A DNA stretch of 64,000 nucleotides from Hyphomicrobiales bacterium (GTDB taxonomy: Bacteria > Pseudomonadota > Alphaproteobacteria > Rhizobiales > Rhizobiaceae). Location: positions 186,001-250,000 of the forward strand of contig UCNE01000013.1 of the NCBI GenBank assembly GCA_900473685.1, written 5' to 3'. The position numbers and the translations under genes are program-made. Below are positions 1 through 64,000 of the stretch, piece by piece; the first letter of the stretch is position 1, and every line of letters starts with the position of its first letter. The notes beneath the pieces are model-generated. The model saw nothing but the letters and a program-made list of their open reading frames with translations. It ran no database searches and was not told the DNA's origin.

Positions 1-240
1 CTGCTGCTTCCTGCGCTCGGCGCGCGCTCTGGCCTTTTCTTCAGCAGCCTTTGCCGCCTCGTCGTCACCGGACGGCTGGGCCTGCTCCTGCTGCTGCTGC
101 TGTTCAGCCTGCTGCTTCTTGCGCTCGGCCCGCGCCCTGGCCTTTTCTTCGGCAGCCCTTGCCGCCTCGTCGTCACCAGACGGCTGAGCCTGTTCCTGCT
201 GTTGCTGTTCAGCCCGCTGCTTCCTGCGCTCGGCGCGGCT
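1..240 (-). repeat. In-frame tandem repeat of about 105-108 bp
   Basis: The segments beginning at 1, 109 and 214 resemble each other: each starts with a CTGCTGCTT-like block followed by a Glu/Ala/Arg-coding stretch. The unit length is a multiple of three, so the frame of the OmpA-like gene is kept. The third copy is incomplete and the array may continue past the window edge. Confidence 0.75.
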
Positions 241-498
241 CGGCTGCTCTTCCTGCGCGGGTTGCTCCTCCTGTGCTGGCTGAGCCTCCTGCTGCTCCCC
301 GGACTGCTCGGCGCGCGGCCGGCGCTTCTTGATTACCTCTTCCGGAGCCTGTTCACCGCCGTCCGCCTGCGCGGCGCCATCTTCCTGCGCCACATCGAAC
401 GGCGTCATCAGGCTGTCGGCCAAGGCCGGCTGGATGGCAATCGAGATCGACAGCATGGGAAACGCCACGGTCGCAAAGAGTTTGGATCGGATGCTCAT
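1..498 (-). CDS. OmpA-family-like secreted protein, N-terminal part (runs off the window)
   Basis: The reading frame is open from an ATG at 498 to the window edge, so only the first 166 codons are visible. A GGAGGAG Shine-Dalgarno site lies just upstream. The protein begins with a signal peptide (about residues 1-27, cleavage after ALA) followed by a very Glu/Gln/Arg/Ala-rich low-complexity region with repeats of about 36 residues containing RAERKKQQ and QPSGDDEAA. Rhizobial OmpA-family proteins often have this plan, with the peptidoglycan-binding OmpA domain at the far C-terminus, but that domain is outside the window. The assignment to the OmpA family is therefore inference. It could also be another periplasmic coiled-coil protein. 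Confidence 0.6.
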   Translation of the reverse strand, partial: MSIRSKLFATVAFPMLSISIAIQPALADSLMTPFDVAQEDGAAQADGGEQAPEEVIKKRRPRAEQSGEQQEAQPAQEEQPAQEEQPSRAERRKQRAEQQQQEQAQPSGDDEAARAAEEKARARAERKKQQAEQQQQQEQAQPSGDDEAAKAAEEKARARAERRKQQ

Positions 499-882
499 AA
501 AATGTCTCCTCCTTCAGAGGTCCGTTTTCGTTGTCGTGAGCCGGAGGAACATCCCTGCCCTTCAGTTCTTCCCGCTCTTTGGACAGGCCAAGCGGTGAAA
601 AAAAGGCGAACCGGTTCAAAATCAGACAAGAACGATTACCGAACCCCGCATTAACTAAGCATGAATGTTGCGTTCATCTTCGCCGGAGATAGGCCCGCAT
701 CCGGACACAACCAGTGTAAAGGCATGAGCATGTGCAGACTTTTCATCAAACCCCACTGCTTTCCTGTTGATTTTTCCATTTAAAGCGTAGGAATATCCGC
801 GCAGCCCGGCCACAACGATGGCCGGTACAGGGGTGGCCGTGAAGAACAAGAAACCGGCCGCCAGCCAACAGAGAGGATCATT
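499..882. other. Divergent intergenic region, no gene seen
   Basis: This 384-bp spacer separates the minus-strand OmpA-like gene from the plus-strand amino-acid-binding protein. It must hold both promoters. I see no convincing RNA gene or coding frame; the reading frames crossing it are overlaps into flanking genes. Confidence 0.5.
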
Positions 883-1665
883 ATGCGTATTTCCAGACGT
901 CTCGCCATGGCCGCTTCGGCTGCCGTTTTCGCGCTGATGGCAGGCACTGCCATGGCCGATGGCGAAAAAATCGTCATCGGTACGGAAGGCGCCTACCCGC
1001 CCTTCAACAATCTCGAAGCAGACGGCACGCTGACCGGCTTCGACGTCGATATTGCCAAGGCGCTCTGCGTCGAGATGAAGGCAGACTGCACCTTCGTCAC
1101 CCAGGATTGGGACGGCATGATTCCGGCCCTGGCCGCCAAGAAGTTCGACGCCATCATCGCATCGATGTCGATCACGCCGGAGCGGCTCGAAAAGGTCGAT
1201 TTCACCAACAAATATTACAACACGGGTCCGGCCATCGTCGTGCCGAAGGATTCGCCGATCACCGAAGCGACCGAAGCAGGCCTCGCCGGCAAGTCGCTCG
1301 GCGCGCAGTCCTCGACGACTCACTCCAACTATGCCGAAGCCTTCTTCAAGGAGTCGGAACTGAAGCTCTATCCGACCCCGGACGAGTACAAGCTTGACGT
1401 TGCCAACGGCCGCGTTGATGCCGTCATCGACGACGTCGTCGTTCTGACATCGTGGCTGAAGACAGCTGACGGCGCTTGCTGCAAGCTTCTGAAGGCCCTC
1501 AAGCCAGATCCGGAAATCAACGGCATCGGCGCAGGCATTGCTGTGCGCAAGGGCGATACCGCCTTGAAGGAAAAGTTCAACACGGCCATCGCGGCAATCC
1601 GCGCCAACGGCAAATACAAGGAAGTCGCCGACAAGTATTTTGACTTCGACGTCTACGGCGATTAA
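883..1665 (+). CDS. Polar amino-acid ABC transporter, periplasmic binding protein
   Basis: This is a 260-residue SBP_bac_3 protein that captures a polar or basic amino acid in the periplasm and delivers it to the membrane permeases encoded just downstream. Residues 1-25 form a signal peptide ending AMA. The typical start of the mature domain (IGTEGAYPPFNN) and the D-G-x-LTGFDVDIAKALC segment are present, as in the histidine/lysine-arginine-ornithine/octopine binding subfamily. GAGAGG precedes the ATG. Length is normal. The substrate cannot be fixed from sequence; opine or basic amino acid is plausible. A stem-loop follows the stop, which commonly lets the binding protein be made in excess of the permeases. 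Confidence 0.9.
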   Translation: MRISRRLAMAASAAVFALMAGTAMADGEKIVIGTEGAYPPFNNLEADGTLTGFDVDIAKALCVEMKADCTFVTQDWDGMIPALAAKKFDAIIASMSITPERLEKVDFTNKYYNTGPAIVVPKDSPITEATEAGLAGKSLGAQSSTTHSNYAEAFFKESELKLYPTPDEYKLDVANGRVDAVIDDVVVLTSWLKTADGACCKLLKALKPDPEINGIGAGIAVRKGDTALKEKFNTAIAAIRANGKYKEVADKYFDFDVYGD

Positions 1666-1688
1666 TTTTTACCTGTTGCTGAAATACG

Positions 1689-1714
1689 ATGGCGGAAGGC
1701 TAGTCCTTCCGCCA
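1689..1714 (+). terminator. Intercistronic stem-loop after the binding-protein gene
   Basis: A perfect 11-bp inverted repeat (ATGGCGGAAGG, five-base loop, CCTTCCGCCAT) sits 23 bases after the stop. It lacks a strong T-run, so it is more likely an mRNA-stabilising or partial-termination hairpin between the binding protein and the permeases than a full terminator. Confidence 0.65.
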
Positions 1715-1779
1715 TTCTTGCCTGACACAGCACAATAACAATAAGCGCGCCAAGACGCCGTACAGGGGAAATCAGGCTT

Positions 1780-2583
1780 ATGCAGGCTGCTTTTGCTGCC
1801 CTCTCTTCCATTGTCTCGTGGTTTGCCAGCATGATCGACCCAATGTGCGGTCCGATCGGCATCTTCCGGCTTTTCGCTCAAGATACGCTTTTGGCCTGCG
1901 GCGACACCGGCTGGGGCGACGAGATCGCCTATGGTTTCATGATCACTGCCAGCCTGGCGATCTGCACTTTGCCGATCGGACTGTTTTTTGGGTTCTTCAT
2001 CGCCCTGGCAAAGCAGTCTGAGGAGAAATCGCTGCGGCTTGCGACCAATATCTATACGACGATCTTTCGCGGCCTCCCCGAGCTTTTGACGCTGTTCATC
2101 GTCTATTACGGCCTGCAGATCGTTGCCCAGCAGGTGATGGCCGCCATCGGCTATGAAGGACAGGTCGAGATCAACGCCTTCATTGCCGGGATGATTGCGC
2201 TCGGCGTCGTCTTCTCGGCCTATTGTTCGGAAGTTCTTCTGTCCGCCTTCAAGGCCATTTCACGCGGCCAGTACGAGGCCGGCGACGCGCTGGGCCTGCA
2301 CCGCGGCAAGACCATGCGGCTGATCATCCTGCCGCAACTGGTGCGCATCGCGCTGCCGGGCCTTGGCAATCTCTGGATGGCACTTTTGAAGGATACGGCG
2401 CTCGTCTCGGTCATCGGCCTGCCGGATATCCTGCGCCAGACCGGCATTGCCGCCCGTGTCACGAAAAACGCCTTCGAGTTCTTCTCGATCGCCTGCCTGC
2501 TGTTTCTCATTCTGGCAATGCTCTCCTCACTGGTGTTCTCTGCACTTGAGCGCTGGACCAAACGTTCGGAGACCGTCCGATGA
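1780..2583 (+). CDS. Polar amino-acid ABC transporter permease (first subunit)
   Basis: This 267-residue inner-membrane protein belongs to the HisQ/HisM (BPD_transp_1) family. Hydrophobic segments span most of the protein, and the cytoplasmic EAA loop that contacts the ATPase is visible as EAGDALGLHRGKTMRLIILP. The segment TIFRGLPELLTLFIVYYGLQ is the usual family signature. The gene follows the binding-protein gene after a 114-bp gap with a hairpin, and its stop overlaps the next permease start (ATGA), showing translational coupling. The first start is used; it gives a slightly long N-terminus (about 30 residues before the membrane part). Confidence 0.9.
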   Translation: MQAAFAALSSIVSWFASMIDPMCGPIGIFRLFAQDTLLACGDTGWGDEIAYGFMITASLAICTLPIGLFFGFFIALAKQSEEKSLRLATNIYTTIFRGLPELLTLFIVYYGLQIVAQQVMAAIGYEGQVEINAFIAGMIALGVVFSAYCSEVLLSAFKAISRGQYEAGDALGLHRGKTMRLIILPQLVRIALPGLGNLWMALLKDTALVSVIGLPDILRQTGIAARVTKNAFEFFSIACLLFLILAMLSSLVFSALERWTKRSETVR

Positions 2584-3410
2584 GCCACGCTGAAACCATG
2601 CTCCCGGCACTTCCGCCACCGCCCGAAGCGCTGAAACGCTACACGTTTTCCCGCCTGCTTGGCCGCGCCCTGCTCGGCGTTTGGCTCGCTGCTTCCGTCG
2701 GTATCTTCCTGTTTGCGGCGGATTCCTGGAGCCCGGAAAAATTCGCCAAATACGGTCCAAGCTTCCTGTCCGGTCTCCGCGTCACGCTGACGCTGGTCGC
2801 CATCTCGATTGTGCTGGGCGGCATTCTTTCCCTGCCGATCGCCTACGGCCGGATGACCAAGAACAAGGTGCTCTCCTGGATCGCCTACGGCTACGTCTAC
2901 TTCTTCCGTGGCACGCCGCTGATCACCCAGCTTTTCCTCGTCTATTACGGCCTCGGCAGCTTCCGGCCCTATCTGGAAGCCGTCGGCCTATGGTCGCTAT
3001 TCAAGGATGCCTGGTTCTGCGCGCTCTTCACCTTCACGCTCAACACCGCCGCCTATCAGGCTGAAATCCTGCGCGGTGCCATTGAGAGTGTGCCGCGAGG
3101 CCAGCATGAAGGGGCGGCCGCCCTTGGCCTGCCCAAGCGCGTCGCCTTCTTCAAGATCATCCTGCCACAGGCGATGATCGTGGCACTTCGGCCCTATGGC
3201 AACGAAATCATCCTGATGATCAAGGGGTCGGCCATCGTCGCCATCGTCACGGTGTTCGATCTGATGGGCGAAACCCGCCGCGCCTTTTCGCGTACCTATG
3301 ATTTCCAGATGTATCTCTGGGCAGCCGTGCTCTACCTGATCATGGTCGAGATCCTGCGCAACCTCTGGGCCTGGATCGAAACGCGCCTGACCCGTCATCT
3401 GAAGCGGTGA
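2580..3410 (+). CDS. Polar amino-acid ABC transporter permease (second subunit)
   Basis: This is the 276-residue partner permease, also of the HisM type. It has several transmembrane segments, the FFRGTPLITQLFLVYYG family motif and the EAA loop EGAAALGLPKRVAFFKIILP. Its ATG overlaps the stop of the preceding permease. Together with that subunit it should form the membrane channel. No ATP-binding subunit follows: the next genes are Usg and, on the other strand, an SDR. The transporter must therefore use an ATPase encoded elsewhere. Confidence 0.9.
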   Translation: MSHAETMLPALPPPPEALKRYTFSRLLGRALLGVWLAASVGIFLFAADSWSPEKFAKYGPSFLSGLRVTLTLVAISIVLGGILSLPIAYGRMTKNKVLSWIAYGYVYFFRGTPLITQLFLVYYGLGSFRPYLEAVGLWSLFKDAWFCALFTFTLNTAAYQAEILRGAIESVPRGQHEGAAALGLPKRVAFFKIILPQAMIVALRPYGNEIILMIKGSAIVAIVTVFDLMGETRRAFSRTYDFQMYLWAAVLYLIMVEILRNLWAWIETRLTRHLKR

Positions 3411-3421
3411 TTACACGCCCA

Positions 3422-3453
3422 TTTGGCAGCACTCGTCATAGCGTGCTGCCAAA
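3422..3453 (+). terminator. Inverted repeat after the amino-acid transporter operon
   Basis: TTTGGCAGCAC and GTGCTGCCAAA form an 11-bp stem beginning 11 bases after the permease stop. There is no T-run, but position and stem strength fit a transcription end. Confidence 0.6.
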
Positions 3454-3563
3454 CCCTTGCTTCCTAACGAAATTTTGCATGCCGGTGAAACATTGTTAAT
3501 GCCGGATTAAGCAACTTTGTGCTTCAATTGCAAGGACCATCATTGAACAGAATGAGGTCCGGC

Positions 3564-3830
3564 ATGACAAACGAAATGGAACTGCAGCTCAAGGGGTACG
3601 GCCTGACCACGGCCCAGATCCTCTACCGGATGCCCGATCATCCGGCTTTCCTGCAGACCTATATCTGGCAGCATTACGATCTGGCCCCGGAATTTCCGGA
3701 AATGAAGAGTTTTCTCAAATTCTGGCAGGAAACGCTGGAAGGCCCGCTGCATTCGGTACGCTATGTCCACCGCCGACTGATCTCGGCGACAGACTGGCGG
3801 GCACTCAAGGGCGAGTTCATCATCAACTGA
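3564..3830 (+). CDS. usg: Usg family protein
   Basis: This 88-residue protein matches the alphaproteobacterial Usg family (LQLKGYGLTTAQILYRMPDH, then WQHYDLAPEFPEM and GPLHSVRYVHR). Its biochemical function is not established. The ATG at 3564 is chosen because GAGGTC lies just upstream and family members begin close to MELQLKGYGLTT; a start at 3519 would add 15 residues without family support. The gene stands alone, with a long AT-rich upstream stretch that probably holds its promoter, and it converges with the SDR gene. Confidence 0.85.
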   Translation: MTNEMELQLKGYGLTTAQILYRMPDHPAFLQTYIWQHYDLAPEFPEMKSFLKFWQETLEGPLHSVRYVHRRLISATDWRALKGEFIIN

Positions 3831-3855
3831 TGCCTCGCCCATTGACCGAAGGAAA

Positions 3856-4560
3856 TCAGACCGACCGGGTAATGCCACCGTCGATGCGGATATTCTGGCC
3901 GGTAATGTAACCGCCGCGGTCGGTCGCCAGAAGCGCCACCAGCTCGGCCACCTCCTCGGATGTGCCATAGCGGCCCATTGGAATGCGCAGGCGCCTCTCC
4001 TCGGTCTCCGGCAGGCTGTCGATGAAGCCCGGCAGGACGTTGTTCATGCGAATATTGTCGGCGGCATACTTGTCCGCAAACAGCTTGGTGAAGGCTGCCA
4101 GCCCCGAACGGAAAACGCCCGATGTCGGAAACAGCGGGTCGGGCTCGAAGGTGGCATAGGTGGAAATGTTGACGATACTGCCGGACTTCTGCTCCAGCAT
4201 GATCGGTGTCACCAGCCGGGTCGGGCGCACGACATTGAGGAAATAGACGTCCATTCCCTTGTGCCAGTCATCGTCGCTCAGATCGAGAACGGCAGCACGC
4301 GGCCCGTGTCCGGCGGAATTGACCAGCGCATCGACCCGGCCCCATTTGCCGTAAGCCGTATCCACCAGCCGCTTCAGGTCGTCATTCGACTGGTTCGATC
4401 CTGTGACACCGATCCCGCCGAGTTCCTGCGCCAAAGCCTCTCCCTTGCCGGACGAAGACAGGATCGCGACGCGATATCCCTCCGCCGCCAGCCGCCGCGC
4501 CGAAACGGCACCCATGCCGGACCCGCCCGCCGTGATGATTGCAACCTTCTGATCCGTCAT
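3856..4560 (-). CDS. SDR-family oxidoreductase with altered catalytic motif
   Basis: This 234-residue protein has the Rossmann cofactor motif TAGGSGMG near residue 10, the NSAG motif, the active-site Ser region (VNIST) and the C-terminal YITGQNIRIDGG end typical of 3-oxoacyl-reductase-like SDRs. At the place of the catalytic Tyr-x-x-x-Lys I read Ser-x-x-x-Arg within FPTSGVFRSGLAAFTK, so normal dehydrogenase chemistry is doubtful. The ATG at 4560 is used because it puts the cofactor motif at the usual distance from the N-terminus. It may be a degenerate enzyme, a binding protein, or a subfamily with different catalysis. Confidence 0.85.
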   Translation of the reverse strand: MTDQKVAIITAGGSGMGAVSARRLAAEGYRVAILSSSGKGEALAQELGGIGVTGSNQSNDDLKRLVDTAYGKWGRVDALVNSAGHGPRAAVLDLSDDDWHKGMDVYFLNVVRPTRLVTPIMLEQKSGSIVNISTYATFEPDPLFPTSGVFRSGLAAFTKLFADKYAADNIRMNNVLPGFIDSLPETEERRLRIPMGRYGTSEEVAELVALLATDRGGYITGQNIRIDGGITRSV

Positions 4561-4662
4561 TACCGTCTCCCTCATGTCAATGAAGGCGCGATAAGACCAG
4601 TAGCAGGCGAAGATCACAATCAAGAAATCCTGCATCTGCCATCAGCGCACCTGTTTCACCGC

Positions 4663-5388
4663 TCACACATGAACTTCGCCATGGGCGAGTTCCCCCTCAC
4701 TCGGTTCTTTGTGAAGCGCGGCATAGACCATCAGGAGGTAAGACGCGGCGATAAGACCAATGACCAGCCAACCGGAGACGGGACCGAGTGCAGCATTCCC
4801 GGCGATTTCAGCAAGCGACGCCACCTCGCGTGCCGCACCGCCATCAGCCTGCAGCAGCGGCGAGGATATCTTCAGCCCCCAGGCCAAAAGCAGAATGAGG
4901 TACATCCAGCAATAGTTGCGCCGCAATCTCCGGCAAACCGCCGCGCGGTAGCTCATCAGAAAAGCCGGACGGCGCAGGCTGTCAGCAATGGGGGCTGCCC
5001 AATTCGGCTTGAAGGGGGCCTGCGGAGCCAGCATCTGAGCAAAGTAACCGCGCTCGATCCGGCGAACACGGGCGCGATAGACATCGAAGAACCGGTACCG
5101 CCGCGCCTCTATGAACAATAGCAACGTGATCAGCAGCATGGCGAAGAGCAGCACGCCGTGATGCGAAGCCGGGCTCGACAGCGAAACAGAAAGCAGAGCA
5201 GCCACCACCGTGATCGCCCAGTTCGACGTGCGGTCGATACGGTCCCGCCAACCCGCCATGCGGCCCATCTCACCGCGATAATAGTGAACGAGCGCGGTGA
5301 TCGTCTCCGAGGGTGTTGCCGGCAAAGGTGGGCTCTTGGCTTCGTTCTCGTCCTTGAGCAAGGCAATCGGGCTGAATTCCGCAGCCAT
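4663..5388 (-). CDS. DUF2270 membrane protein
   Basis: This protein of about 241 residues matches the DUF2270 family: a soluble N-terminus with HYYRGEMGRMAGWRDRIDRT, then two close membrane segments (about residues 55-95), the EARRYRFFDVYRARVRRIER stretch and two more membrane segments towards the C-terminus. Function is unknown. ATG 5388 is preferred over ATG 5394 because GGAGG is then eight bases upstream. It lies upstream of the SDR gene on the same strand with about 100 bp between them, so the two may or may not be co-transcribed. Confidence 0.85.
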   Translation of the reverse strand: MAAEFSPIALLKDENEAKSPPLPATPSETITALVHYYRGEMGRMAGWRDRIDRTSNWAITVVAALLSVSLSSPASHHGVLLFAMLLITLLLFIEARRYRFFDVYRARVRRIERGYFAQMLAPQAPFKPNWAAPIADSLRRPAFLMSYRAAVCRRLRRNYCWMYLILLLAWGLKISSPLLQADGGAAREVASLAEIAGNAALGPVSGWLVIGLIAASYLLMVYAALHKEPSEGELAHGEVHV

Positions 5389-5528
5389 GATCATTTCCTC
5401 CGGATTTTTGTTGTTTTGTCCATCATGCGCTCAATTTTGGCGGCAACCAATGACTTTCCCGGCCCAAAGGCCCGCAAATGCGGGTTTCCGCATTGCCAAA
5501 TGGCCGCCCGCGCCGTAAAGACGCCGCC

Positions 5529-6344
5529 ATGCAGAAGATCGATGAAGAAGCCCTCGCCGAAGCCTATAACCGCGCGCTTGCCCTGGAAAAATCCGGCGAC
5601 GTCGAGGCGGCTGTCAAAGCCTATCAGGAAGTTCTGGCGATCGATCCCGACGATCACGGCGGCGCTGCCGTCCGCATCGCCTCGATGGGCCGTGGCGAAA
5701 CGCCTGACAAGGCGCCGGACGCCTATGTCGCCACGCTGTTCGATCAGCATGCCGACGTGTTCGAGGATGTGCTCGTCGAACAGCTCGACTATCACGTGCC
5801 GATGCTGGTGCGTCAGCGCCTGCAGGCGCTCAAGCTCGGTCCCTTTGCACGGGTGCTCGATCTCGGCTGCGGCACAGGCCTGACCGGCGGCGCGCTGCGC
5901 GATATGGCCGACGACATCACCGGCATCGACCTGTCGGAAAACATGGTCGAGATCGCCCATGAAAAAGACGTCTATGAGACACTCTACGTCGCCGAAGTCG
6001 TCGATTTCCTCGAAGACAATGACGACGAGCCCTTCGATCTCGTTACTGCCACCGATGTACTGCCCTATCTCGGCGCGCTCGAAGCCCTGTTTTTCGGTGC
6101 CGCCGAAAACATGACTGCCGGCGGCCTGTTCATCTTCTCGAGCGAGACCCTGCCCGCAGAAACCTTTGCCGGCCGTCCGTTCATGGTTGGTCCCAACCAG
6201 CGTTTCGCACATGCCGAAACCTATGTCCGCGAGCGCCTCGATGCCATCGGTTTCGATGTTGTCGAATTGACGGATATCACGGTGCGCAAGGAAGAGGGCG
6301 CACCGATCGCCGGTCATCTGGTGATTGCAAAGCTGCGAGGATAA
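5529..6344 (+). CDS. SAM-dependent methyltransferase with N-terminal TPR
   Basis: This 271-residue protein starts with a TPR-like helix pair (EEALAEAYNRALALEKSGDV) and continues into a class I methyltransferase domain. Motif I is VLDLGCGTGLTGGAL, the acidic residue at the end of strand two is in GIDLSENM, and motif IV is in FDLVTATDVLPYLG. It should transfer a methyl group from SAM to an unknown cytosolic acceptor. The ATG at 5529 is used because it begins the TPR helix directly. The gene is divergent from DUF2270 and appears to be monocistronic. Confidence 0.85.
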   Translation: MQKIDEEALAEAYNRALALEKSGDVEAAVKAYQEVLAIDPDDHGGAAVRIASMGRGETPDKAPDAYVATLFDQHADVFEDVLVEQLDYHVPMLVRQRLQALKLGPFARVLDLGCGTGLTGGALRDMADDITGIDLSENMVEIAHEKDVYETLYVAEVVDFLEDNDDEPFDLVTATDVLPYLGALEALFFGAAENMTAGGLFIFSSETLPAETFAGRPFMVGPNQRFAHAETYVRERLDAIGFDVVELTDITVRKEEGAPIAGHLVIAKLRG

Positions 6345-6350
6345 TGGCGC

Positions 6351-6509
6351 TCAGGCGCCGTGAACCGCAGGCAACTCGTACCAGTCGCCCTTGAACTCCG
6401 TCAGGATGTTCTTGACGATCCGTTTGCCTGTATCGCCATCGATGACACCGGCCGAGACTATCAGCAGGTCGGTGCCGATACGGCACAAGCTCCGGGCTTC
6501 AAGCACCAT
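6351..6509 (-). CDS. Small hypothetical protein (52 aa)
   Basis: A short frame starts at ATG 6509 with a GAGGGGAG site six bases upstream. The product contains CRIGTDLLIVSAGVIDGDTG followed by a conserved-looking FKGDWYELPA end. I do not recognise a domain. It converges with the methyltransferase gene, leaving only a six-base gap. A longer frame back to 6587 exists but lacks a good ribosome-binding site. Coding status rests on the ribosome site and on plausible amino-acid composition only. Confidence 0.5.
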   Translation of the reverse strand: MVLEARSLCRIGTDLLIVSAGVIDGDTGKRIVKNILTEFKGDWYELPAVHGA

Positions 6510-6665
6510 GGACGCTCCCCTCATCGCCAAAATAACAGGTGCGGCTAATTTATTCCGCAAAACTACAATCAATGGTTGATTTAACAACCTATTGATGCAG
6601 GCGATTTATGGACGCAGGCGGATTGCCACCCTTACGCTACAAGCACAACTTAAGGGGGAATATTC

Positions 6666-8279
6666 ATGGAGATCTTTTTCACCTGGCTGAACGGCGCGGG
6701 CGGCATCTTCGGTCTTCTGATCACCGCGATAGAGAATATCCTCGGTCTTCATCCATTGGCTTTGCTGTTTGCGCTCCTGACCCCATGCCTGCTGCTCTAT
6801 GGCCGGCACGAAGTCAGGCTCCGGCGGCTGCGCTCGATCAAGGATTTCCTGATCTCCTTTGGCACCCCTCTCGAACGAAGCCAGGGCATCGAAAACGTGC
6901 CGATAAATGCCAACCCAGTTCCGCCTGCCAACGGTGATACGCCCGGTCCAAACGTCCGCTTGACCAGCAATCCCTCCTTCGAATTCGTCAAATCCAAATA
7001 TATCTCGGATCTGCAGGTTCCAGATCCCACCGACGGCAGAACGTTCAACGGCATGACCGATATCGATCAAATCGACTGGATCATCAAAAGCATCGGCAAT
7101 TTCGGCTCGCGCAGCGACTGGAGGATTTTCCTGTCCTCAATCGGTTTCGTTCTTCTGTGTTACTTCGGCTTCTCCGCTCTGTTCACCACCCTTTCCTGTG
7201 GCCTGGGCGCAGCCGCGTGCTCCGCGGCAACGGCCGGCTCGGCCGGAACGGTCGGCAGCCATGGAAATTGGCAGCAACTGACGGTGATCGGCTCGCTCGC
7301 CTTTGCCGGCGCCTTTGTGGCGGCGATCCGCAATTTTGTCCGCTCGATCGCCGTCTTCGACCTCTCTCCCTATACGTTCCTGCGGCATACGGCGGAGATC
7401 GTTGCATCGGTGATTTTCACCATCATCCTGTTCGCTGTCTTCCGCGACCCGATCAGCGGCATCACCGGCCTCGTGGCCAACGTTCTGCCCGCAGCCGAAC
7501 AGCCGGCTGCGCCAGCGTTTGCCGCGGGAACCGGCAGTCACATCCAGCCCATCTGGTTCGGCCTTGCGCCGCTGCTCGGCCTATTGCCGCAAAGTGCGAC
7601 CAAATTCCTGCTGGTCAAGTTCCAGAACCTGATCAACTGGATCAAGACCACCGACGACCGGTTCGTCAACGTCACCAAGATCGTCTCGCTCGATATCATC
7701 GACGGCATCGATTACGAGACGCGGTTCCGCCTGGAGGAATGCGGCATATACGACGTACAGAACCTCGCCACCTACAATCCGATCATGCTGCATATCGAAT
7801 CGCCCTACGGCATCTATCAGGTCATCGATTGGGTCGGCCAGGCGCAGCTCTGCCATATCCTCGGTCCGGAAAAATTCCTGATCTTCCGCGAGTTGAACAT
7901 CCGTACCATCTTCGACCTCGAGCGGGCGATCAGCAGCAAATACTCGGTCAAGGCCTTCGACGAAATCTGCGCCGGCGTGCTCATGTCCTCGACAAGCAGC
8001 CTGAGAGAAACGGTAAAGATCAGCGCAACCAAGCCCATCACCATGGATGCGGATAAAGCGGAAGCCGTCGATGCTGACGCCTTTTGCATCTGGGCGCGCA
8101 AGAGGATGCTGCGAGACGACGATTTCAAGTCGACCGAACACGTCATGCGGTGGATTGCCGACGACCTGCATGTCCGCCGCCTGCGCCGCCTCTGGCTCGA
8201 TATTTCCGAAAGCCTCGGGCGGCAGGCGGAGTGCCTGCCGGATGGCGTCGACCTTCCGCCTGTACCGGCGGTTCCGTGA
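6666..8279 (+). CDS. Large membrane protein of unknown function with HhH-like C-terminal region
   Basis: This 537-residue protein has a good AAGGGGG ribosome site. Hydrophobic segments lie at about residues 5-45, 155-180, 205-230, 240-275 and 285-320, with a soluble loop in between. The cytosolic C-terminal half contains two similar stretches (RFRLEECGIYDVQNLATYNP and FLIFRELNIRTIFDLERAI) that read like helix-hairpin-helix repeats of the kind that follow 'gene position fixes the name' elements such as GI..V..LA. I do not recognise a named family. The final part is charged and ends in a Pro-rich tail. It is monocistronic and is followed by a terminator-like hairpin. Confidence 0.8.
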   Translation: MEIFFTWLNGAGGIFGLLITAIENILGLHPLALLFALLTPCLLLYGRHEVRLRRLRSIKDFLISFGTPLERSQGIENVPINANPVPPANGDTPGPNVRLTSNPSFEFVKSKYISDLQVPDPTDGRTFNGMTDIDQIDWIIKSIGNFGSRSDWRIFLSSIGFVLLCYFGFSALFTTLSCGLGAAACSAATAGSAGTVGSHGNWQQLTVIGSLAFAGAFVAAIRNFVRSIAVFDLSPYTFLRHTAEIVASVIFTIILFAVFRDPISGITGLVANVLPAAEQPAAPAFAAGTGSHIQPIWFGLAPLLGLLPQSATKFLLVKFQNLINWIKTTDDRFVNVTKIVSLDIIDGIDYETRFRLEECGIYDVQNLATYNPIMLHIESPYGIYQVIDWVGQAQLCHILGPEKFLIFRELNIRTIFDLERAISSKYSVKAFDEICAGVLMSSTSSLRETVKISATKPITMDADKAEAVDADAFCIWARKRMLRDDDFKSTEHVMRWIADDLHVRRLRRLWLDISESLGRQAECLPDGVDLPPVPAVP

Positions 8280-8292
8280 TAACCCGAAAGAT

Positions 8293-8314
8293 AGCGGCGC
8301 GCTCCGGCGCCGCT
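8293..8314. terminator. Bidirectional terminator-like hairpin between convergent genes
   Basis: AGCGGCGC and GCGCCGCT form an eight-base GC-rich stem with a six-base loop between the stops of the convergent membrane-protein and sulfonate-binding genes. Confidence 0.55.
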
Positions 8315-8333
8315 CTCATTGCCCACAAATGCG

Positions 8334-9305
8334 TCAGCTCGCCCGCCCTTTCCAGACGATATCGCTGACGGTCAATTGTTTCGGGATCATCTGCAGCTGG
8401 AAGAACTCGTCGGCCAGCGCCTGCTGGTAGGCGATTGCCTCCGGGCCGAGCGTCGAAATATCAGCCAGGCTGAAATCCTTGCGCGTCAGCACGACCCGCT
8501 GGATCTCCTCCGGTACGCCGGTAATCTTCGACAGCGCCGCCACCGTGCCATCGAGATCGCTTTGTGCCGCAGCCCCGACCTTTGCCAGTTCGTCAAGGAT
8601 ATCGCCCAGAATGTCGCCATGCGCGGCGGTAAAGTCGCCGTTGCTGAGGAAGTAGCTCCAGGAATCGACGATACCTTCGGCCGTTGTCAGCACGCGGGTG
8701 TTGGGGTCTTTTTCGGCCACGGCGAAATACGGGTCCCAGATCGACCAGGCATCGATCTGGTTGCTGGCAAAAGCGGCGGCGGCATCCGATGGCGACAGGT
8801 CGGCCGCCTCGATGTCGGTGATGCCAAGACCGGCCTTGCGCAATGCCTTGACGGTAAAATTATGGGCGCTTGATCCGCGCTTGAACGCAACGCGCTTGCC
8901 CTTCAGGTCGGCGATCGTCTGGAACGGAGAATCCTTGCGCACCAGAATGGCCGAGCCTGCCGCAGAGCCCCTGTAGGTGCCGGCATAGAGCAGGTTGCCG
9001 CCGGCGGCCTGGGCAAACAGCGGCGGCACGTCACCGGTCGGACCGAAATCGATGGCACCGGCGCCGAGTGCCTCAAGCAGCGGCGGGCCGGACGAGAACT
9101 CCGCCCAGGTGATCGAAATGCCGCGATCGGCAAACCGTTTCTCCAGCCCACCGGTGCCCTTGGCAAGCGCCAGGACGCCGTTCTTCTGCCAGCCGAGGCG
9201 CAATTCCTTGAGCGGTTCGGAGGCCGAGGCGCTGCGTGCCGCGGGCAGGATCGCAACCGCTGCGGCCGCGCCCAAAAGCGACAATGTCTGTCTGCGGGTC
9301 AACAT
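8334..9305 (-). CDS. ssuA: Aliphatic sulfonate ABC transporter binding protein (lone paralogue)
   Basis: This 323-residue periplasmic protein is of the SsuA/TauA type. It has a signal peptide with a twin-arginine-like start (RRQTLSLL) and cleavage near ASA. The family segments LRLGWQKNG, SGPPLLEALGAGAIDFGPTGD and QIDAWSIWDPYFA are clear. The ATG at 9305 is chosen because AGGAGAGG precedes it and the signal peptide starts there. No permease or ATPase gene adjoins, unlike the full ssuABC set at 36.6-39.4 kb, whose SsuA is clearly similar. It may feed that transporter or bind another sulfonate. Confidence 0.85.
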   Translation of the reverse strand: MLTRRQTLSLLGAAAAVAILPAARSASASEPLKELRLGWQKNGVLALAKGTGGLEKRFADRGISITWAEFSSGPPLLEALGAGAIDFGPTGDVPPLFAQAAGGNLLYAGTYRGSAAGSAILVRKDSPFQTIADLKGKRVAFKRGSSAHNFTVKALRKAGLGITDIEAADLSPSDAAAAFASNQIDAWSIWDPYFAVAEKDPNTRVLTTAEGIVDSWSYFLSNGDFTAAHGDILGDILDELAKVGAAAQSDLDGTVAALSKITGVPEEIQRVVLTRKDFSLADISTLGPEAIAYQQALADEFFQLQMIPKQLTVSDIVWKGRAS

Positions 9306-9561
9306 GGACTTCACCTCTCCTGTCATGCCTGCCCGGCTATCCGGCAGGGCTTCCGCAAACAAGGATGCATAAATACATAAAATCTATCGACATTATAATT
9401 ATTGAAAACGAAGCGATTACAGCAAAATTTGCTGCGCCGGGACCGGCTTTGCCGGAAAACGCTTTCGAAACCGGATTTGGCGGGCTTGACCCATCACGGG
9501 CCTTCCCCGCCCCATCCGCATCGGCTAAGTCTCGATAAAATGGAATTTTGGGAGTTTTCGA

Positions 9562-10431
9562 ATGGCAAAAGTCGCGTTCATTGGTCTGGGCGTCATGGGA
9601 TATCCGATGGCCGGTCACCTGAAGATCAAGGGTGGTCACGATCTGACGGTCTATAACCGCACGGCCGCGAAAGCCGCAAAATGGGCTGAGCAGTTTGGCG
9701 GACGCGCGGCAGCAACACCGGCGCAGGCCGCCGATGGTGCCGACTTCGTCTTCTGCTGTGTCGGCAATGACGATGATCTGCGCTCGGTGACAACCGGCAA
9801 GGATGGCGCCTTCGAAACCCTGAAAGCAGGCGCTATTTTCATCGACAACACCACCGCCTCGGCCGAGGTCGCCCGTGAACTTGATGTGGCAGCGTCCGCA
9901 CGCGGCGCCCACTTTATCGATGCGCCGGTCTCCGGCGGTCAGGCCGGTGCTGAAAACGGCGTGCTGACGGTAATGTGCGGTGGCGATCCGGATGTGTTCG
10001 AGCGCGCCCGGCCAATCATCGACGCCTATGCCCGCATGGTTGGACTGATGGGTCCCGCCGGCTCAGGCCAGTTGACCAAGATGGTCAACCAGATCTGCAT
10101 CGCCGGCCTCGTCCAGGGCCTCGCCGAAGGCATCCATTTCGGCAAGAAGGCCGGTCTCGATATCGAGAAGGTCATCGAGGTGATTTCCAAGGGGGCCGCC
10201 GGTTCCTGGCAGATGGAAAACCGCCACAAGACCATGAATGCAGGCAAGTACGATTTCGGCTTCGCCATCGACTGGATGCGCAAGGATCTCGACATTGTCC
10301 TGACCGAAGCCCGCAGCAACGGCGCCAAGCTACCGGTGACCGCGCTGGTCGATCAGTTCTATGCCGACGTACAGGAGATGGGCGGCAACCGCTGGGACAC
10401 GTCGTCGCTTCTGGCACGGCTCGAAAAATAA
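9562..10431 (+). CDS. 3-Hydroxyisobutyrate dehydrogenase-like NAD(P)-dependent oxidoreductase
   Basis: This 289-residue beta-hydroxyacid dehydrogenase has the N-terminal dinucleotide motif IGLGVMGYPMAG, the substrate-binding motif DAPVSGGQAGAENG (about residues 118-131) and the catalytic-lysine segment QLTKMVNQICIAG. Length is normal. Members oxidise 3-hydroxyisobutyrate or reduce tartronate semialdehyde or succinic semialdehyde; the exact substrate is not decided by the motifs I see. GGGAG precedes the start. Its TAA overlaps the ATG of the AlkD-like gene by one base, so the two are co-translated. Confidence 0.88.
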   Translation: MAKVAFIGLGVMGYPMAGHLKIKGGHDLTVYNRTAAKAAKWAEQFGGRAAATPAQAADGADFVFCCVGNDDDLRSVTTGKDGAFETLKAGAIFIDNTTASAEVARELDVAASARGAHFIDAPVSGGQAGAENGVLTVMCGGDPDVFERARPIIDAYARMVGLMGPAGSGQLTKMVNQICIAGLVQGLAEGIHFGKKAGLDIEKVIEVISKGAAGSWQMENRHKTMNAGKYDFGFAIDWMRKDLDIVLTEARSNGAKLPVTALVDQFYADVQEMGGNRWDTSSLLARLEK

Positions 10432-11135
10432 TGCTGTCGCCCGCCTCGCCCGCAGATGCCGTGATCGACCATCTGAAATCTCTGCGGGCGGAAAAGGCCC
10501 TGGCGGGCATGGCGCGGTTCCGCATTGAAACGGCGACTGCGCTCGGCATTTCCAATCCGGATCTTGATCGCATTGCCCGGCTGATCAAGCGCGACCACGG
10601 CCGTGCCCTCACCCTGTGGGAGAGCAACATTCGCGAAGTCCGGTTGCTGGCCGCGCTGACCGCCGAGCCGCAAAAGCTGACGCTCGAAACAGCCAGACAG
10701 TGGGCCGGTGACTTCAATTCCTGGGAAATCGTCGATAACGTCGCCGACCTGTTCATCAAAGCCCGGCTGGAAGCGGTACTAATCCCGGAATTTGCCGCCG
10801 ATGAACGGGAGTTTGTCCGGCGGGCAGCCTTCAGCATGATCGCCGTTTGCGCCGTTCACCTGAAAAAGGAACCAGACGAAACCATCCTCGCCTGGCTGCC
10901 GCTGATCGAAGCTCATGCCGGCGATGACCGCAATTTCGTCAAGAAGGCGGTGAACTGGGCATTGCGCCAGACCGGCAAGCGCAGCCCCCGCTGCCATGGC
11001 CCAGCGCTGTCCCTGGCGCAGACCTTGGCTGCGCGGCAGGACCGCACAGCCAGGTGGATCGGCAAGGACGCTGTCCGTGAACTTACGAGCAGCGCCGTTT
11101 TGGCAAGGCTAGGCCTGCAGCCATTAGCCGGGTAA
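10431..11135 (+). CDS. DNA alkylation repair protein (AlkD-like)
   Basis: This 234-residue all-helical protein fits the AlkD/ALK HEAT-like-repeat DNA glycosylase family, which removes alkylated bases. Visible landmarks are the LTLWESNIREVRLLAAL helix, the W-x-x-DFNSWEIVDNVAD segment holding the catalytic Asp region, and EREFVRRAAFSMIA plus RNFVKKAVNWALRQ near the end. The start overlaps the stop of the upstream dehydrogenase (TAATG). The functional link between the two is unclear; coupling may simply reflect compact packing. Confidence 0.85.
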   Translation: MLSPASPADAVIDHLKSLRAEKALAGMARFRIETATALGISNPDLDRIARLIKRDHGRALTLWESNIREVRLLAALTAEPQKLTLETARQWAGDFNSWEIVDNVADLFIKARLEAVLIPEFAADEREFVRRAAFSMIAVCAVHLKKEPDETILAWLPLIEAHAGDDRNFVKKAVNWALRQTGKRSPRCHGPALSLAQTLAARQDRTARWIGKDAVRELTSSAVLARLGLQPLAG

Positions 11136-11624
11136 TCAGTCCTCGCTGGACTTCGCCTGGTCGATCACCATGTAGTCGAGCGGCAGTTGCGTCGTATACT
11201 TGATCTGCTCCATCGCAAAGACCGAGGACACGTCGCGGATTTCGATCTTGGTGATCAACCGCTTGTAGAAGGCGTCGTAGGCGGCGATATCGGGGACGAC
11301 GACGCGCAGCAGATAATCGACATCGCCGCTCATGCGGTAGAACTCGACCACTTCCGGAAACTCGCCGACCACCTCGGAAAAGCGCTTCAGCCATTCGATC
11401 GAATGGGTGTTGGTGCGGATCGACACGAACACCGTCACCTTGGTGTTGACCTTCGCCGGGTCCAAGAGCGCCACGCGGCCGCGGATCACACCGTCCTCTT
11501 CCATCTTCTGGATACGGCGCCAGCAAGGCGTGGTGGACAGGCCGACTTTTTTGGCCAGATCAGCAACGGCAAGCGTGGAATCTTCCTGCAACAGGCGCAG
11601 GATTTTGCGGTCAAGACGGTCCAT
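11136..11624 (-). CDS. Lrp/AsnC family transcriptional regulator
   Basis: This 162-residue regulator has an N-terminal winged helix-turn-helix (LDRKILRLLQEDSTLAVADL, then GLSTTPCWRRIQKME) and a C-terminal RAM/AsnC effector domain (about residues 70-150). Such proteins respond to amino acids and act as dimers or octamers. The stop abuts that of the convergent AlkD-like gene. Target genes cannot be named from here; it is transcribed alone, with an AT-rich promoter region upstream. Confidence 0.9.
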   Translation of the reverse strand: MDRLDRKILRLLQEDSTLAVADLAKKVGLSTTPCWRRIQKMEEDGVIRGRVALLDPAKVNTKVTVFVSIRTNTHSIEWLKRFSEVVGEFPEVVEFYRMSGDVDYLLRVVVPDIAAYDAFYKRLITKIEIRDVSSVFAMEQIKYTTQLPLDYMVIDQAKSSED

Positions 11625-11689
11625 GAAGAGTCCTTTTCGAATATTATTCTATCTATAGCGTGAAATTTGCCAAATGAAAGAAAATTGTT

Positions 11690-12328
11690 TCAGGCAATCA
11701 ATTTTGATACGCGCTCCCTCAGAACCGGCAGAACATCCTCGGTAAACCATGGATTTTTCTTCAGCCAGCCGGTATTGCGCCAGCTCGGGTGTGGCAGCGC
11801 CAGCACCGACGGCCCAATATTGGACCCCAGATGCGCGCGCCAGTTGCGCACCGTTTCCGTCATCGTCGACGAGCGCCGGCTACCGAGATGCCAGGATTGG
11901 GCATATTGACCGATCGCCAGCACAAGCTCGACCTGCGGCATCGCATCGATCACCTGCTGCCGCCAACGTGGCGCGCATTCCCGGCGTGGCGGCAGGTCGC
12001 TGCCATGGGCATCGTAACCGGGGAAACAAAAGCCCATCGGCACGATGGCAAAGAGATTGGGATCGTAAAACTGTTCGCGCGTCACGCCGAGCCACTGACG
12101 CAGCCGGTCGCCGGAGGCATCGTTGAACGGCAGGCCGCTCTCATGGACACGAAGCCCGGGCGCCTGACCGGAAATCAGGATCCGCGCCGAAGATGACATC
12201 ACCACGACCGGGCGCGGCTCGTGCGGCAACCGGTCGTCCGGACCGCGCGCCGGCGCATCCCGGCAGATCCGGCAGGCCGCGATCGCCGCGCGCAAATTCT
12301 CCAGCCCGTCCGCCTGCCCGTCAGTCAT
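11690..12328 (-). CDS. Uracil-DNA glycosylase family protein
   Basis: This protein of about 212 residues matches the uracil-DNA glycosylase superfamily (family 4/5-like). It has a CRICRD cysteine pair near the N-terminus, motif A-like ISGQAPGLRVHESGLPFND and motif B-like LPHPSWRN near the end, where His and Asn would contact uracil. It should excise uracil or related lesions from DNA. The start at 12328 overlaps the stop of the upstream nuclease gene by eight bases (ATGACTGA), which supports both the start and an operon. A longer upstream frame only overlaps the nuclease gene. Confidence 0.85.
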   Translation of the reverse strand: MTDGQADGLENLRAAIAACRICRDAPARGPDDRLPHEPRPVVVMSSSARILISGQAPGLRVHESGLPFNDASGDRLRQWLGVTREQFYDPNLFAIVPMGFCFPGYDAHGSDLPPRRECAPRWRQQVIDAMPQVELVLAIGQYAQSWHLGSRRSSTMTETVRNWRAHLGSNIGPSVLALPHPSWRNTGWLKKNPWFTEDVLPVLRERVSKLIA

Positions 12329-12917
12329 TCCATACCTTGGATTTAGCATTATCAACCCAGCCACCGATGCGCGATATCGCAGCGTCCAGCCATCCCTCTG
12401 GTATATGGGGCATTTCGTCCATTCCGCCATGGCTCTGCCGCCATTGACGGGGCACATCGAACGTACCGGCCCAAAGGCCCGTCCGCTTTTGCCTAGCAAC
12501 GGCCTCCTCGATCTCATAATCTCCGAACGCTATGGCATAGCCGCCATCGACCATCGCCGCGTTCAGGTCGCGATTTCCAATGGTGCAGACAGCGAGAAGC
12601 CGCCCATATTTATCGCTTCCATCCGCTTCGCACGTCGTTATGGCATCACCGATCAAGCCGGACAGATAGCGTTTTGCCTCGGTGCCGCAGGGCCAGCCCT
12701 GCCCGTCGCGCTCACAGATCTGCCGCAACTCCGGCGCATCGATGCCAGCAAGGCGGACACGCTTGCCGTCCAGCATCAGCGTATCGCCATCGACAATCCG
12801 CGCGCGCCCGGACATCGCCTCCTGCGGCTTTTCGAGACGCACCGCCACAAGCCCTACAAACAGCAGGATCAGTGCCGTCAGCAGCAGGTCGCGAACGATC
12901 CGGAACATGCGTTTCAT
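12321..12917 (-). CDS. Membrane-anchored or secreted thermonuclease-family protein
   Basis: This 198-residue protein carries an N-terminal hydrophobic segment (residues 8-25) and a staphylococcal-nuclease domain: IVDGDTLMLDGKRVRLAGID, APELRQIC and SDKYGRLLAVC hold the usual acidic and arginine active-site residues. It may cut DNA or RNA at the membrane or in the periplasm. ATG 12917 is chosen with AAGGG upstream and a start directly before the membrane segment. It overlaps the glycosylase gene downstream, so the two are co-expressed. Confidence 0.83.
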   Translation of the reverse strand: MKRMFRIVRDLLLTALILLFVGLVAVRLEKPQEAMSGRARIVDGDTLMLDGKRVRLAGIDAPELRQICERDGQGWPCGTEAKRYLSGLIGDAITTCEADGSDKYGRLLAVCTIGNRDLNAAMVDGGYAIAFGDYEIEEAVARQKRTGLWAGTFDVPRQWRQSHGGMDEMPHIPEGWLDAAISRIGGWVDNAKSKVWND

Positions 12918-13046
12918 GGTTGCCCTTGTGATCTCTACCCACCGGTTCACGCTACGGGATACGGCGCGCAAAAAACAGGAAATCGCAGCAACTTCTTAAG
13001 GATTCTCCCTTAAAGTTCAACGGATTCCGTTAACGCGTATGAGATC

Positions 13047-14582
13047 ATGAGCAAGGGCGTCAGCACCTCGACCGACAAGAATATCGTCGACAAATCGCGC
13101 AGCCATCGCAATACGGCTGTGTCGAAGGCCGTGCGCACGACCCGTGAACGCCTGCAGGCCGGCCCTTCGAATGCGTCCGGCTTCGATAGGGAGATGCTCG
13201 GCCTTCATGTCGATACGATGCTGCAGGGCGCCATCGCCATGCCGCTCTTCATCATTCTGGTCACCGCCGTCGGCGTATACCTGTCGGAAAAGCTGGATCT
13301 CGTCGCCTGGGGCGTGACGACCCTCTGCGTCAACGCCATCGGCATTCTTCTGGCGCGCAGGGCAAAAGCCAAGGATATCCCCGCCGACAAGGTGAATTAC
13401 TGGCGCGGCCGTTTCCTCCTCGTCCAGATCGTCCTCGGCTTTTGCTGGGCCGCCTTCGTTCTCCAGGATTGCAAAACCTGCGGCGAAATCGACTTCGGTT
13501 TCTACAAGGCCGCCGTGCTGCTGGTCGCACTTGCCGCCACCGCGATGGGCACGTTCCTGTTGCGCAACGCCCTGCTCTTCACCTTTGTCCCGGTGGTCTT
13601 TGCGCTGAGCGCCCTGACGATCCGAACCGGCAATCCCGGTTACCTCGCCCTGACCGTCGTCCTCTCGACGACCCTGATTTTCCTCGTCTTCATGACCAGC
13701 CGCATGCACCGCGGCAATGTCCATATCCTCTCGGTTCAGGCGGAGAAGGACGATCTGATCGCCGAACTCGAAGTGGCGAAATCGATGTCGGATGAAGCGC
13801 GCCGCCGCGCCGAGGAAGCCAACATGGCCAAATCGCGTTTCCTCGCCTCGATGTCGCACGAATTGCGCACGCCGCTGAACGCCATCCTTGGCTTCTCCGA
13901 AGTCATGTCGACGGAAGTGCTCGGCCCGCTCAACAATCCGATCTACAAGGAATATACCGGCGACATCCATCGCTCCGGCCAGCATTTGCTCGATCTGATC
14001 AACGAGATCCTCGACCTTTCGCGCATCGAGGCCGGCAAGTACGATCTGAATGAAGAAGCCATCCATCTGGTCGAGATCACCGAGGATTGCATCGGCATGG
14101 TGCAGCTGCGCGCCCGCACCAAGAATATCAGCATTTCCGAACAGTTCGAATACGGCATGCCATCGGTATGGGTCGACGAAAAGGCGATGCGCCAGGTCAT
14201 CCTGAACCTGTTGTCGAACGCGGTGAAATTCACCCCGTCCGGCGGCGAGGTTTCTGTCAAGGTCGGCTGGACGGCAGGCGGCGGCCAGTACCTGTCGATC
14301 AAGGACAACGGCCCGGGCATTCCCGAAGAGGAAATTCCGGTGGTTCTTTCCGCCTTCGGTCAGGGCTCGATCGCCATCAAGAGCGCCGAACAGGGAACCG
14401 GGCTCGGCCTGCCGATCGTTCAGGCAATCCTCGCCAAGCACAATGGCGACTTCATCCTGCGCTCGAAACTGCGCGAAGGCACCGAAGCCATCGCCATCCT
14501 GCCGTCAAAGCGCGTGCTGCAAAGCGTTCCCGCTATCGAGGACGCCCCGGCAGTGGAACGCCGCCGGAAGAGTTTCGCCTAA
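13047..14582 (+). CDS. Membrane sensor histidine kinase (PleC/PdhS-like)
   Basis: This 511-residue protein has a variable N-terminus, six likely membrane segments (about residues 60-225), a short coiled coil, and a HisKA domain with phospho-acceptor His271 in MSHELRTPLNAILGFSEVMS. The ATPase domain shows the N box (NLLSNAVKF), G1 (DNGPGIP) and G2 (GTGLGLPIV) boxes. It autophosphorylates and passes phosphate to a response regulator, none of which is encoded nearby. The HisKA sequence resembles the alphaproteobacterial PleC/PdhS group that acts on DivK, but this is inference from the motif alone. Confidence 0.85.
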   Translation: MSKGVSTSTDKNIVDKSRSHRNTAVSKAVRTTRERLQAGPSNASGFDREMLGLHVDTMLQGAIAMPLFIILVTAVGVYLSEKLDLVAWGVTTLCVNAIGILLARRAKAKDIPADKVNYWRGRFLLVQIVLGFCWAAFVLQDCKTCGEIDFGFYKAAVLLVALAATAMGTFLLRNALLFTFVPVVFALSALTIRTGNPGYLALTVVLSTTLIFLVFMTSRMHRGNVHILSVQAEKDDLIAELEVAKSMSDEARRRAEEANMAKSRFLASMSHELRTPLNAILGFSEVMSTEVLGPLNNPIYKEYTGDIHRSGQHLLDLINEILDLSRIEAGKYDLNEEAIHLVEITEDCIGMVQLRARTKNISISEQFEYGMPSVWVDEKAMRQVILNLLSNAVKFTPSGGEVSVKVGWTAGGGQYLSIKDNGPGIPEEEIPVVLSAFGQGSIAIKSAEQGTGLGLPIVQAILAKHNGDFILRSKLREGTEAIAILPSKRVLQSVPAIEDAPAVERRRKSFA

Positions 14583-14589
14583 CCCTGCA

Positions 14590-15648
14590 TCATTCGGGCA
14601 GCACATGCGCGGTGCCGTGGACGCTGATCCCCACCAGATCGCCAGGCTCCGGGATATCGGCGCCGACGCATTTGATCGACAGGAAATCCGGCATGGCCCG
14701 GTCGCTGCGATCGATCCTGACCAGAACCATGCAGTTGCCGCCACCGAACTCGACATCATCGACACGCCCGAACGGGCCTTCGATCGTGGTTCCCGCAGCA
14801 GCGGTCTTCAACCGTATCTGTTCGGGACGCAGCATGACGGTCGCCTTGCCTGCCTTCAGCCCCGTTTCGACCACCAATGACCCCAATGCGCATTGCGCCC
14901 GCCCGGACGCGATATCGGCATCGAGCAGGATGGCCTCGCCCAGGAAAGTCGCGGTCTCGCGGTCCCGCGGTTTTCCGTAGAGCGTGCGCGGTGAGCCGAA
15001 CTGCACCAGCCGGCCCTGCCTGAGCACCGCCACCTGATCGGCAAACGACAAGGCTTCCGCCTGATCATGTGTCACCAGGATTGCCGTGGTTCCCGAGGCG
15101 CGCAGCACGCGCGCCACGGTCCGCCGCAGCGTATCGCGCAGACCGGTATCCAGCGCCGAAAACGGCTCGTCCAGCAGCATCAGCCGCGGCTTGAGCGCCA
15201 GAGCACGCGCAAGGGCAACGCGCTGCTGCTGGCCGCCGGAAAGCTGGTGCGGGCGCCGCGTGGCCATGACATCGTCGAGCTCGACCATCTCCATCAGTGC
15301 GGCAATCCGCTGGCTGCGGTCTGCCGCATTCTTGGTCAGGCCGAAACCGATATTGTCGGCAACGGTCAGATGCGGAAACAGCGCGCCATCCTGGGAAACG
15401 ATGCCGATGCCGCGCCGGTGCGCCGGGACAAACGCGTCCTTGCCCGCCAGCGTCTTGCCATCCAGTACCAGCGAACCGCAGTCCGGCGTCTCGAAACCGG
15501 CGATGATGCGCAACAGCGTCGTCTTTCCGGACCCGGAAGGCCCGACGATCGCCGTTCGCCCGCCCGCCTCGATGCGCATATCGATCGCGTCAAGCGCCAC
15601 CGTCGGGCCGTAGGATTTGCTAATGGCATCGAGTGTCAGAAACGTCAT
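14590..15648 (-). CDS. fbpC: Ferric-iron ABC transporter ATP-binding protein
   Basis: This 352-residue ATPase powers iron uptake with the permease and binding protein encoded upstream. Walker A is [12 protein letters not shown], the signature is [16 protein letters not shown], Walker B is [12 protein letters not shown], and a C-terminal TOBE-like regulatory region (about residues 240-352) is present as in FbpC/PotA types. Its ATG overlaps the permease stop by four bases. The order in transcription is fbpA-fbpB-fbpC. Ferric specificity is inferred from the binding protein; thiamine or polyamine types are less likely. Confidence 0.88.
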
Positions 15649-17237
15649 TGTCCGGTTGCCCGTCTGGATTGCACGTAAAGAAGGAAGGTCAGCGGTAACG
15701 ACAACAGCACCATCATCACCGCATAAGGGGCCGCTGCGACATAATCGATCTCGCTGGTCAGCGACCAGAATTTCGTCGCCAGCGTTTCGACGCCGGTCGG
15801 CGACAGCATCAGGGTCGCCGTCAGCTCGTTGGTAATGCCGAGCGCCACCAACGCGGTACTGGCCGCAATGCCGGGTGCTGCAAGCCGCATCGTCGTCTGG
15901 CGCACCGCCTGGAATGGTGTGCGTCCCAAAGCCATGGCGGCGCGCTCAAGCTCGACAGGTGCCTGCGCGATGCTGGTCCGCAGCCCGACCATGGCGCGTG
16001 GCAGAAACAGCATGATGTAGGCAAGGAACAGCGTGGCAAAGGTCTGGTAGAGCGGCAGAACCAGCCGGACCGTGATGGTCACCAGCGCCAACGCCACCAC
16101 GACCCCGGGCAGCGAGCCGACATAATAATGACAGGCCTCGAGGATCCGCTGCAACCGCCCGGGCGCCCGCACCGACAGCCACGCCATCGGCGCGGCCGCA
16201 ATCGTCGCCAGAACACCGCCGGCGATGGCAAGCACGACAGTCTGGCCGAAAGCACCGCCGACAAGATCGATCCGCCAGATTTCCGCGCCGCCGATATAGA
16301 GCCAGCGTGTCAGGGTGACGAAAGGCACCCCAATCGCCAGCGCCGCCGTTGCGGCATTCAGCACCAACGCCGGAACCAGCATCCGCCCAAGCCTGCGCCG
16401 ATCAGCCGGGCGGGCAGCACCGGAGCCGACACGCGCATAACGCTCGCCACCCCGCAGGACTGCCTCGATAACCAGAAGCAGCAGGCAGCACGACACCAGA
16501 ACCCCGGCCAGCATGTTGGCCGCCGGTCCGTTGAAGGCCGACTGGAACTGATCGACGATTGCCGTCGAGAACGTATCGAACCGGATCATCACGTAGAGCC
16601 CGTATTCGGCGAGCAGATGCAGGCCGACCAGCAGCGAGCCGCCACAGATCGCCAGCCGCAGTTGCGGCAGGACAGCGCGAAAAAACACCTGCCAGGGATT
16701 GAGCCCAAGCGAGGCGGCCGCGTCTTCGATCGCCGGATCTAGGCGGCGCAACTGGGCCGCCACCGGCAGATAGAGAAAGGGGAAATAGGCCAGCACCGAC
16801 ACCAGCACGCCGCCGGTCAAGCCGTGCAGCCCGGGAACCAGGCTGATCCAGGCGTAGCTGTGCACAAACGCTGGAACGGCAAGCGGCGCGACAGCCAGCA
16901 TTGACCACAGCCGCGCGCCGGGCAGGTCGGTGCGTTCGGTCAACCATGCCAGCGCCACGGAAAGCGCGATTGTGAGCGGCAATGTGCAGAGTTCCAGCAG
17001 AGCTGTATTGATCAGCAGTTCGCCGACACGGCCGCGAAAAATCAGCTTTGACGCGGTTTCCCAGCCGGTCTGCACCGAAACCCAGGCAATGAAGCCGAGC
17101 GGCATCAGGCTGACGAGCGAAACGAAGGCAGCCGCGATCGTGACCCAGAAATAGGGGACCCTGGACTTCCCCCTGACGGCGACCAGCAGCCGGCGCAGGG
17201 CAGAGGTGGGCTCGGCAGGAAACGCGGTGGCGCTCAA
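15645..17237 (-). CDS. fbpB: Ferric-iron ABC transporter permease (fused double permease)
   Basis: This protein of about 530 residues has two concatenated BPD_transp_1 units, each with about six membrane segments and an EAA loop ([21 protein letters not shown] in the first half, [20 protein letters not shown] in the second). This fused plan is typical of FbpB/SfuB/ThiP permeases. The start at 17237 would be TTG with a weak ribosome site; no better start is obvious. The gene lies between fbpA and fbpC and overlaps fbpC by four bases. Confidence 0.87.
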
Positions 17238-17262
17238 AGTCTCTTGCTTTCAAACCAAAATG

Positions 17263-17298
17263 ACAGCCGCAACCAGCCTTTTGAGGGGCTGCGGCTGT
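17263..17298 (-). terminator. Intercistronic stem-loop between fbpA and fbpB
   Basis: ACAGCCGC and GCGGCTGT pair, with an inner AGCC/GGCT stem and a small bulge. It is placed between the binding-protein and permease genes and has no strong T-run, so partial termination or transcript stabilisation is likely. Confidence 0.5.
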
Positions 17299-17361
17299 TT
17301 CCGGCAGTCCGGAATGACGATACCTAACCGGAGCGTTCCGATCAGGTTTAGGCTCTGCCTA

Positions 17362-18381
17362 TCACAGCAGACCGGCGTCCGTCATCAGGTCTGTGACTTT
17401 TGCGCTGTTGAGTGTGGCCGGATCGACCTTGGGGTACTGCAGGTCCGAAAGCGCCGGCAGGGCCTTGTTCGATGCTTCGCCGTTGCCGACGGCATATTCG
17501 AACGAGGTACCGTCACGCAGGATGCCCTGCCCGCCCTTGCCTGTTACCCAGGCGAGGAATTTTTGGGCATTTTCCTTGTGCTGGCTGGAGGCAAGAACGC
17601 CACCGCCGGAAATGCTGACGAAGGCGCCCGGATCCTGGTTCTTGAAGAAGTGCAGCGCAACGTTCTTCGAGTTCTCGCCGGTCTTCGCCTGATCGCCGAA
17701 ATAGTAGTAGTGATAGATCACCGCACCTTCGACTTCACCGGCATTGACGGCCTTCATCGCCGTCGAGTTGCCCTTGTAGGCGGTAAAGTTTTCCTTCATT
17801 GCCTTCAGCCACGAGGCCGTCGCCTCTTCGCCCTTCAGCGACAAGAGCGCGCTGACGATCGCCTGGAAATCGGCGCCCGATGGGGACGCGGCCCAGCGGC
17901 CCTTCCAGCTTGGATCGGCCAGATCGAGCATCGACTTCGGCAGCTTGTCTTCGGTCAGCTTGGTCTTGTCATAGGCAAAAACGGTCGAGCGCGCGGCAAC
18001 GCCGATCCAGTGACCGTTCGACGGCCGGAAGTTCTCAGGCACCTGCGCCAGCGTCTCAGTGGCGACCGGTTCGAACAGCCCGGCCCCATCGACCAGCGAC
18101 ATCGCCGGCGAGTTTTCGGTCAGGAACACGTCGGCTGGCGATGCGGCGCCTTCCTGGACGATCTGGTTGGCGAATTCCATGTCGCTGCCCTTGCGCAGCG
18201 TCACCTTGATACCGGTTTCCTTGGTGAAGGCTTCGGCCCAGGCAACGCCGAGGCTTTCGTGCTGGGCATTGTAGACGACGATGCCGATATCTTCCTGGGC
18301 AAGGGCGACGGTTGCACCGGTGCTGGCGAAAAGAGCCGCGAACGCCAGCGCGCTCATCGAGCCTGAGAAGGAAATTGTCAT
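17362..18381 (-). CDS. fbpA: Ferric-iron ABC transporter binding protein
   Basis: This 339-residue periplasmic protein is of the FbpA/FutA type. It has a signal peptide (cleavage near ALA, residue 28), then the mature start IGIVVYNAQHESLGVAWAEA, FTKETGIKVTLRKGSD and a late VIYHYYYFGDQ segment with adjacent tyrosines, the usual iron ligands. ATG 18381 is chosen with GGAGAGG upstream; the longer frame to 18540 has no signal peptide at its start. It heads the fbpABC operon, and an IRO-box-like motif lies 59 bp upstream. Confidence 0.88.
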   Translation of the reverse strand: MTISFSGSMSALAFAALFASTGATVALAQEDIGIVVYNAQHESLGVAWAEAFTKETGIKVTLRKGSDMEFANQIVQEGAASPADVFLTENSPAMSLVDGAGLFEPVATETLAQVPENFRPSNGHWIGVAARSTVFAYDKTKLTEDKLPKSMLDLADPSWKGRWAASPSGADFQAIVSALLSLKGEEATASWLKAMKENFTAYKGNSTAMKAVNAGEVEGAVIYHYYYFGDQAKTGENSKNVALHFFKNQDPGAFVSISGGGVLASSQHKENAQKFLAWVTGKGGQGILRDGTSFEYAVGNGEASNKALPALSDLQYPKVDPATLNSAKVTDLMTDAGLL

Positions 18382-18439
18382 GGAAACCTCTCCGAGTTTT
18401 CTGCGGGCCATCTTGTCCGGCGGCCCCGGTATATAATCA

Positions 18440-18454
18440 TGATATTTCGCGTCA
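18440..18454. promoter_or_regulatory. Candidate IRO box (RirA site) upstream of fbpA
   Basis: The sequence TGA, nine bases (TATTTCGCG), TCA matches the rhizobial iron-responsive-operator pattern TGA-N9-TCA. It lies in the AT-rich promoter region of the iron importer. RirA represses such operons when iron is sufficient. The short pattern can arise by chance, so the placement in front of fbpA is the main support. Confidence 0.5.
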
Positions 18455-18543
18455 AGTTTGATTAGCGTCAGAACAGAAAGAAATCGCTCATTTAAATTTG
18501 ACTGTTGAAAAGGGAATAAAATCGCGGCCTGCCGATTCAAGCC

Positions 18544-18960
18544 TCAAATGCCGAACAGATGCGAGAAAACCACGACATAGGCGACATAACCACCGTTGGC
18601 GAGGATGATGCACAGGCAGGCGAGCGAACCCAGATCCTTGGCATTCTTGCCCATATCGGAAATTTCCGGCGAAACACGATCGACGATTTCCTCGATTGCC
18701 GTATTCAGCGCCTCAAAGGCGATCATCAACAAAAACAGCACGCCGGCCGCAACATATTGGAAAAAGGTCGCACCGGTGATGGCGAACAGGATCATCGCGA
18801 CGGCAAACGCGCCAAGCTCATGGCGGAAAGCTGCCTCGCCAAGAAGGCGCTTGGCGCCGCCGAAGGAATAGGTCGCGGCCGCAAAGAAATGCCGGATTCC
18901 CGTCAGCTTTTTTACCGGCTTCTCATTGGCCATTCGACGATAGTCCTCGTTCAGATACAT
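18544..18960 (-). CDS. dgkA: Diacylglycerol kinase
   Basis: This 138-residue protein is a prokaryotic DgkA that phosphorylates diacylglycerol in the inner membrane, recycling the lipid by-product of osmoregulated glucan or lipopolysaccharide modification. It has three membrane segments, the [11 protein letters not shown] region and the catalytic [16 protein letters not shown] motif with the expected Glu and Asn residues, then [19 protein letters not shown] 18960 is preferred because GGAGCGAGC precedes it; ATG 18933 is the alternative. It is a single gene upstream of the fbp operon on the same strand. Confidence 0.9.
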
Positions 18961-19237
18961 GCTCGCTCCGTTCCTTGTTAAAAGCCGCAAGGAACACGCG
19001 ATACTGACATCAGCCTGAATGCGCCGTGAATACGGGTCACTCACACCACAATCGTCCAGATGGATCGCCGCTCTCGAATAGGTGAGAAGCCGTGGGCTAT
19101 CAAGCCCCGGTCTGACAGCCGGAGCCCGCAAAGACTTGCAATTTACAGTATAGGCAGCAAACCGTCCCTGGCATCACCCTGAGCGATGCTGCTCAGCGCA
19201 GCATTCGCCGGACCATACCTGCCCTAAAAGACCGCCG

Positions 19238-20254
19238 TCAGCTCTTGTTGCTGACGCCGGCCTGCGCAAACGTCGCCATGCCGGAATGACAGGCAGCCGC
19301 GGCCTTGACGATACCGGCGGCGAGCGCGGCGCCCGTACCTTCACCAAGCCGCATGCCAAGGGCGAGAAGCGGCGTCTTGCCAAGCATCTCGATCGCCTTC
19401 ATATGGCCGGGCTCTGCCGAAACATGGCCGATCAGGCAGTGATCGAGCGCAGCCGGATTGGCGGCCTTCAGGATCGCCGCCGCAGAGGTTGCGACATAGC
19501 CGTCGATGATGACAGGGATTTTCTGCATGCGGGCCGCCAGGATGGCGCCAGCCATCGCGGCGATCTCGCGGCCGCCGAGGCGCCGCAGCACTTCGAGAGG
19601 ATCGGAGAGGTGATCGCCATGCAGCGTCACCGCCTTTTCGACGGCAGCGATCTTGCGAGCCAGCACTTCGCCCTGCGCTCCCGTGCCGGGGCCGACCCAT
19701 TCCTCAGCGGTGCCACCATAGAGCGCCAGATTGATCGCCGCTGCGATCGTGGTATTGCCGATCCCCATTTCACCGATGCACAGAAGATCGGTACCACCGG
19801 CAACCGCTTCCATGCCAAACGCCATGGTGGCGGCGCAATCGCGCTCGGACAGAGCCGCTTCTTCGGTAATATCGCCCGTCGGATATTCCAGCGCCAGATC
19901 GAACACCTTCAGGCCGAGATCGTGGCTGACGCAAATCTGGTTGATGGCAGCGCCACCGGCCGCGAAATTCTCGACCATCTGTGCCGTCACCGACGGCGGA
20001 AACGGCGTAACGCCCTGCCGGGTGACGCCGTGATTGCCAGCAAAGATCGCCACCAGCGGCCGGTTGACCGCAGGCGCCCTGCCCGTCCAGGCGGCAAGCC
20101 AGAAAGCGATCTCTTCGAGACGGCCAAGCGCGCCCGGCGGCTTCGTCAGCTGTGCATCGCGGTCGCGCGCCGCCACCAGAGCTGCGCTGTCCGGACCCGG
20201 CAGGTTACGCAGCAATTCACGGAAATCGTCGAACGGCAGGCCGCTGGCACTCAT
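19238..20254 (-). CDS. cobT: Nicotinate-nucleotide-dimethylbenzimidazole phosphoribosyltransferase
   Basis: This 338-residue enzyme makes alpha-ribazole phosphate for the lower loop of vitamin B12. Family marks include AIFAGNHGVTRQGVTPFP, CIGEMGIGNTTIAAAI, the GPGTGAQG turn and ALDHCLIGHVSAEPGHM; the C-terminal catalytic Glu region is in LGMRLGEGTGAALA. Length is normal. It is divergent from cobS, whose product uses the same pathway. I looked for a cobalamin riboswitch in the 178-bp spacer and did not see one. Confidence 0.95.
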   Translation of the reverse strand: MSASGLPFDDFRELLRNLPGPDSAALVAARDRDAQLTKPPGALGRLEEIAFWLAAWTGRAPAVNRPLVAIFAGNHGVTRQGVTPFPPSVTAQMVENFAAGGAAINQICVSHDLGLKVFDLALEYPTGDITEEAALSERDCAATMAFGMEAVAGGTDLLCIGEMGIGNTTIAAAINLALYGGTAEEWVGPGTGAQGEVLARKIAAVEKAVTLHGDHLSDPLEVLRRLGGREIAAMAGAILAARMQKIPVIIDGYVATSAAAILKAANPAALDHCLIGHVSAEPGHMKAIEMLGKTPLLALGMRLGEGTGAALAAGIVKAAAACHSGMATFAQAGVSNKS

Positions 20255-20431
20255 GAAGAAAATCCTTGTCTCGTCTTGTCGTCGGCGAAGCGCGGCTTCG
20301 CAAAAGGTGCTTCCTCATAAAGCGCTGCAACAAATCCGGCAACGGCATTTGCGCCCGTTCGTGTCGCCGTCGCATGATCGGCTTGAAAACACCGATTCGC
20401 TGGGGGCGGATCGGCTTGGGGGAATGATTTC

Positions 20432-21220
20432 ATGTTCGATATCCGCGATTTCATCGACGACGTGGCCCGCTCGGTGGCATTCCTCAGCCGCATTCACATG
20501 CCGCAACGCCATTTCGTCAACTTTGACGGCCGGCTCAGCCGCGCGGTGCGCGCCTTTCCGATGGCCGGACTGCTGATCGTGCTGCCGGCTGCGGCCATCG
20601 TCTCGGTCTTCGCCGCCCTCCAGGTCTCGCCACTGTTCACCGCTTTCGTCGCAGTCGCAGTCCAGGCCCTGATCACTGGCGCCCTGCACGAAGACGGTCT
20701 CAGTGACACGGCGGATGGCCTTGGCGGCGGCGGCACTCGCGAGAAGGCACTTGTCATCATGAAGGACAGCCGCATCGGCTCCTATGGCGCCGTTGCCCTC
20801 ATCCTGTCGTTTGGGCTCAGGGTCTCGGCGCTGGCTGCCGTCCTGCCTCTGGTATCGCCAACAGGCGCCGGCTTGCTGGTGCTGGCCGCAGCCGCCCTCA
20901 GCCGTGCCGCCATGGTCTGGCACTGGTCGAAACTGCCGCCTGCCCGCCAGGACGGCGTTGCGGCATCCGCCGGTGAACCGCAGGCCTCGGCCGTCACCTT
21001 TGCCCTGATTTTCGGGGTCGTGGCGGCGGCTATCCTGCTGCTGTTATCCGGCGCGCCGCTGCTGGCCGCCGTGCTCTCGATCGCCGCCTTTGCCGTCACG
21101 GTTCCCGTCTTCAGCGAAATCGTCAACGGCAAGATCGGCGGCCATACGGGCGACACAATCGGTGCCACACAACAGTTGACCGAGATCGCCGTTTTTGCCG
21201 CCCTTGCACTGGCGATTTGA
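20432..21220 (+). CDS. cobS: Adenosylcobinamide-GDP ribazoletransferase
   Basis: This 262-residue membrane enzyme joins adenosylcobinamide-GDP and alpha-ribazole, the last assembly step of B12. It has several membrane segments, the catalytic LHEDGLSDTADGLGGGGTRE motif and KDSRIGSYGAVAL, both diagnostic of CobS/CobV. It is divergent from cobT. The next plus-strand gene (DUF1289) starts 49 bp downstream, so read-through into that pair is possible. Confidence 0.95.
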   Translation: MFDIRDFIDDVARSVAFLSRIHMPQRHFVNFDGRLSRAVRAFPMAGLLIVLPAAAIVSVFAALQVSPLFTAFVAVAVQALITGALHEDGLSDTADGLGGGGTREKALVIMKDSRIGSYGAVALILSFGLRVSALAAVLPLVSPTGAGLLVLAAAALSRAAMVWHWSKLPPARQDGVAASAGEPQASAVTFALIFGVVAAAILLLLSGAPLLAAVLSIAAFAVTVPVFSEIVNGKIGGHTGDTIGATQQLTEIAVFAALALAI

Positions 21221-21269
21221 AACGACGATATAGATTTGAACCACCGCTTTTCCGGATTGTCGCGCCTTC

Positions 21270-21494
21270 ATGGAAACACCCTGTATTCTCGTCTGTTCGA
21301 TCGACATGAAAACCGGCTTTTGCTTCGGTTGCGGCCGCACGCGCGATGAGATCGGCGCGTGGTCGCTCTACACATCAGAAGAGCGCCGCCGCCTCATGGA
21401 AATCCTGCCTTCCCGGCTTGAAACCGTCGAGCGCAAGCCACGCCGCGAGACGCGCCGCACCCGCATGGCCCGCGAAAGGGTAAGCGGCGAATGA
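21270..21494 (+). CDS. DUF1289 small cysteine-rich protein
   Basis: This 74-residue protein has the family pattern [24 protein letters not shown] and the short [15 protein letters not shown] helix, with four cysteines that may bind metal or an Fe-S cluster. Function is unknown. The C-terminus is very Arg-rich. Its stop overlaps the ATG of the aspartic protease gene by four bases. Confidence 0.88.
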
Positions 21495-22192
21495 CCAGAC
21501 TGACCATCCTTCTGGGTATCCTTGCTGTCGGCCTGCTGTTTCTGATCCTCAACCATGACAGCGGCCGTACCTTCGGCATCATGAATGACGATTTCGGCCG
21601 CCTCGTCACGCTGGGCGCCATCGCCGCGATGTTTGCCACCGGCATCGTCCAAAGCCGCCGCCATATTGGCCAGAGCCTGCGCCAGTTCGGCATCTGGGTG
21701 CTGATCATCCTGGTTCTCGTCTCGGGCTATCTCTATCGCACCGACCTGCAGTCCTTCGGCGGCCGCCTTGCCGCCGGTCTCATTCCCGGACGCGCCGCCG
21801 TCTTCACAGACAGTGAAGGTGTTCAGGAAGTCGTGCTGCACAAGGTGCTGAACGGTCATTTCGAAACGCCCGTGACCATCAATGGCGCCACCGTCCAGAT
21901 GCTGGTCGATACCGGCGCCAGCCGCGTGGCACTGTCCTACGAGGACGCCGAAACGCTCGGCCTCAACCCGGCGGGCCTCGCCTATACGCAAACCATCCTG
22001 ACCGCCAACGGCGAAGCGCGCGCCGCTCCCGTCACGCTTGCCGAAGTCGCCATCGGCCCGATCGTCCGCAACGACGTCAAGGCAATGGTCACCCAGAAAG
22101 GCATGCTCGACCAGAGCCTGCTCGGCATGAGTTTTCTGTCGACGCTCGACTTCCTGCAGATGCAGACGGATGAGTTGAGATTGAGGGATTAG
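21491..22192 (+). CDS. TIGR02281-type retroviral-like aspartic protease
   Basis: This 233-residue membrane protein has two or three hydrophobic segments in its first 85 residues and then a periplasmic clan AA aspartic protease domain. The active-site motif is [17 protein letters not shown], and the flap and the second conserved region ([17 protein letters not shown]) follow. The protein is about the usual size for this alphaproteobacterial family. Targets are unknown. It is coupled to the DUF1289 gene. Confidence 0.88.
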
Positions 22193-22225
22193 AAAACGAA
22201 ATAAGTTCGGAAGCGAGTATTCAAT

Positions 22226-22969
22226 ATGGTATCCGGTCGAAAAATAAGAGAATTTATCCTCGATGAAACGACCATCAGCAGAAATTCGCTGGTGATACTG
22301 GATACAGAATTACAATATTTCGACAGTCTTATGGAGCTTATTCTTGATTTTTTAAACCGGCAAGATGAGCTTCGCGAAGGTGAAACAAAATATTATATGC
22401 TTTGCTCGCTTTGCAAAACACAGATTATAAAAGCGTGCATCAATATATCAAGACAGCACATCGGAGATGCCTTTACCGCGTCAAGGTTGGCAGCAGACGC
22501 TGCGCTCTATTCTCTTTTGATGTCTCTTGGACGACTATCCGAGAGCGAATATATGGACAGCCGTACAGCTCGCGACAATGCAATAAAAACGTTGAGCCAT
22601 GATGTCCGCAAGGGGGTAAAATTTCCGGACGTATTACTGGCTGTTCGACAGGTACGCACGAATCACAGCCCACACGCACATGCTGATCCGATTTCGTTGG
22701 CCAACAGAATTGTTAAAACTCCCGACGGAAAATTAAAGTACAGTACATTTCAAGACTTAGATGACCCCTTAGATTTTCGATATTTTTTTATGGGAATGCT
22801 CTGGGTTGGTGGGATGTGTCTTCGCTCATTCCTTTACATTCAAGAGACCGAATTTAAGGAAGATGTTAGGGTGTTCTCTAATCGGCTGGATGTTTGGAAG
22901 CGTTCGCTCCAATCACACAGGCGGGCAATTGGTGTTTTTCCCAACGACGACAATGAAGCAGGATTCTAA
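22226..22969 (+). CDS. AT-rich orphan gene of unknown function
   Basis: This 247-residue protein is encoded in DNA that is visibly more AT-rich than both neighbours, with AAA, ATA and TTT codons, which suggests recent acquisition. It is mostly helical and lacks a signal peptide. A central SLCKTQIIKACINISRQHIG helix and a later TARDNAIKTLSHDVRKGVKF plus NHSPHAHADPISL region may form a HEPN-like helical core, but I cannot assign a family. A modest GGAAGCGAG ribosome site precedes ATG. It sits alone between the protease gene and the convergent ABC exporter operon. Confidence 0.75.
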   Translation: MVSGRKIREFILDETTISRNSLVILDTELQYFDSLMELILDFLNRQDELREGETKYYMLCSLCKTQIIKACINISRQHIGDAFTASRLAADAALYSLLMSLGRLSESEYMDSRTARDNAIKTLSHDVRKGVKFPDVLLAVRQVRTNHSPHAHADPISLANRIVKTPDGKLKYSTFQDLDDPLDFRYFFMGMLWVGGMCLRSFLYIQETEFKEDVRVFSNRLDVWKRSLQSHRRAIGVFPNDDNEAGF

Positions 22970-23003
22970 CCTATCGCAACCCTCCAACTAATTCGCGAAC
23001 AGC

Positions 23004-23765
23004 CTAGTTCCGCAGCCGGTACCCCGTCTTGAAGATCCACGTCAGCAGGCCCATCAGCACCGCCAGAAAACCGATAATGATGACGAGGCTGATCACCGGA
23101 TTGACGTCGGCGATCTCGAAGAAACTCCAGCGGAAACCGCTGATCAGATAAAGCACCGGATTGAAATGGCTCACCGCCTGCCAGAAGGGCGGCAGCATGT
23201 TGACCGAGTAGAAGCTGCCGCCGAGGAAGACGAGCGGCGGGATGACCAGCATCGGGATGAGGTTGAGCTGCTCGAAATCCTTGGCCCAGATGCCGATGAT
23301 GAAGCCGAACAGGCTGAAGGTGACGGCCGTCAGCACGAAGAACAGCAGCATCACGAAGGGATGGGCGATCGACAGATCGACGAACAGCGAGGCCGTCCCC
23401 AATATGATGATGCCGATCATCATGCCCTTGGTGGCCGCTGCCCCGACATAGCCGAGCACGATCTCCGTCATCGACACCGGAGACGACAGAAGCTCATAGA
23501 TCGTGCCGGTGAATTTCGGAAAATAGATGCCGAAGGAGCCGTTGCCGATGCACTGGGTGAGCAGCGTCAGCATGATCAGGCCCGGCGTGATGAAGGCGCC
23601 GTAGGAAACCCCGTCGATCTCCTGGATGCGCGAGCCGACGGCAGCACCGAAGACGATGAAATAGAGCGAGGTGGAGATGACCGGCGAGACGACGCTTTGC
23701 AAAAGCGTGCGGCGTGTGCGTGCCATCTCGAAGAAATAGATCGACTTGACCGCTTCGAAATTCAT
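23004..23765 (-). CDS. ABC-2 type transporter permease
   Basis: This 253-residue protein has six membrane segments and the ABC-2 family pattern ([51 protein letters not shown], and [20 protein letters not shown]). It forms the export channel with the ATPase encoded upstream, whose stop it overlaps by four bases. NodJ-like and DrrB-like exporters share this plan; the substrate is not known. It ends close to the foreign-looking gene on the opposite strand. Confidence 0.9.
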
Positions 23766-24688
23766 GCCCGTGCTCCCACCAGTTCGACGAAAATGTCCTC
23801 GAGCGAACTCTGTTGCGTCGAGATGTCCTTGAGCCTGATTCCGGCTTCGGCCAATGCGGTCAAAAGCGTGGTGATGCCGGTGCGTTCGCCGGATGTGTCA
23901 TAGTCATAGATCAGGCTGTCGCCCCCGTCCCCGATCGTCAGATCGTAGGAGCCAAGCGCCTCCGGGATATCTCGCAGCGGCTCCTGCAGCTCGACCCTGA
24001 GCTGCTTGCGGCCGAGCTTCTTCATCAGCTCCGTCTTCTGTTCGATCAGAAGAATCTTGCCGCCATTGATGACGCCGACCCGGTCGGCGATCTCTTCGGC
24101 CTCTTCGATATAATGCGTCGTCAAAATGATCGTCACGCCGGTTTCGCGCAGCTTTTCGACCACCTTCCACATGTCCTTGCGCAGGTTGACGTCGACCCCC
24201 GCCGTCGGCTCATCAAGAAAGAGCACACGCGGCTCGTGGCTCAACGCCTTGGCGATCAGCACCCGCCGCTTCATGCCGCCGGAAAGCTCGCGCAGCATGT
24301 TGTCCTTCTTGTCGAACAGCGACAGGTCCTTCAGCACTTTTTCGATATGGGCGGGGTCCGGCTTCTTGCCGTGCAGCCCACGCGAAAAGGACACCGTGTT
24401 CCAGACCGTCTCGAACTGATCGGTCGTCAGTTCCTGCGGCACCAGCCCGATGATCGAGCGGGTCGCGCGAAAATCGGTGACGACGTCGTGGCCGCCGACC
24501 AGCACCGTGCCACTGGTCGGATTGACGATGCCGCAGATGATCGAGATCAACGTCGTCTTGCCGGCGCCATTCGGCCCCAGCAGAGCAAGAATTTCGCCTT
24601 CCTCGATATCGAGACTGACATCTTTCAGCGCCTGAAAGCCGGACGCATAGGTTTTCACCAGATTGGAAACGGAAACGATGGGCGCCAT
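23762..24688 (-). CDS. ABC exporter ATP-binding protein
   Basis: This 308-residue ATPase has Walker A ([17 protein letters not shown]), the Q loop (LVPQELT), the signature [18 protein letters not shown], Walker B ([12 protein letters not shown]) and the switch His ([11 protein letters not shown]). The KRR in the signature is typical of CcmA/DrrA/NodI-like exporters. A C-terminal domain of about 80 residues follows. ATG 24688 is chosen because the domain ([14 protein letters not shown]) begins directly there. It forms an operon with the ABC-2 permease. Confidence 0.9.
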
Positions 24689-24895
24689 GAAATATGTTCC
24701 GGGAGGGACGAATATGGAAAGAGATGCTTTATATGGGTGTTCCGCCGGAAATTTCAGCTGGAAAATCGAGAAAAATTGAAAACGGGTTGTCACGCGTGTC
24801 GGCCGTTCGGGATTGGCAGCCGCGGCTGCCCCTTTGCGCTACCGCCGAAGGTATTCTATTCTTTCTGCGGGGTTACGCAGCGCTCGGGGGATCGA

Positions 24896-25963
24896 ATGCC
24901 GGCAATGTCTTTCTCAAAAGCATCCGCGCTGTTTAACGTGCTCTTGGCGATGACCGGTCTTGCGGCCGTCGCCGCACTCACGACGCCAACCGTGCCGGAA
25001 CACGTCCGCTTCGCACTCGAGATGCTGCTGGCCGGAATCTGGACGATCTATGGCCTGCAATTGCTCGCAGCTCTCATGCTGAGGCAGGTAACCGGCGTCC
25101 GCGACGCGATACCGGCAATCACGATCGATATTCTCGCTGTCGTGCTGCCGCTTTTGGCGTTCCTGTTCGTTGGCCGCCGCGACCAGAGCCTCTATTGCAC
25201 CATCTGGCTGCTGAAGCCCCTGCGCCAGTCGACGTTTTTCCGAATGATGGGCAGAGTGATCTCCAACGAGGCGCGAAACCTGATCGGGGTGACCTCGGTT
25301 TTCGGCATCCTGCTGTTTGCCGCATCGCTGGCAGCCTACCTGCTCGAGCGTGACGTCCAGCCGGACAGATTCGGCAGCATACCGCAGGCAATGTGGTGGG
25401 CTGTGGCGACACTATCCACCACTGGCTATGGCGACGAAATCCCGCAAAGCCTTGCCGGACGTATCCTGGGCGGACTGGTGATGATGAGCGGCATCGGCAT
25501 TTTCGCGCTTTGGGCAGGCATCCTCGCCACCGGCTTTTATGAAGAAGTCCGCCGCCAGGATTTCGTCCGCAATTGGCAGCTGGTGGCCGCAGTACCCTTG
25601 TTCCAAAAACTTGGGCCTGCCGCTCTGGTCGAGGTCGTGCGCGCGCTGCGCCCGCGGATCATTCCCGCCGGCGCCGTCATCTGCCGCAAGGGCGACAGGG
25701 GCGACCAGATGTATTTCATTGTCGAGGGAAGCGTCGCCGTCGCCACACCGAACCCGGTGGAGATCGGTGCGGGCAGCTTCTTTGGCGAGATGGCGCTGAT
25801 CACCGGCGAACCGCGCTCGGCCACGGTCACCGCGGCAACCGAAGTCTCGCTGCTGTCGCTGTATTCGGTGGATTTCCAGATGCTGTCGAGCAGCAGTCCG
25901 GAGATCGCCGAGATCATCCGCCGCACAGCCCTCGAACGGCGCAGCGCAGTCCATGGCGGCTGA
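24896..25963 (+). CDS. Cyclic-nucleotide-gated potassium channel (MlotiK1-like)
   Basis: This 355-residue protein has six membrane segments, the selectivity filter STTGYGDEIP between S5 and S6, and a C-terminal cyclic-nucleotide-binding domain (about residues 225-345) with the phosphate-binding cassette FFGEMALITGEPRSATV. Length and plan match the Mesorhizobium channel MlotiK1, which opens on cAMP and lacks the C-linker of eukaryotic channels. The voltage-sensor-like S4 is poor in regular Arg spacing. ATG 24896 is chosen as the start of the first membrane segment; a rhizobium-like GGGGG run lies just upstream. It is followed by a terminator. Confidence 0.88.
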   Translation: MPAMSFSKASALFNVLLAMTGLAAVAALTTPTVPEHVRFALEMLLAGIWTIYGLQLLAALMLRQVTGVRDAIPAITIDILAVVLPLLAFLFVGRRDQSLYCTIWLLKPLRQSTFFRMMGRVISNEARNLIGVTSVFGILLFAASLAAYLLERDVQPDRFGSIPQAMWWAVATLSTTGYGDEIPQSLAGRILGGLVMMSGIGIFALWAGILATGFYEEVRRQDFVRNWQLVAAVPLFQKLGPAALVEVVRALRPRIIPAGAVICRKGDRGDQMYFIVEGSVAVATPNPVEIGAGSFFGEMALITGEPRSATVTAATEVSLLSLYSVDFQMLSSSSPEIAEIIRRTALERRSAVHGG

Positions 25964-26109
25964 AACAACGCTGCAGCGGCGGCCGGGAACATTTCTGCCT
26001 CTGTCATGAAACGGTGACGGACTCACGCCATGTTCGCGCCGTGGGACACAGTTTCTCCAGTGATTTGCAAGAACCTCCGGCAGTCCCCTCTTCGGTAAGG
26101 TTCATTTTA

Positions 26110-26135
26110 GGCCGGTTTCGACCGGCCCTTTTTTT
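26110..26135 (+). terminator. Rho-independent terminator
   Basis: GGCCGGT and ACCGGCC form a stem with a TTCG loop region, followed by a run of seven Ts. It lies downstream of the potassium channel gene. Confidence 0.85.
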
Positions 26136-26181
26136 GGCCATGGCCAAGTCACGAGCCGGGCGTTGTCCGGGCTCGACGGCG

Positions 26182-27183
26182 TCACTTCACGGCGATAACC
26201 ACCTTGCCCTTCGCACGACCCGTTTCGACATAGGCCATCGCATCGTTGGTCTTTTCGAACGGGAAGACCCGGTCCATCACCGGGCGGATAACCCCTGCCT
26301 CGATCAGGGCGGTGATCTTTGCGAGCTGTCCGCCATTGGCGGTCATGAAGAGAAAGGAATAGTGGATGCCCCCGCGTTTCGCATTTTTCCGGATGCTGGA
26401 GCTCAGCAGGCGCATGACCTGTCGCAGCAGCCAGCCGGAACCGTTCTCCCTGGCGAAATCGGCATCGGGCGGACCGGAAATCGAGATCAGTTTCCCGCCC
26501 GGTTTCAGCACGGCAAGGGATTTCTCCAGCGTGTCCTTGCCCAGACTGTTGAGCACGACGTCATAGCCCTGCAACACCTTCTCGAAATCATCCTTCTTGT
26601 AATCGACCACAATGTCTGCGCCGAGACTTTTGACCAGATCAATATTGGCTGTGCTGGTGGTTGTCGCCACATGTGCGCCGAGATGTTTGGCAAGCTGGAT
26701 CGCAATCGTGCCCACACCGCCCGAACCGGCATGGATCAGCACCTTCTGCCCCTTTTTCACATTGGCCCGTTCGACAAGCACCTGCCATGCCGTCAGCGCG
26801 ACAAGCGGAATGGACGCGGCCTCTTCCATTGTCAGGTTGGCAGGCTTCAGCGCCACGCCGGCCGCGTCGACAGCGATATATTCGGCAAATGTCCCAATGC
26901 GATCCTGGGCCGGACGCGCATAGACCGCGTCACCCGGCTTGAATTGCGTAACCTTGGCCCCGACCTGGACAACGATACCAGCGACATCGTTGCCTAATAT
27001 CAGCGGAAGGCGGTAGGGCAGGATGAGCTTGAACTCGCCGTCCCTGATCTTGGCATCCAGAACATTCACACTGGCGGCATGGATTTCCACCATCACATCA
27101 TTCTCCCGCAGTTCAGGCTGCGGGCTTTCCGTGAAATGCAGGGCGCCGCCTTTGACATAACGATCGATCAGAAATGATTTCAT
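26182..27183 (-). CDS. NADP-dependent medium-chain (quinone reductase-like) oxidoreductase
   Basis: This protein of about 333 residues is a zinc-free MDR of the quinone oxidoreductase/enoyl-reductase class. It has the GroES-like N-terminal domain (ILGNDVAGIVVQVGAKVTQF), then the cofactor motif HAGSGGVGTIAIQLAKHLGA and the SLGADIVVDYKKDDF stretch. The second start (27183) is preferred because family members begin MKSFLIDRY; an in-frame ATG at 27204 is the alternative. It lies just downstream of the SDR gene and is probably co-transcribed. Reactive carbonyls or quinones are likely substrates. Confidence 0.88.
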   Translation of the reverse strand: MKSFLIDRYVKGGALHFTESPQPELRENDVMVEIHAASVNVLDAKIRDGEFKLILPYRLPLILGNDVAGIVVQVGAKVTQFKPGDAVYARPAQDRIGTFAEYIAVDAAGVALKPANLTMEEAASIPLVALTAWQVLVERANVKKGQKVLIHAGSGGVGTIAIQLAKHLGAHVATTTSTANIDLVKSLGADIVVDYKKDDFEKVLQGYDVVLNSLGKDTLEKSLAVLKPGGKLISISGPPDADFARENGSGWLLRQVMRLLSSSIRKNAKRGGIHYSFLFMTANGGQLAKITALIEAGVIRPVMDRVFPFEKTNDAMAYVETGRAKGKVVIAVK

Positions 27184-27213
27184 TGGATTGACTTTCGTTT
27201 CCATGGTGAGCCG

Positions 27214-28029
27214 TCAGACCGGCAAGCGGAGTTGCTTGCGCAAGCTCTTGTCGAATATCTCAGCCGGGGCAAACCGGCGCAGTATGCTGATCTGCCGCGC
27301 TGTCTTGCCAGCGGTATAGCGCCGTCGCGGACGGGCATCGGTCGCAGCCTTGACGATAACACCGGCCACCACATCCGGCAGATCGGCTTTGGGCATGACA
27401 TCACGAAGGAGCGCGTCAAAATCAGCTCGAGCGCGATCATACTCGTTCAAGAGGGAATCCGGCTTGATCCCATTCTGGTCGAAGACAGTACGGACAAACG
27501 CCGGCTCGATCACCGAGACGCGAATATTGAAGGCACGGACCTCGTGATCCAGTGATTCCGAATAGCCCTCGATTGCGTGTTTCACCGCCGAATAATGCGC
27601 TGCATACGGCGCAGGTATCAGGCCCAGTATCGAGCCGATGTTGATAATACGCCCTTTGCCGTGCCGCCGCATTGATGGCAACACCGCATTGGTGACGCGT
27701 ATGACGCCGAACAGATTGACGTCGAACAGGGCTTGTACCTGCGCGACCGAGGATTCCTCGGCGCCCCCAAACAGGCCGAGGCCAGCATTGTTGACGAGAA
27801 GATCGATCCGCCCTGCGCGGCCGAGGACCTCGTCGATGACACTCTGCACAGATGCGTCATCGACGACGTCGCAGATCAGCATCGTGATGCCATCCGCCGT
27901 GTCCGGCATGGGCTTTCGGCTCGTGCCGAAGACACGGTAGCCTTCGCGCCGCAGCGCCTGTGCCGTTGCCAGTCCAATCCCGGAGGAAGCGCCCGTCACC
28001 AGGGCGATACCGCATTCTGCCTTGTTCAT
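27214..28029 (-). CDS. SDR-family oxidoreductase (classical)
   Basis: This 271-residue protein has the cofactor motif VTGASSGIGLATA, NNAGLGLFG, the active-site Ser in NIGSILGLIP and the intact catalytic YSAVK. The C-terminal extension is Arg-rich. It therefore should be an active NAD(P)-dependent reductase or dehydrogenase, substrate unknown. ATG 28029 is chosen because GAAGG precedes it. Together with the downstream MDR and the divergent HxlR regulator it forms a cassette often used against reactive electrophiles. Confidence 0.88.
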   Translation of the reverse strand: MNKAECGIALVTGASSGIGLATAQALRREGYRVFGTSRKPMPDTADGITMLICDVVDDASVQSVIDEVLGRAGRIDLLVNNAGLGLFGGAEESSVAQVQALFDVNLFGVIRVTNAVLPSMRRHGKGRIINIGSILGLIPAPYAAHYSAVKHAIEGYSESLDHEVRAFNIRVSVIEPAFVRTVFDQNGIKPDSLLNEYDRARADFDALLRDVMPKADLPDVVAGVIVKAATDARPRRRYTAGKTARQISILRRFAPAEIFDKSLRKQLRLPV

Positions 28030-28079
28030 TGCCTTCAACTTTCATTTTGCGCTGGAATATCGATGAACAATCAGTTACT

Positions 28080-28118
28080 ACTAAATCAGTATCAAGTCAC
28101 TATCAAAAAGATACCATC
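28080..28118. promoter_or_regulatory. Candidate HxlR operator between SDR and regulator genes
   Basis: The AT-rich spacer contains GTATC (28089-28093) and GATAC (28110-28114) as an inverted pair, plus repeated CAGTATCA and CACTATCA words. HxlR proteins usually bind such palindromes and control the divergent enzyme genes and themselves. The site is close to the regulator start. Confidence 0.4.
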
Positions 28119-28550
28119 ATGAAAAATCTTTCAAACCAGCCATGCCTGATCGCCCGCAGCCTCGCTCTCGTGGGGGATGCGTGGAGCATGCTGATCCTGC
28201 GCGATGCCCATGCAGGGCTGACCCGCTTCGATGAATTCCGCAAGGGTCTTGGTATCGCGCCAACGATGCTCACGGCGCGGCTTTCAGCTCTGACCGACGA
28301 AGGGCTGCTGGAGAAACGCCGCTATTCCGAACGTCCGCCACGGGACGAATATGTCCTGACGCAAGCCGGCCGCGACTTTTTGCCGGTGCTGTTTGCGATC
28401 GGCGCCTGGGGACGCAAGCATCGCGGCGGCGGCGCGGTGACCCGGTTCTTCGACGCCGAGACCGGAACGGAGATCGATGCCGTGACCATCGACCGCGTCA
28501 CCGGTGCTCCGGTCGGAACACGTCCCATTCGTATCGCCGTACCGGAATAA
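28119..28550 (+). CDS. HxlR-family transcriptional regulator
   Basis: This 143-residue winged-helix regulator has the family pattern CLIARSLALVGDAWSMLILR, FDEFRKGLGIAPTMLTARL and the wing EKRRYSERPPRDEYVLT. The single Cys near residue 9 is at the position used for thiol or electrophile sensing in several members. ATG 28119 is taken as the only reasonable start. It is divergent from the SDR/MDR pair, which it most likely controls. Confidence 0.9.
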   Translation: MKNLSNQPCLIARSLALVGDAWSMLILRDAHAGLTRFDEFRKGLGIAPTMLTARLSALTDEGLLEKRRYSERPPRDEYVLTQAGRDFLPVLFAIGAWGRKHRGGGAVTRFFDAETGTEIDAVTIDRVTGAPVGTRPIRIAVPE

Positions 28551-28567
28551 GCCGCCGGCATGGCAGA

Positions 28568-29041
28568 TCAATGTCGGGCGGTTTGCGCGGGGCCGTTGCT
28601 GCCAAGGGCCGGCGCCAGATCAACATGCGTGACACCGCCCGGCGCGCGTTCGGTTACTCCGCCGCCAGGGATTTTCCACCAACTTGGGTGCACATCCTCG
28701 AAAGAATGCGAGAGCGGGCGCAGGTCCTCAACGTCCTGCGCGTCAAAGCTGCCGGTGACCAGCGCAATCACCGGCTCATCATCGACGGCCCCCAGCGTGC
28801 TGCCGCATTTCGGGCAAAAGGAGCGGCTAGAATAATCGGACGAGCGGTAGACGGCAGGCATGCCACCCTCGCCGGTCCACGCGACATTTTCACGCGGAAA
28901 CTCTACCCAGCAGAGCGTCTGCGCGCCGGAATGCCGCTGGCAGTTTTCACACGAGCAGGTATGCGGATTGCCGGGCGTGCCGGTTGCCTTGAAACGGATA
29001 TTTCCACACAGACAGCCGCCGAGATAGGCTCTGGTTTCCAT
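28568..29041 (-). CDS. GFA-family (glutathione-dependent formaldehyde-activating-like) protein
   Basis: This 157-residue protein has the GFA zinc-binding cysteines in order: GGCLCGNIRF, CSCENCQRHSGA and SFCPKCGS. Related enzymes speed formation of S-hydroxymethylglutathione, but most family members are untested. ATG 29041 is used because GGGGA lies upstream and the zinc domain begins close to it. It converges with the HxlR gene. Its connection to the electrophile cassette is only positional. Confidence 0.85.
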   Translation of the reverse strand: METRAYLGGCLCGNIRFKATGTPGNPHTCSCENCQRHSGAQTLCWVEFPRENVAWTGEGGMPAVYRSSDYSSRSFCPKCGSTLGAVDDEPVIALVTGSFDAQDVEDLRPLSHSFEDVHPSWWKIPGGGVTERAPGGVTHVDLAPALGSNGPAQTARH

Positions 29042-29148
29042 TGCGAATCCCCGTTTTCTTCCACGCGAAACCGCAATAATCGTTTTCAACCCAGCACAGC
29101 AAGAAGCTTACGGTAAGCCGGGTGCGTTGACGAGCACACGCCGTCTGA

Positions 29149-30486
29149 TCAATCGCAATGCCGGTAGCCGGATTTGCGCTCTCTCAGATCAAAATGGAAA
29201 TGATCCTTGTGCTGTGGATCGCTGCCGGGGCCAAGCACGGTGTTGAAATATTTGCAGCTGTCGCTGCGCACCGCCTTCAACAGGCCCTTTTCGCGGAAGG
29301 CGAAGAAGCCGGGCTTGCGCACGTCGATTTCCTTGCCGGAATTCAGAACGAACTTGCCGACATCGATGGCGTTGCCATGCGCATGTTCCGACATCGGATT
29401 GCCGCGCTTGGAATTCATCGTCCGGCAGGAATAGCCGCCGAGCGGCTTGATCGTCTTGATGCCGGAGAGATAACGGTAGCGGGCCGAGGGCGCCAACTCG
29501 TTCTTCACCCATTTGGCAAAGGCTTCCGTCACCTCGCAGTTGAGCTTGACGGCCGGCTTGATGTCGATACCGCCTGAAAGGCCGGTCAGTTCGATCGGAT
29601 AGTCGATGCCGCAGGCCCGGCCGTTGGAAATGCGCGGAATGTCGGTGAATTCGACCCTGAGCTTCTTCAGCCGCTGGCGGCAGGCGACTTCCGAGGCCGG
29701 CATCCGGCCGGTGAAATCAGGTTCGGATTCAGACAGTGGATTGCCGGCACGCGGCAGGAACGCCACCTGCTGCTCTTCCTGGGTCTGCTGCCTGCGCAGC
29801 ATCACGCGCTGCTGCTGATCGAGAAACTGTGCCTTGCGCGCCTCCTCGGCAGCCTGCTTTTCGGCGCTGAGCGGTGGCAGGTCGGGGTCGTAGCCCGGGT
29901 CGGCAGATGCCACCTGCATGGCCTGCGGCCCGCCAAGCTGCTGCACGCTGTCGCCACCGATACCCCCAACCACCGGCTGGCTGGCATTGCCCTCGGCGAT
30001 CTCATTGCCTTTGGCGATCTCATTGCCTTTGGCGATCTCATTGCCTCTGGCGATCTCGTTGCCCCGGCCATAATCGCGGTTCTGCTCCTCGGCGAGGCCG
30101 ACAACCGGTGTCGAGCCGGTCTCGACGCCCATCATCGCATCCATATTGACGCCCTCGGCAGGCACCGTCATCGGCTGCGCACTGGCAACGGCAAGCGGCT
30201 GCACCGGTTCGCTGTCGATCATCGGCAGGCGTTGACCTTGCGAGCGCGGGTCCGCGGGTACGGCATCGTCCGAATTTTCAGAAAAGGTGGTGACTGGCGT
30301 ATTGGCAGCGGGATAGGGATTTTCCCGCGATCCGCGCGCATGGCCGTTCACGGGTTTGATTGCACTGACCCGCGCGGAAGAATCGATCCGGCCCGGCGGC
30401 GTGAGATCATCCGTCGAACAGGCGGTCAGCGACACAGACAGCAGAAAAACTGCCGCCGGCCGCCGGAAAAGGGAAACATACGCCAT
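29149..30486 (-). CDS. Extensin-like family lipoprotein with Asn-Glu repeats
   Basis: This 445-residue protein has a lipoprotein signal (SVSLTAC, Cys23). A long low-complexity linker (about residues 40-240) includes four GNEIAK/GNEIAR/GNEIAE repeats. The C-terminal domain of about 190 residues matches the bacterial Extensin_C family: VACRQRLKKL, GRACGIDYPIEL, the SRARYRY-like NELAPSARYRYLSGIKTI, the CRTMN segment, SEHAHGNAIDVGKF and KDHFHFDL, with His/Asp residues resembling those of LD-carboxypeptidase-like metallopeptidases. It probably acts on the cell wall. GAGG precedes the ATG. Confidence 0.85.
   Translation of the reverse strand: MAYVSLFRRPAAVFLLSVSLTACSTDDLTPPGRIDSSARVSAIKPVNGHARGSRENPYPAANTPVTTFSENSDDAVPADPRSQGQRLPMIDSEPVQPLAVASAQPMTVPAEGVNMDAMMGVETGSTPVVGLAEEQNRDYGRGNEIARGNEIAKGNEIAKGNEIAEGNASQPVVGGIGGDSVQQLGGPQAMQVASADPGYDPDLPPLSAEKQAAEEARKAQFLDQQQRVMLRRQQTQEEQQVAFLPRAGNPLSESEPDFTGRMPASEVACRQRLKKLRVEFTDIPRISNGRACGIDYPIELTGLSGGIDIKPAVKLNCEVTEAFAKWVKNELAPSARYRYLSGIKTIKPLGGYSCRTMNSKRGNPMSEHAHGNAIDVGKFVLNSGKEIDVRKPGFFAFREKGLLKAVRSDSCKYFNTVLGPGSDPQHKDHFHFDLRERKSGYRHCD
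29986..30063 (-). repeat. 18-bp tandem repeat within the extensin-like gene
   Basis: At least four nearly identical 18-bp units (ATTGCCTTTGGCGATCTC on the plus strand) follow one another and encode GNEIAx hexapeptides. The unit keeps the frame, so copy number can vary without breaking the gene. Confidence 0.9.
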
Positions 30487-30705
30487 ACTCAATTGCCGCC
30501 TCTACCGATGACGATGCCTCGAAACGCACCATCGCACCCGCCCGGTCCCTGCGAAAAACCTGCGGGCCGCCTGTGTCGAAAGGCAGGCGCAGGATGAGAA
30601 AGACCGGAAATGAAGAGGATTTTATGCAAACAGGGTAAACGAAGGCTTTCGAAGGCATCCCCGGTTATGGGCGTTGCCGCCGGCATTACGGATTAGCCAT
30701 GCCTC

Positions 30706-31149
30706 TTAGAGATGCCGGACAGTCAGCTTGCCGCCCCATTTGCCGTCGAGATAGTCGCAGACGAGTTGCCGGTGGCAGTGATGCGGCTGCGCCTCCGAAC
30801 AGAGCAGGCAGCTGCCGTCAAACGAGGAAGGGCTAAGCTGAGCCTCGATCTGCCGCTCGGCCATCAGGTCCATGAACCGGTGGCGCAGCGTGTTCCAGTC
30901 GCCCTTCTCCTTCTTGAAGGATGTCAGGATGTCTTCCGTCGGAGCCAGCAGCGGCTGATGCACGTAGTCAGCGCCGCAAAGCTCCTTCAGGAAATACGGC
31001 AGGTCGGCCGCCTTGGCGAAACCGGCAAGCTGCGAGGTATTGTGAAGCCGGATATCGATCACCTTCTTCACGCCGGCCTGCCGGATACGGCCAAAGAAGT
31101 CCGCCGCAGTGCTTTGCGTAAACCCGATCGTGGTTACATCGATAGGCAT
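30706..31149 (-). CDS. DUF488 family protein
   Basis: This 147-residue protein matches DUF488: TTIGFTQSTAADFFGRIRQA, the VIDIRLHNTSQLAGF segment, and a late CLLCSEAQPHHCHRQLVCDY with clustered Cys and His. Function is unknown. It is a single gene with the promoter in the short spacer towards the VOC gene, which is on the same strand 35 bp upstream, so an operon is possible. Confidence 0.87.
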   Translation of the reverse strand: MPIDVTTIGFTQSTAADFFGRIRQAGVKKVIDIRLHNTSQLAGFAKAADLPYFLKELCGADYVHQPLLAPTEDILTSFKKEKGDWNTLRHRFMDLMAERQIEAQLSPSSFDGSCLLCSEAQPHHCHRQLVCDYLDGKWGGKLTVRHL

Positions 31150-31183
31150 CTGCAGCAGCTCCCTCGCACCGTTAACTGCCAGC

Positions 31184-31585
31184 TCAGGCGGCGCTCATGT
31201 CCATCCACATCAGTTCGAACACATGGCCATCGGGGTCTTCGACGGCACGGTTATACATGAATCCGCTGTCCTGGGGCGGCCGAATATCGGCCTTGCCTCC
31301 GGCAGCCGCACCCGCTTCGATCAGTCTGTCGACCTCTTTGCGGCTGTCGATCGACAAGGCCAAAAGCATCTCGGTCGTCTGATGCGCGTCGGCCAGCGGC
31401 TTTGGCGTATAGGTCGCGAGATATGCCGGCGTTGCCAGCTGGAACGTGATCGTCTCAGACCAGACCATGCTGGCCGACGTTTGGTCGCTGAACTGTTCGT
31501 TCTTCTCGCATCCGATCGCCTGATAGAAGCGGGTGGCTTTGGCCAGGTCGGCAACCGGCAGATTAACGAAAATCATCTTGGGCAT
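31184..31585 (-). CDS. VOC-family (glyoxalase/bleomycin-resistance-like) protein
   Basis: This 133-residue protein begins with MPKMIFVNLPVADLAKATRF and ends with FMYNRAVEDPDGHVFELMWM, giving the paired beta-alpha-beta-beta-beta units of the vicinal-oxygen-chelate fold with a metal-binding Glu/His set. Substrate unknown. Length is normal. It is transcribed in the same direction as the DUF488 gene. Confidence 0.87.
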   Translation of the reverse strand: MPKMIFVNLPVADLAKATRFYQAIGCEKNEQFSDQTSASMVWSETITFQLATPAYLATYTPKPLADAHQTTEMLLALSIDSRKEVDRLIEAGAAAGGKADIRPPQDSGFMYNRAVEDPDGHVFELMWMDMSAA

Positions 31586-31744
31586 TCAGGCTCTCCTTGA
31601 GGGTCCATTTGTTGCGCAGGCTCATGCCCACACCTCCACGACGAACGGCCCCGGCGGGAATCGACACACGGTGCGAAAAAAATGAACCGGCCGGATATTT
31701 TTTTAACATGCCGTTGAACGGCTCCCCTTGAGCAAGGCGCGGCC

Positions 31745-32551
31745 CTATCGCATCTCCAGCATCAGGGCGCGATGATCGGACACTTCCGGCTCGGCAACCG
31801 CATCGAAGTGCATCACCTCGATATCCGGCGTCACCAGCATGTAGTCGGCAAAACGCCCCGGCTTTTCATAGTAGGAGGTGCGTGTATCGGTATGACCGCG
31901 CGATGTGATCAGGTCCGTCAGGCCAAGTTCCGCCAAAGTGCCGAACATCCGGCTGTCCGGCAAGACATTGAAATCGCCGCAGACCACCAGCCGCTCGCCA
32001 CCGTGCCAGATCCCGCCGATCAGCGCGATCAAGGCTGCCGACTGCGCATCTCGCGCCGGCGTATCGCCCTTGCCGGCGATGTCACGCAGGCCATGCATCT
32101 GCGCGATGGTCATTGAAAACCCGTCCTCATGGTTGAAAAGACGCAGGCAGTGGGCGTTGCGGGCGCGTGGATGCGGTCCCCAGCCATTAGGTGAAAACGC
32201 CCCATGCACAAAATCCTGCGCCTGGGCGATCACCGTCAGCGACGAGCGTACGAAAGTCGCGAGACCAAATTCCGAAGGCACGGCTCTGTCGCCATAAAAC
32301 AGGTCTCCCCGCGCGGTTGGCGCGAAAAAGCCGTCATGGCCCGGCAGGGCTGCCCGGATTTCATCGAACAGATTGGCCCGTTGTGGCAGTTCGACGCCGT
32401 GGTCGCGATAGACCAGCCAGTCGGATGGAGCCTTTGGCGTGCGCGCCACCTCCTGCAGGCAGACCACGTCGGCATCGACATCGGTGAGATAGCGCATCAG
32501 CGGCGCATGCAGCCGCCCACCCCAGGCGTTCAAGGAAACGATCCGCAGCAC
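31745..32551 (-). CDS. Endonuclease/exonuclease/phosphatase family protein
   Basis: This protein of about 268 residues has the metal-dependent EEP fold: LRIVSLNAWGG at the N-terminus, DVVCLQEV with the catalytic Glu, VVCGDFNVLPDS with Asp and Asn, and a C-terminal SDHRALMLEMR with the Asp-His pair. It may hydrolyse DNA, phospholipid or sugar phosphate. I choose GTG 32551 because GGAG is six bases upstream; TTG 32557 lies too close to that site. There is a 159-bp gap to the VOC gene. Confidence 0.85.
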   Translation of the reverse strand: MLRIVSLNAWGGRLHAPLMRYLTDVDADVVCLQEVARTPKAPSDWLVYRDHGVELPQRANLFDEIRAALPGHDGFFAPTARGDLFYGDRAVPSEFGLATFVRSSLTVIAQAQDFVHGAFSPNGWGPHPRARNAHCLRLFNHEDGFSMTIAQMHGLRDIAGKGDTPARDAQSAALIALIGGIWHGGERLVVCGDFNVLPDSRMFGTLAELGLTDLITSRGHTDTRTSYYEKPGRFADYMLVTPDIEVMHFDAVAEPEVSDHRALMLEMR

Positions 32552-32630
32552 GGTCAACTCCAGTTATCGTCAACACAAAACGAACCGCGCCAACCGGAGC
32601 GGTTCGTTGTTTTCCCGCTTTACGCTCAGA

Positions 32631-33218
32631 TCAGCGGCACTCACCGTTACCGATAACCCGGAACCCCTGCGCCTGCGCCGTGCAGCCATTCGGGAACGTC
32701 TGCTCCCGCCTGCCTTGACGCGCGCACACCGGTGCGTATTCGTTCGTGCACATCTGCGGCCCGCGCGGTGGGCGCATGCCGGAATCATCGACAGGCCGGT
32801 CGTTTCCGCGCGAGCATTCGCCACGGCCGATGACGCGAAACCCTTGAGCCTCGGCCATGCAGCCATTCGAAAATGTCTGCTCGCGCCGTCCCTGCCGGGC
32901 GCAGACCGGTGCATATTCGCGGGTGCAGACCTGCGGCCGGTCGCCGCCGAATCCGGGACGCTCAGGCCGGCATTCGCCACGCCCCGTGATCCGGAATCCT
33001 TCCGCCCGCGCCTGGCAGGCATTTCCAAACGTCCGGCGATTGTTGCCGCGCTCGCCGCAGACCGGATTATACTCCATCGTGCACATTTGCGGCCTCGATG
33101 GTTCCGGGCGAGGATAGGGCCGCCCGCCGGGCTCATCGACGACGACGGTGCATGCCGTCAGCAGTCCCAGCGTCATGAGTGCTACAAAACGGATTGCAAC
33201 ACGTTGAAAAACGGTCAT
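32631..33218 (-). CDS. Lipoprotein with three Kazal-like domains
   Basis: This 195-residue protein has a lipoprotein signal (GLLTAC, Cys23) and then three repeats of about 38 residues starting at about residues 46, 98 and 157. Each reads C-x7-C-x13-C-x14-C with conserved EYxPVC, a TFxNxC core and a terminal GxGEC. This is a four-cysteine version of the Kazal fold, a serine-protease-inhibitor module. It may sit in the outer membrane and inhibit host or predator proteases. The ATG at 33218 is chosen with a GGGGGGA ribosome site. Confidence 0.83.
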   Translation of the reverse strand: MTVFQRVAIRFVALMTLGLLTACTVVVDEPGGRPYPRPEPSRPQMCTMEYNPVCGERGNNRRTFGNACQARAEGFRITGRGECRPERPGFGGDRPQVCTREYAPVCARQGRREQTFSNGCMAEAQGFRVIGRGECSRGNDRPVDDSGMRPPRGPQMCTNEYAPVCARQGRREQTFPNGCTAQAQGFRVIGNGECR

Positions 33219-33397
33219 TGGCAGTCCCCCCTTTGGAACACGGCGTACCGTTCCTGAACCGAACGGGCACCGTAACACCTTGAAACACTACATCATTCTC
33301 ATGGGAAACCGGTAAGGGTCAAGCGTCTCCCCTCAAACAAACTTCCCAACGGCAGGAAACCTAGGGATAGCAACCCAACATGACCACAACCTTGCAA

Positions 33398-33434
33398 CAA
33401 AAAAGAAAAAGCCCGCGTCCTTTCGAACGCGGGC
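33398..33434 (-). terminator. Rho-independent terminator of the chemoreceptor gene
   Basis: On the minus strand GCCCGCGT and ACGCGGGC form a strong stem followed by TTTTTCTTTTTTG. It lies 29 bases after the stop of the chemoreceptor gene. Confidence 0.85.
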
Positions 33435-33463
33435 AATCGCCATTTCCGTCTTTTTGAACGGGA

Positions 33464-35278
33464 TCAGGCAGCGCGGCTGAAGCTGCCCTGTCTGTTGTCG
33501 GTCGAAAGGCGAAAAGTCTGCAGCAGGCTCTTCAGCTCGCGGCTCTCCTGCGCCAGCGTCTGGCTCGCTGCCGTCGTCTCCTCGACCATGGCGGCATTCT
33601 GCTGGGTCATCTGGTCCATGCTGTTGACGGCCGTATTGACCTCGGCAAGACCGGTCGCCTGTTCGCGGGCAGCGGTGGCGATCGAGGCGACATGCTCGTT
33701 CACCCGGTTGACCAGGCTTTCGATTTCCGTCAGCGCCTCGCCGGTTGAGCGCACCAGCGTCACGCCGGTCTCGACTTCGGTGGCGGAGTTGCGGATCAGT
33801 TCCTTGATCTCCTTGGCCGCACCGGCCGAACGCTGCGCCAGTTCACGCACCTCCTGCGCGACCACGGCAAAACCGCGGCCAGCCTCGCCTGCCCGCGCCG
33901 CCTCGACACCGGCATTCAACGCCAGGAGGTTGGTCTGGAAGGCGATCTCATCGATAACGCCGATGATCTGGCTGATCTTGCTCGAAGAGCCCTCGATACG
34001 CGTCATCGCGGCAATCGCATTGCGGACGATATCACCGGATTTCGCAGCACTCCCCTTGGTCTCGTTGACCATTTCGCGAGCTTCGGCGGCACGGTCGGAT
34101 GCGCTTTTCACCGTCGAGGTAATCTCGTCCAGCGCCGCTGCGGTCTCTTCAAGGGCAGCCGCCTGCTGCTCGGTGCGGCGCGACAGATTGTTGGCAGCTT
34201 CGGAAATGTCACCGGCGCTGCCATAAACCACCTCGGTCGACTGGGCGATCGACTGGATGACGCCGCGAAGCGCGGTGACAGCCGTGTTGAAATCGTCGCG
34301 CAGCTTGGAATATTCCGGCGCAATCCGGGCAATTTCCGCCGTCAGGTCGCCGCTCGCCAGCTTTTCAAGCGCGCTGCCAATGGTGGTCATCGCATCGGCC
34401 TGGGCCTGGGCATTCGATTGCGCCCGCGTTTCGTTGCCGCGCCGCTCGTCGTCGATCTGGCTTTGCTGCTCGGCTTCGCGCTGCCGCAAGCCAATGCGCT
34501 CCTTGACGGAATCCCGCAGTTCGGCCAGCACCCCGGCCATCTGGCCGATCTCGTCCTTGCGGCCGGTTTCGGGAATGGCTGACGACACGTCCTCGTCGGC
34601 AATCGCCCGCATCGAAGTCTTCAGCCGCTCGATCGGGCCGACAACGCTTCGGACGATGGAGAAAGCGGCCGCCAGGATGATCAGTGCGGCCAGGCCGCAA
34701 ATCATCGCCACGCGGATCAGACCGTCCTTGAACATGGCTGCGAGGTCGTCGGCATAGACGCCGGTGCCGACAATCCAGCCCCAGGGCGCAAATCCGGCCA
34801 CATGCGAATATTTCAGCACTGGCTCTTCGGCACCGGGCTTCGGCCAGTAATAATCGACGAAACCCTTGCCTTCGGCCGCAACCTTCTTGGCAAACTCGAC
34901 AAAGATATGCTTGCCCGTCGGATCCTTGTTGTCCGTCTGGTCGGTACCATCCAGCGCCGGCTTGATCGGATGCATGATCATCATGCTCTTCATGTCGGTG
35001 ATGAAGAAATAGCCGTTGCCCTGGTAACGCATGGCCTTGATCGCCTCGATGGCGCGCGCCTGCGCATCGGCCTTCGAGAGCGTACCGGCCTGTTCCTGCT
35101 TGTAATAGCTGTCGAATACGGAAACCGCGTTCTCGTTCATCGCCTCCAGCATGGCCTTGCGCTGCACAACCAGCTTGTCCTGCTCCTGGAATAGCCCAAG
35201 CGTCATGACGGCCGCCATGGTCAAAAGCGCCAGCCCCACCAGCGCATACAATCGCACCGAAATACGGAAGTGTTTCAT
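33464..35278 (-). CDS. Methyl-accepting chemotaxis protein with cache-type sensor
   Basis: This 604-residue receptor has a membrane segment at about 8-30, a periplasmic single-cache-like domain (about 35-185, with [16 protein letters not shown] and [14 protein letters not shown]), a second membrane segment near 190-212, HAMP, and a long cytoplasmic coiled coil. The signalling tip is in [20 protein letters not shown], followed by [18 protein letters not shown]. It senses a small molecule, probably an organic acid or similar, and controls CheA. AGGGG precedes the ATG. No che genes are nearby. Confidence 0.93.
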
Positions 35279-35483
35279 TAAGCCAAATCCCCTCAGATTT
35301 TTATAGGCGCACGATACCGACGGGAATTTTCGAACTTCCTAACAGGACGTCGCTAAAATTGATAAGCCGGAATTTACCGTTTGTTCACACCACCCGCGCC
35401 GCAGTGCCCTGCTGCAGGATATTTGCCCAAGGGGTCTTTTCCGATCGCGCCTCATCGGGTTACATCCAACCAAACGGAGAGCG

Positions 35484-35870
35484 ATGACGATGGCCAAACC
35501 GAACGGCGACCTCACCCTGCGCACGCTGGCCATGCCAGCCGATGCCAATGCTGCCGGCGATATCTTTGGCGGCTGGGTGATGGCGCAGATGGACTTGTCC
35601 TGCGGTATCCGTGCCGCCGAGCGCGCCCGCGGCCGCGTCGTTACCGCCGCCGTCAAGGAAATGGCCTTCGAAATGCCGGTCAAGATCGGCGATACGCTCT
35701 GCATCTATACCGATGTCGTCAAGGTTGGCCGCACGTCGATGACGCTGAAGGTCGAGGCCTGGGCGCAACGTTATCTCTCCGACCGGATGGACAAGGTCAC
35801 CGATGCGCTGTTCGTCATGGTGGCGCTCGACGAGACTGGTCACCCGAAACCGGTGCCGCCGGAAGCCTGA
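35484..35870 (+). CDS. Acyl-CoA thioesterase (YciA/hotdog family)
   Basis: This 128-residue single-hotdog protein matches the YciA type: LTLRTLAMPADANAAGDIFG, then GWVMAQMDLSCGIRAAERAR with the catalytic Asp region. It hydrolyses acyl-CoA in the cytosol. GGAGAGCG precedes ATGACGATG; the first ATG is annotated and the second (35490) is equally plausible. It is followed at 27 bp by a membrane-protein gene. Confidence 0.88.
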   Translation: MTMAKPNGDLTLRTLAMPADANAAGDIFGGWVMAQMDLSCGIRAAERARGRVVTAAVKEMAFEMPVKIGDTLCIYTDVVKVGRTSMTLKVEAWAQRYLSDRMDKVTDALFVMVALDETGHPKPVPPEA

Positions 35871-35896
35871 TCCTGACACTCACAAAGGCCTGAACC

Positions 35897-36484
35897 ATGG
35901 ACCAGCCCGTCGATCCGCAGGTTTTCTCCCATATCCGCGTCGTCATGGGCATGGTCATCAGCCTGTCGATGGCCCGTCTGCTCACCGGGCTGGCGCTGTT
36001 CGTCCAGCATCCCGGCAAGACAAAAATCTACTGGCTGCACCTTGGCTGGGTGCTGTTCATGTTTCTGTTCCTGATTTATTTCTGGTGGTGGGAATACCGG
36101 CTGCATTCGGTGCCGGTGATCGATTTCAGCGTCTATCTCTTCGTCATCGCCTATTGCTGCATCTTCTTCTTCCTCTGCGTCCTGCTGTTTCCCACTTCGA
36201 TGGAGGACTACAGCGGCTACGAACATTATTTCATGTCGCGCCGCGCCTGGTTCTTCAGCTTCCTGGCGCTCGCCTATACGCTCGATCTGATCGACACCGC
36301 CGTCAAGGGTAAGCAGTATTTCCTGTCCTATGGTCTCGAATATCCGCTGCGCAACGCCGCCTACATCCTGCTCTGCATCCTTGCCGCCATCACGCCCAAC
36401 CGCCGTTTCCACGCAATCTTCCTGATTGCTGGCCTGACCTATCAAGTCGTCTGGATTTTCCGCGCCTTTGATCTGCTGGATTGA
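35897..36484 (+). CDS. Hypothetical six-segment membrane protein
   Basis: This 195-residue protein has about six hydrophobic segments (starting near residues 12, 45, 72, 110, 150 and 170) and aromatic-rich loops (WWWEYRLHSVPVIDFSVYLF). I do not recognise a family. It is probably co-transcribed with the thioesterase gene. The ATG has a weak upstream site (AAAGGCCTG). Confidence 0.75.
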   Translation: MDQPVDPQVFSHIRVVMGMVISLSMARLLTGLALFVQHPGKTKIYWLHLGWVLFMFLFLIYFWWWEYRLHSVPVIDFSVYLFVIAYCCIFFFLCVLLFPTSMEDYSGYEHYFMSRRAWFFSFLALAYTLDLIDTAVKGKQYFLSYGLEYPLRNAAYILLCILAAITPNRRFHAIFLIAGLTYQVVWIFRAFDLLD

Positions 36485-36643
36485 GCGGCGAAAAAAATCC
36501 GGCCGATTGCCCTTCCGCCGCGGAAAAGCATTTCTCCGCAGGCTCAATCTACAAAATAAATAAACTCTATAATCATAATAGATTTATCTAGCATGATCCC
36601 ACATCAAGCGGAAAACGCCTCCGCCAACCATAAGAGGGATCCG

Positions 36644-37612
36644 ATGCTCACATTGACAAGACGCCTGTTTGGCGCCGGCCTGCTGGCCACCGGCCTTTTC
36701 GCCGCCTCCGGCCTGCCTGTCACAGGATTGGCCGCCGCCGAACTGACCGAATTCAAGATCGGCTACCAGAAGACCGGCCTGCCGGTCATCGCCCGCCAGC
36801 AGCAGATCATCGAAAAGGCGCTGGCGCCCAAAGGTGTCACGGTCTCCTGGGTCGAGTTCACCGCAGGCCCGCCGCTGGTCGAGGCTCTGAATGTCGGCTC
36901 GATCAATGTCGGCTGGACCGGCGATGCACCGCCAATCTTCGGCCAGGCCGCAGGCTCCGCCATCACCTATGTCGCCGCCCTTCCCTCCAACGGCGCCGGT
37001 GAAGCCATCTTCGTCAAGCCGGACTCGCCCATCCAGTCGCTGGCTGACCTCAAGGGCAAGAAAGTCGGCGTCGGCAAGGGCACGTCCGCCCATAATCTTG
37101 TCGTTGCGGCGCTGGAAAAAGCCGGCATCGATTTCAAGGACATTACCCCGGTCTATCTGAGCCCCGCCGATGCCGCCGCCGCCTTTGCCAGCGACAAGAT
37201 CGACGCCTGGGCCGTCTGGGACCCCTTTTTCGCCATCGCCGAAACCCGCTACAAGCCGCGCATTTTGACAACGTCGGCGCAGACGCTGAATGTCAAAACC
37301 TATTTCCTCGCCAATCGCGACTTCGCCAAGGAACACCCCGAAACGGTCACCACCACCATCGCCGCCTTGAAGGACGCCGCAGCCTGGGCCGATGCCAACC
37401 GCGGCAAGGTGGCGGAAGCCCTGCATGAGGTCACCGGCGTGCCGCTGGAAGCCCAGACGATCGCTGCCAACCGCACCGTCTTCGGCATCGAGCCGATCAC
37501 GCCGGAGATCGTCGCCAGCCAACAGCAGACCGCCGACCGGTTCTTCAAGCTCGGCTTGATCCCCAAGCAGATCACCATCGCCGATGCCGTCTGGACGGCG
37601 CCGTCAAACTGA
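36644..37612 (+). CDS. ssuA: Aliphatic sulfonate ABC transporter binding protein
   Basis: This 322-residue periplasmic protein belongs to the same family as the gene at 8.3-9.3 kb. The signal peptide ends near AAA (residue 28). It shows LTEFKIGYQKTGLPVIARQQ, VEFTAGPPLVEALNVGSINV, GKGTSAHN and DKIDAWAVWDPFFA. ATG 36644 is chosen because GAGGG precedes it and the signal peptide starts there. The gene is first in an ssuA-ssuC-ssuB operon. The AT-rich upstream region is probably a sulfur-responsive promoter. Confidence 0.9.
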   Translation: MLTLTRRLFGAGLLATGLFAASGLPVTGLAAAELTEFKIGYQKTGLPVIARQQQIIEKALAPKGVTVSWVEFTAGPPLVEALNVGSINVGWTGDAPPIFGQAAGSAITYVAALPSNGAGEAIFVKPDSPIQSLADLKGKKVGVGKGTSAHNLVVAALEKAGIDFKDITPVYLSPADAAAAFASDKIDAWAVWDPFFAIAETRYKPRILTTSAQTLNVKTYFLANRDFAKEHPETVTTTIAALKDAAAWADANRGKVAEALHEVTGVPLEAQTIAANRTVFGIEPITPEIVASQQQTADRFFKLGLIPKQITIADAVWTAPSN

Positions 37613-37692
37613 TTTCCTCCCAGGAAATGCCGCAGCGTGCCGGTCGATCCGGACCGGCACGCGAGGGAGCACGAGAGAGCAAAGGGCAGATG

Positions 37693-38493
37693 ATGAAATA
37701 CACCGGTCAATCGCTCCTGCGCAGCGGCGCGACGATCCTGCGCAACGGCACCGGCTGGCTGCTGCCCGCTCTGATCGTGCTCGCCTGGGAAATTGCTGCC
37801 CGCACCGGCCTGATCTCGCCGAACGTCATGGCCGCCCCTTCGGCCGTTGCCGAAGCCTTCTGGCGCCTGCTGCTGTCAGGCGAACTCGTCCGCAATATCG
37901 GCGTCAGCACGGCGCGCGCTTTGTCCGGTTTCGTCATCGGCGGTTCGATCGGCCTTGTCTTCGGTCTTGCCAATGGCCTTTCCGGCCTGTCGCGCAATTT
38001 GACCGACACGACGCTGCAGATGGTCCGCAACATTCCGCATTTGGCATTGATCCCGCTGGTCATCCTCTGGTTCGGTATCGATGAGGAAGCAAAGCTGTTC
38101 CTTGTAGCGCTCGGCGTGTTCTTCCCGATCTATGTCAACACGCTGCTCGGCATCCAGAGCGTTGATCCGCAGCTGGTCGAGATGGGCCGCGTCTACGGCA
38201 TGTCGCGCACCACCCTCTTCTTCCGTGTCATCCTGCCCGGCGCCCTTCCCGCCATTTTCGTCGGCCTGCGTTATGCGCTGGGGATCATGTGGCTGACGCT
38301 GATCGTCGCCGAAACCATCGCCGCCTCTTCCGGCCTTGGCTACATGGCCATGCAGGCCCGCGAGTTCCTGCTGATCGATGTCGTCGTGCTATCGATCCTG
38401 ATCTACGCCCTGCTTGGCAAGCTCGCCGACAGTTTTGCCCGGCTGCTTGAGCGGCTGACATTGCAGTGGCATCCCGCCTTCCAGACTGCCTGA
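37693..38493 (+). CDS. ssuC: Aliphatic sulfonate ABC transporter permease
   Basis: This 266-residue inner-membrane protein has six membrane segments and the EAA loop [20 protein letters not shown]. It resembles SsuC/TauC closely ([20 protein letters not shown]). The second of two adjacent ATGs is used, with AAAGGG at good spacing. It lies between ssuA and ssuB. Confidence 0.9.
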
Positions 38494-38525
38494 TTTTTCG
38501 CGAAACGAAACACGGAGTACCGGAA

Positions 38526-39392
38526 ATGTCCGTCATCGCCCTCGATCAACAGACCAAGCCAGCCCGTCCGGTCAAGGAAACGGCGGAGGCACGCGCCCTG
38601 CGCGAAACGCCGCCCGGCCAGTGGTTTCCCTACGCGGCGCCAAAACCGCGCGACCACGACAACCGCGACATCGCCTTTTCCTTCCGTGGCGTCAGCCGCA
38701 AGTTCGGCGACAAGACCGTTCTCGACAATATCGATCTCGATGTCCCCGCCGGCCAGTTCATCGCGGTCATCGGCAAGAGCGGCTGCGGCAAGAGCACGCT
38801 GCTGCGGCTGCTGACCGGTCTCGACAAGCCGACATCCGGCACGCTGACGGTCAACAAGGGCCTTGAAGGCGAAAACCGCACCCGCATCATGTTTCAGGAA
38901 CCCCGCCTTCTGCCATGGGCAAGGATCGCCAGGAATGTCGAAGTCGGCCTGACCGGCATCGCCAAGGGCACGGAAGCGAGGGAAAAATCGCTGGCCATCC
39001 TGAGCGAAGTCGGTCTTGCCGACCGGGCCGAAGAATGGCCGTCCGTCCTGTCCGGTGGCCAGCGCCAGCGCGTCGCCCTTGCCCGTGCCCTTGTCGCCCA
39101 CCCTTACATCCTGGCACTCGACGAGCCGCTCGGCGCACTCGATGCGCTGACCCGCATCGAGATGCAGCATCTGCTCGAAAGCATCTGGCAGCAGCAGACA
39201 TTCACCGCGGTGCTCGTCACCCATGATGTCGCCGAAGCCGTGGCGCTGGCCGACCGCGTCATCGTCATCGACCACGGCCGGATCGCGCTTGATCTCGATA
39301 TCCCGCTTGAGCGCCCCCGCCGCCACGGCTCGCCGGAACTGGCGCGGCTGGAAGGAAAGATTCTCGATACGCTGTTCGGCGAACACCACTAG
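38526..39392 (+). CDS. ssuB: Aliphatic sulfonate ABC transporter ATP-binding protein
   Basis: This 288-residue ATPase has an N-terminal tail of about 60 residues, Walker A ([16 protein letters not shown]), the signature [17 protein letters not shown], Walker B ([12 protein letters not shown]) and switch [14 protein letters not shown]. The long N-terminal tail is typical of rhizobial SsuB. ATG 38526 has GGAG upstream. It completes the ssu operon and is followed by a hairpin. Confidence 0.92.
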
Positions 39393-39397
39393 CCGCC

Positions 39398-39433
39398 CGA
39401 TGGCAGCGGGCCACGGGATGCCCGCCGCCATCG
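39398..39433 (+). terminator. Terminator-like hairpin after ssuB
   Basis: CGATGGC and GCCATCG pair, with inner GGGC/GCCC complementarity. There is no T-run, so the role is not certain. Confidence 0.45.
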
Positions 39434-39566
39434 CAGATCACGCCGGCATTGCAATCAACAACAACCCTTAATTGATTAAACCAAGAACACAATATTAAGT
39501 TGCATTAACCATGTTTTTTGCTACCCTCATACCGCGTCGAGAACGCGCGGCTTGGGGGGAAAAACC

Positions 39567-40409
39567 ATGAATTATACCGTCAAGAACCATAAGCTATCAT
39601 CGGGCGGCAGCAATGTCGAATTCATCCGCTCTCCCAATATCGGCGGTGAAATCGCGCCGCAGTTCCTGATCATTCACTTTACCGCGTCGGGCCCCGGCAA
39701 CAATATCGCCCGCTACTTCGCCAAGCCCAGTGCCGAGGTTTCGGCGCATCTGGTCATCGACCGCGCCGGCCATATCACCCAATGCGTGCCCTTCAACGTC
39801 AAGGGCTGGCACGCCGGCAAGAGCACGTGGACGGACAGGATCGGCAAGAAACACTCGGGGCTGAACAGCACGTCGATCGGCATCGAGCTGGAAAATTGGG
39901 GGCCATTGAGCAAGACGGGAACCGGCTGGCTGTCCTGGACGGGCGTTCCGGTCGATCCGGGTTTCGTCGTCCAGGCCCGTCACAAGTTCGGCGGCCCAGT
40001 CATCGGCTGGGAAACGTTTACACAGCCGCAGATCGACGCGTGCGTGGCTGCGTCCAAGGCCATCTGCTCGGCCTATGGGATCGGCGAGATCCTTGGCCAC
40101 GACGATATCTCGCCCGGCCGCAAATCCGATCCAGGCCCGGCCTGGAGCATGGCGGATTTCCAGACCCGGGTGATCGGCGACGCCGACGAGGATGCTGCGA
40201 TCTGGCGGGTCCGCTCGCCCACCGGCCTCAGCATCCGCTCCGGCCCAGGAGCCGAACACCCGAAAGTGCGGACGGACGCCCTGTCGGATGGAACGCCGGT
40301 GCTCGTCCATGAACAGGACGGCAACTGGCGCTACGTCTCGGTGCTCAACGACAACGGCGACCCGGATTTCTCCGGCTGGGTCCACGGCCTCTGGCTGCGC
40401 GCCGCCTGA
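39567..40409 (+). CDS. N-acetylmuramoyl-L-alanine amidase with C-terminal SH3 domain
   Basis: This 280-residue protein is an Amidase_2 zinc enzyme with a bacterial SH3 domain. Zinc and catalytic residues appear in FLIIHFTASG, the WHAGKS region and LGHDDISPGRKSDPGPAW. SH3 motifs are RVRSPTGLSIRSGPGAEHPK and GWVHGLWLR. It cleaves peptide from muramic acid in peptidoglycan. There is no signal peptide, so it may be cytosolic (recycling), phage-derived or toxin-like. GGGGGGA precedes the ATG at 39567. It stands alone. Confidence 0.88.
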   Translation: MNYTVKNHKLSSGGSNVEFIRSPNIGGEIAPQFLIIHFTASGPGNNIARYFAKPSAEVSAHLVIDRAGHITQCVPFNVKGWHAGKSTWTDRIGKKHSGLNSTSIGIELENWGPLSKTGTGWLSWTGVPVDPGFVVQARHKFGGPVIGWETFTQPQIDACVAASKAICSAYGIGEILGHDDISPGRKSDPGPAWSMADFQTRVIGDADEDAAIWRVRSPTGLSIRSGPGAEHPKVRTDALSDGTPVLVHEQDGNWRYVSVLNDNGDPDFSGWVHGLWLRAA

Positions 40410-40469
40410 CCGGCGGCCCATCCACGCCAAGGCGCGGTAAAGGCTGGAGCCGATCCTGCAACAAGAACG

Positions 40470-41243
40470 TTACCGCGTCATGGCAACGACCTGCCTGCTC
40501 GCCCATTGAACGCAGACAGACACGACGGACGAGACCAGAAAGGCGATCTCGGCATTTTGCCTGGGCAGCATCCAGACCAGGCAAAGGCAAAAGGCCGCGA
40601 ACGAAAAGCGTCCCAGCACCATGCCGCGCAGCAGACGCACAACGAAATCGGGACCATAGGCCCGCTGCGATGATACCGACAGGATCAGCCCGAGCAGCGG
40701 AAAAACCGTCAGAACGCCGCTCCATTGCGCGCCCAGCGAAGCCGACAGGACCGTCACCGCCAGCGTCAGAACAGCACCGGCAACCATGCGCATGATCAGG
40801 TCAAGCCGGGTGATCGTTATCACCTTGGCGGCGGTGTTGGTGCGTGGCAGAAATGTTTGCGCGCAGATGACGCCGAGCAGCGCCATACCGAGTGCAACGG
40901 CCGATGTTCCGGGCAGGCTCGTCAGGCCGATGGCCGCGATGAACCAAGCGGCAAGCCCCATCAGGGCGGCAATGCAATAGTGATACCAGCGGCAGGTCCA
41001 GGCATAGGCGAGGTTGAAGGCCTCGGACGCGAAGATCGCCGATAGGGCAGCCGCAGCTGCGCCCACCCCGAAAACCGGCCCCTGTTCCAGCACCAGCAGA
41101 TAGAGGATCGGTCCTGCAACGATCGGCAAGCCTGCAAGCCAGCCCGCCACCGCCGGCCCCCAGCGCACGGCCGCCATCGAAACGGCAAGCAGAAAGAAGG
41201 GAACCAGAGTGAGTTTCAAAAACAGCATGCTGGTCCCGTTCAT
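40470..41243 (-). CDS. Hypothetical multi-pass membrane protein
   Basis: This 257-residue protein is almost entirely hydrophobic, with about eight membrane segments (MLFLKLTLVPFFLLAVSMAA at the start, and GPAVAGWLAGLPIVAGPI). The latter segment resembles small transporter-like proteins of the Rhizobiaceae. No named family is clear. It is monocistronic and divergent from the RDD gene. Confidence 0.75.
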   Translation of the reverse strand: MNGTSMLFLKLTLVPFFLLAVSMAAVRWGPAVAGWLAGLPIVAGPILYLLVLEQGPVFGVGAAAAALSAIFASEAFNLAYAWTCRWYHYCIAALMGLAAWFIAAIGLTSLPGTSAVALGMALLGVICAQTFLPRTNTAAKVITITRLDLIMRMVAGAVLTLAVTVLSASLGAQWSGVLTVFPLLGLILSVSSQRAYGPDFVVRLLRGMVLGRFSFAAFCLCLVWMLPRQNAEIAFLVSSVVSVCVQWASRQVVAMTR

Positions 41244-41461
41244 TCCTGTCTGCAGATGGCCGATGGCTCAACGCCCGGACACAAAACCTTGTTCGCCACT
41301 CCGCCGGTGAGATGGCAATCGGCGTGAAAGCCGATGCCGACATGGCGGGAAAATGTCAATCCGCGAAAAACCGCATTCCGAAAAGCCTGCGCGGCCCATT
41401 GCCGATGCCAGGCATGACACCCTATGAACCCAGATCACGGGGCTCGCTGAAAGAGGATTCG

Positions 41462-42346
41462 ATGACCGCTGGTATTTCCGCACCCACGACACGGCCACCG
41501 CGCCTTTTCTGGCGGCGCGCTGTTGCGTTCGTTGTCGATCTGGCGGTTTTCTACAGCATTCTGATGGTGCTGGCCTTGCCACTGCAGGCCCTCACCGGCT
41601 GGAATCTCGGCTTTTACATCGGCCAATCGACAACCTGCGCGGTCACAGCCGACAGTCCGCTGATCCGCGAGGTCGAAACCGCATGGCCGCTGGCCGATGG
41701 CGAAACCCGGACAAACCAGGTCTGCGTCAATTCCAGCATCGGCATGCAGCAGCGCTTTTTCATATCGACGGTAACGAAAGCCACAGACACAACCGGCTCC
41801 AGCCGCTTCGTGTCGATCGGCATCGATCAGGACGGAAAAGCCATCCCGCTGGATATTTCCGGTACCAGCACGGCATCGAACATCCTTCTGCAGCTGTTCT
41901 TTCTGGCGCTGTTCGTTCTGGCAACCGCCAAGATGACGGCGGCGGGCCGCAGGACGCCCGGCAAGGCCATTCTGTTCCTGCGCATCGTCGCTGCCAGGCA
42001 AGCAATCCCCTCCTTCAGGCAATGCCTGACCAGAGAGTTCTGGAAGTTTCTGCCGTCATGCCTCCTCGGCATCGCCGTCACCGTTCACGCCGCCCAAAAC
42101 CTGCCCGGCTTGTCGACGCTCGCCTCCGGCGCATTCGCCGATGTCGTCCAGGCCGCCCGCGACATGCAGGAACCCGACTTCAGCACGCTGTTCGCCGCCG
42201 GCGTTATCGCCTGGCTTATCGGCGCCCTCTGGTGGTTCGGCCCGTTCATCCTGTGGCGCGGTCAGACCATCTATGACCGCATCTCCGGCTGCTTCGTGGT
42301 CCGGTCCGACGCAACTGAAGACCAGTCCATTCCGACCCACCGGTAG
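41462..42346 (+). CDS. RDD-family membrane protein
   Basis: This 294-residue protein has the RDD signature in PPRLFWRRAVAFVVDLAVFY (an Arg and an Asp in the first membrane region), a periplasmic loop of about 110 residues, a second membrane segment with TAAGRRTPGKAILFLRIV and others later. RDD proteins are proposed transporters; function is untested here. ATG 41462 is chosen because AGAGGATTCG precedes it. It converges with the DUF486 gene. Confidence 0.82.
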   Translation: MTAGISAPTTRPPRLFWRRAVAFVVDLAVFYSILMVLALPLQALTGWNLGFYIGQSTTCAVTADSPLIREVETAWPLADGETRTNQVCVNSSIGMQQRFFISTVTKATDTTGSSRFVSIGIDQDGKAIPLDISGTSTASNILLQLFFLALFVLATAKMTAAGRRTPGKAILFLRIVAARQAIPSFRQCLTREFWKFLPSCLLGIAVTVHAAQNLPGLSTLASGAFADVVQAARDMQEPDFSTLFAAGVIAWLIGALWWFGPFILWRGQTIYDRISGCFVVRSDATEDQSIPTHR

Positions 42347-42358
42347 ACGCGGCAGGCC

Positions 42359-42712
42359 CTAACCTTTGAACACGAAGGCTGCGCCGCCGGCGATCATGCA
42401 GAAGCCGATGGCGTGGTTCCAGGTCAGCGATTCTTTCAGCCAGAACACCGAGAAAATGGCAAACACCACCAGTGTGATCACCTCCTGCATGGTCTTCAGC
42501 TGCGCCGCCGAATAGACCTCGTGGCCAATTCGGTTGGCCGGAACCGCCAGGCAATATTCAAAGAAGGCGATGCCCCAGCTGGCGATAATGGCCATGTACA
42601 ACGGCGAGGAGGTGAATTTCAGATGACCGTACCAGGCGAAGGTCATGAAGATGTTCGAGAGGACAAGCAGCACGATCGGCAGCACGGCGGCCGTATTCAG
42701 CGAAAAAGGCAT
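42359..42712 (-). CDS. DMT-superfamily protein of the DUF486 family
   Basis: This 117-residue protein has four membrane segments and the family pattern LVLSNIFMTFAWYGHLKF, WGIAFFEYCLAVPANRIGH and QLKTMQEVITLVVFAIFS. Function is unknown; it probably works as a dimer like small multidrug-resistance proteins. ATG 42712 has AGGGA upstream. It converges with the RDD gene. Confidence 0.87.
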   Translation of the reverse strand: MPFSLNTAAVLPIVLLVLSNIFMTFAWYGHLKFTSSPLYMAIIASWGIAFFEYCLAVPANRIGHEVYSAAQLKTMQEVITLVVFAIFSVFWLKESLTWNHAIGFCMIAGGAAFVFKG

Positions 42713-42928
42713 GTTCGAATCCCTGGGAAGATGGGTTGGCAAGATGCGCAACATGTACCGCCATTGCCGCGCCGTTCAAGCCGGGACCGCCTGTCGCCAC
42801 ACAGAAAACCGGCCGGACCGGATCGCTCGCGTAATCCTGTCAGAAATTGGCAGTAGCCCGCCTCCCCGTTGCCTTTTTGTACTCATCGCCCCCTTCACTT
42901 TTCACCGGACTCTCTCCATATTCCCCGC

Positions 42929-46138
<3,210 letters not shown>

Positions 46139-46152
46139 CACCGTCCCACGAA

Positions 46153-46199
46153 CACCCTCCCCTCGAGGGGGAGGGTCGGCGCTCCGCGCCGGGGTGGGG
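46153..46199. repeat. Palindromic intergenic element
   Basis: ACCCTCCCC/GGGGGAGGGT-type and CGGCGCTCCGCGCCG palindromes lie next to each other 15 bases after the uvrB stop. The form is that of rhizobial intergenic mosaic elements. The first hairpin could also terminate uvrB. Confidence 0.7.
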
Positions 46200-46221
46200 T
46201 GATCACCAAAACCACCGCCCC

Positions 46222-46263
46222 CATCTCCCTTTGTGGGGTAGATGCCAGCACAGCTGACAGGGA
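46222..46263. repeat. Half copy of the uvrB-type palindromic element
   Basis: ATCTCCCTTTGTGGGGTAGA and the following CAGCTGACAGGGA match the first third of the element at 45509-45552, with several mismatches. This shows the family also occupies non-coding DNA here. Confidence 0.65.
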
Positions 46264-46285
46264 GTGTCCACCGCCCCTCAAACTC

Positions 46286-46925
46286 CGCCCGCTCCCTCTT
46301 CTCCCCACCGGGGAGAAGGTGGCGCAAAGCGCCGGATGAGGGGGCCGCAGGCACCTTTTCTGCCCCGCCGCCCCCTCATCGCCTCGCATCCGCTCGGCAC
46401 TTCTCCCCGCTGGGGAGAAGAGGGACACACCAGCCATCCCCCCGAAAATGCCGCATGGCCAGACCACAACAAAACGTGATCCCCGTAGGGGGATAGGAAA
46501 TTGAGAGAGGTTTCCGCCCGCTCCCGCTTCTCCCCATCGGGGAGAAGGTGGCGCAAAGCGCCGGATGAGGGGGCCGCAAGCACCCTTTCTGCCGTGCCGC
46601 CCCCTCATCGCCTCGCATCCGCTCGGCACTTCTCCCCGCTGGGGAGAAGAGGGACACACCAGCCACCTCCCCCAAAATGCCCCATGGCCAGACCACAACA
46701 AACCGTGATCCCCCCGCAGGGGGATGGGAAAGCCGAAGAAGTTTCCGCCCGCTCCCGCTTCTCCCCAGCGGGGAGAAGGTGGCGCAAAGCGCCGGATGAG
46801 GGGGCCGCAGGCACCTTTTCTGCCGTGCCGCCCTCTCATCGCCTCGCATCCGCTCGGCACTTCTCCCCGCTGGGGAGAAGACGGACACACCAGCCATCCC
46901 CCCAAAAATGCCCCATGGCCAGACC
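46286..46925. repeat. About 230-bp tandem repeat, nearly three copies
   Basis: Units start at 46286, 46515 and 46746 (each begins CGCCCGCTCCC) and are nearly identical; the third lacks its last part. Each unit contains TTCTCCCC/GGGGAGAA hairpins twice, a GGCGCAAAGCGCC palindrome, the words GCCGGATGAGGGGG and CCTCATCGCCTCGCATC, and a short AT-richer tail with GTGATCCCC. Long open frames cross the array on both strands, but they are artefacts of the repeat. The array fills most of the 838-bp gap between uvrB and the next gene. Confidence 0.9.
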
Positions 46926-46976
46926 ACCGCCCATCGGCTACTGCTCAAACACACCACAGCCGCCAAAGGACCTGCC

Positions 46977-47441
46977 ATGCGCCTGCCCGCCCTCCTCGTC
47001 TCCGCCGTACTCGCCCTGTCAGCGCTTCCCGCCATGGCCGGAACCTACAAGACCCCGGAGGCCCTGCTTGAGGCGCTCTACAGCTACGACACCGCCAGAA
47101 CCGCCGAAAATGCCCCCTCGCCCTATGCGCCGTTCTTCTCCGACCAGTTGAACGCCCGCTTCCAGGAAGATGCCGACGGCACAGCGGCCGGCGATGCCGG
47201 CACTATCGATTTTGACCCGGTGATCTCAGGCAATGACGGCCAGGCCACCGATGTCGAAATCGGCCAGCCGGCCGTCATCGACGACACCGCCGAAGTCGAA
47301 GTGACATTCCGGAATTCCGAACCGGTGACGCTGTTCTACACGCTGGTCAAGGAACACGGCGGCTGGAAAGTCGACGACATCGCCGACCAGCAGGGGGAAT
47401 ATCCGTGGAGTTTGAGCGCGTTGTTTGACGGGGCACGGTAA
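46977..47441 (+). CDS. DUF3828-like secreted protein
   Basis: This 154-residue protein has a signal peptide (cleavage after AMA, residue 21), then TYKTPEALLEALYSYDTA, FFSDQLNARFQEDA and a conserved FYTLVKEHGGWKVDDIADQ segment typical of DUF3828 and lumazine-like NTF2-fold periplasmic proteins. Function is unknown. AAAGGA precedes ATG 46977. The gene is the last one of normal composition before the AT-rich island. Confidence 0.8.
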   Translation: MRLPALLVSAVLALSALPAMAGTYKTPEALLEALYSYDTARTAENAPSPYAPFFSDQLNARFQEDADGTAAGDAGTIDFDPVISGNDGQATDVEIGQPAVIDDTAEVEVTFRNSEPVTLFYTLVKEHGGWKVDDIADQQGEYPWSLSALFDGAR

Positions 47442-47598
47442 GGCAGCAATTAACGGAAAACAACTCGCCCCCCGCATGCCGCCCAACAGGGTGCGGAATC
47501 TTCAGCACAACGTTTGAAACATCCATCGAATCGACTGCTACCAACGCGTGATAAGATATGCAATTGTTAGCTGAGTGATTCTGACGTTAGGTACACCA

Positions 47599-48636
47599 AT
47601 GAAAACAATAGTATTATTTAACAATAAAGGCGGCGTGGGAAAAACAACACTTACGGGAAACGTCGCAGCATACATTGCAAAAAAAATGCAAAAAAGAGTT
47701 TGCATCATAGATTGCGACCCGCAGTGTAATGTTACGCAGCTTTTGCTTGGAGATGACAAAACAATCGATTTATACTGGAATAGCGATATTTCCCTTGGGA
47801 AAAAGAAAATAAACACGCTCTTGGATATCATTAAGCCTATAATGGATGGAGACGCGGTTATCAACAAGGACGTTCATCCGGTTGAAGCCTCCAGCAATAG
47901 ATTTGGGGTAGATTTTATACCTGGGCATCCACAATTTTCCGCGATCGAAGATGCTCTATCACGAGCTTGGGGTGATTTAACAGCACAGAAAATTGGTGGC
48001 TTCAGAATTACTAATTGGCTTACCGAATACCTCTCTCAGATTTCCCCCAATTATGACTACGTATTTGTTGATGTAGGACCAAGTCTTGGGTCCATCAATC
48101 GCTCAGTCCTATGCGCCGCTGACTTTTTTCTTACCCCTCTAGGAGCAGATGTGTTTAGTCTTTTGGGCATCAGAAACATAGCACAATGGAACAGAAACTG
48201 GATAGAAGAGTATAAATTTGCAATAAAATCGACAAAAAATAGAGATTCAAATGTACTTAAAAAATACAATATACCAAAAGATATAAAAATTGAGAATGGA
48301 TACATTGGATACACATTGCAACAGTATATCACCAAATCAAAGCAGGGCGTGCGAAGAGCAACAGTTGCATTTGAAAAGATACTCACCAATGTACCAATAG
48401 AGGTCGAAGCGCACCTAGCTACCAACTTTGCTAGTGGCGTTGATATGGCAAATGCAAATCTTGGCGACGTACCAAATCTTTACAGCATAATTCCGCTTGC
48501 ACAAAGCGTTAACGCTCCAATTATCGATCTTCAGACGGGGGACGGCCTCGTTGGGGCACAATACCAACAGGCAGTACGGTACTCTGAACTCATTGCGGCA
48601 GTATCCAGACAAATCGTCGAAAATTCCGGTAATTGA
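47599..48636 (+). CDS. ParA/MinD-type ATPase of the AT-rich island
   Basis: This 345-residue protein has the deviant Walker A NNKGGVGKTTLTGN (Lys10 and Lys15), the switch I-like IIDCDPQCNVTQLLL (Asp40) and Walker B YVFVDVGPSLGSINR (Asp158). This is the ParA/Soj fold that dimerises on ATP. It has no N-terminal HTH. A C-terminal region of about 150 residues is unlike plain ParA and contains YIGYTLQQYITKSKQGVRRA. No parB or parS is visible, so plasmid partition is unlikely. DNA is strongly AT-rich. Two bases separate its stop from the SIR2 start. ATG 47599 is chosen as the start of the domain. Confidence 0.88.
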   Translation: MKTIVLFNNKGGVGKTTLTGNVAAYIAKKMQKRVCIIDCDPQCNVTQLLLGDDKTIDLYWNSDISLGKKKINTLLDIIKPIMDGDAVINKDVHPVEASSNRFGVDFIPGHPQFSAIEDALSRAWGDLTAQKIGGFRITNWLTEYLSQISPNYDYVFVDVGPSLGSINRSVLCAADFFLTPLGADVFSLLGIRNIAQWNRNWIEEYKFAIKSTKNRDSNVLKKYNIPKDIKIENGYIGYTLQQYITKSKQGVRRATVAFEKILTNVPIEVEAHLATNFASGVDMANANLGDVPNLYSIIPLAQSVNAPIIDLQTGDGLVGAQYQQAVRYSELIAAVSRQIVENSGN

Positions 48637-48638
48637 TT

Positions 48639-49493
48639 ATGATTTGGGATGAGAGCTTAATTCAGGAAGTAGCAGAGCGACGGGCCATCTTTGTTCTTGG
48701 CGCCGGCGCTTCAATGGCATGCAAAACAGCAGACGGCACTAGACCCCCATCATGGATAGACTTGCTTAAAAATTTGAATCAGTCTGTAACAGACGACGCA
48801 GAGCGTAAATACGCAGATGACTTGATAGACAGTGAGCGACTACTGGAGGCTGCAGAAGTCATCAGAATGAACATAAACCCTGCCGAATTCTCGCGAATAA
48901 TCAAAGATAAGCTGAAAAAGCCGGACTACATACCGTCTGATATACACACGACCATAATGGAGATAGATCCGAAAATTGTCATAACAACAAACTACGATGA
49001 GATATATGAAAAGCTATTCCATAAAAACAGTATTAGCGATGGGTACTCCGTCGCTAAACCTGACGATAGAAAAAATATTATAGATAATATAAGATCAGGA
49101 GAAAGATGCGTTATAAAAATGCATGGGTGCGTAACGTCACCACTTGATATCGTTTTAAATAAAACATCATATTTTGCCGCAAGACGTAGCTATCCAAATT
49201 TTTTTAGGGCTATCGATGCCCTTTTTCTTGTAAACACGCTGATATTCGTTGGATCTAGCTTAGATGATCCAGATTTACAGTTGGTACTTGAAAATTCCTT
49301 GATCGCAGCACCCTCTATGCATCAGCATTTCGCGATACTTGAGCTACGGAAACACGAGTCCCAGAGAAAGATACTTGGAGAAAACTTTAATATCAAAACG
49401 ATGGAATATCCGATTGGGGAGCATCAACATGTAGCAATGTTTTTGGAGGAAATGCGAGACAGGGTTATAGAGTGGCGCGAAAATCACGATTAG
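48639..49493 (+). CDS. SIR2-family NAD-binding protein, candidate anti-phage effector
   Basis: This 284-residue protein has the SIR2 motifs in order: FVLGAGASMAC (GAGxS at 21-25), ITTNYDEIYEKLF (Asn118, Asp120), KMHGCV (His162, the catalytic base position) and FVGSSLDDPDL (205-212). This is the SIR2-like group whose members in bacterial defence degrade NAD. It lacks zinc-binding cysteine pairs, so it is not a protein deacetylase. ATG 48639 comes two bases after the upstream TGA, so translation is coupled to the ParA-like gene. The gene is AT-rich like its partner and foreign to its neighbours. Confidence 0.88.
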   Translation: MIWDESLIQEVAERRAIFVLGAGASMACKTADGTRPPSWIDLLKNLNQSVTDDAERKYADDLIDSERLLEAAEVIRMNINPAEFSRIIKDKLKKPDYIPSDIHTTIMEIDPKIVITTNYDEIYEKLFHKNSISDGYSVAKPDDRKNIIDNIRSGERCVIKMHGCVTSPLDIVLNKTSYFAARRSYPNFFRAIDALFLVNTLIFVGSSLDDPDLQLVLENSLIAAPSMHQHFAILELRKHESQRKILGENFNIKTMEYPIGEHQHVAMFLEEMRDRVIEWRENHD

Positions 49494-50348
49494 GATCGTG
49501 CATTTACTAGTACGACGCCAAGGTATTCGACTGTCAAAGTTATAGAGCAGTATTAAGTAGATGCTTTTATATTGTCCCGGCCTCGGGATACAAAAACTCT
49601 GATCCAAACAGTTCGTTTCACTTAGCCTGCTCTGGAAGTCCGCTGATCCCATACGCGCATTGCCGAGCCTTCTGATCGTTCCTCTGAAAAAGGAGGAGGT
49701 ATTTTCCACCTCGAAAGCCGCTCACCAACGCCAGAGGTGTTTTATAACCATATAAAATCAAGATGTTAGAAAAATACTTAACGCTAGATTGAGTCTCTGA
49801 ATTCTTCCCCCAGTTTCCCCCTAAATCCCCGCCTCCAAAACTCGTGCCATACTTCTCCCGTCCCGCCATGGATACACTGCCAGCCGTGGCAGCGAGGCGG
49901 GGCCGGCGCCGGGTTTGAGGAAAGGACGGACGTCCTCCTATCCGGGGTTCGCGGAAAATGCTCTCCCTCCGGCGACACGGGGAGAGGCAAGGGTTTTTCC
50001 TTGTCTCTTGAAGCCCGAAAGAGCGCGCCGGGCGTGCCTGTGCGGCACACAGGGTGGGTGAGCGGATGGTTTCGCCGGGTGTAACAATCCGGCGGCGGCC
50101 GGGTGGAGCGTTGCCGATAAATTGGTTCGGCCGGGATCCATCGGGTCAGACGAACACCGTCTGTCTCACCACCGCAGAGAGACCCAAGTCGCGGGCAAAA
50201 ACCGCCGAACGGGGCGCTGAGAGGTGTCACTTTTTACCATCAAACGCGGCAGCTTTCAGCGCCCCGTCCTGCCTTCAAACCACGGCGGCATTTTTTCGCG
50301 CGTGAACGGGGACGCATGCCCAGGCAACAGAAACAAAGGAGAAGAGAC
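49494..50348. other. Gene-poor region after the SIR2 gene
   Basis: The first 300 bases are AT-rich like the island and hold no gene I can support. Near 49800 base composition changes sharply to GC-rich. The GC-rich part (49800-50340) has many short inverted repeats but no long coding frame of convincing composition. I looked for RNase P RNA, tmRNA, SRP RNA and tRNA motifs on both strands without a match. The abrupt change probably marks the right edge of the acquired segment. Confidence 0.6.
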
Positions 50349-50738
50349 ATGCCCCTTCCCGTCCACACACGGCTGATGGCCCGCACCGCCGAGATGCTGG
50401 CCATGCCGCATCTGGCCTGCCGCCGCCGCGACTGCCGCCGCAAGAACACCTGCTTCTGGCATTTCAAAAACAGCGGCGAACCCTGCTGCCTGCACAATCT
50501 GACCGCAGCACAGCGCGAGGTTTTCGATGAATTCTACCGCCAGGCCCTGATCATCCTCGAACATGGCGGCCATCAGGGCCTGACATACACCTGGGGCAAT
50601 CCCGGGCAGCGGGCCTTTCTGGACGCCTGCGTCGAACTCGCCCGCACCGCCGTCCCGCCCCACGACAAACGCCGCTTCGACGCCTTCCGCCGCGACCGCG
50701 AAACAATCCCCCCACGCACGCCGCCGGTGGCAAAATGA
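50349..50738 (+). CDS. Cys/His-rich small protein of unknown function
   Basis: This 129-residue protein has an N-terminal cysteine cluster (HLACRRRDCRRKNTCFWHF, then PCCLHNL) that could bind zinc. It is followed by a helical domain (AAQREVFDEFYRQALIILEH) and an Arg-rich end. AGGAG precedes ATG 50349. I do not recognise a named family, although the plan looks conserved and genuine. It stands alone; a palindromic repeat begins 64 bp after its stop. Confidence 0.75.
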   Translation: MPLPVHTRLMARTAEMLAMPHLACRRRDCRRKNTCFWHFKNSGEPCCLHNLTAAQREVFDEFYRQALIILEHGGHQGLTYTWGNPGQRAFLDACVELARTAVPPHDKRRFDAFRRDRETIPPRTPPVAK

Positions 50739-50801
50739 ACAAGGACGGGAGCTATCCCACTCGACGTTGGGGCGTTCCGGGCGGGAGCGATTCCCCACTC
50801 T

Positions 50802-50946
50802 CCGTCATTCTCGCCCCTGTGGCGGGAATCCAGCCACGGCGCGTCCGCGCCGTGAAAGGACTCGTTCAACCGCGTCACCAGCAGAAGGGTCTTACGCGCC
50901 GCAGACGCGGCGCGCTGGATTCCTGTGACAAGCACAGGAATGACGG
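50802..50946. repeat. MITE-like palindromic element of about 145 bp
   Basis: The element begins CCGTCATTC and ends GAATGACGG. Its outer ends match as imperfect inverted repeats of about 33 bp (GGAATCCAGC against GCTGGATTCC). Inside are CACGGCGCG/CGCGCCGTG and GCGCCGC/GCGGCGC palindromes. It carries no gene. It is of a type widely scattered in alphaproteobacterial genomes. Confidence 0.8.
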
Positions 50947-51007
50947 AAAATGGGGATGCACCGGAGAAACAACGAGCGACTGCATGACGAGCATCTCCCA
51001 ACCCACC

Positions 51008-51592
51008 CTATTCCGCCGCTTTCACCTCTTCCAGAAATTCCAACTCGTAGGAATAGCCTTCGAGCAGTGTATAGGCCTGCTCGGTCGCCTCGATCTGGGC
51101 CTCGGCGCTGCGGATGGCCTCGGCGATCGATTGCGAGCGGGTGCGCAGCATCGAGCCGAGAATGTCGGCGGCCGGGCGGCGGCCGAGGCGGTCGAGATGC
51201 TGGCGCACGCGGGCGCGGTGGCGCTCCAACTCGAGAATATGGAAGCGGCTCTTGACGATATCGTCCGACAGCCTGCGGCGCATGGCGGCGACCGGGTCGA
51301 AACTGCCGGGCTCGCGCTCGTCGAGAATGAAGTCGCTGACCAGCGTTTCCAGCTTCAAGATGCCCTGCAGGTCGCGCGGATCGGCCAGCTGCGGATCATA
51401 GCCGGTATTGTCATAGACCTTGCGGCGCACCGGATCCTTCAACAGGTCGTAGCAGGCCTGCAGCCGCCCGAACGCCTCGGTATCGCCACCGCTGTCGGGA
51501 TGGGCCGTCTTGACCACCTTGCGATAGGCCACCTTGATCGCCTGCTCGTCGGCATCGCGGGCAATTCCAAGCGTTTCATAGGGGTCGATCAC
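51008..51592 (-). CDS. J-domain (DnaJ-like) protein
   Basis: This 194-residue protein starts with a J domain: IDPYETLGIARDADEQAIKV, the HPD motif in VKTAHPDSGGDT and YDLLKDPVRRKVYDNTG. J domains stimulate DnaK ATPase. The remaining 120 residues are a helical coiled-coil without zinc fingers, so it is not canonical DnaJ. GTG 51592 is chosen because GAGGTGG lies upstream and it starts near the J domain; a start at 51622 would add ten residues. It is divergent from cspA. Confidence 0.83.
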   Translation of the reverse strand: MIDPYETLGIARDADEQAIKVAYRKVVKTAHPDSGGDTEAFGRLQACYDLLKDPVRRKVYDNTGYDPQLADPRDLQGILKLETLVSDFILDEREPGSFDPVAAMRRRLSDDIVKSRFHILELERHRARVRQHLDRLGRRPAADILGSMLRTRSQSIAEAIRSAEAQIEATEQAYTLLEGYSYELEFLEEVKAAE

Positions 51593-52085
51593 GGCACCAC
51601 CTCGCAGTCCAGCATTCGTCATTCCATCCCTGACCTAACCGTTCGCCCATCCCGCATCAACCCAAAAGCGGATGCGGCGCGGGCTCCCCTTAATCGGACA
51701 TTGCCGGGACCAAATTGGGGCGAGATCGCGACGGTGCGCGGTTTTCCCCGGCCGGGAGCGTGGCGGCACGCAAAACCCGGCGGATGTGCCGTCGTGGTGC
51801 ACCGCAAAGCCATTACCGACAGGCGGTTGAGTGCAAAGGATTAAACGCTTGCTATTTTCTTTTTTTGCTGCAAATATTTCCGCGTTCGGGCGTTAGCATC
51901 CCGGAGACTGGACTGGCTGTATGGTCCCGGAGAAATCCGGGCGTGCCGAAAGGCACTGTAGACGTTCTTTCCCCGTTATCGACTTCTCCGACTGGCTTTC
52001 CGGAATAAAGACAAAACCGGAAAGAAAAACGTCTCCACCCTGGCAGGGGTGAGGACACATCATTAAGGGAAAAAGGACTTCTCCC
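51593..52085 (+). promoter_or_regulatory. Long upstream region and structured leader of cspA
   Basis: There is no coding frame I can support. A candidate promoter is TTGAGT, 17 bases, TGCTAT near 51830-51855. The 150 bases before cspA show nested complementarity: AGACGTT (51960-51966) with AACGTCT (52028-52034), CTTTCCGG (51996-52003) with CCGGAAAG (52017-52024), and CACCC/GGGTG (52036-52051). A long foldable leader suits temperature-dependent control of a cold-shock gene. Confidence 0.6.
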
Positions 52086-52298
52086 ATGGCCACCAAGGGC
52101 ACCGTAAAATTCTTCAACCAGGACAAGGGTTTTGGTTTCATCACGCCGGAAGGCGGCGCAAAGGACGTGTTCGTACACATCTCCGCGCTGCAGGCCGCTG
52201 GTCTCCAGACCCTGAAGGACGGCCAGCAGGTCACCTTCGACACCGAGCCGGATCGCATGGGCAAGGGCCCGAAGGCTGTCAACATCCAGGCTGACTAA
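52086..52298 (+). CDS. cspA: Cold-shock protein, CspA family
   Basis: This 70-residue protein is a single cold-shock domain with RNP1 [11 protein letters not shown] and RNP2 DVFVHISAL. It binds single-stranded RNA and DNA and melts structure at low temperature. Codon use is highly biased, as expected for a highly expressed gene. AAAAAGGA is upstream. It has a long leader and its own terminator. Confidence 0.97.
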
Positions 52299-52331
52299 GC
52301 CTCGATCCGACTGCTTGCGATGACTGATTTG

Positions 52332-52361
52332 AACGGCGTCCTTCGGGGCGCCGTTTTTTTT
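52332..52361 (+). terminator. Rho-independent terminator of cspA
   Basis: ACGGCGTCC, a TTCG loop and GGGCGCCGT form a strong hairpin with an eight-T run. It lies 33 bases after the cspA stop. Confidence 0.92.
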
Positions 52362-52421
52362 GCACAACGTGGTAGCGAATAGCGAAATCTGCACTACTCA
52401 CTACTGACTATTCGCTAATTC

Positions 52422-53528
52422 CTACTCCGCCGCCTGCTTTGCCTCGGCAGCCGAAAAGATCGCGTCGAAGGCGGCAGCGATAACCTCGGGTCCGGCCCCT
52501 GCCCGCGTCGCATCGGCCGACAGGATCTGTCGGAACCGCCGCGCGCCCGGCCAGCCCTGGAACAGCCCGACCATATGGCGGGTGACATGGATGAGCCGGC
52601 CGCCGGACGCGATATGCCCGGCCGCATAGCCCATCATCGCATCGCGCACCCCGGCCCAGAACTCCAGAGACTGCCGGTGGCCATTGGCTGTGAAGGCCTC
52701 ATCGCTGACATCAAGTGCCGCGGCCCCTGTCAGCGGATGTGGGAAATACCCGTCCACGGCGGTCAGCATGGCGCTATCATGATACGGCGCCCGTCCGAGC
52801 ATGACCCCGTCCAGAACGGCAGCCTGATTCAATTCCTCAACCGCCTGATTCAGATTGCCAAGACCACCATTGATCCCAATGAAAAGACTGGGATTTTCCG
52901 CCTTGAGCCGATGCACCAGCGGATAATCCAGCGGCGGAATATCGCGGTTCTCCTTCGGCGACAGCCCCTGCAGCCAAGCCTTGCGCGCATGCACCCAGAC
53001 CGCGTCCGTTCCGGCCTGCACGACCCGCGAGACCAGATCGCGCAACGCGATCTCCGGGTCCTGGTCATCGACACCGATCCGGCACTTGACCGTCACCGGG
53101 ATAGACACCGCCGCCTTCATCGCCGCCACACAGTCGGCCACCACGGAAGGCTCACGCATCAGGCAGGCACCGAACGTCCCGGACTGGACGCGATCCGAGG
53201 GGCAGCCGACATTGATGTTGATCTCGGCATATCCGAACTGTTCACCGATCCGGGCGGCCTCCGCCATCTTGCGCGGATCATTGCCGCCAAGCTGCAACGC
53301 CACCGGCTGCTCGACAGCGTCAAACCCCAGCAGCCTCTCCCGGTCACCGCGCAGGATGGCTTCGGAGACGATCATCTCGGTGTAGAGCAACGCATGCCTG
53401 GAAAGCTGCCGGGCGAGGAAACGGTAGTGCCGATCCGTCCAATCGATCATCGGGGCAACGGCAAACACCGGCGCTGCGAAATATGTCGTAGCCGTGCCGC
53501 CCGATGCCGAAATCGCTGCCTTGCCCAT
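52422..53528 (-). CDS. dusA: tRNA-dihydrouridine(20/20a) synthase
   Basis: This protein of about 368 residues is an FMN-dependent Dus enzyme that reduces uridine at positions 20 and 20a of the tRNA D-loop. Motifs are VAPMIDWTDRHYRFLARQLS, LQLGGNDPRKMAEAA, ININVGCPSDRVQSGTFGAC (catalytic Cys), and the late INGGLGN and GVMLGRAPYHD phosphate-binding parts. ATG 53528 is used; the ribosome site is weak. It is monocistronic. The N-terminal 25 residues are variable, so a later start is possible. Confidence 0.93.
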   Translation of the reverse strand: MGKAAISASGGTATTYFAAPVFAVAPMIDWTDRHYRFLARQLSRHALLYTEMIVSEAILRGDRERLLGFDAVEQPVALQLGGNDPRKMAEAARIGEQFGYAEININVGCPSDRVQSGTFGACLMREPSVVADCVAAMKAAVSIPVTVKCRIGVDDQDPEIALRDLVSRVVQAGTDAVWVHARKAWLQGLSPKENRDIPPLDYPLVHRLKAENPSLFIGINGGLGNLNQAVEELNQAAVLDGVMLGRAPYHDSAMLTAVDGYFPHPLTGAAALDVSDEAFTANGHRQSLEFWAGVRDAMMGYAAGHIASGGRLIHVTRHMVGLFQGWPGARRFRQILSADATRAGAGPEVIAAAFDAIFSAAEAKQAAE

Positions 53529-53871
53529 CAAGAAAGTACTTTCATCCCCGCCCGTCTCGCCGGCGGTCTAGTGTCGTGGTGGAGAAACAGGCGCGCCAGC
53601 GGAGACGGATATCTCGCGGCTCAAACGGCCTGACCAATCGCGGCCTTATACAGCGGCGCGGTCTTGAAAGCGAGATGGAAGTTTGGGAGGGGCTCCGGCT
53701 GTTTGTCAGGAAATGACGTGGCAAGCCGGGAGCTTGAAAGATAGACCGGAAAGGGAAATGCAGCTGCGTCCTTGGGGGCAACGCCCCAGCGGTACCTTGG
53801 ATGAGATTGCGGCAATAGCAGGGGCTACTGCGCCGATAGCGCAGTTGATGTCGATAACCTCTGCCCGAGCC
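53529..53871. other. Intergenic region between dusA and the DUF982 gene, no gene supported
   Basis: The spacer holds the dusA promoter. A GGGGGC/GCCCC hairpin occurs near 53777. Several short frames are open across it, but they run on into the neighbours and have no ribosome sites. Confidence 0.45.
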
Positions 53872-54114
53872 TCAGTGCGCCTGCAGCTTGGCCTCTTGCG
53901 CGGCGGCAATAAACACCTCTCGCGCCTCTTCCGGCGACTTGCGGCCATCGATGGCGGCACGGCAGAAGCTTCTTGCAGCAACGTAGCGCGGACCACGAAG
54001 ATCCGGCCAGGTGTCCATCAGGCAGATGAGGGCATCGAACGGTCCGAAAACGATCTTCGAACCCTTATGCTCGAACCCGACTTCCACGGGGTTGGACCAT
54101 TTGGCATTTGGCAT
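53872..54114 (-). CDS. DUF982 protein
   Basis: This 80-residue protein matches the rhizobial DUF982 family: WSNPVEVGFEHKGSKIVFGP, DALICLMDTWPDLRGPRYVA and ARSFCRAAIDGRKSPEEARE. Function is unknown; the family is expanded in Rhizobiaceae. GGAGGAG precedes ATG 54114. It starts 78 bases downstream of the NfeR1-like small RNA on the same strand, so read-through could make the RNA its leader. Confidence 0.85.
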   Translation of the reverse strand: MPNAKWSNPVEVGFEHKGSKIVFGPFDALICLMDTWPDLRGPRYVAARSFCRAAIDGRKSPEEAREVFIAAAQEAKLQAH

Positions 54115-54191
54115 GAGCGTCTCCTCCGAATGTCTTGCCAGACCATAACGGCAGGATAACCGATTTGGTTCCCGTTGGGCAGAGTGCAAAA

Positions 54192-54306
54192 CGAAAAAAG
54201 CCTGCCGCGGGAGGAGGTGCGGCAGGCTTCTGAAAATGACCCACGGCCGGGAGGAGGTGGCCGCTGATCGATCGCAGCTCTTCGGGAGGAGGTGAATCAC
54301 TGCGAT
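54192..54306 (-). ncRNA. Anti-Shine-Dalgarno small RNA of the alpha-r14 (NfeR1) type
   Basis: On the minus strand three consecutive stem-loops each expose ACCTCCTCCC: stem 1 ATCGCAG/CTGCGAT (54271-54306), stem 2 CGGCC/GGCCG (about 54243-54265), stem 3 GCCTGCCGC/GCGGCAGGC followed by TTTTTT (54194-54222), which is also the terminator. The loops complement GGAGG ribosome sites. This is the architecture of the rhizobial alpha-r14 family, including NfeR1 of Sinorhizobium meliloti. It probably blocks translation of many transporter mRNAs, perhaps with Hfq. A promoter with matching spacing lies directly upstream. Confidence 0.88.
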
Positions 54307-54312
54307 AGACAC

Positions 54313-54341
54313 ACAATAATGCTGCAGCGCATCAAAATCAA
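54313..54341 (-). promoter_or_regulatory. Sigma-70-type promoter of the small RNA
   Basis: On the minus strand TTGATT (54336-54341) and TATTGT (54313-54318) are separated by 17 bases. Transcription should start about seven bases on, near 54306, which agrees with the first stem. Confidence 0.7.
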
Positions 54342-54365
54342 ATTAAATCTGACGCAATGCAATAT

Positions 54366-54614
54366 CTACCAGTAACGTCTTCGTGTTGCCGCCTCGCCCG
54401 AGGCGCTTCCGATCAAATATCCGGCCACGAAAGCGGCGGCGCCAAAAATCAGCAATGCGGTACTGGTCGCGGAGGGATGGTCCTGCGCACTCTGTGCCAC
54501 GGCATTGGCTTCATCGCTGATATAGCTGGCGGCCCGTTTCGCCTTGGCTGTGACGCCGCCGGTTTCATCGAGTTCGCCGGTAAAGCCGGTCCGCAAATTC
54601 TTGATATTCGCCAT
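54366..54614 (-). CDS. Small membrane-anchored protein, unknown function
   Basis: This 82-residue protein has a soluble N-terminal part (MANIKNLRTGFTGELDETGG, then Ala/Lys-rich helix) and a C-terminal membrane segment (STALLIFGAAAFVAGYLIGS). The plan recalls small ElaB/YqjD/DUF883-like stress proteins that tether ribosomes or other factors to the membrane, but I see no sequence proof. AAGGAG precedes ATG 54614. It is upstream of the small RNA on the same strand. Confidence 0.75.
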   Translation of the reverse strand: MANIKNLRTGFTGELDETGGVTAKAKRAASYISDEANAVAQSAQDHPSATSTALLIFGAAAFVAGYLIGSASGEAATRRRYW

Positions 54615-54898
54615 CTCGCGCTCCTTCTCGGTTCGGTGGGAAAACACCCGAACCGCAGGATTGTTCCAGTGCGCCAAAGACGGATTCGCCCCCCCTTGCG
54701 AACGCATCGCTTCTGACGGCATCCAGCCTCGCCAGGCAGCAGTGTCCCATTCCGGCACGAAATAAAGCATTCCCTAAAAAACCACTGTCGCGATTTCTTC
54801 ATGTGTGGCATGCTAATAGATGAGGTGCCTCATAAAAACCAATTTCGGAGTAGCTACTGCAGCCCAGAATCAAAAAATAAAGAGACGGGAGAAACCAC

Positions 54899-55102
54899 AT
54901 GGTAGAGGAAAATCTGTATCGCATCGTTGAAGTCAGCCTGAAGCGTGGCAGCGACCGCCGCGACGTCGGCATCATGACCGTACGGCAGGCGCTGGAACTT
55001 CCTGATGTCCCCAGCCTGGAATACACCCATCCGGAACTCAATTCCCGGGCCGACAGCCGGTTCCTGACCCGCGATCAGCTTCAGGCCTACGTCTGCAGCT
55101 GA
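54899..55102 (+). CDS. Small hypothetical protein (67 aa)
   Basis: The frame has GGGAG upstream of the ATG and codes for a compact acidic/basic protein with SLKRGSDRRDVGIMTVRQAL and LTRDQLQAYVCS, similar to other rhizobial small proteins of unknown role. No domain is recognised. It stands alone between two divergent or co-directional genes. Confidence 0.6.
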   Translation: MVEENLYRIVEVSLKRGSDRRDVGIMTVRQALELPDVPSLEYTHPELNSRADSRFLTRDQLQAYVCS

Positions 55103-55168
55103 ACCACTTTCCCCGCCCCGCAATGGGGTGCTATCGTCCGGCATTCGCAATTGGATGTCTGGATATCG

Positions 55169-55852
55169 ATGACAACTGTAATCCCCCTTCCCGCGCCGGT
55201 GCTTTTGCCGGTGATGAATTCAGAGCAAACCTTTCCGGTCCGCCGCGTCTATTGTGTCGGGCGCAATTATGCCGCCCACGCCATCGAGATGGGCCATGAT
55301 CCGGACCGGGAACCACCTTTCTTCTTCCAGAAAAATCCCGACAATCTTGTCCATGGCGCCGAATTCCCCTACCCGCCGCTTTCAACCGACGTTCACCATG
55401 AGGTCGAACTGGTTGTCGCGCTGAAGCACGGCGGCGACACCATTGATCCCGCGGATGCACTTGACTGCGTCTACGGCTATGCCGTCGGTATCGATTTCAC
55501 CCGGCGCGACCTGCAGGCACAGGCGAAGGCCGCCGGCAAACCCTGGGCAGCAGCAAAGGCCTTCGAGCATTCGGCGCCCCTGTCAGCGCTCGTTCCGGCC
55601 GAAATTATCGGCCATCCCACCGACGGCACCATCTCGCTCAAGATCAACGGCGAGACCAGACAGCAGGGCGATCTCAACCAGATGATCTGGAAAACCCCGG
55701 AAATCATCGCCGAACTGTCAAAGCTGTTCACGCTCGCCGCGGGAGACATCATCATGACCGGTACACCGTCCGGCGTCGGACCTGTGGCGCGTGGCGACGT
55801 GGTATCCTGCGACATCGATGGCGTCGCAACGCTGACCGTCACGGTCGTTTGA
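55169..55852 (+). CDS. Fumarylacetoacetate-hydrolase family enzyme
   Basis: This 227-residue protein has the FAH fold: RRVYCVGRNYAAHAIEMG, the FFQKNPDNLVHG loop, the metal-binding HHEVELVVALKHGG region (Glu-x-Glu) and GVGPVARGDVVSCDIDG. Members act as hydrolases, decarboxylases or isomerases on oxo acids, including acylpyruvases. ATG 55169 is preferred to TTG 55151, but neither has a strong ribosome site. Ten bases separate it from the carbonic-anhydrase gene, so they are probably an operon. Confidence 0.9.
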   Translation: MTTVIPLPAPVLLPVMNSEQTFPVRRVYCVGRNYAAHAIEMGHDPDREPPFFFQKNPDNLVHGAEFPYPPLSTDVHHEVELVVALKHGGDTIDPADALDCVYGYAVGIDFTRRDLQAQAKAAGKPWAAAKAFEHSAPLSALVPAEIIGHPTDGTISLKINGETRQQGDLNQMIWKTPEIIAELSKLFTLAAGDIIMTGTPSGVGPVARGDVVSCDIDGVATLTVTVV

Positions 55853-55862
55853 GGGGGAAACC

Positions 55863-56393
55863 ATGCCGCTCTACGCTCTTGGTCCCGCCCGGCCCGCAGT
55901 GCCCTCTGAAGGCCGCTACTGGGTAGCCCCCGGCGCGCATGTCATTGGAACGGTCGAACTCGGCGAGGATGTCGGTATCTGGTTCGGCGCGGTGCTGCGC
56001 GGCGACAACGAACCGATCCGTATCGGCGCCCGCACCAACATCCAGGAAGGCGTGGTCATTCACGTCGACCCCGGACTGCCCGTGACTATCGGCGAAGGCT
56101 GCACCATCGGTCACCGCGCCATCGTGCATGGCTGCACCATCGGCGACAACTCACTCATTGGCATGGGAGCAACGGTGCTGAACGGCGCCGTTATCGGCAA
56201 CAATTGCCTCGTGGGCGCCAACGCGCTGGTGACGGAAGGCAAGGTCTTTCCGGACAATTCATTGATCGTCGGAGCGCCGGCAAAGGCTATCCGTTTGCTC
56301 GATGAGGCTGCGATTGCCGGCTTGAGGAAATCGGCTGACAGCTACGTCAAGAAATGGCAGCTGTTCGCCAGCAGCCTTACCGTTGTCGGATAG
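55863..56393 (+). CDS. Gamma-class carbonic anhydrase family protein
   Basis: This 176-residue protein is a left-handed beta-helix trimer with hexapeptide repeats (IGARTNIQEGVVIHVDPGLP). The zinc ligand histidines appear in VIHVDP and GHRAIVHGC. Members of this group (YrdA/PaaY-like) may be carbonic anhydrases or thioesterases or have unknown roles. GAGGGGG precedes the ATG. It is co-transcribed with the FAH-family gene and converges with zur. Confidence 0.9.
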   Translation: MPLYALGPARPAVPSEGRYWVAPGAHVIGTVELGEDVGIWFGAVLRGDNEPIRIGARTNIQEGVVIHVDPGLPVTIGEGCTIGHRAIVHGCTIGDNSLIGMGATVLNGAVIGNNCLVGANALVTEGKVFPDNSLIVGAPAKAIRLLDEAAIAGLRKSADSYVKKWQLFASSLTVVG

Positions 56394-56426
56394 ACAAAGC
56401 CGCCCGGCAGTTCGGGATGCCTTCGC

Positions 56427-56831
56427 CTACTCGGCGGTGCAGTTCTGGCAGTGGCCGCGGATCTCGATCGTGGTCTTCTCGGTCTTGAAATGCTGCTTGC
56501 TAGCCAAAAGCGACAGCCGCTCTTCCATGGCCTCATCGTGCATCTCTGTCACCTGGCCGCAATCCTCACAGATGGCAAAGGCGGTGACGCCGTGATCATG
56601 GTGATGGTGATGATCCGGATGGGCGCAGGCGACGAAGGAATTCATGCTTTCGAGCCGGTGGATCATGCCGAATTCCAAAAGCTTGTCGAGCGCGCGGTAG
56701 ACCTGCAGCGGCGCACGAAACCCGTGATCGCGCAGCTTGTCGAGGATCGTGTAGGCGCTGAGCGGGCCATCGGCGTGATGGAGTGTGTCGAGGACCAGCG
56801 ACTGGTTCTTGGTAAGCTGTTGTGCCGCCAT
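56427..56831 (-). CDS. zur: Zinc uptake regulator, Fur family
   Basis: This 134-residue repressor binds DNA when zinc is plentiful. It has the winged helix (LVLDTLHHADGPLSAYTILD) and the RALDKLLEFGMIHRLESMNS segment, a His-rich loop (HPDHHHHHDHG), and cysteine pairs in CEDCGQ and CQNC that bind structural zinc. The ATG overlaps the stop of znuB by one base (ATGA), so the order of transcription is znuC-znuB-zur. Its likely sites are the palindromes at 58619, 58640 and 59731. Confidence 0.93.
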   Translation of the reverse strand: MAAQQLTKNQSLVLDTLHHADGPLSAYTILDKLRDHGFRAPLQVYRALDKLLEFGMIHRLESMNSFVACAHPDHHHHHDHGVTAFAICEDCGQVTEMHDEAMEERLSLLASKQHFKTEKTTIEIRGHCQNCTAE

Positions 56832-57664
56832 CAGTGATGTCCTCCATGCGTCGAATGAATAGCCGTTTCTGCCTGCCGGTTACGGCCGAACGGCAAGAGA
56901 CTGAGCACGAAAAGCCCCATCGCCGCAACCACGATCGACGGGCCGGACGGCGTGTCGAAATGCAGCGAACCGAACAGGCCGCCGGTGACAGCCAGAGCAC
57001 CGATAACCGAGGCGAGCACCGCCATGATTTCGGGCGACGTGGCAAAGCGCCGGGCGGTTGCCGCCGGAATGATCAGCAGTGACGTGATCAGCAGAATGCC
57101 GACAATCTTCATGGCAATTGCGATCACCAGCGCCATCAGCAGCATGAAATAGAGCCGCGCCCGCTCCGGCTGCAGGCCCTCGGCCTCCGCCAACTCCGGA
57201 TTGACGGTCGAGGCAAGCAAGGGCCGCCAGAGATAGACGATTGCGGCCAACACCAGAATACCACCACCCCAGACGAGATCGATATCGGCTTCCGAGACAG
57301 CAAGAATATCGCCGAACAGAAACCCGACCAGATCGATCCGCACCCAGGTCATGAAAGCGACCATGACGAGGCCAATCGACAGCGACGAATGCGAGAGAAT
57401 GCCGAGCAGCGCATCGGTCGACAGCGCACCGCGCTTCTGCAGCAACAGGAGAAGCAGCGACACGGCAGCGGCAACGATGAAGACGCTGAGCATCAGGTTG
57501 AGATCAAGCAGCAGCGACAGCGCCACGCCGAGCAGTGCCGAATGGGCCATCGTATCGCCGAAATAGGCCATGCGCCGCCAGATGACGAAGCAGCCGAGCG
57601 GGCCGACGGTGATTGCAAGCCCGATGCCAGCAACGAGCGCGCGGGTGAAGAAATCATCAAACAC
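56831..57664 (-). CDS. znuB: Zinc ABC transporter permease
   Basis: This 277-residue ABC-3 family protein has about eight membrane segments (FFTRALVAGIGLAITVGPLG, FGDTMAHSALLGVALSLLLD, and LLLITSLLIIPAATARRFAT) as expected for ZnuB. GTG 57664 is chosen because AAGGAGAG is six bases upstream and it matches the family N-terminus; the frame extends far upstream only because it overlaps znuC. It overlaps both znuC and zur. Confidence 0.93.
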   Translation of the reverse strand: MFDDFFTRALVAGIGLAITVGPLGCFVIWRRMAYFGDTMAHSALLGVALSLLLDLNLMLSVFIVAAAVSLLLLLLQKRGALSTDALLGILSHSSLSIGLVMVAFMTWVRIDLVGFLFGDILAVSEADIDLVWGGGILVLAAIVYLWRPLLASTVNPELAEAEGLQPERARLYFMLLMALVIAIAMKIVGILLITSLLIIPAATARRFATSPEIMAVLASVIGALAVTGGLFGSLHFDTPSGPSIVVAAMGLFVLSLLPFGRNRQAETAIHSTHGGHH

Positions 57665-58577
57665 GGCCGCTCTCCTTCGTATCGTAGCCCTGCAGGCGGC
57701 TCTTGTGGCCACAGCCGCAATCGGGTCCATGCACGTGCTCATGCGTACCATCACCATGCGCATGGTCATCATGATGGTGGCCATCATCGGGATGGCAATG
57801 CTCGGTAATGCTGCCATCCGTGTGCAGCACGCGGCCATCCGGCAGATGGGTATGATCGTGATCATGGCTATAGACAGCCAGCGACTTCGCGGCACGGCTG
57901 CCGAACAATTTCAAATATTCCGGGCTTTGGCTGACCACCTGCGGCGTGCCGCGGCAGCAGACATGGCCGTTGAGGCAGATCACCGTGTCGGTCTCGGCCA
58001 TCACCACATGCAGATCGTGGGAGATCAGCAGGATACCGCAACCGGTCCTGTTGCGAATGGATTTGATCAGGTCGTAAAGCGCGATCTCGCCCGAAAAATC
58101 GACACCCTGCACCGGTTCGTCCAGTACCAGAAGATCCGGCTTGCGGGCAATGGCGCGGGCAAGCAAGGCGCGCTGGAATTCGCCGCCCGACAGGTGCTGC
58201 ACCTCGGCGCGGGCAAGATGGGCGATGCCGGTCGACTGCAACGCCTCCTCGACCTCGCGGCCCTTCAGCGGCCCTGTCAGCGTCATCAGCCGCTCGACGG
58301 TCAATGGCAGCGTCCAGTCGATGGCCAGCTTCTGCGGCACATACCCGACCTTCAGGCCCGGCATTTTCTCGACCCAGCCCTCGTCCGGCTTCAAAACGCC
58401 AATCGCGGCTTTCGCCGTCGTCGATTTGCCGGAGCCATTCGGGCCGATCAGCGTGACGATCTCGCCGCGGCTGATCGAGAACTCGACACCGCGCACCAGC
58501 CAGCGGCCGTTGCGGCGGATGCCAGCATTGTTGAGCGAGACGAGTGGTGCCTGATCGGACTTGTGAAAATTCAGCAT
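57657..58577 (-). CDS. znuC: Zinc ABC transporter ATP-binding protein
   Basis: This 306-residue ATPase has Walker A (IGPNGSGKSTTAKAAIG), the signature LSGGEFQRALLARAIA, Walker B (LLVLDEPVQGVD) and switch His (ISHDLHVVMAE). The last 60 residues are His- and Asp-rich (HDHDHTHLPDG, HHHDDHAHGDGTHEH), a common zinc-buffering tail of ZnuC. ATG 58577 fits family starts. It is first in znuC-znuB-zur and divergent from znuA. Confidence 0.93.
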   Translation of the reverse strand: MLNFHKSDQAPLVSLNNAGIRRNGRWLVRGVEFSISRGEIVTLIGPNGSGKSTTAKAAIGVLKPDEGWVEKMPGLKVGYVPQKLAIDWTLPLTVERLMTLTGPLKGREVEEALQSTGIAHLARAEVQHLSGGEFQRALLARAIARKPDLLVLDEPVQGVDFSGEIALYDLIKSIRNRTGCGILLISHDLHVVMAETDTVICLNGHVCCRGTPQVVSQSPEYLKLFGSRAAKSLAVYSHDHDHTHLPDGRVLHTDGSITEHCHPDDGHHHDDHAHGDGTHEHVHGPDCGCGHKSRLQGYDTKESGRV

Positions 58578-58618
58578 CAAAAAAATCCGGATGGGGTGTT
58601 GCCAGCCGCTATGCCACA

Positions 58619-58633
58619 CGTTATAGCATAACG
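58619..58633. promoter_or_regulatory. Candidate Zur box 1 (znuA/znuC spacer)
   Basis: CGTTAT, three bases, ATAACG is a perfect palindrome with the GTTATAnnATAAC-like form of alphaproteobacterial Zur sites. It lies in the 104-bp divergent spacer, closer to znuC. Confidence 0.65.
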
Positions 58634-58639
58634 CAATTG

Positions 58640-58656
58640 ATGTAATAACATTACAT
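58640..58656. promoter_or_regulatory. Candidate Zur box 2 (znuA/znuC spacer)
   Basis: ATGTAAT, three bases (AAC), ATTACAT is a perfect palindrome, located before the znuA start. With box 1 it would let zinc-loaded Zur repress both directions. Confidence 0.72.
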
Positions 58657-58681
58657 TGATTTACAAGACAGGAGTTCCCGC

Positions 58682-59668
58682 ATGAGCCTGAAAAATTCCC
58701 TCCTTTTGACATCCTCGCTGCTTTTCGCCCCCACGCTGCTGCTGTCAGCCGGCACCGCGCATGCTGAAGTCCCCAATGTCGTCGTCTCGATCAAGCCGAT
58801 CCACTCCCTGGTCGCCTCGATCATGCAGGGCGTTGGCGAACCGGCGTTGATCGTCGAAGGGGCCGCTTCGCCGCATACCTACAGCATGAAGCCCTCCAAC
58901 GCTGCGGCGCTGGAGAAGGCCAACATCGTCTTCTGGGTTGGCCATGGGCTGGAAGCCTTTCTCGAAAAGCCGCTGGAATCGCTCGGAAGCAAGGCCAAGA
59001 TCGTTGAACTCGACGACGCGCCCGGCCTTGAAAAGCTGAAATTCCGGGAAGGTGGTGCCTTTGAAGCGCATGACGACGGCGATGAACATGAAGCAGGTGC
59101 CGAGGGGCATGCCCATGGTGAAGCCGGCCATCATCATGACGAGGGTGAGTTCGACCTGCATCTCTGGCTCGACCCTGCCAATGCCAAGGCGATGGCCGCC
59201 GAGATCGAAAAGACGCTGGCTGCTGCAGACCCGGACAACGCCGCCGCCTACAAGGCCAATCTCGATGCGCTGAACACCCGCCTCGCCGCGCTCGACAAGT
59301 CGCTGGCCGAGACCGTCACACCGATCAAGGACAAGCCGTTCGTCGTCTTCCATGACGCCTACCAGTATTTCGAGCATCGCTATCAGGTGAAGGTGGCAGG
59401 ATCGATCACGGTCAGCCCGGAAACCCTGCCCGGCGCCGCGCGGCTGAAGCAGATCCATGAAAAGATCGTTGAACTCGGCGCAACCTGCGTCTTTGCCGAA
59501 CCGCAGTTCGAGCCAAAACTGGTCAATGTCGTGCTCGAAGGCACATCTGCGAAATCCGGCACGCTGGATCCGGAAGCGGCGACGCTTGAAGCCGGTCCCG
59601 ACCTGTATTTCCAGTTGATGGATGGCATCGGTACATCGCTGAAGACCTGCCTTTCCAACGGCAGCTAG
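58682..59668 (+). CDS. znuA: Zinc ABC transporter periplasmic binding protein
   Basis: This 328-residue protein has a signal peptide (cleavage after AHA, residue 29), then VPNVVVSIKPIHSLVASIMQ and the zinc ligand His residues in ASPHTYSMKPSNA, DLHLWLDPANAK and VFHDAYQYFEHRY. A His/Asp/Glu-rich loop (about residues 129-160) collects zinc. GGAG precedes the ATG. A terminator follows, and then the GTPase gene. Confidence 0.95.
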   Translation: MSLKNSLLLTSSLLFAPTLLLSAGTAHAEVPNVVVSIKPIHSLVASIMQGVGEPALIVEGAASPHTYSMKPSNAAALEKANIVFWVGHGLEAFLEKPLESLGSKAKIVELDDAPGLEKLKFREGGAFEAHDDGDEHEAGAEGHAHGEAGHHHDEGEFDLHLWLDPANAKAMAAEIEKTLAAADPDNAAAYKANLDALNTRLAALDKSLAETVTPIKDKPFVVFHDAYQYFEHRYQVKVAGSITVSPETLPGAARLKQIHEKIVELGATCVFAEPQFEPKLVNVVLEGTSAKSGTLDPEAATLEAGPDLYFQLMDGIGTSLKTCLSNGS

Positions 59669-59693
59669 TACGTTCCTCCCGAGCGACTGAACG

Positions 59694-59718
59694 AGGCGGG
59701 CCAATGGTCCGCCTTTTT
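59694..59718 (+). terminator. Rho-independent terminator of znuA
   Basis: AGGCGG and CCGCCT form a stem with a short loop, followed by TTTTT. It separates znuA from the GTPase gene, which therefore has its own promoter. Confidence 0.8.
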
Positions 59719-59730
59719 CAGGCAATCGAT

Positions 59731-59745
59731 TGTAATAATATAACA
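59731..59745. promoter_or_regulatory. Candidate Zur box 3, before the COG0523 GTPase gene
   Basis: TGTAAT, three bases (AAT), ATAACA resembles box 2 with one mismatch between the arms. It lies 14 bases before the GTPase start, so bound Zur would block transcription. Confidence 0.65.
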
Positions 59746-59758
59746 TTTAGGATGAACC

Positions 59759-60964
59759 ATGTCTGACAAACTACCGGTCACTGTATTGTCCGGCTTCCTC
59801 GGCGCCGGGAAGACCACGGTGCTCAACCACATCCTCAACAATCGAGACGGGCTGCGGGTCGCGGTCATCGTCAACGATATGAGCGAGGTCAATATCGATG
59901 CAGCCCTGGTGCGCGAGGGCGGCGCCAACCTGTCGCGCACCGAGGAGCAGCTGGTCGAGATGACCAATGGCTGCATCTGCTGCACCCTGCGCGACGATCT
60001 GCTCAACGAAGTGCGAAAGCTCGCGGAACAGGACCGGTTCGACTATCTGCTGATCGAATCGACCGGGATCGCCGAACCCCTGCCGGTTGCCACCACCTTC
60101 GAATTCCGCGACGAAGACGGCAACAGCCTTGCTGATGTCGCGCGACTCGACACCATGGTCACCGTCGTCGACGCCGTCAGCCTGCTGGGCGATTATTCAT
60201 CCGCTGACTTCCTTGCCGACCGCGGCGATACCGCCGGAGACAATGACAACCGCACGCTGGTCGACCTATTGGTCGAGCAGATCGAATTTGCCGATGTCGT
60301 CATTCTCAACAAGGCGGGCAGCGCAACACCAAAACAGCGCGATGCCGCACGAAAAATCATTGCCGGGTTGAATGCCGATGCGCGGCTGATCGAGACCGAT
60401 TTCGGCAAGGTGGCGTTGCGCGACGTTCTCGGCACCGGCCTGTTCGATATGCTGAAAGCCGAGCAGCATCCGCTCTGGTACAAGGAGTTGCACGGTTTCA
60501 AGGATCACATCCCCGAAACCGAGGAATACGGTATCCGCTCCTTCGTCTACCGGGCGAAAAAACCGTTCGATCCGGCGCGGTTTCACGCTTTCGTCCATCG
60601 GCCATGGCCGGGCGTTGTACGGGCGAAGGGTTTCTTTTGGCTGGCGACGCGCCCGCATCACGCCGGTGAACTCAGCCAGGCCGGACCGATGGTGCGCACC
60701 TCGAAAATGGGGCTGTGGTGGTCGGCGGTTCCGAAAACCCAATGGCCGGATGATCCGGGTTTCCTGGCGATGATGAAACCCTATCTCGATCCGGTCTGGG
60801 GCGACCGCCGCCAGGAGATCGTCTTCATCGGCGCCGATCCGATGGATCAGGCAACGTTGGAAGCGGAACTCGACGAATGTCTGGTCGATGCCAAGGCGTT
60901 CACACCGGACCGCTGGCGGGCCTTGCCGGACCCGTTTACGGAGTGGAGCCAGCGGACTGCCTGA
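59759..60964 (+). CDS. COG0523 (CobW/ZigA-like) zinc-associated GTPase
   Basis: This 401-residue protein has the P-loop [16 protein letters not shown], the metal-binding motif [15 protein letters not shown] (CxCC), Walker B-like [11 protein letters not shown] and the guanine motif ILNKAG, then a CobW C-terminal domain. Members under Zur control deliver zinc to client enzymes during starvation. Its position after znuA with its own Zur-box-like palindrome supports a zinc role over cobalamin, although cob genes occur elsewhere in the window. Confidence 0.92.
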
Positions 60965-61069
60965 CGATCCCACCGTGGCAAACCGGCGTGACACCCTGCT
61001 TCGCACAAGCAAAGCAGGGCACATTCCCGCTGGAATCTCTAAACGGTACAGCCCGGAGCAGGCATCAGT

Positions 61070-62989
61070 ATGAGTGGACAAGGAATTGCCGCGGCGGCGG
61101 CAGCATTCGAACAGAACCAGCATATCGAAGCGCTGACGATCCTCAACGGGATGCTTGGCGAGAGCCAAGAAACGGCTGCGGTAACGCTGCTACTCGCGAA
61201 AGTGCTGGAGAAGCTCGACTTCACCGCAGAGGCAGCGGAAGCGTTTGAACAGGCAGCGCAGCATGCCGGCTCTGACGCGCCCCTTCTTCTGCGTCGCGCC
61301 TGCGGCCTTTATTTCGCGACCGGCGACGATGATCGCACCCAGCTCCTCGGCATCAAACTTCTGAAATCGCTGCCCAACGATCCTGAGCTTGCCTATATCC
61401 TCGCCCGCTCCCTGCTGCGCACCGGCGATAACGCGCTCGTCGACCTCGTCAAAAATACACTGGCGGAAAGCGACGATCCGGATCACCTCAATCTTGCAGG
61501 CGACATTTTCGCGTCCGACGATCGCAATCCGGCCAGCTTGACGGTGTTCCGCAAGATCGCGGCGCTGCATCCGGACGACCCCTATGCGCAGCTCAAATAT
61601 CTGTCCGTCGCACGGGATTTTTGCGATTACGCAGCGATCGGCCGGATCGAGCGCTGGCTTGATACCGAGATCGCCGCCGGCAGACTGGACACTCTCGCCG
61701 GCGAAACCGGCTATTCGAGCCTGTTGCACTGTGGCGTCGAACGGCTGAACCGGCTGGCGACCAACAATCCAGGTGTTTCCCAACTCCCCTCGCCCACAGC
61801 AAGCCGGCAAAGAAAGTCACGCTCGCATGTGTGGAGCGACAGGCTCCGGATCGGCTACCTCTCCAGCGATCTGTGGGACGACCACGCCACCATGCGCTTG
61901 TTCCAAAGCGTTCTGGAGGCACATGACAGGGACCGGTTCGACGTAACACTCTACTGCTACACGCCGGAGAGATTTATCGGTTTCGATGGTGGAAACCGCG
62001 CCAAATGGGGAAAGATCGTCCAAATTGAAGCGCTTTCCGACGCTGAGGCCGCTGGCGCGATCATCGCCCGGCAGACGGACATCCTTGTCGACCTCAAAGG
62101 CCACACGGCAGGATCACGCTCGAAGATCCTGAACCATATGGTCGCGCCGGTTCAGGTGGCCTGGCTCGGCTTCCCCGGCAGTACAGTCAACATCGAATGC
62201 GATTATGTGATCGGCGACGCCATCGTTCTGCCGAACAGTTCGAAACCGCATTATCACGAGAAATTCTGCCGGCTGCCCGAATCCTACCAGCCGAACGACC
62301 CCGTCTACCGCGCCCGTCCGCCGGCGCGCAGCCGCGCAGATCTGGGATTGCCTGACGATCGCTTCATCCTGGCGGCGTTCAATGCCGCCCGCAAGATTTC
62401 GCTACCGACGCTCGATTGCTGGGCAGAGATCCTGCGCGGCGCCGGCAATACAGTTCTCTGGGTGATGATCGACGGAGACGTTGCCCGCGGTAATTTCCTG
62501 TCCGCCATGAAAAGCCGCGGCGTGGAAGCGGATCGCGTCATCTTTGCGCCCAAGACCAGTTACGAGGCGCATATCGCCCGCCTGCAGGCCGCCGATCTCG
62601 GTCTCGACACGTTTCCCTACAACGGCCACACGACAACATCCGACCAACTCTGGGCCGGTCTGCCGGTGTTGACGGTCAAAGGAAGCAATTTTGCATCGCG
62701 CGTATCGGAAAGCCTGCTGACGGCGATCGGTCTTCGTGAACTTGCAGCACCGGATCTCGACACGTTCGTGGCGCAAGCCATTGCACTATCGAACGATCCG
62801 GCCCGAGTTGCACGCCTAAAGCAGACGATCGAGGCAAACCGCTATGCGGCGCCGCTGTTTGACGCGGAACGTTTCTGCCGCCATCTGGAAACGGCCTATG
62901 GGATGATGGCCGACCGCGCCAGACAAAAGCTGGCGCCGGAGCATTTCGATGTGCCCGCGCTCCCCGCGCGCACATCGCCCTTCCGGTAA
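61070..62989 (+). CDS. SPINDLY-type O-linked N-acetylglucosamine transferase (GT41)
   Basis: This 639-residue protein has N-terminal TPR-like helical repeats (about 1-230) and a C-terminal Glyco_transf_41 domain: LRIGYLSSDLWDDHATMRLF, VDLKGHTAGSRSKILNHMVA, QVAWLGFPGSTVNIECDYVI, GHTTTSDQLWAGLPVLTVKG. GT41 enzymes add GlcNAc, fucose or glucose to Ser/Thr of proteins. GGAG precedes the ATG. It is monocistronic and has no recognisable acceptor gene nearby. Confidence 0.9.
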   Translation: MSGQGIAAAAAAFEQNQHIEALTILNGMLGESQETAAVTLLLAKVLEKLDFTAEAAEAFEQAAQHAGSDAPLLLRRACGLYFATGDDDRTQLLGIKLLKSLPNDPELAYILARSLLRTGDNALVDLVKNTLAESDDPDHLNLAGDIFASDDRNPASLTVFRKIAALHPDDPYAQLKYLSVARDFCDYAAIGRIERWLDTEIAAGRLDTLAGETGYSSLLHCGVERLNRLATNNPGVSQLPSPTASRQRKSRSHVWSDRLRIGYLSSDLWDDHATMRLFQSVLEAHDRDRFDVTLYCYTPERFIGFDGGNRAKWGKIVQIEALSDAEAAGAIIARQTDILVDLKGHTAGSRSKILNHMVAPVQVAWLGFPGSTVNIECDYVIGDAIVLPNSSKPHYHEKFCRLPESYQPNDPVYRARPPARSRADLGLPDDRFILAAFNAARKISLPTLDCWAEILRGAGNTVLWVMIDGDVARGNFLSAMKSRGVEADRVIFAPKTSYEAHIARLQAADLGLDTFPYNGHTTTSDQLWAGLPVLTVKGSNFASRVSESLLTAIGLRELAAPDLDTFVAQAIALSNDPARVARLKQTIEANRYAAPLFDAERFCRHLETAYGMMADRARQKLAPEHFDVPALPARTSPFR

Positions 62990-63028
62990 GGCGGCACCAA
63001 CGGCCGCCCCACCCCATTTTCTTTCTTC

Positions 63029-63394
63029 TCAGCGCGTCGCCATATTGACGATGACGCCGGTGGCGACACTGATCAAAAGGAAATTGTTGTCGACACGGAC
63101 CCATTGCTGGCCACGCGGCGGCGCGCGCAGCTTGTAGCGGCGGTAGTCGTTGACATGGGCAATGCGGCGGCGTTCGGCTGGAGACAGGCGCTGCCCCCGC
63201 GCCCAGCGCTTCTTCACGATCACATTCTTTTCGACGATCTTGGTATTGCCGTGCCGGTAAACACGTTTCTCGACATGACGCTCCTTCGTCTGAGCGACTT
63301 CGTAGGGCTTGGCCGGCTGGGCAAAAGCCGTCTGCGCCATCAGGGGCGCCGTCAGGAAGGAGCTTGCGACCAGCGCAATCAAAAGACGTTTCAT
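63029..63394 (-). CDS. RcnB-like periplasmic protein
   Basis: This 121-residue protein has a signal peptide (cleavage near AFA, residue 25), a strongly basic middle with many Lys/Arg/His, and the RcnB-type end PPRGQQWVRVDNNFLLISVA followed by TGVI. RcnB in enterobacteria influences nickel/cobalt export; most rhizobial homologues are untested. ATG 63394 is preceded by AAAGGA. It converges with the GT41 gene. Confidence 0.8.
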   Translation of the reverse strand: MKRLLIALVASSFLTAPLMAQTAFAQPAKPYEVAQTKERHVEKRVYRHGNTKIVEKNVIVKKRWARGQRLSPAERRRIAHVNDYRRYKLRAPPRGQQWVRVDNNFLLISVATGVIVNMATR

Positions 63395-63535
63395 CGGGGT
63401 GTCCTTTCGTTTTTGACACCCCGAAAATAGAACCGCAAAGATGAACGGAAACTGAAACAGCAAATTACAAAATTGTAATGATATCAGTTAATTATAAGAA
63501 TTAACTGATACACGGAACAAGCCTGCAACTCAAGA

Positions 63536-64000
63536 TTACAGCGCTTCGTAGGCAAACCGGCCGAAATCCGCCACCTGCGCCCGGCCCGACGTATCGAAGG
63601 CGAAGACACCGGCAAAGGCTCCGGTAAAGGACCCGTGTTCGCCGCGCCCGCCTTCGTCGGAAACGACGCCGGCATCAAGCAAAGGCCCGAGCTTGCGCCA
63701 GTCGTGATGTCCATCCGGACGCCAGAAGAACTGCAGGTCGTTGTCTCGGATTTCCATGGCCAGATGCACCCGGCCGGACGGCACGGCAACGCCGCTTTCG
63801 ACCGGAAATGTCATGCGGCTATGCGGAAAATCGCCATTGCAGGAAAAGATCGTCACCACCCGGCCGAGTTGTTCGTGCAGCGTGACGGCGAGCGCATGAA
63901 ACTTGTGGCGATTGTAATAGTGCGTCAGTCCAGCAGCCTGCTGATAGGTATCAGGCTCGAATTCGACGACGGTCTCCACTCGAAAAGAGTGATGCTCCTG
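63536..64000 (-). CDS. C-terminal part of a GH43-like (beta-xylosidase-type) protein (starts beyond the window)
   Basis: The frame is open to the window end; only the last 154 residues are seen. They form a concanavalin-like beta-sandwich: YQQAAGLTHYYNRHKFHALA, DNDLQFFWRPDGHHDWRKLG and the last strand FAGVFAFDTSGRAQVADFGR. This is the plan of the C-terminal domain of GH43 beta-xylosidases and of DUF1349 proteins. The catalytic part lies outside, so the activity is inferred. Confidence 0.65.
   Translation of the reverse strand, partial: QEHHSFRVETVVEFEPDTYQQAAGLTHYYNRHKFHALAVTLHEQLGRVVTIFSCNGDFPHSRMTFPVESGVAVPSGRVHLAMEIRDNDLQFFWRPDGHHDWRKLGPLLDAGVVSDEGGRGEHGSFTGAFAGVFAFDTSGRAQVADFGRFAYEAL

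What the first reader, a model, noticed from the sequence alone, without database searches (positions are those of the whole stretch)
54192..54341. Anti-Shine-Dalgarno small RNA (alpha-r14/NfeR1 type) with three CCUCCUCCC loops
Seen on the minus strand: three stem-loops in a row, each exposing ACCTCCTCCC, the last one being the terminator, and a -35/-10 pair with 17-base spacing just upstream. Known: alpha-r14 RNAs such as NfeR1 use this motif to block ribosome sites and affect osmoadaptation and nodulation. Inference: this is the local orthologue. It precedes a DUF982 gene with a GGAGGAG site, so a cis effect or read-through is also possible.
Basis: partly seen in the sequence, partly recalled or inferred. 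Interest (0 to 1): 0.72.

Follow-up and report, generated by a model that had tools for sequence, protein, structure and literature searches.

The report
Known anti-Shine-Dalgarno small RNA, paralogue copy
This is an extra copy of a known rhizobial small RNA that carries three identical ribosome-site-blocking loops; it is not the well-studied nodulation copy itself, and its own switch-on sequence looks different.

Summary
Minus strand 54310-54193 folds into three hairpins with ACCUCCUCCC unpaired in each loop, the last being the terminator, behind TTGATT-N17-TATTGT. It is a full-length Rfam ar14 (RF02344) match, 95.2 bits against a gathering score of 58.8, and the stems covary (14 of 33 pairs with changes on both sides). 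So it is an alpha-r14 ('cuckoo') anti-Shine-Dalgarno sRNA.

It is not the NfeR1 orthologue. The genome holds four ar14 matches. The tandem pair on contig C24 shares NfeR1's neighbours in S. meliloti: tig, DUF1127, trmFO. The window copy is a separate paralogue, just upstream of a DUF982 gene in 15 of 19 genomes of its genus. Its class has a palindrome (TGC-N3-GCA) between -35 and -10 in 17 of 18 copies, against 0 of 23 tig-type copies.

Read-through into DUF982 is not needed: that gene has its own conserved GGAAC-type (EcfG-like) element after the terminator, and persists where the sRNA has decayed. Most likely action: trans blocking of G-rich ribosome sites, largely of transport and metabolic mRNAs. 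Expression is untested here.

The parts
54193..54310 (-). ar14 sRNA (118 nt), three hairpins
   Evidence: Rfam RF02344 95.2 bits, model 1-123; covariation
54336..54341 (-). -35 TTGATT
   Evidence: sequence; aligned region in orthologues
54313..54318 (-). -10 TATTGT, 17-nt spacer
   Evidence: sequence, alignment
54320..54334 (-). palindrome TGATGC-GCT-GCAGCA inside the -35/-10 spacer, candidate operator
   Evidence: core TGC-N3-GCA-RYA in 17 of 18 DUF982-linked copies, 0 of 23 tig-type copies; in 15 of 17 orthologous loci
54271..54306 (-). hairpin 1, loop motif 54284-54292
   Evidence: fold
54238..54269 (-). hairpin 2, loop motif 54249-54257
   Evidence: fold
54196..54231 (-). hairpin 3, loop motif 54209-54217, intrinsic terminator
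   Evidence: fold, T-run at 54199-54194
54147..54172 (-). GGAAC-N17-CGTT, EcfG (general stress sigma) type promoter-like element of the DUF982 gene
   Evidence: GGAAC at this place in 17 of 17 orthologues read by script, CGTT ending in 8 of 17; consensus from PMC3892343; not enriched genome-wide
54121..54127 (-). SD GGAGGAG of the DUF982 gene, complementary to the loops
   Evidence: sequence; duplex -14.1 kcal/mol
53872..54114 (-). DUF982 protein, 80 aa
   Evidence: PF06169 76.3 bits
54366..54614 (-). small upstream gene, no Pfam or NCBIfam match, with its own GGAAC-N16-TGTT at 54667-54643
   Evidence: GGAAC...GTT element in 17 of 17 orthologues

Best explanation
A stand-alone, trans-acting anti-Shine-Dalgarno sRNA of the alpha-r14 family, paralogous to NfeR1. 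It is transcribed on the minus strand from a sigma-70-type promoter (start about 54310-54306) and ends at the third hairpin. Shown: sequence, structure, covariation, family match, promoter-like boxes, conservation, distinct locus. Inferred: it is transcribed; each loop pairs with G-rich ribosome-binding sites and blocks translation, as shown experimentally for NfeR1; its targets are largely transport and metabolic mRNAs, and possibly the neighbouring DUF982 mRNA in trans; it answers to a signal other than that of NfeR1, through the palindrome in its promoter spacer.
For: Rfam RF02344 95.2 bits, E 3.6e-16. Fold z -6.6 with all loops unpaired. In 20 sequences 97.6% of cells paired, 14 of 33 pairs changed on both sides, 0 of 500 shuffles. 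ar14 over cut-off just upstream of DUF982, same strand, in 15 of 19 same-genus genomes and in 17 of 18 named-genome loci with a close DUF982 orthologue. All three loops are exact in 15 of 17 orthologous same-genus loci that keep the DUF982 gene and in 16 of 18 named loci. GGGAGGAG-N4-9-ATG occurs 24 times in this genome against 4 for the reversed pattern; of the 20 proteins scanned from these places 8 are transport components (five substrate-binding proteins, two ABC ATPases, one MFS). NfeR1 silences ntrB and two transporter mRNAs through these loops (PMC10746234).
Against: No transcript data. In S. meliloti only one of six copies was reliably seen on Northern blots in the conditions tested (PMC7143759 passage), so an individual paralogue may be silent. 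The target list rests on SD complementarity alone, with no functional background. The locus tolerates decay: loops lost in G011, G015 and L091 (possibly one lineage twice sampled), two of three exact loops lost in L083. The 18 DUF982-linked copies used for the alignment were picked by having three exact motifs, so loop invariance in that alignment is no independent evidence.
Confidence: 0.82

Rival explanations
1. It is the local orthologue of NfeR1, carrying out the nitrogen-stress, osmoadaptation and nodulation role.
For: Same Rfam family and loops; sigma-70-type promoter with a 17-nt spacer in both.
Against: S. meliloti SmrC14/NfeR1 lies between SMc02051 and tig, and in CP090106.1 an ar14 pair lies between tig and DUF1127/trmFO; in this genome tig, DUF1127 and a trmFO-type gene flank the C24 pair. 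Identity to the S. meliloti second copy: own second C24 copy 82.4%, window 63.0%. Tree split 97/99. GGTGCYATT, upstream of 10 of 10 second tig-type copies and of the S. meliloti second copy, is absent from 18 of 18 DUF982-linked copies.
Confidence: 0.05
2. Cis element: a leader or attenuator of DUF982, controlling it by read-through of the terminator or by pairing of the loops with GGAGGAG in the same transcript.
For: Same strand, 78 nt between the sRNA and the ATG, linkage in 15 of 19 genomes; SD complementarity strong (-14.1 kcal/mol; 2 of 85 background ORFs as strong).
Against: Strong terminator hairpin with a T-run; conserved GGAAC element between the two (17 of 17), which would give a leader without the sRNA; G011 and G015 keep DUF982, the element and the SD though the loops are gone; no DUF982 in the 1.5-2 kb flanks of 5 other-genus and 4 plasmid copies of the same promoter class.
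Confidence: 0.07
3. A silent or decaying duplicate: structure inherited, little or no function.
For: Family is multi-copy, 3-9 matches at E <= 0.001 per same-genus genome; loops lost in G011, G015 and L091, two of three lost in L083, no ar14 here in G012 and G018.
Against: Stems kept by compensatory change; three exact loops in 15 of 17 and 16 of 18 loci; promoter palindrome in 15 of 17.
Confidence: 0.12
4. Part of a coding sequence, an N-terminal extension of DUF982.
For: The DUF982 frame is open through the whole ar14 in 10 of 15 orthologues with intact ar14.
Against: Stops in the other 5 of 15, indels between orthologues, RNA covariation.
Confidence: 0.01

Closest known systems
NfeR1 / SmrC14 / SmelC397 of Sinorhizobium meliloti (alpha-r14, RF02344)
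   Same: about 120 nt, three hairpins each with CCUCCUCCC in the loop, terminal hairpin as terminator, sigma-70-type promoter
   Different: other locus (tig versus DUF982), RNA 63.0% identical to the S. meliloti NfeR1-type copy, no TGCA-N6-GCAT box upstream, palindrome in the promoter spacer instead
SmelA075 / SmelA099 (pSymA 'cuckoo' RNAs with three / four hairpins; PMC3927594 section 2.7)
   Same: loops; a three-hairpin copy on an S. meliloti plasmid pA (L128, perhaps SmelA075, identity not proven) has the same spacer palindrome
   Different: none of the 4 plasmid copies read has DUF982 in its 2 kb flanks; four-hairpin copies of this genus carry the palindrome about 28 nt further upstream in 10 of 14, and the own C17 copy lacks it
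CcsR1-4 of Rhodobacter sphaeroides
   Same: stress-linked RNAs; the Rhodobacter relative RS0680a has two loops with anti-SD motifs (PMC3927594; that RS0680a is CcsR is recalled)
   Different: processed from the 3' UTR of ccaF1, a DUF1127 gene (PMC8625941 passages); here a stand-alone unit with its own promoter-like boxes
AbcR1/AbcR2 (alpha-r15)
   Same: trans RNAs with anti-SD motifs acting on transporter mRNAs
   Different: other family, Hfq-binding, two CU-rich motifs (PMC7143759 passage)

Membership tests
alpha-r14 (RF02344) | full-length covariance-model match over the gathering score | tested here: met
   95.2 bits against 58.8, positions 1-123
alpha-r14 (RF02344) | three hairpins, each with CCUCCUCCC unpaired, stems variable but paired | tested here: met
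alpha-r14 (RF02344) | independent transcript with sigma-70-type promoter and intrinsic terminator | tested here: inconclusive
   boxes and terminator present by eye, not listed by the consensus scan; transcription not testable
alpha-r14 (RF02344) | Hfq independence and loop-dependent silencing of mRNAs | not testable with these tools
   reported for NfeR1 (PMC10746234)
NfeR1 orthologue group | genomic place by tig, DUF1127 and trmFO | tested here: not met
   the C24 tandem pair has it; the window copy lies by DUF982 and dusA
NfeR1 orthologue group | LsrB-type box TGCA-N6-GCAT upstream | tested here: not met
   0 of 18 DUF982-linked copies; but also 0 of 10 second tig-type copies here (present in S. 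meliloti L132, and in 5 of 14 four-hairpin copies), so weak as a criterion
[quoted passage not shown]
   upstream small gene has no Pfam match; own promoter-like boxes

The most novel reading that the evidence does not exclude
The alpha-r14 paralogues fall into two regulatory wirings: NfeR1-type copies by tig, and a second class marked by a TGC-N3-GCA palindrome, set either inside the -35/-10 spacer (window copy) or about 28 nt further upstream (many four-hairpin copies). One unidentified regulator would so direct the same anti-SD loops to a different stress, with the position of its site deciding repression or activation. In this genus such a copy is lodged between two genes with general-stress-type promoter elements, one of which (DUF982) carries a strongly matching ribosome site.
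Probability: 0.3. Interest if true: 0.5.

Novelty: new member of a known kind. Interest (0 to 1): 0.3.

Why it matters
The loops are nearly the same in all copies, so what distinguishes the paralogues is probably when they are made. A promoter element that separates the copies gives a simple, testable handle on why these rhizobia keep several copies (3-9 matches per genome) of one ribosome-site blocker. Otherwise the finding is an ordinary, now properly placed, member of a described family.

Tried and rejected
NfeR1 orthology: rejected by synteny, identity and tree. Read-through or leader of DUF982: disfavoured. Coding extension: rejected. 'Each ar14 copy sits by a gene with a strongly complementary SD': suggested by a transporter-like gene beside the C17 copy (-17.0 kcal/mol; its name AapJ-like is recalled, no family scan run) and by DUF982, but the flanks of 33 loci showed no such rule by eye, apart from single cases such as a predicted ORF in L027 (-19.0); no formal test. 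Genome-wide enrichment of GGAAC-N16/17-CGTT: not found, 119 sites against 143 for the reversed pattern, so the EcfG reading rests on conservation at this place only. A loop-anchored, ungapped covariation count over 60 copies gave mixed results because the loop register differs between classes, and next to no signal among the DUF982-linked copies alone; replaced by an alignment of 20. DUF982-ar14 linkage outside the genus: the S. meliloti dusA / FAA-hydrolase / gamma-carbonic-anhydrase locus has a DUF982 reading frame (two tblastn pieces, on the other strand relative to dusA than here) and no ar14; none found in the 1.5-2 kb flanks of 5 other-genus and 4 plasmid copies of the same promoter class. 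Of the 10 genomes (of 121) hit by the spacer-class pattern, 6 (own included) are ar14 over the gathering score and 4 are not. The upstream-position pattern hit 19 of 121, but at least two of these (own genome, G087) only through the second loop of a spacer-class copy, and none was checked against Rfam. Papers not held and seen only as citations: del Val 2012, Reinkensmeier and Giegerich 2015 (look-up failed), Robledo 2017.

Full report
What is there. On the minus strand, 54341-54193 holds TTGATT-N17-TATTGT, then a 118-nt stretch with three hairpins; each loop is ACCUCCUCCC, and the last hairpin is a G+C-rich stem followed by six T. These are the only three CCTCCTCCC in 64 kb; 2 of 100 shuffles reach three anywhere in the window, but not, as here, within 84 bases and each in a hairpin loop (fold z -6.6, 0 of 200 shuffles as stable; the clustering itself was not put to a shuffle test). 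cmscan at gathering level gives one match in the whole window, RF02344 ar14, 54310-54193(-), 95.2 bits, full length. On 20 aligned sequences (18 DUF982-linked copies and two further three-hairpin copies; A2) the RNAalifold structure has 14 of 33 pairs with changes on both sides; 97.6% of cells pair, 0 of 500 shuffles reach this, and slid structures fall to 31-52%. The structure was derived from the same alignment, which favours it over the slid versions, and the copies are related.

Which copy it is. The genome has four ar14 matches: a tandem pair on C24 (122 and 109 bits), one on C17 (105 bits; a fourth CCTCCTCCC lies 5' of it), and the window copy on C18 (95 bits). SmrC14, later NfeR1, of S. 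meliloti lies between SMc02051 and tig (PMC2780559 Table 1, passage; PMC7143759 passage). In the S. meliloti record CP090106.1 two ar14 copies in tandem lie between tig and DUF1127-DUF1127-trmFO. The second has published NfeR1 promoter marks, CTATAT and TGCA-N6-GCAT, though not an exact CTTAGAC. In this genome tig is at C24:93039-93488(-), the pair at 96015 and 96307(+), then DUF1127 and a GIDA-family gene, taken as trmFO by place. The own second copy is closest to the S. meliloti second copy (82.4%; own first copy 78.3%; window copy 63.0%). So the C24 pair, and its second member in particular, is the NfeR1 orthologue. A tree of 43 of the 60 distinct copies held (four-hairpin and three far copies left out) puts the DUF982-linked copies and two relatives on one side and the tig-type copies on the other, 97/99; only 4 of 40 inner branches are strongly supported, the bootstrap had not settled, and the DUF982-linked copies alone are not shown to be a clade. 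'Tig-type' in the other genomes means likeness to the C24 pair; tig itself was looked for only in the own genome and seen in CP090106.1.

Neighbourhood. The window copy lies between a small gene without family match and DUF982, followed by dusA; on the other side are an FAA hydrolase, a hexapeptide protein (gamma-carbonic-anhydrase-like, below the curated cut-off), a Fur-family protein (best NCBIfam match Zur, below the cut-off) and a ZnuB-type permease. The ar14-DUF982 pair is present in 15 of 19 same-genus genomes (the rest are G011, G012, G015, G018) and in 17 of 18 named-genome loci with a close DUF982 orthologue (L091 lacks it; L083 passes Rfam at 81.0 bits with only one exact loop motif). 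Names such as Rhizobium giardinii, R. herbae, Pararhizobium polonicum and Rhizobium sp. Root1334 suggest that the window lies in or near Pararhizobium.

Independence of DUF982. Between the terminator and the ATG lies GGAACCAAATCGGTTATCCTGCCGTT; GGAAC is present there in 17 of 17 orthologues read by script (G012 not read), with CGTT at N16-17 in 8 of 17 and other endings in 9. GGAAC-N16-CGTT is the EcfG1 motif of R. etli (PMC3892343 passage), and its -10 is known to vary (PMC7083833 passages). The small upstream gene has a like element (GGAAC-N15-18-NGTT) in 17 of 17. The pattern is not enriched genome-wide (119 against 143 reversed), so this reading is inference from conservation. In G011 and G015 the sRNA loops are gone, yet DUF982, the GGAAC element and GGAGGAG stay. 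The sRNA is therefore not needed as a leader of DUF982.

Targets. The loop pairs with the DUF982 ribosome site at -14.1 kcal/mol; 2 of 85 crude background ORFs are as strong. Stronger sites (GGGAGGAG-N4-9-ATG) occur 24 times against 4 for the reversed pattern. I scanned 20 proteins from 20 of these 24 places; left out were two short frames (L106, L120), L122 (a start inside what looks like an ABC ATPase frame) and L110, where my script had picked the neighbour already counted as L109, so its own gene was not examined. The 20 are five substrate-binding proteins, two ABC ATPases, one MFS transporter, seven enzymes (two acyl-CoA dehydrogenases, UxaC, a DHDPS-type, a TPP enzyme, an epimerase, a molybdopterin-binding one), three regulators, one proton-translocating subunit and one without match. 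This resembles the NfeR1 target list, mostly ABC transport (PMC10746234 introduction), but no background frequency was measured. Any paralogue with the same loops would share these targets, so timing of expression should make the difference (inference).

Promoter classes. Within 130 nt upstream of the first loop, TGC-N3-GCA-RYA is found in 17 of 18 DUF982-linked copies, 2 of 2 relatives and 4 of 4 plasmid copies (R. gallicum, Phyllobacterium, Sinorhizobium BG8, S. meliloti pA), at -39 to -42 (one relative also at -69); in 10 of 14 four-hairpin copies, at -67 to -69 and in at least one at -89, but not in the own C17 copy; and in 0 of 23 tig-type copies (three far copies dropped) and neither of the two S. 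meliloti tig-linked copies. At -40 it falls between -35 and -10. Conversely GGTGCYATT is found in 10 of 10 second tig-type copies and none of the other classes. In 121 family genomes the spacer arrangement is hit in 10 and the upstream one in 19, with 0 and 3 hits for the reversed patterns; of the 10, 6 are ar14 over the gathering score; the 19 were not checked and include at least two spacer-class copies caught through their second loop. S. meliloti SmelA075, a three-hairpin pSymA copy, is strongly detected after a shift to 40 C (PMC2873474 passages), whereas NfeR1 is reported for poor nitrogen and salt shock; that L128 is SmelA075 is a guess. Copies within a class are related, so these counts are not independent events. 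I saw no mention of this palindrome in what I read of PMC10746234 (introduction, two result sections, passages); its Fig. S1 and the subscription papers were not seen.

Verdict. A true alpha-r14 sRNA, correctly spotted, wrongly called an NfeR1 orthologue; the cis idea is unlikely. DUF982 together with sRNA returns no paper in the library held, and DUF982 alone returns one, from 2005, seen in the listing only. Interest is low to moderate, mainly for the promoter classes. On re-checking, confidence in the main reading went from 0.85 to 0.82 and the silent-duplicate rival from 0.10 to 0.12, because L083 has lost two of its three exact loops.

Noticed in passing
G011 (L055) and G015 (L056), orthologous loci; L083, L091: The sRNA has decayed in G011 and G015 (no CCTCCTCCC loops) but a terminator-like stem remains; G015 also keeps the promoter palindrome. 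L091 has no loop motif and L083 only one.
   Followed up: partly
own genome, contig C22:249984-260549: Ten GGAAC-N16/17-CGTT sites in 10.6 kb, far above the genome average; perhaps a general-stress gene cluster.
   Followed up: no
L129, L132 (CP090106.1): A 3.7-Mb S. meliloti record labelled 'pSymB' carries tig, trmFO, dusA and a DUF982 reading frame; it looks like the chromosome under a plasmid label.
   Followed up: no
own genome C17:244501-244644 (L074): An ar14 copy with four loop motifs. In several four-hairpin copies the last hairpin looks the same as hairpin 3 of the window copy (e.g. L066 in the listing; L003/L074 also matches 35 of 35 bases), suggesting exchange or loss of whole hairpin modules.
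   Followed up: partly
L126 (Phyllobacterium zundukense plasmid): An ar14 copy about 0.8 kb from repA of the plasmid partition genes.
   Followed up: no
L132 and L073: In S. meliloti CP090106.1 and in the own genome the same tRNA gene lies beside tig near the tandem ar14 pair, which strengthens the synteny.
   Followed up: yes
window 54643-54667 and 54147-54172: EcfG-type promoter-like elements before both genes that flank the sRNA.
   Followed up: yes
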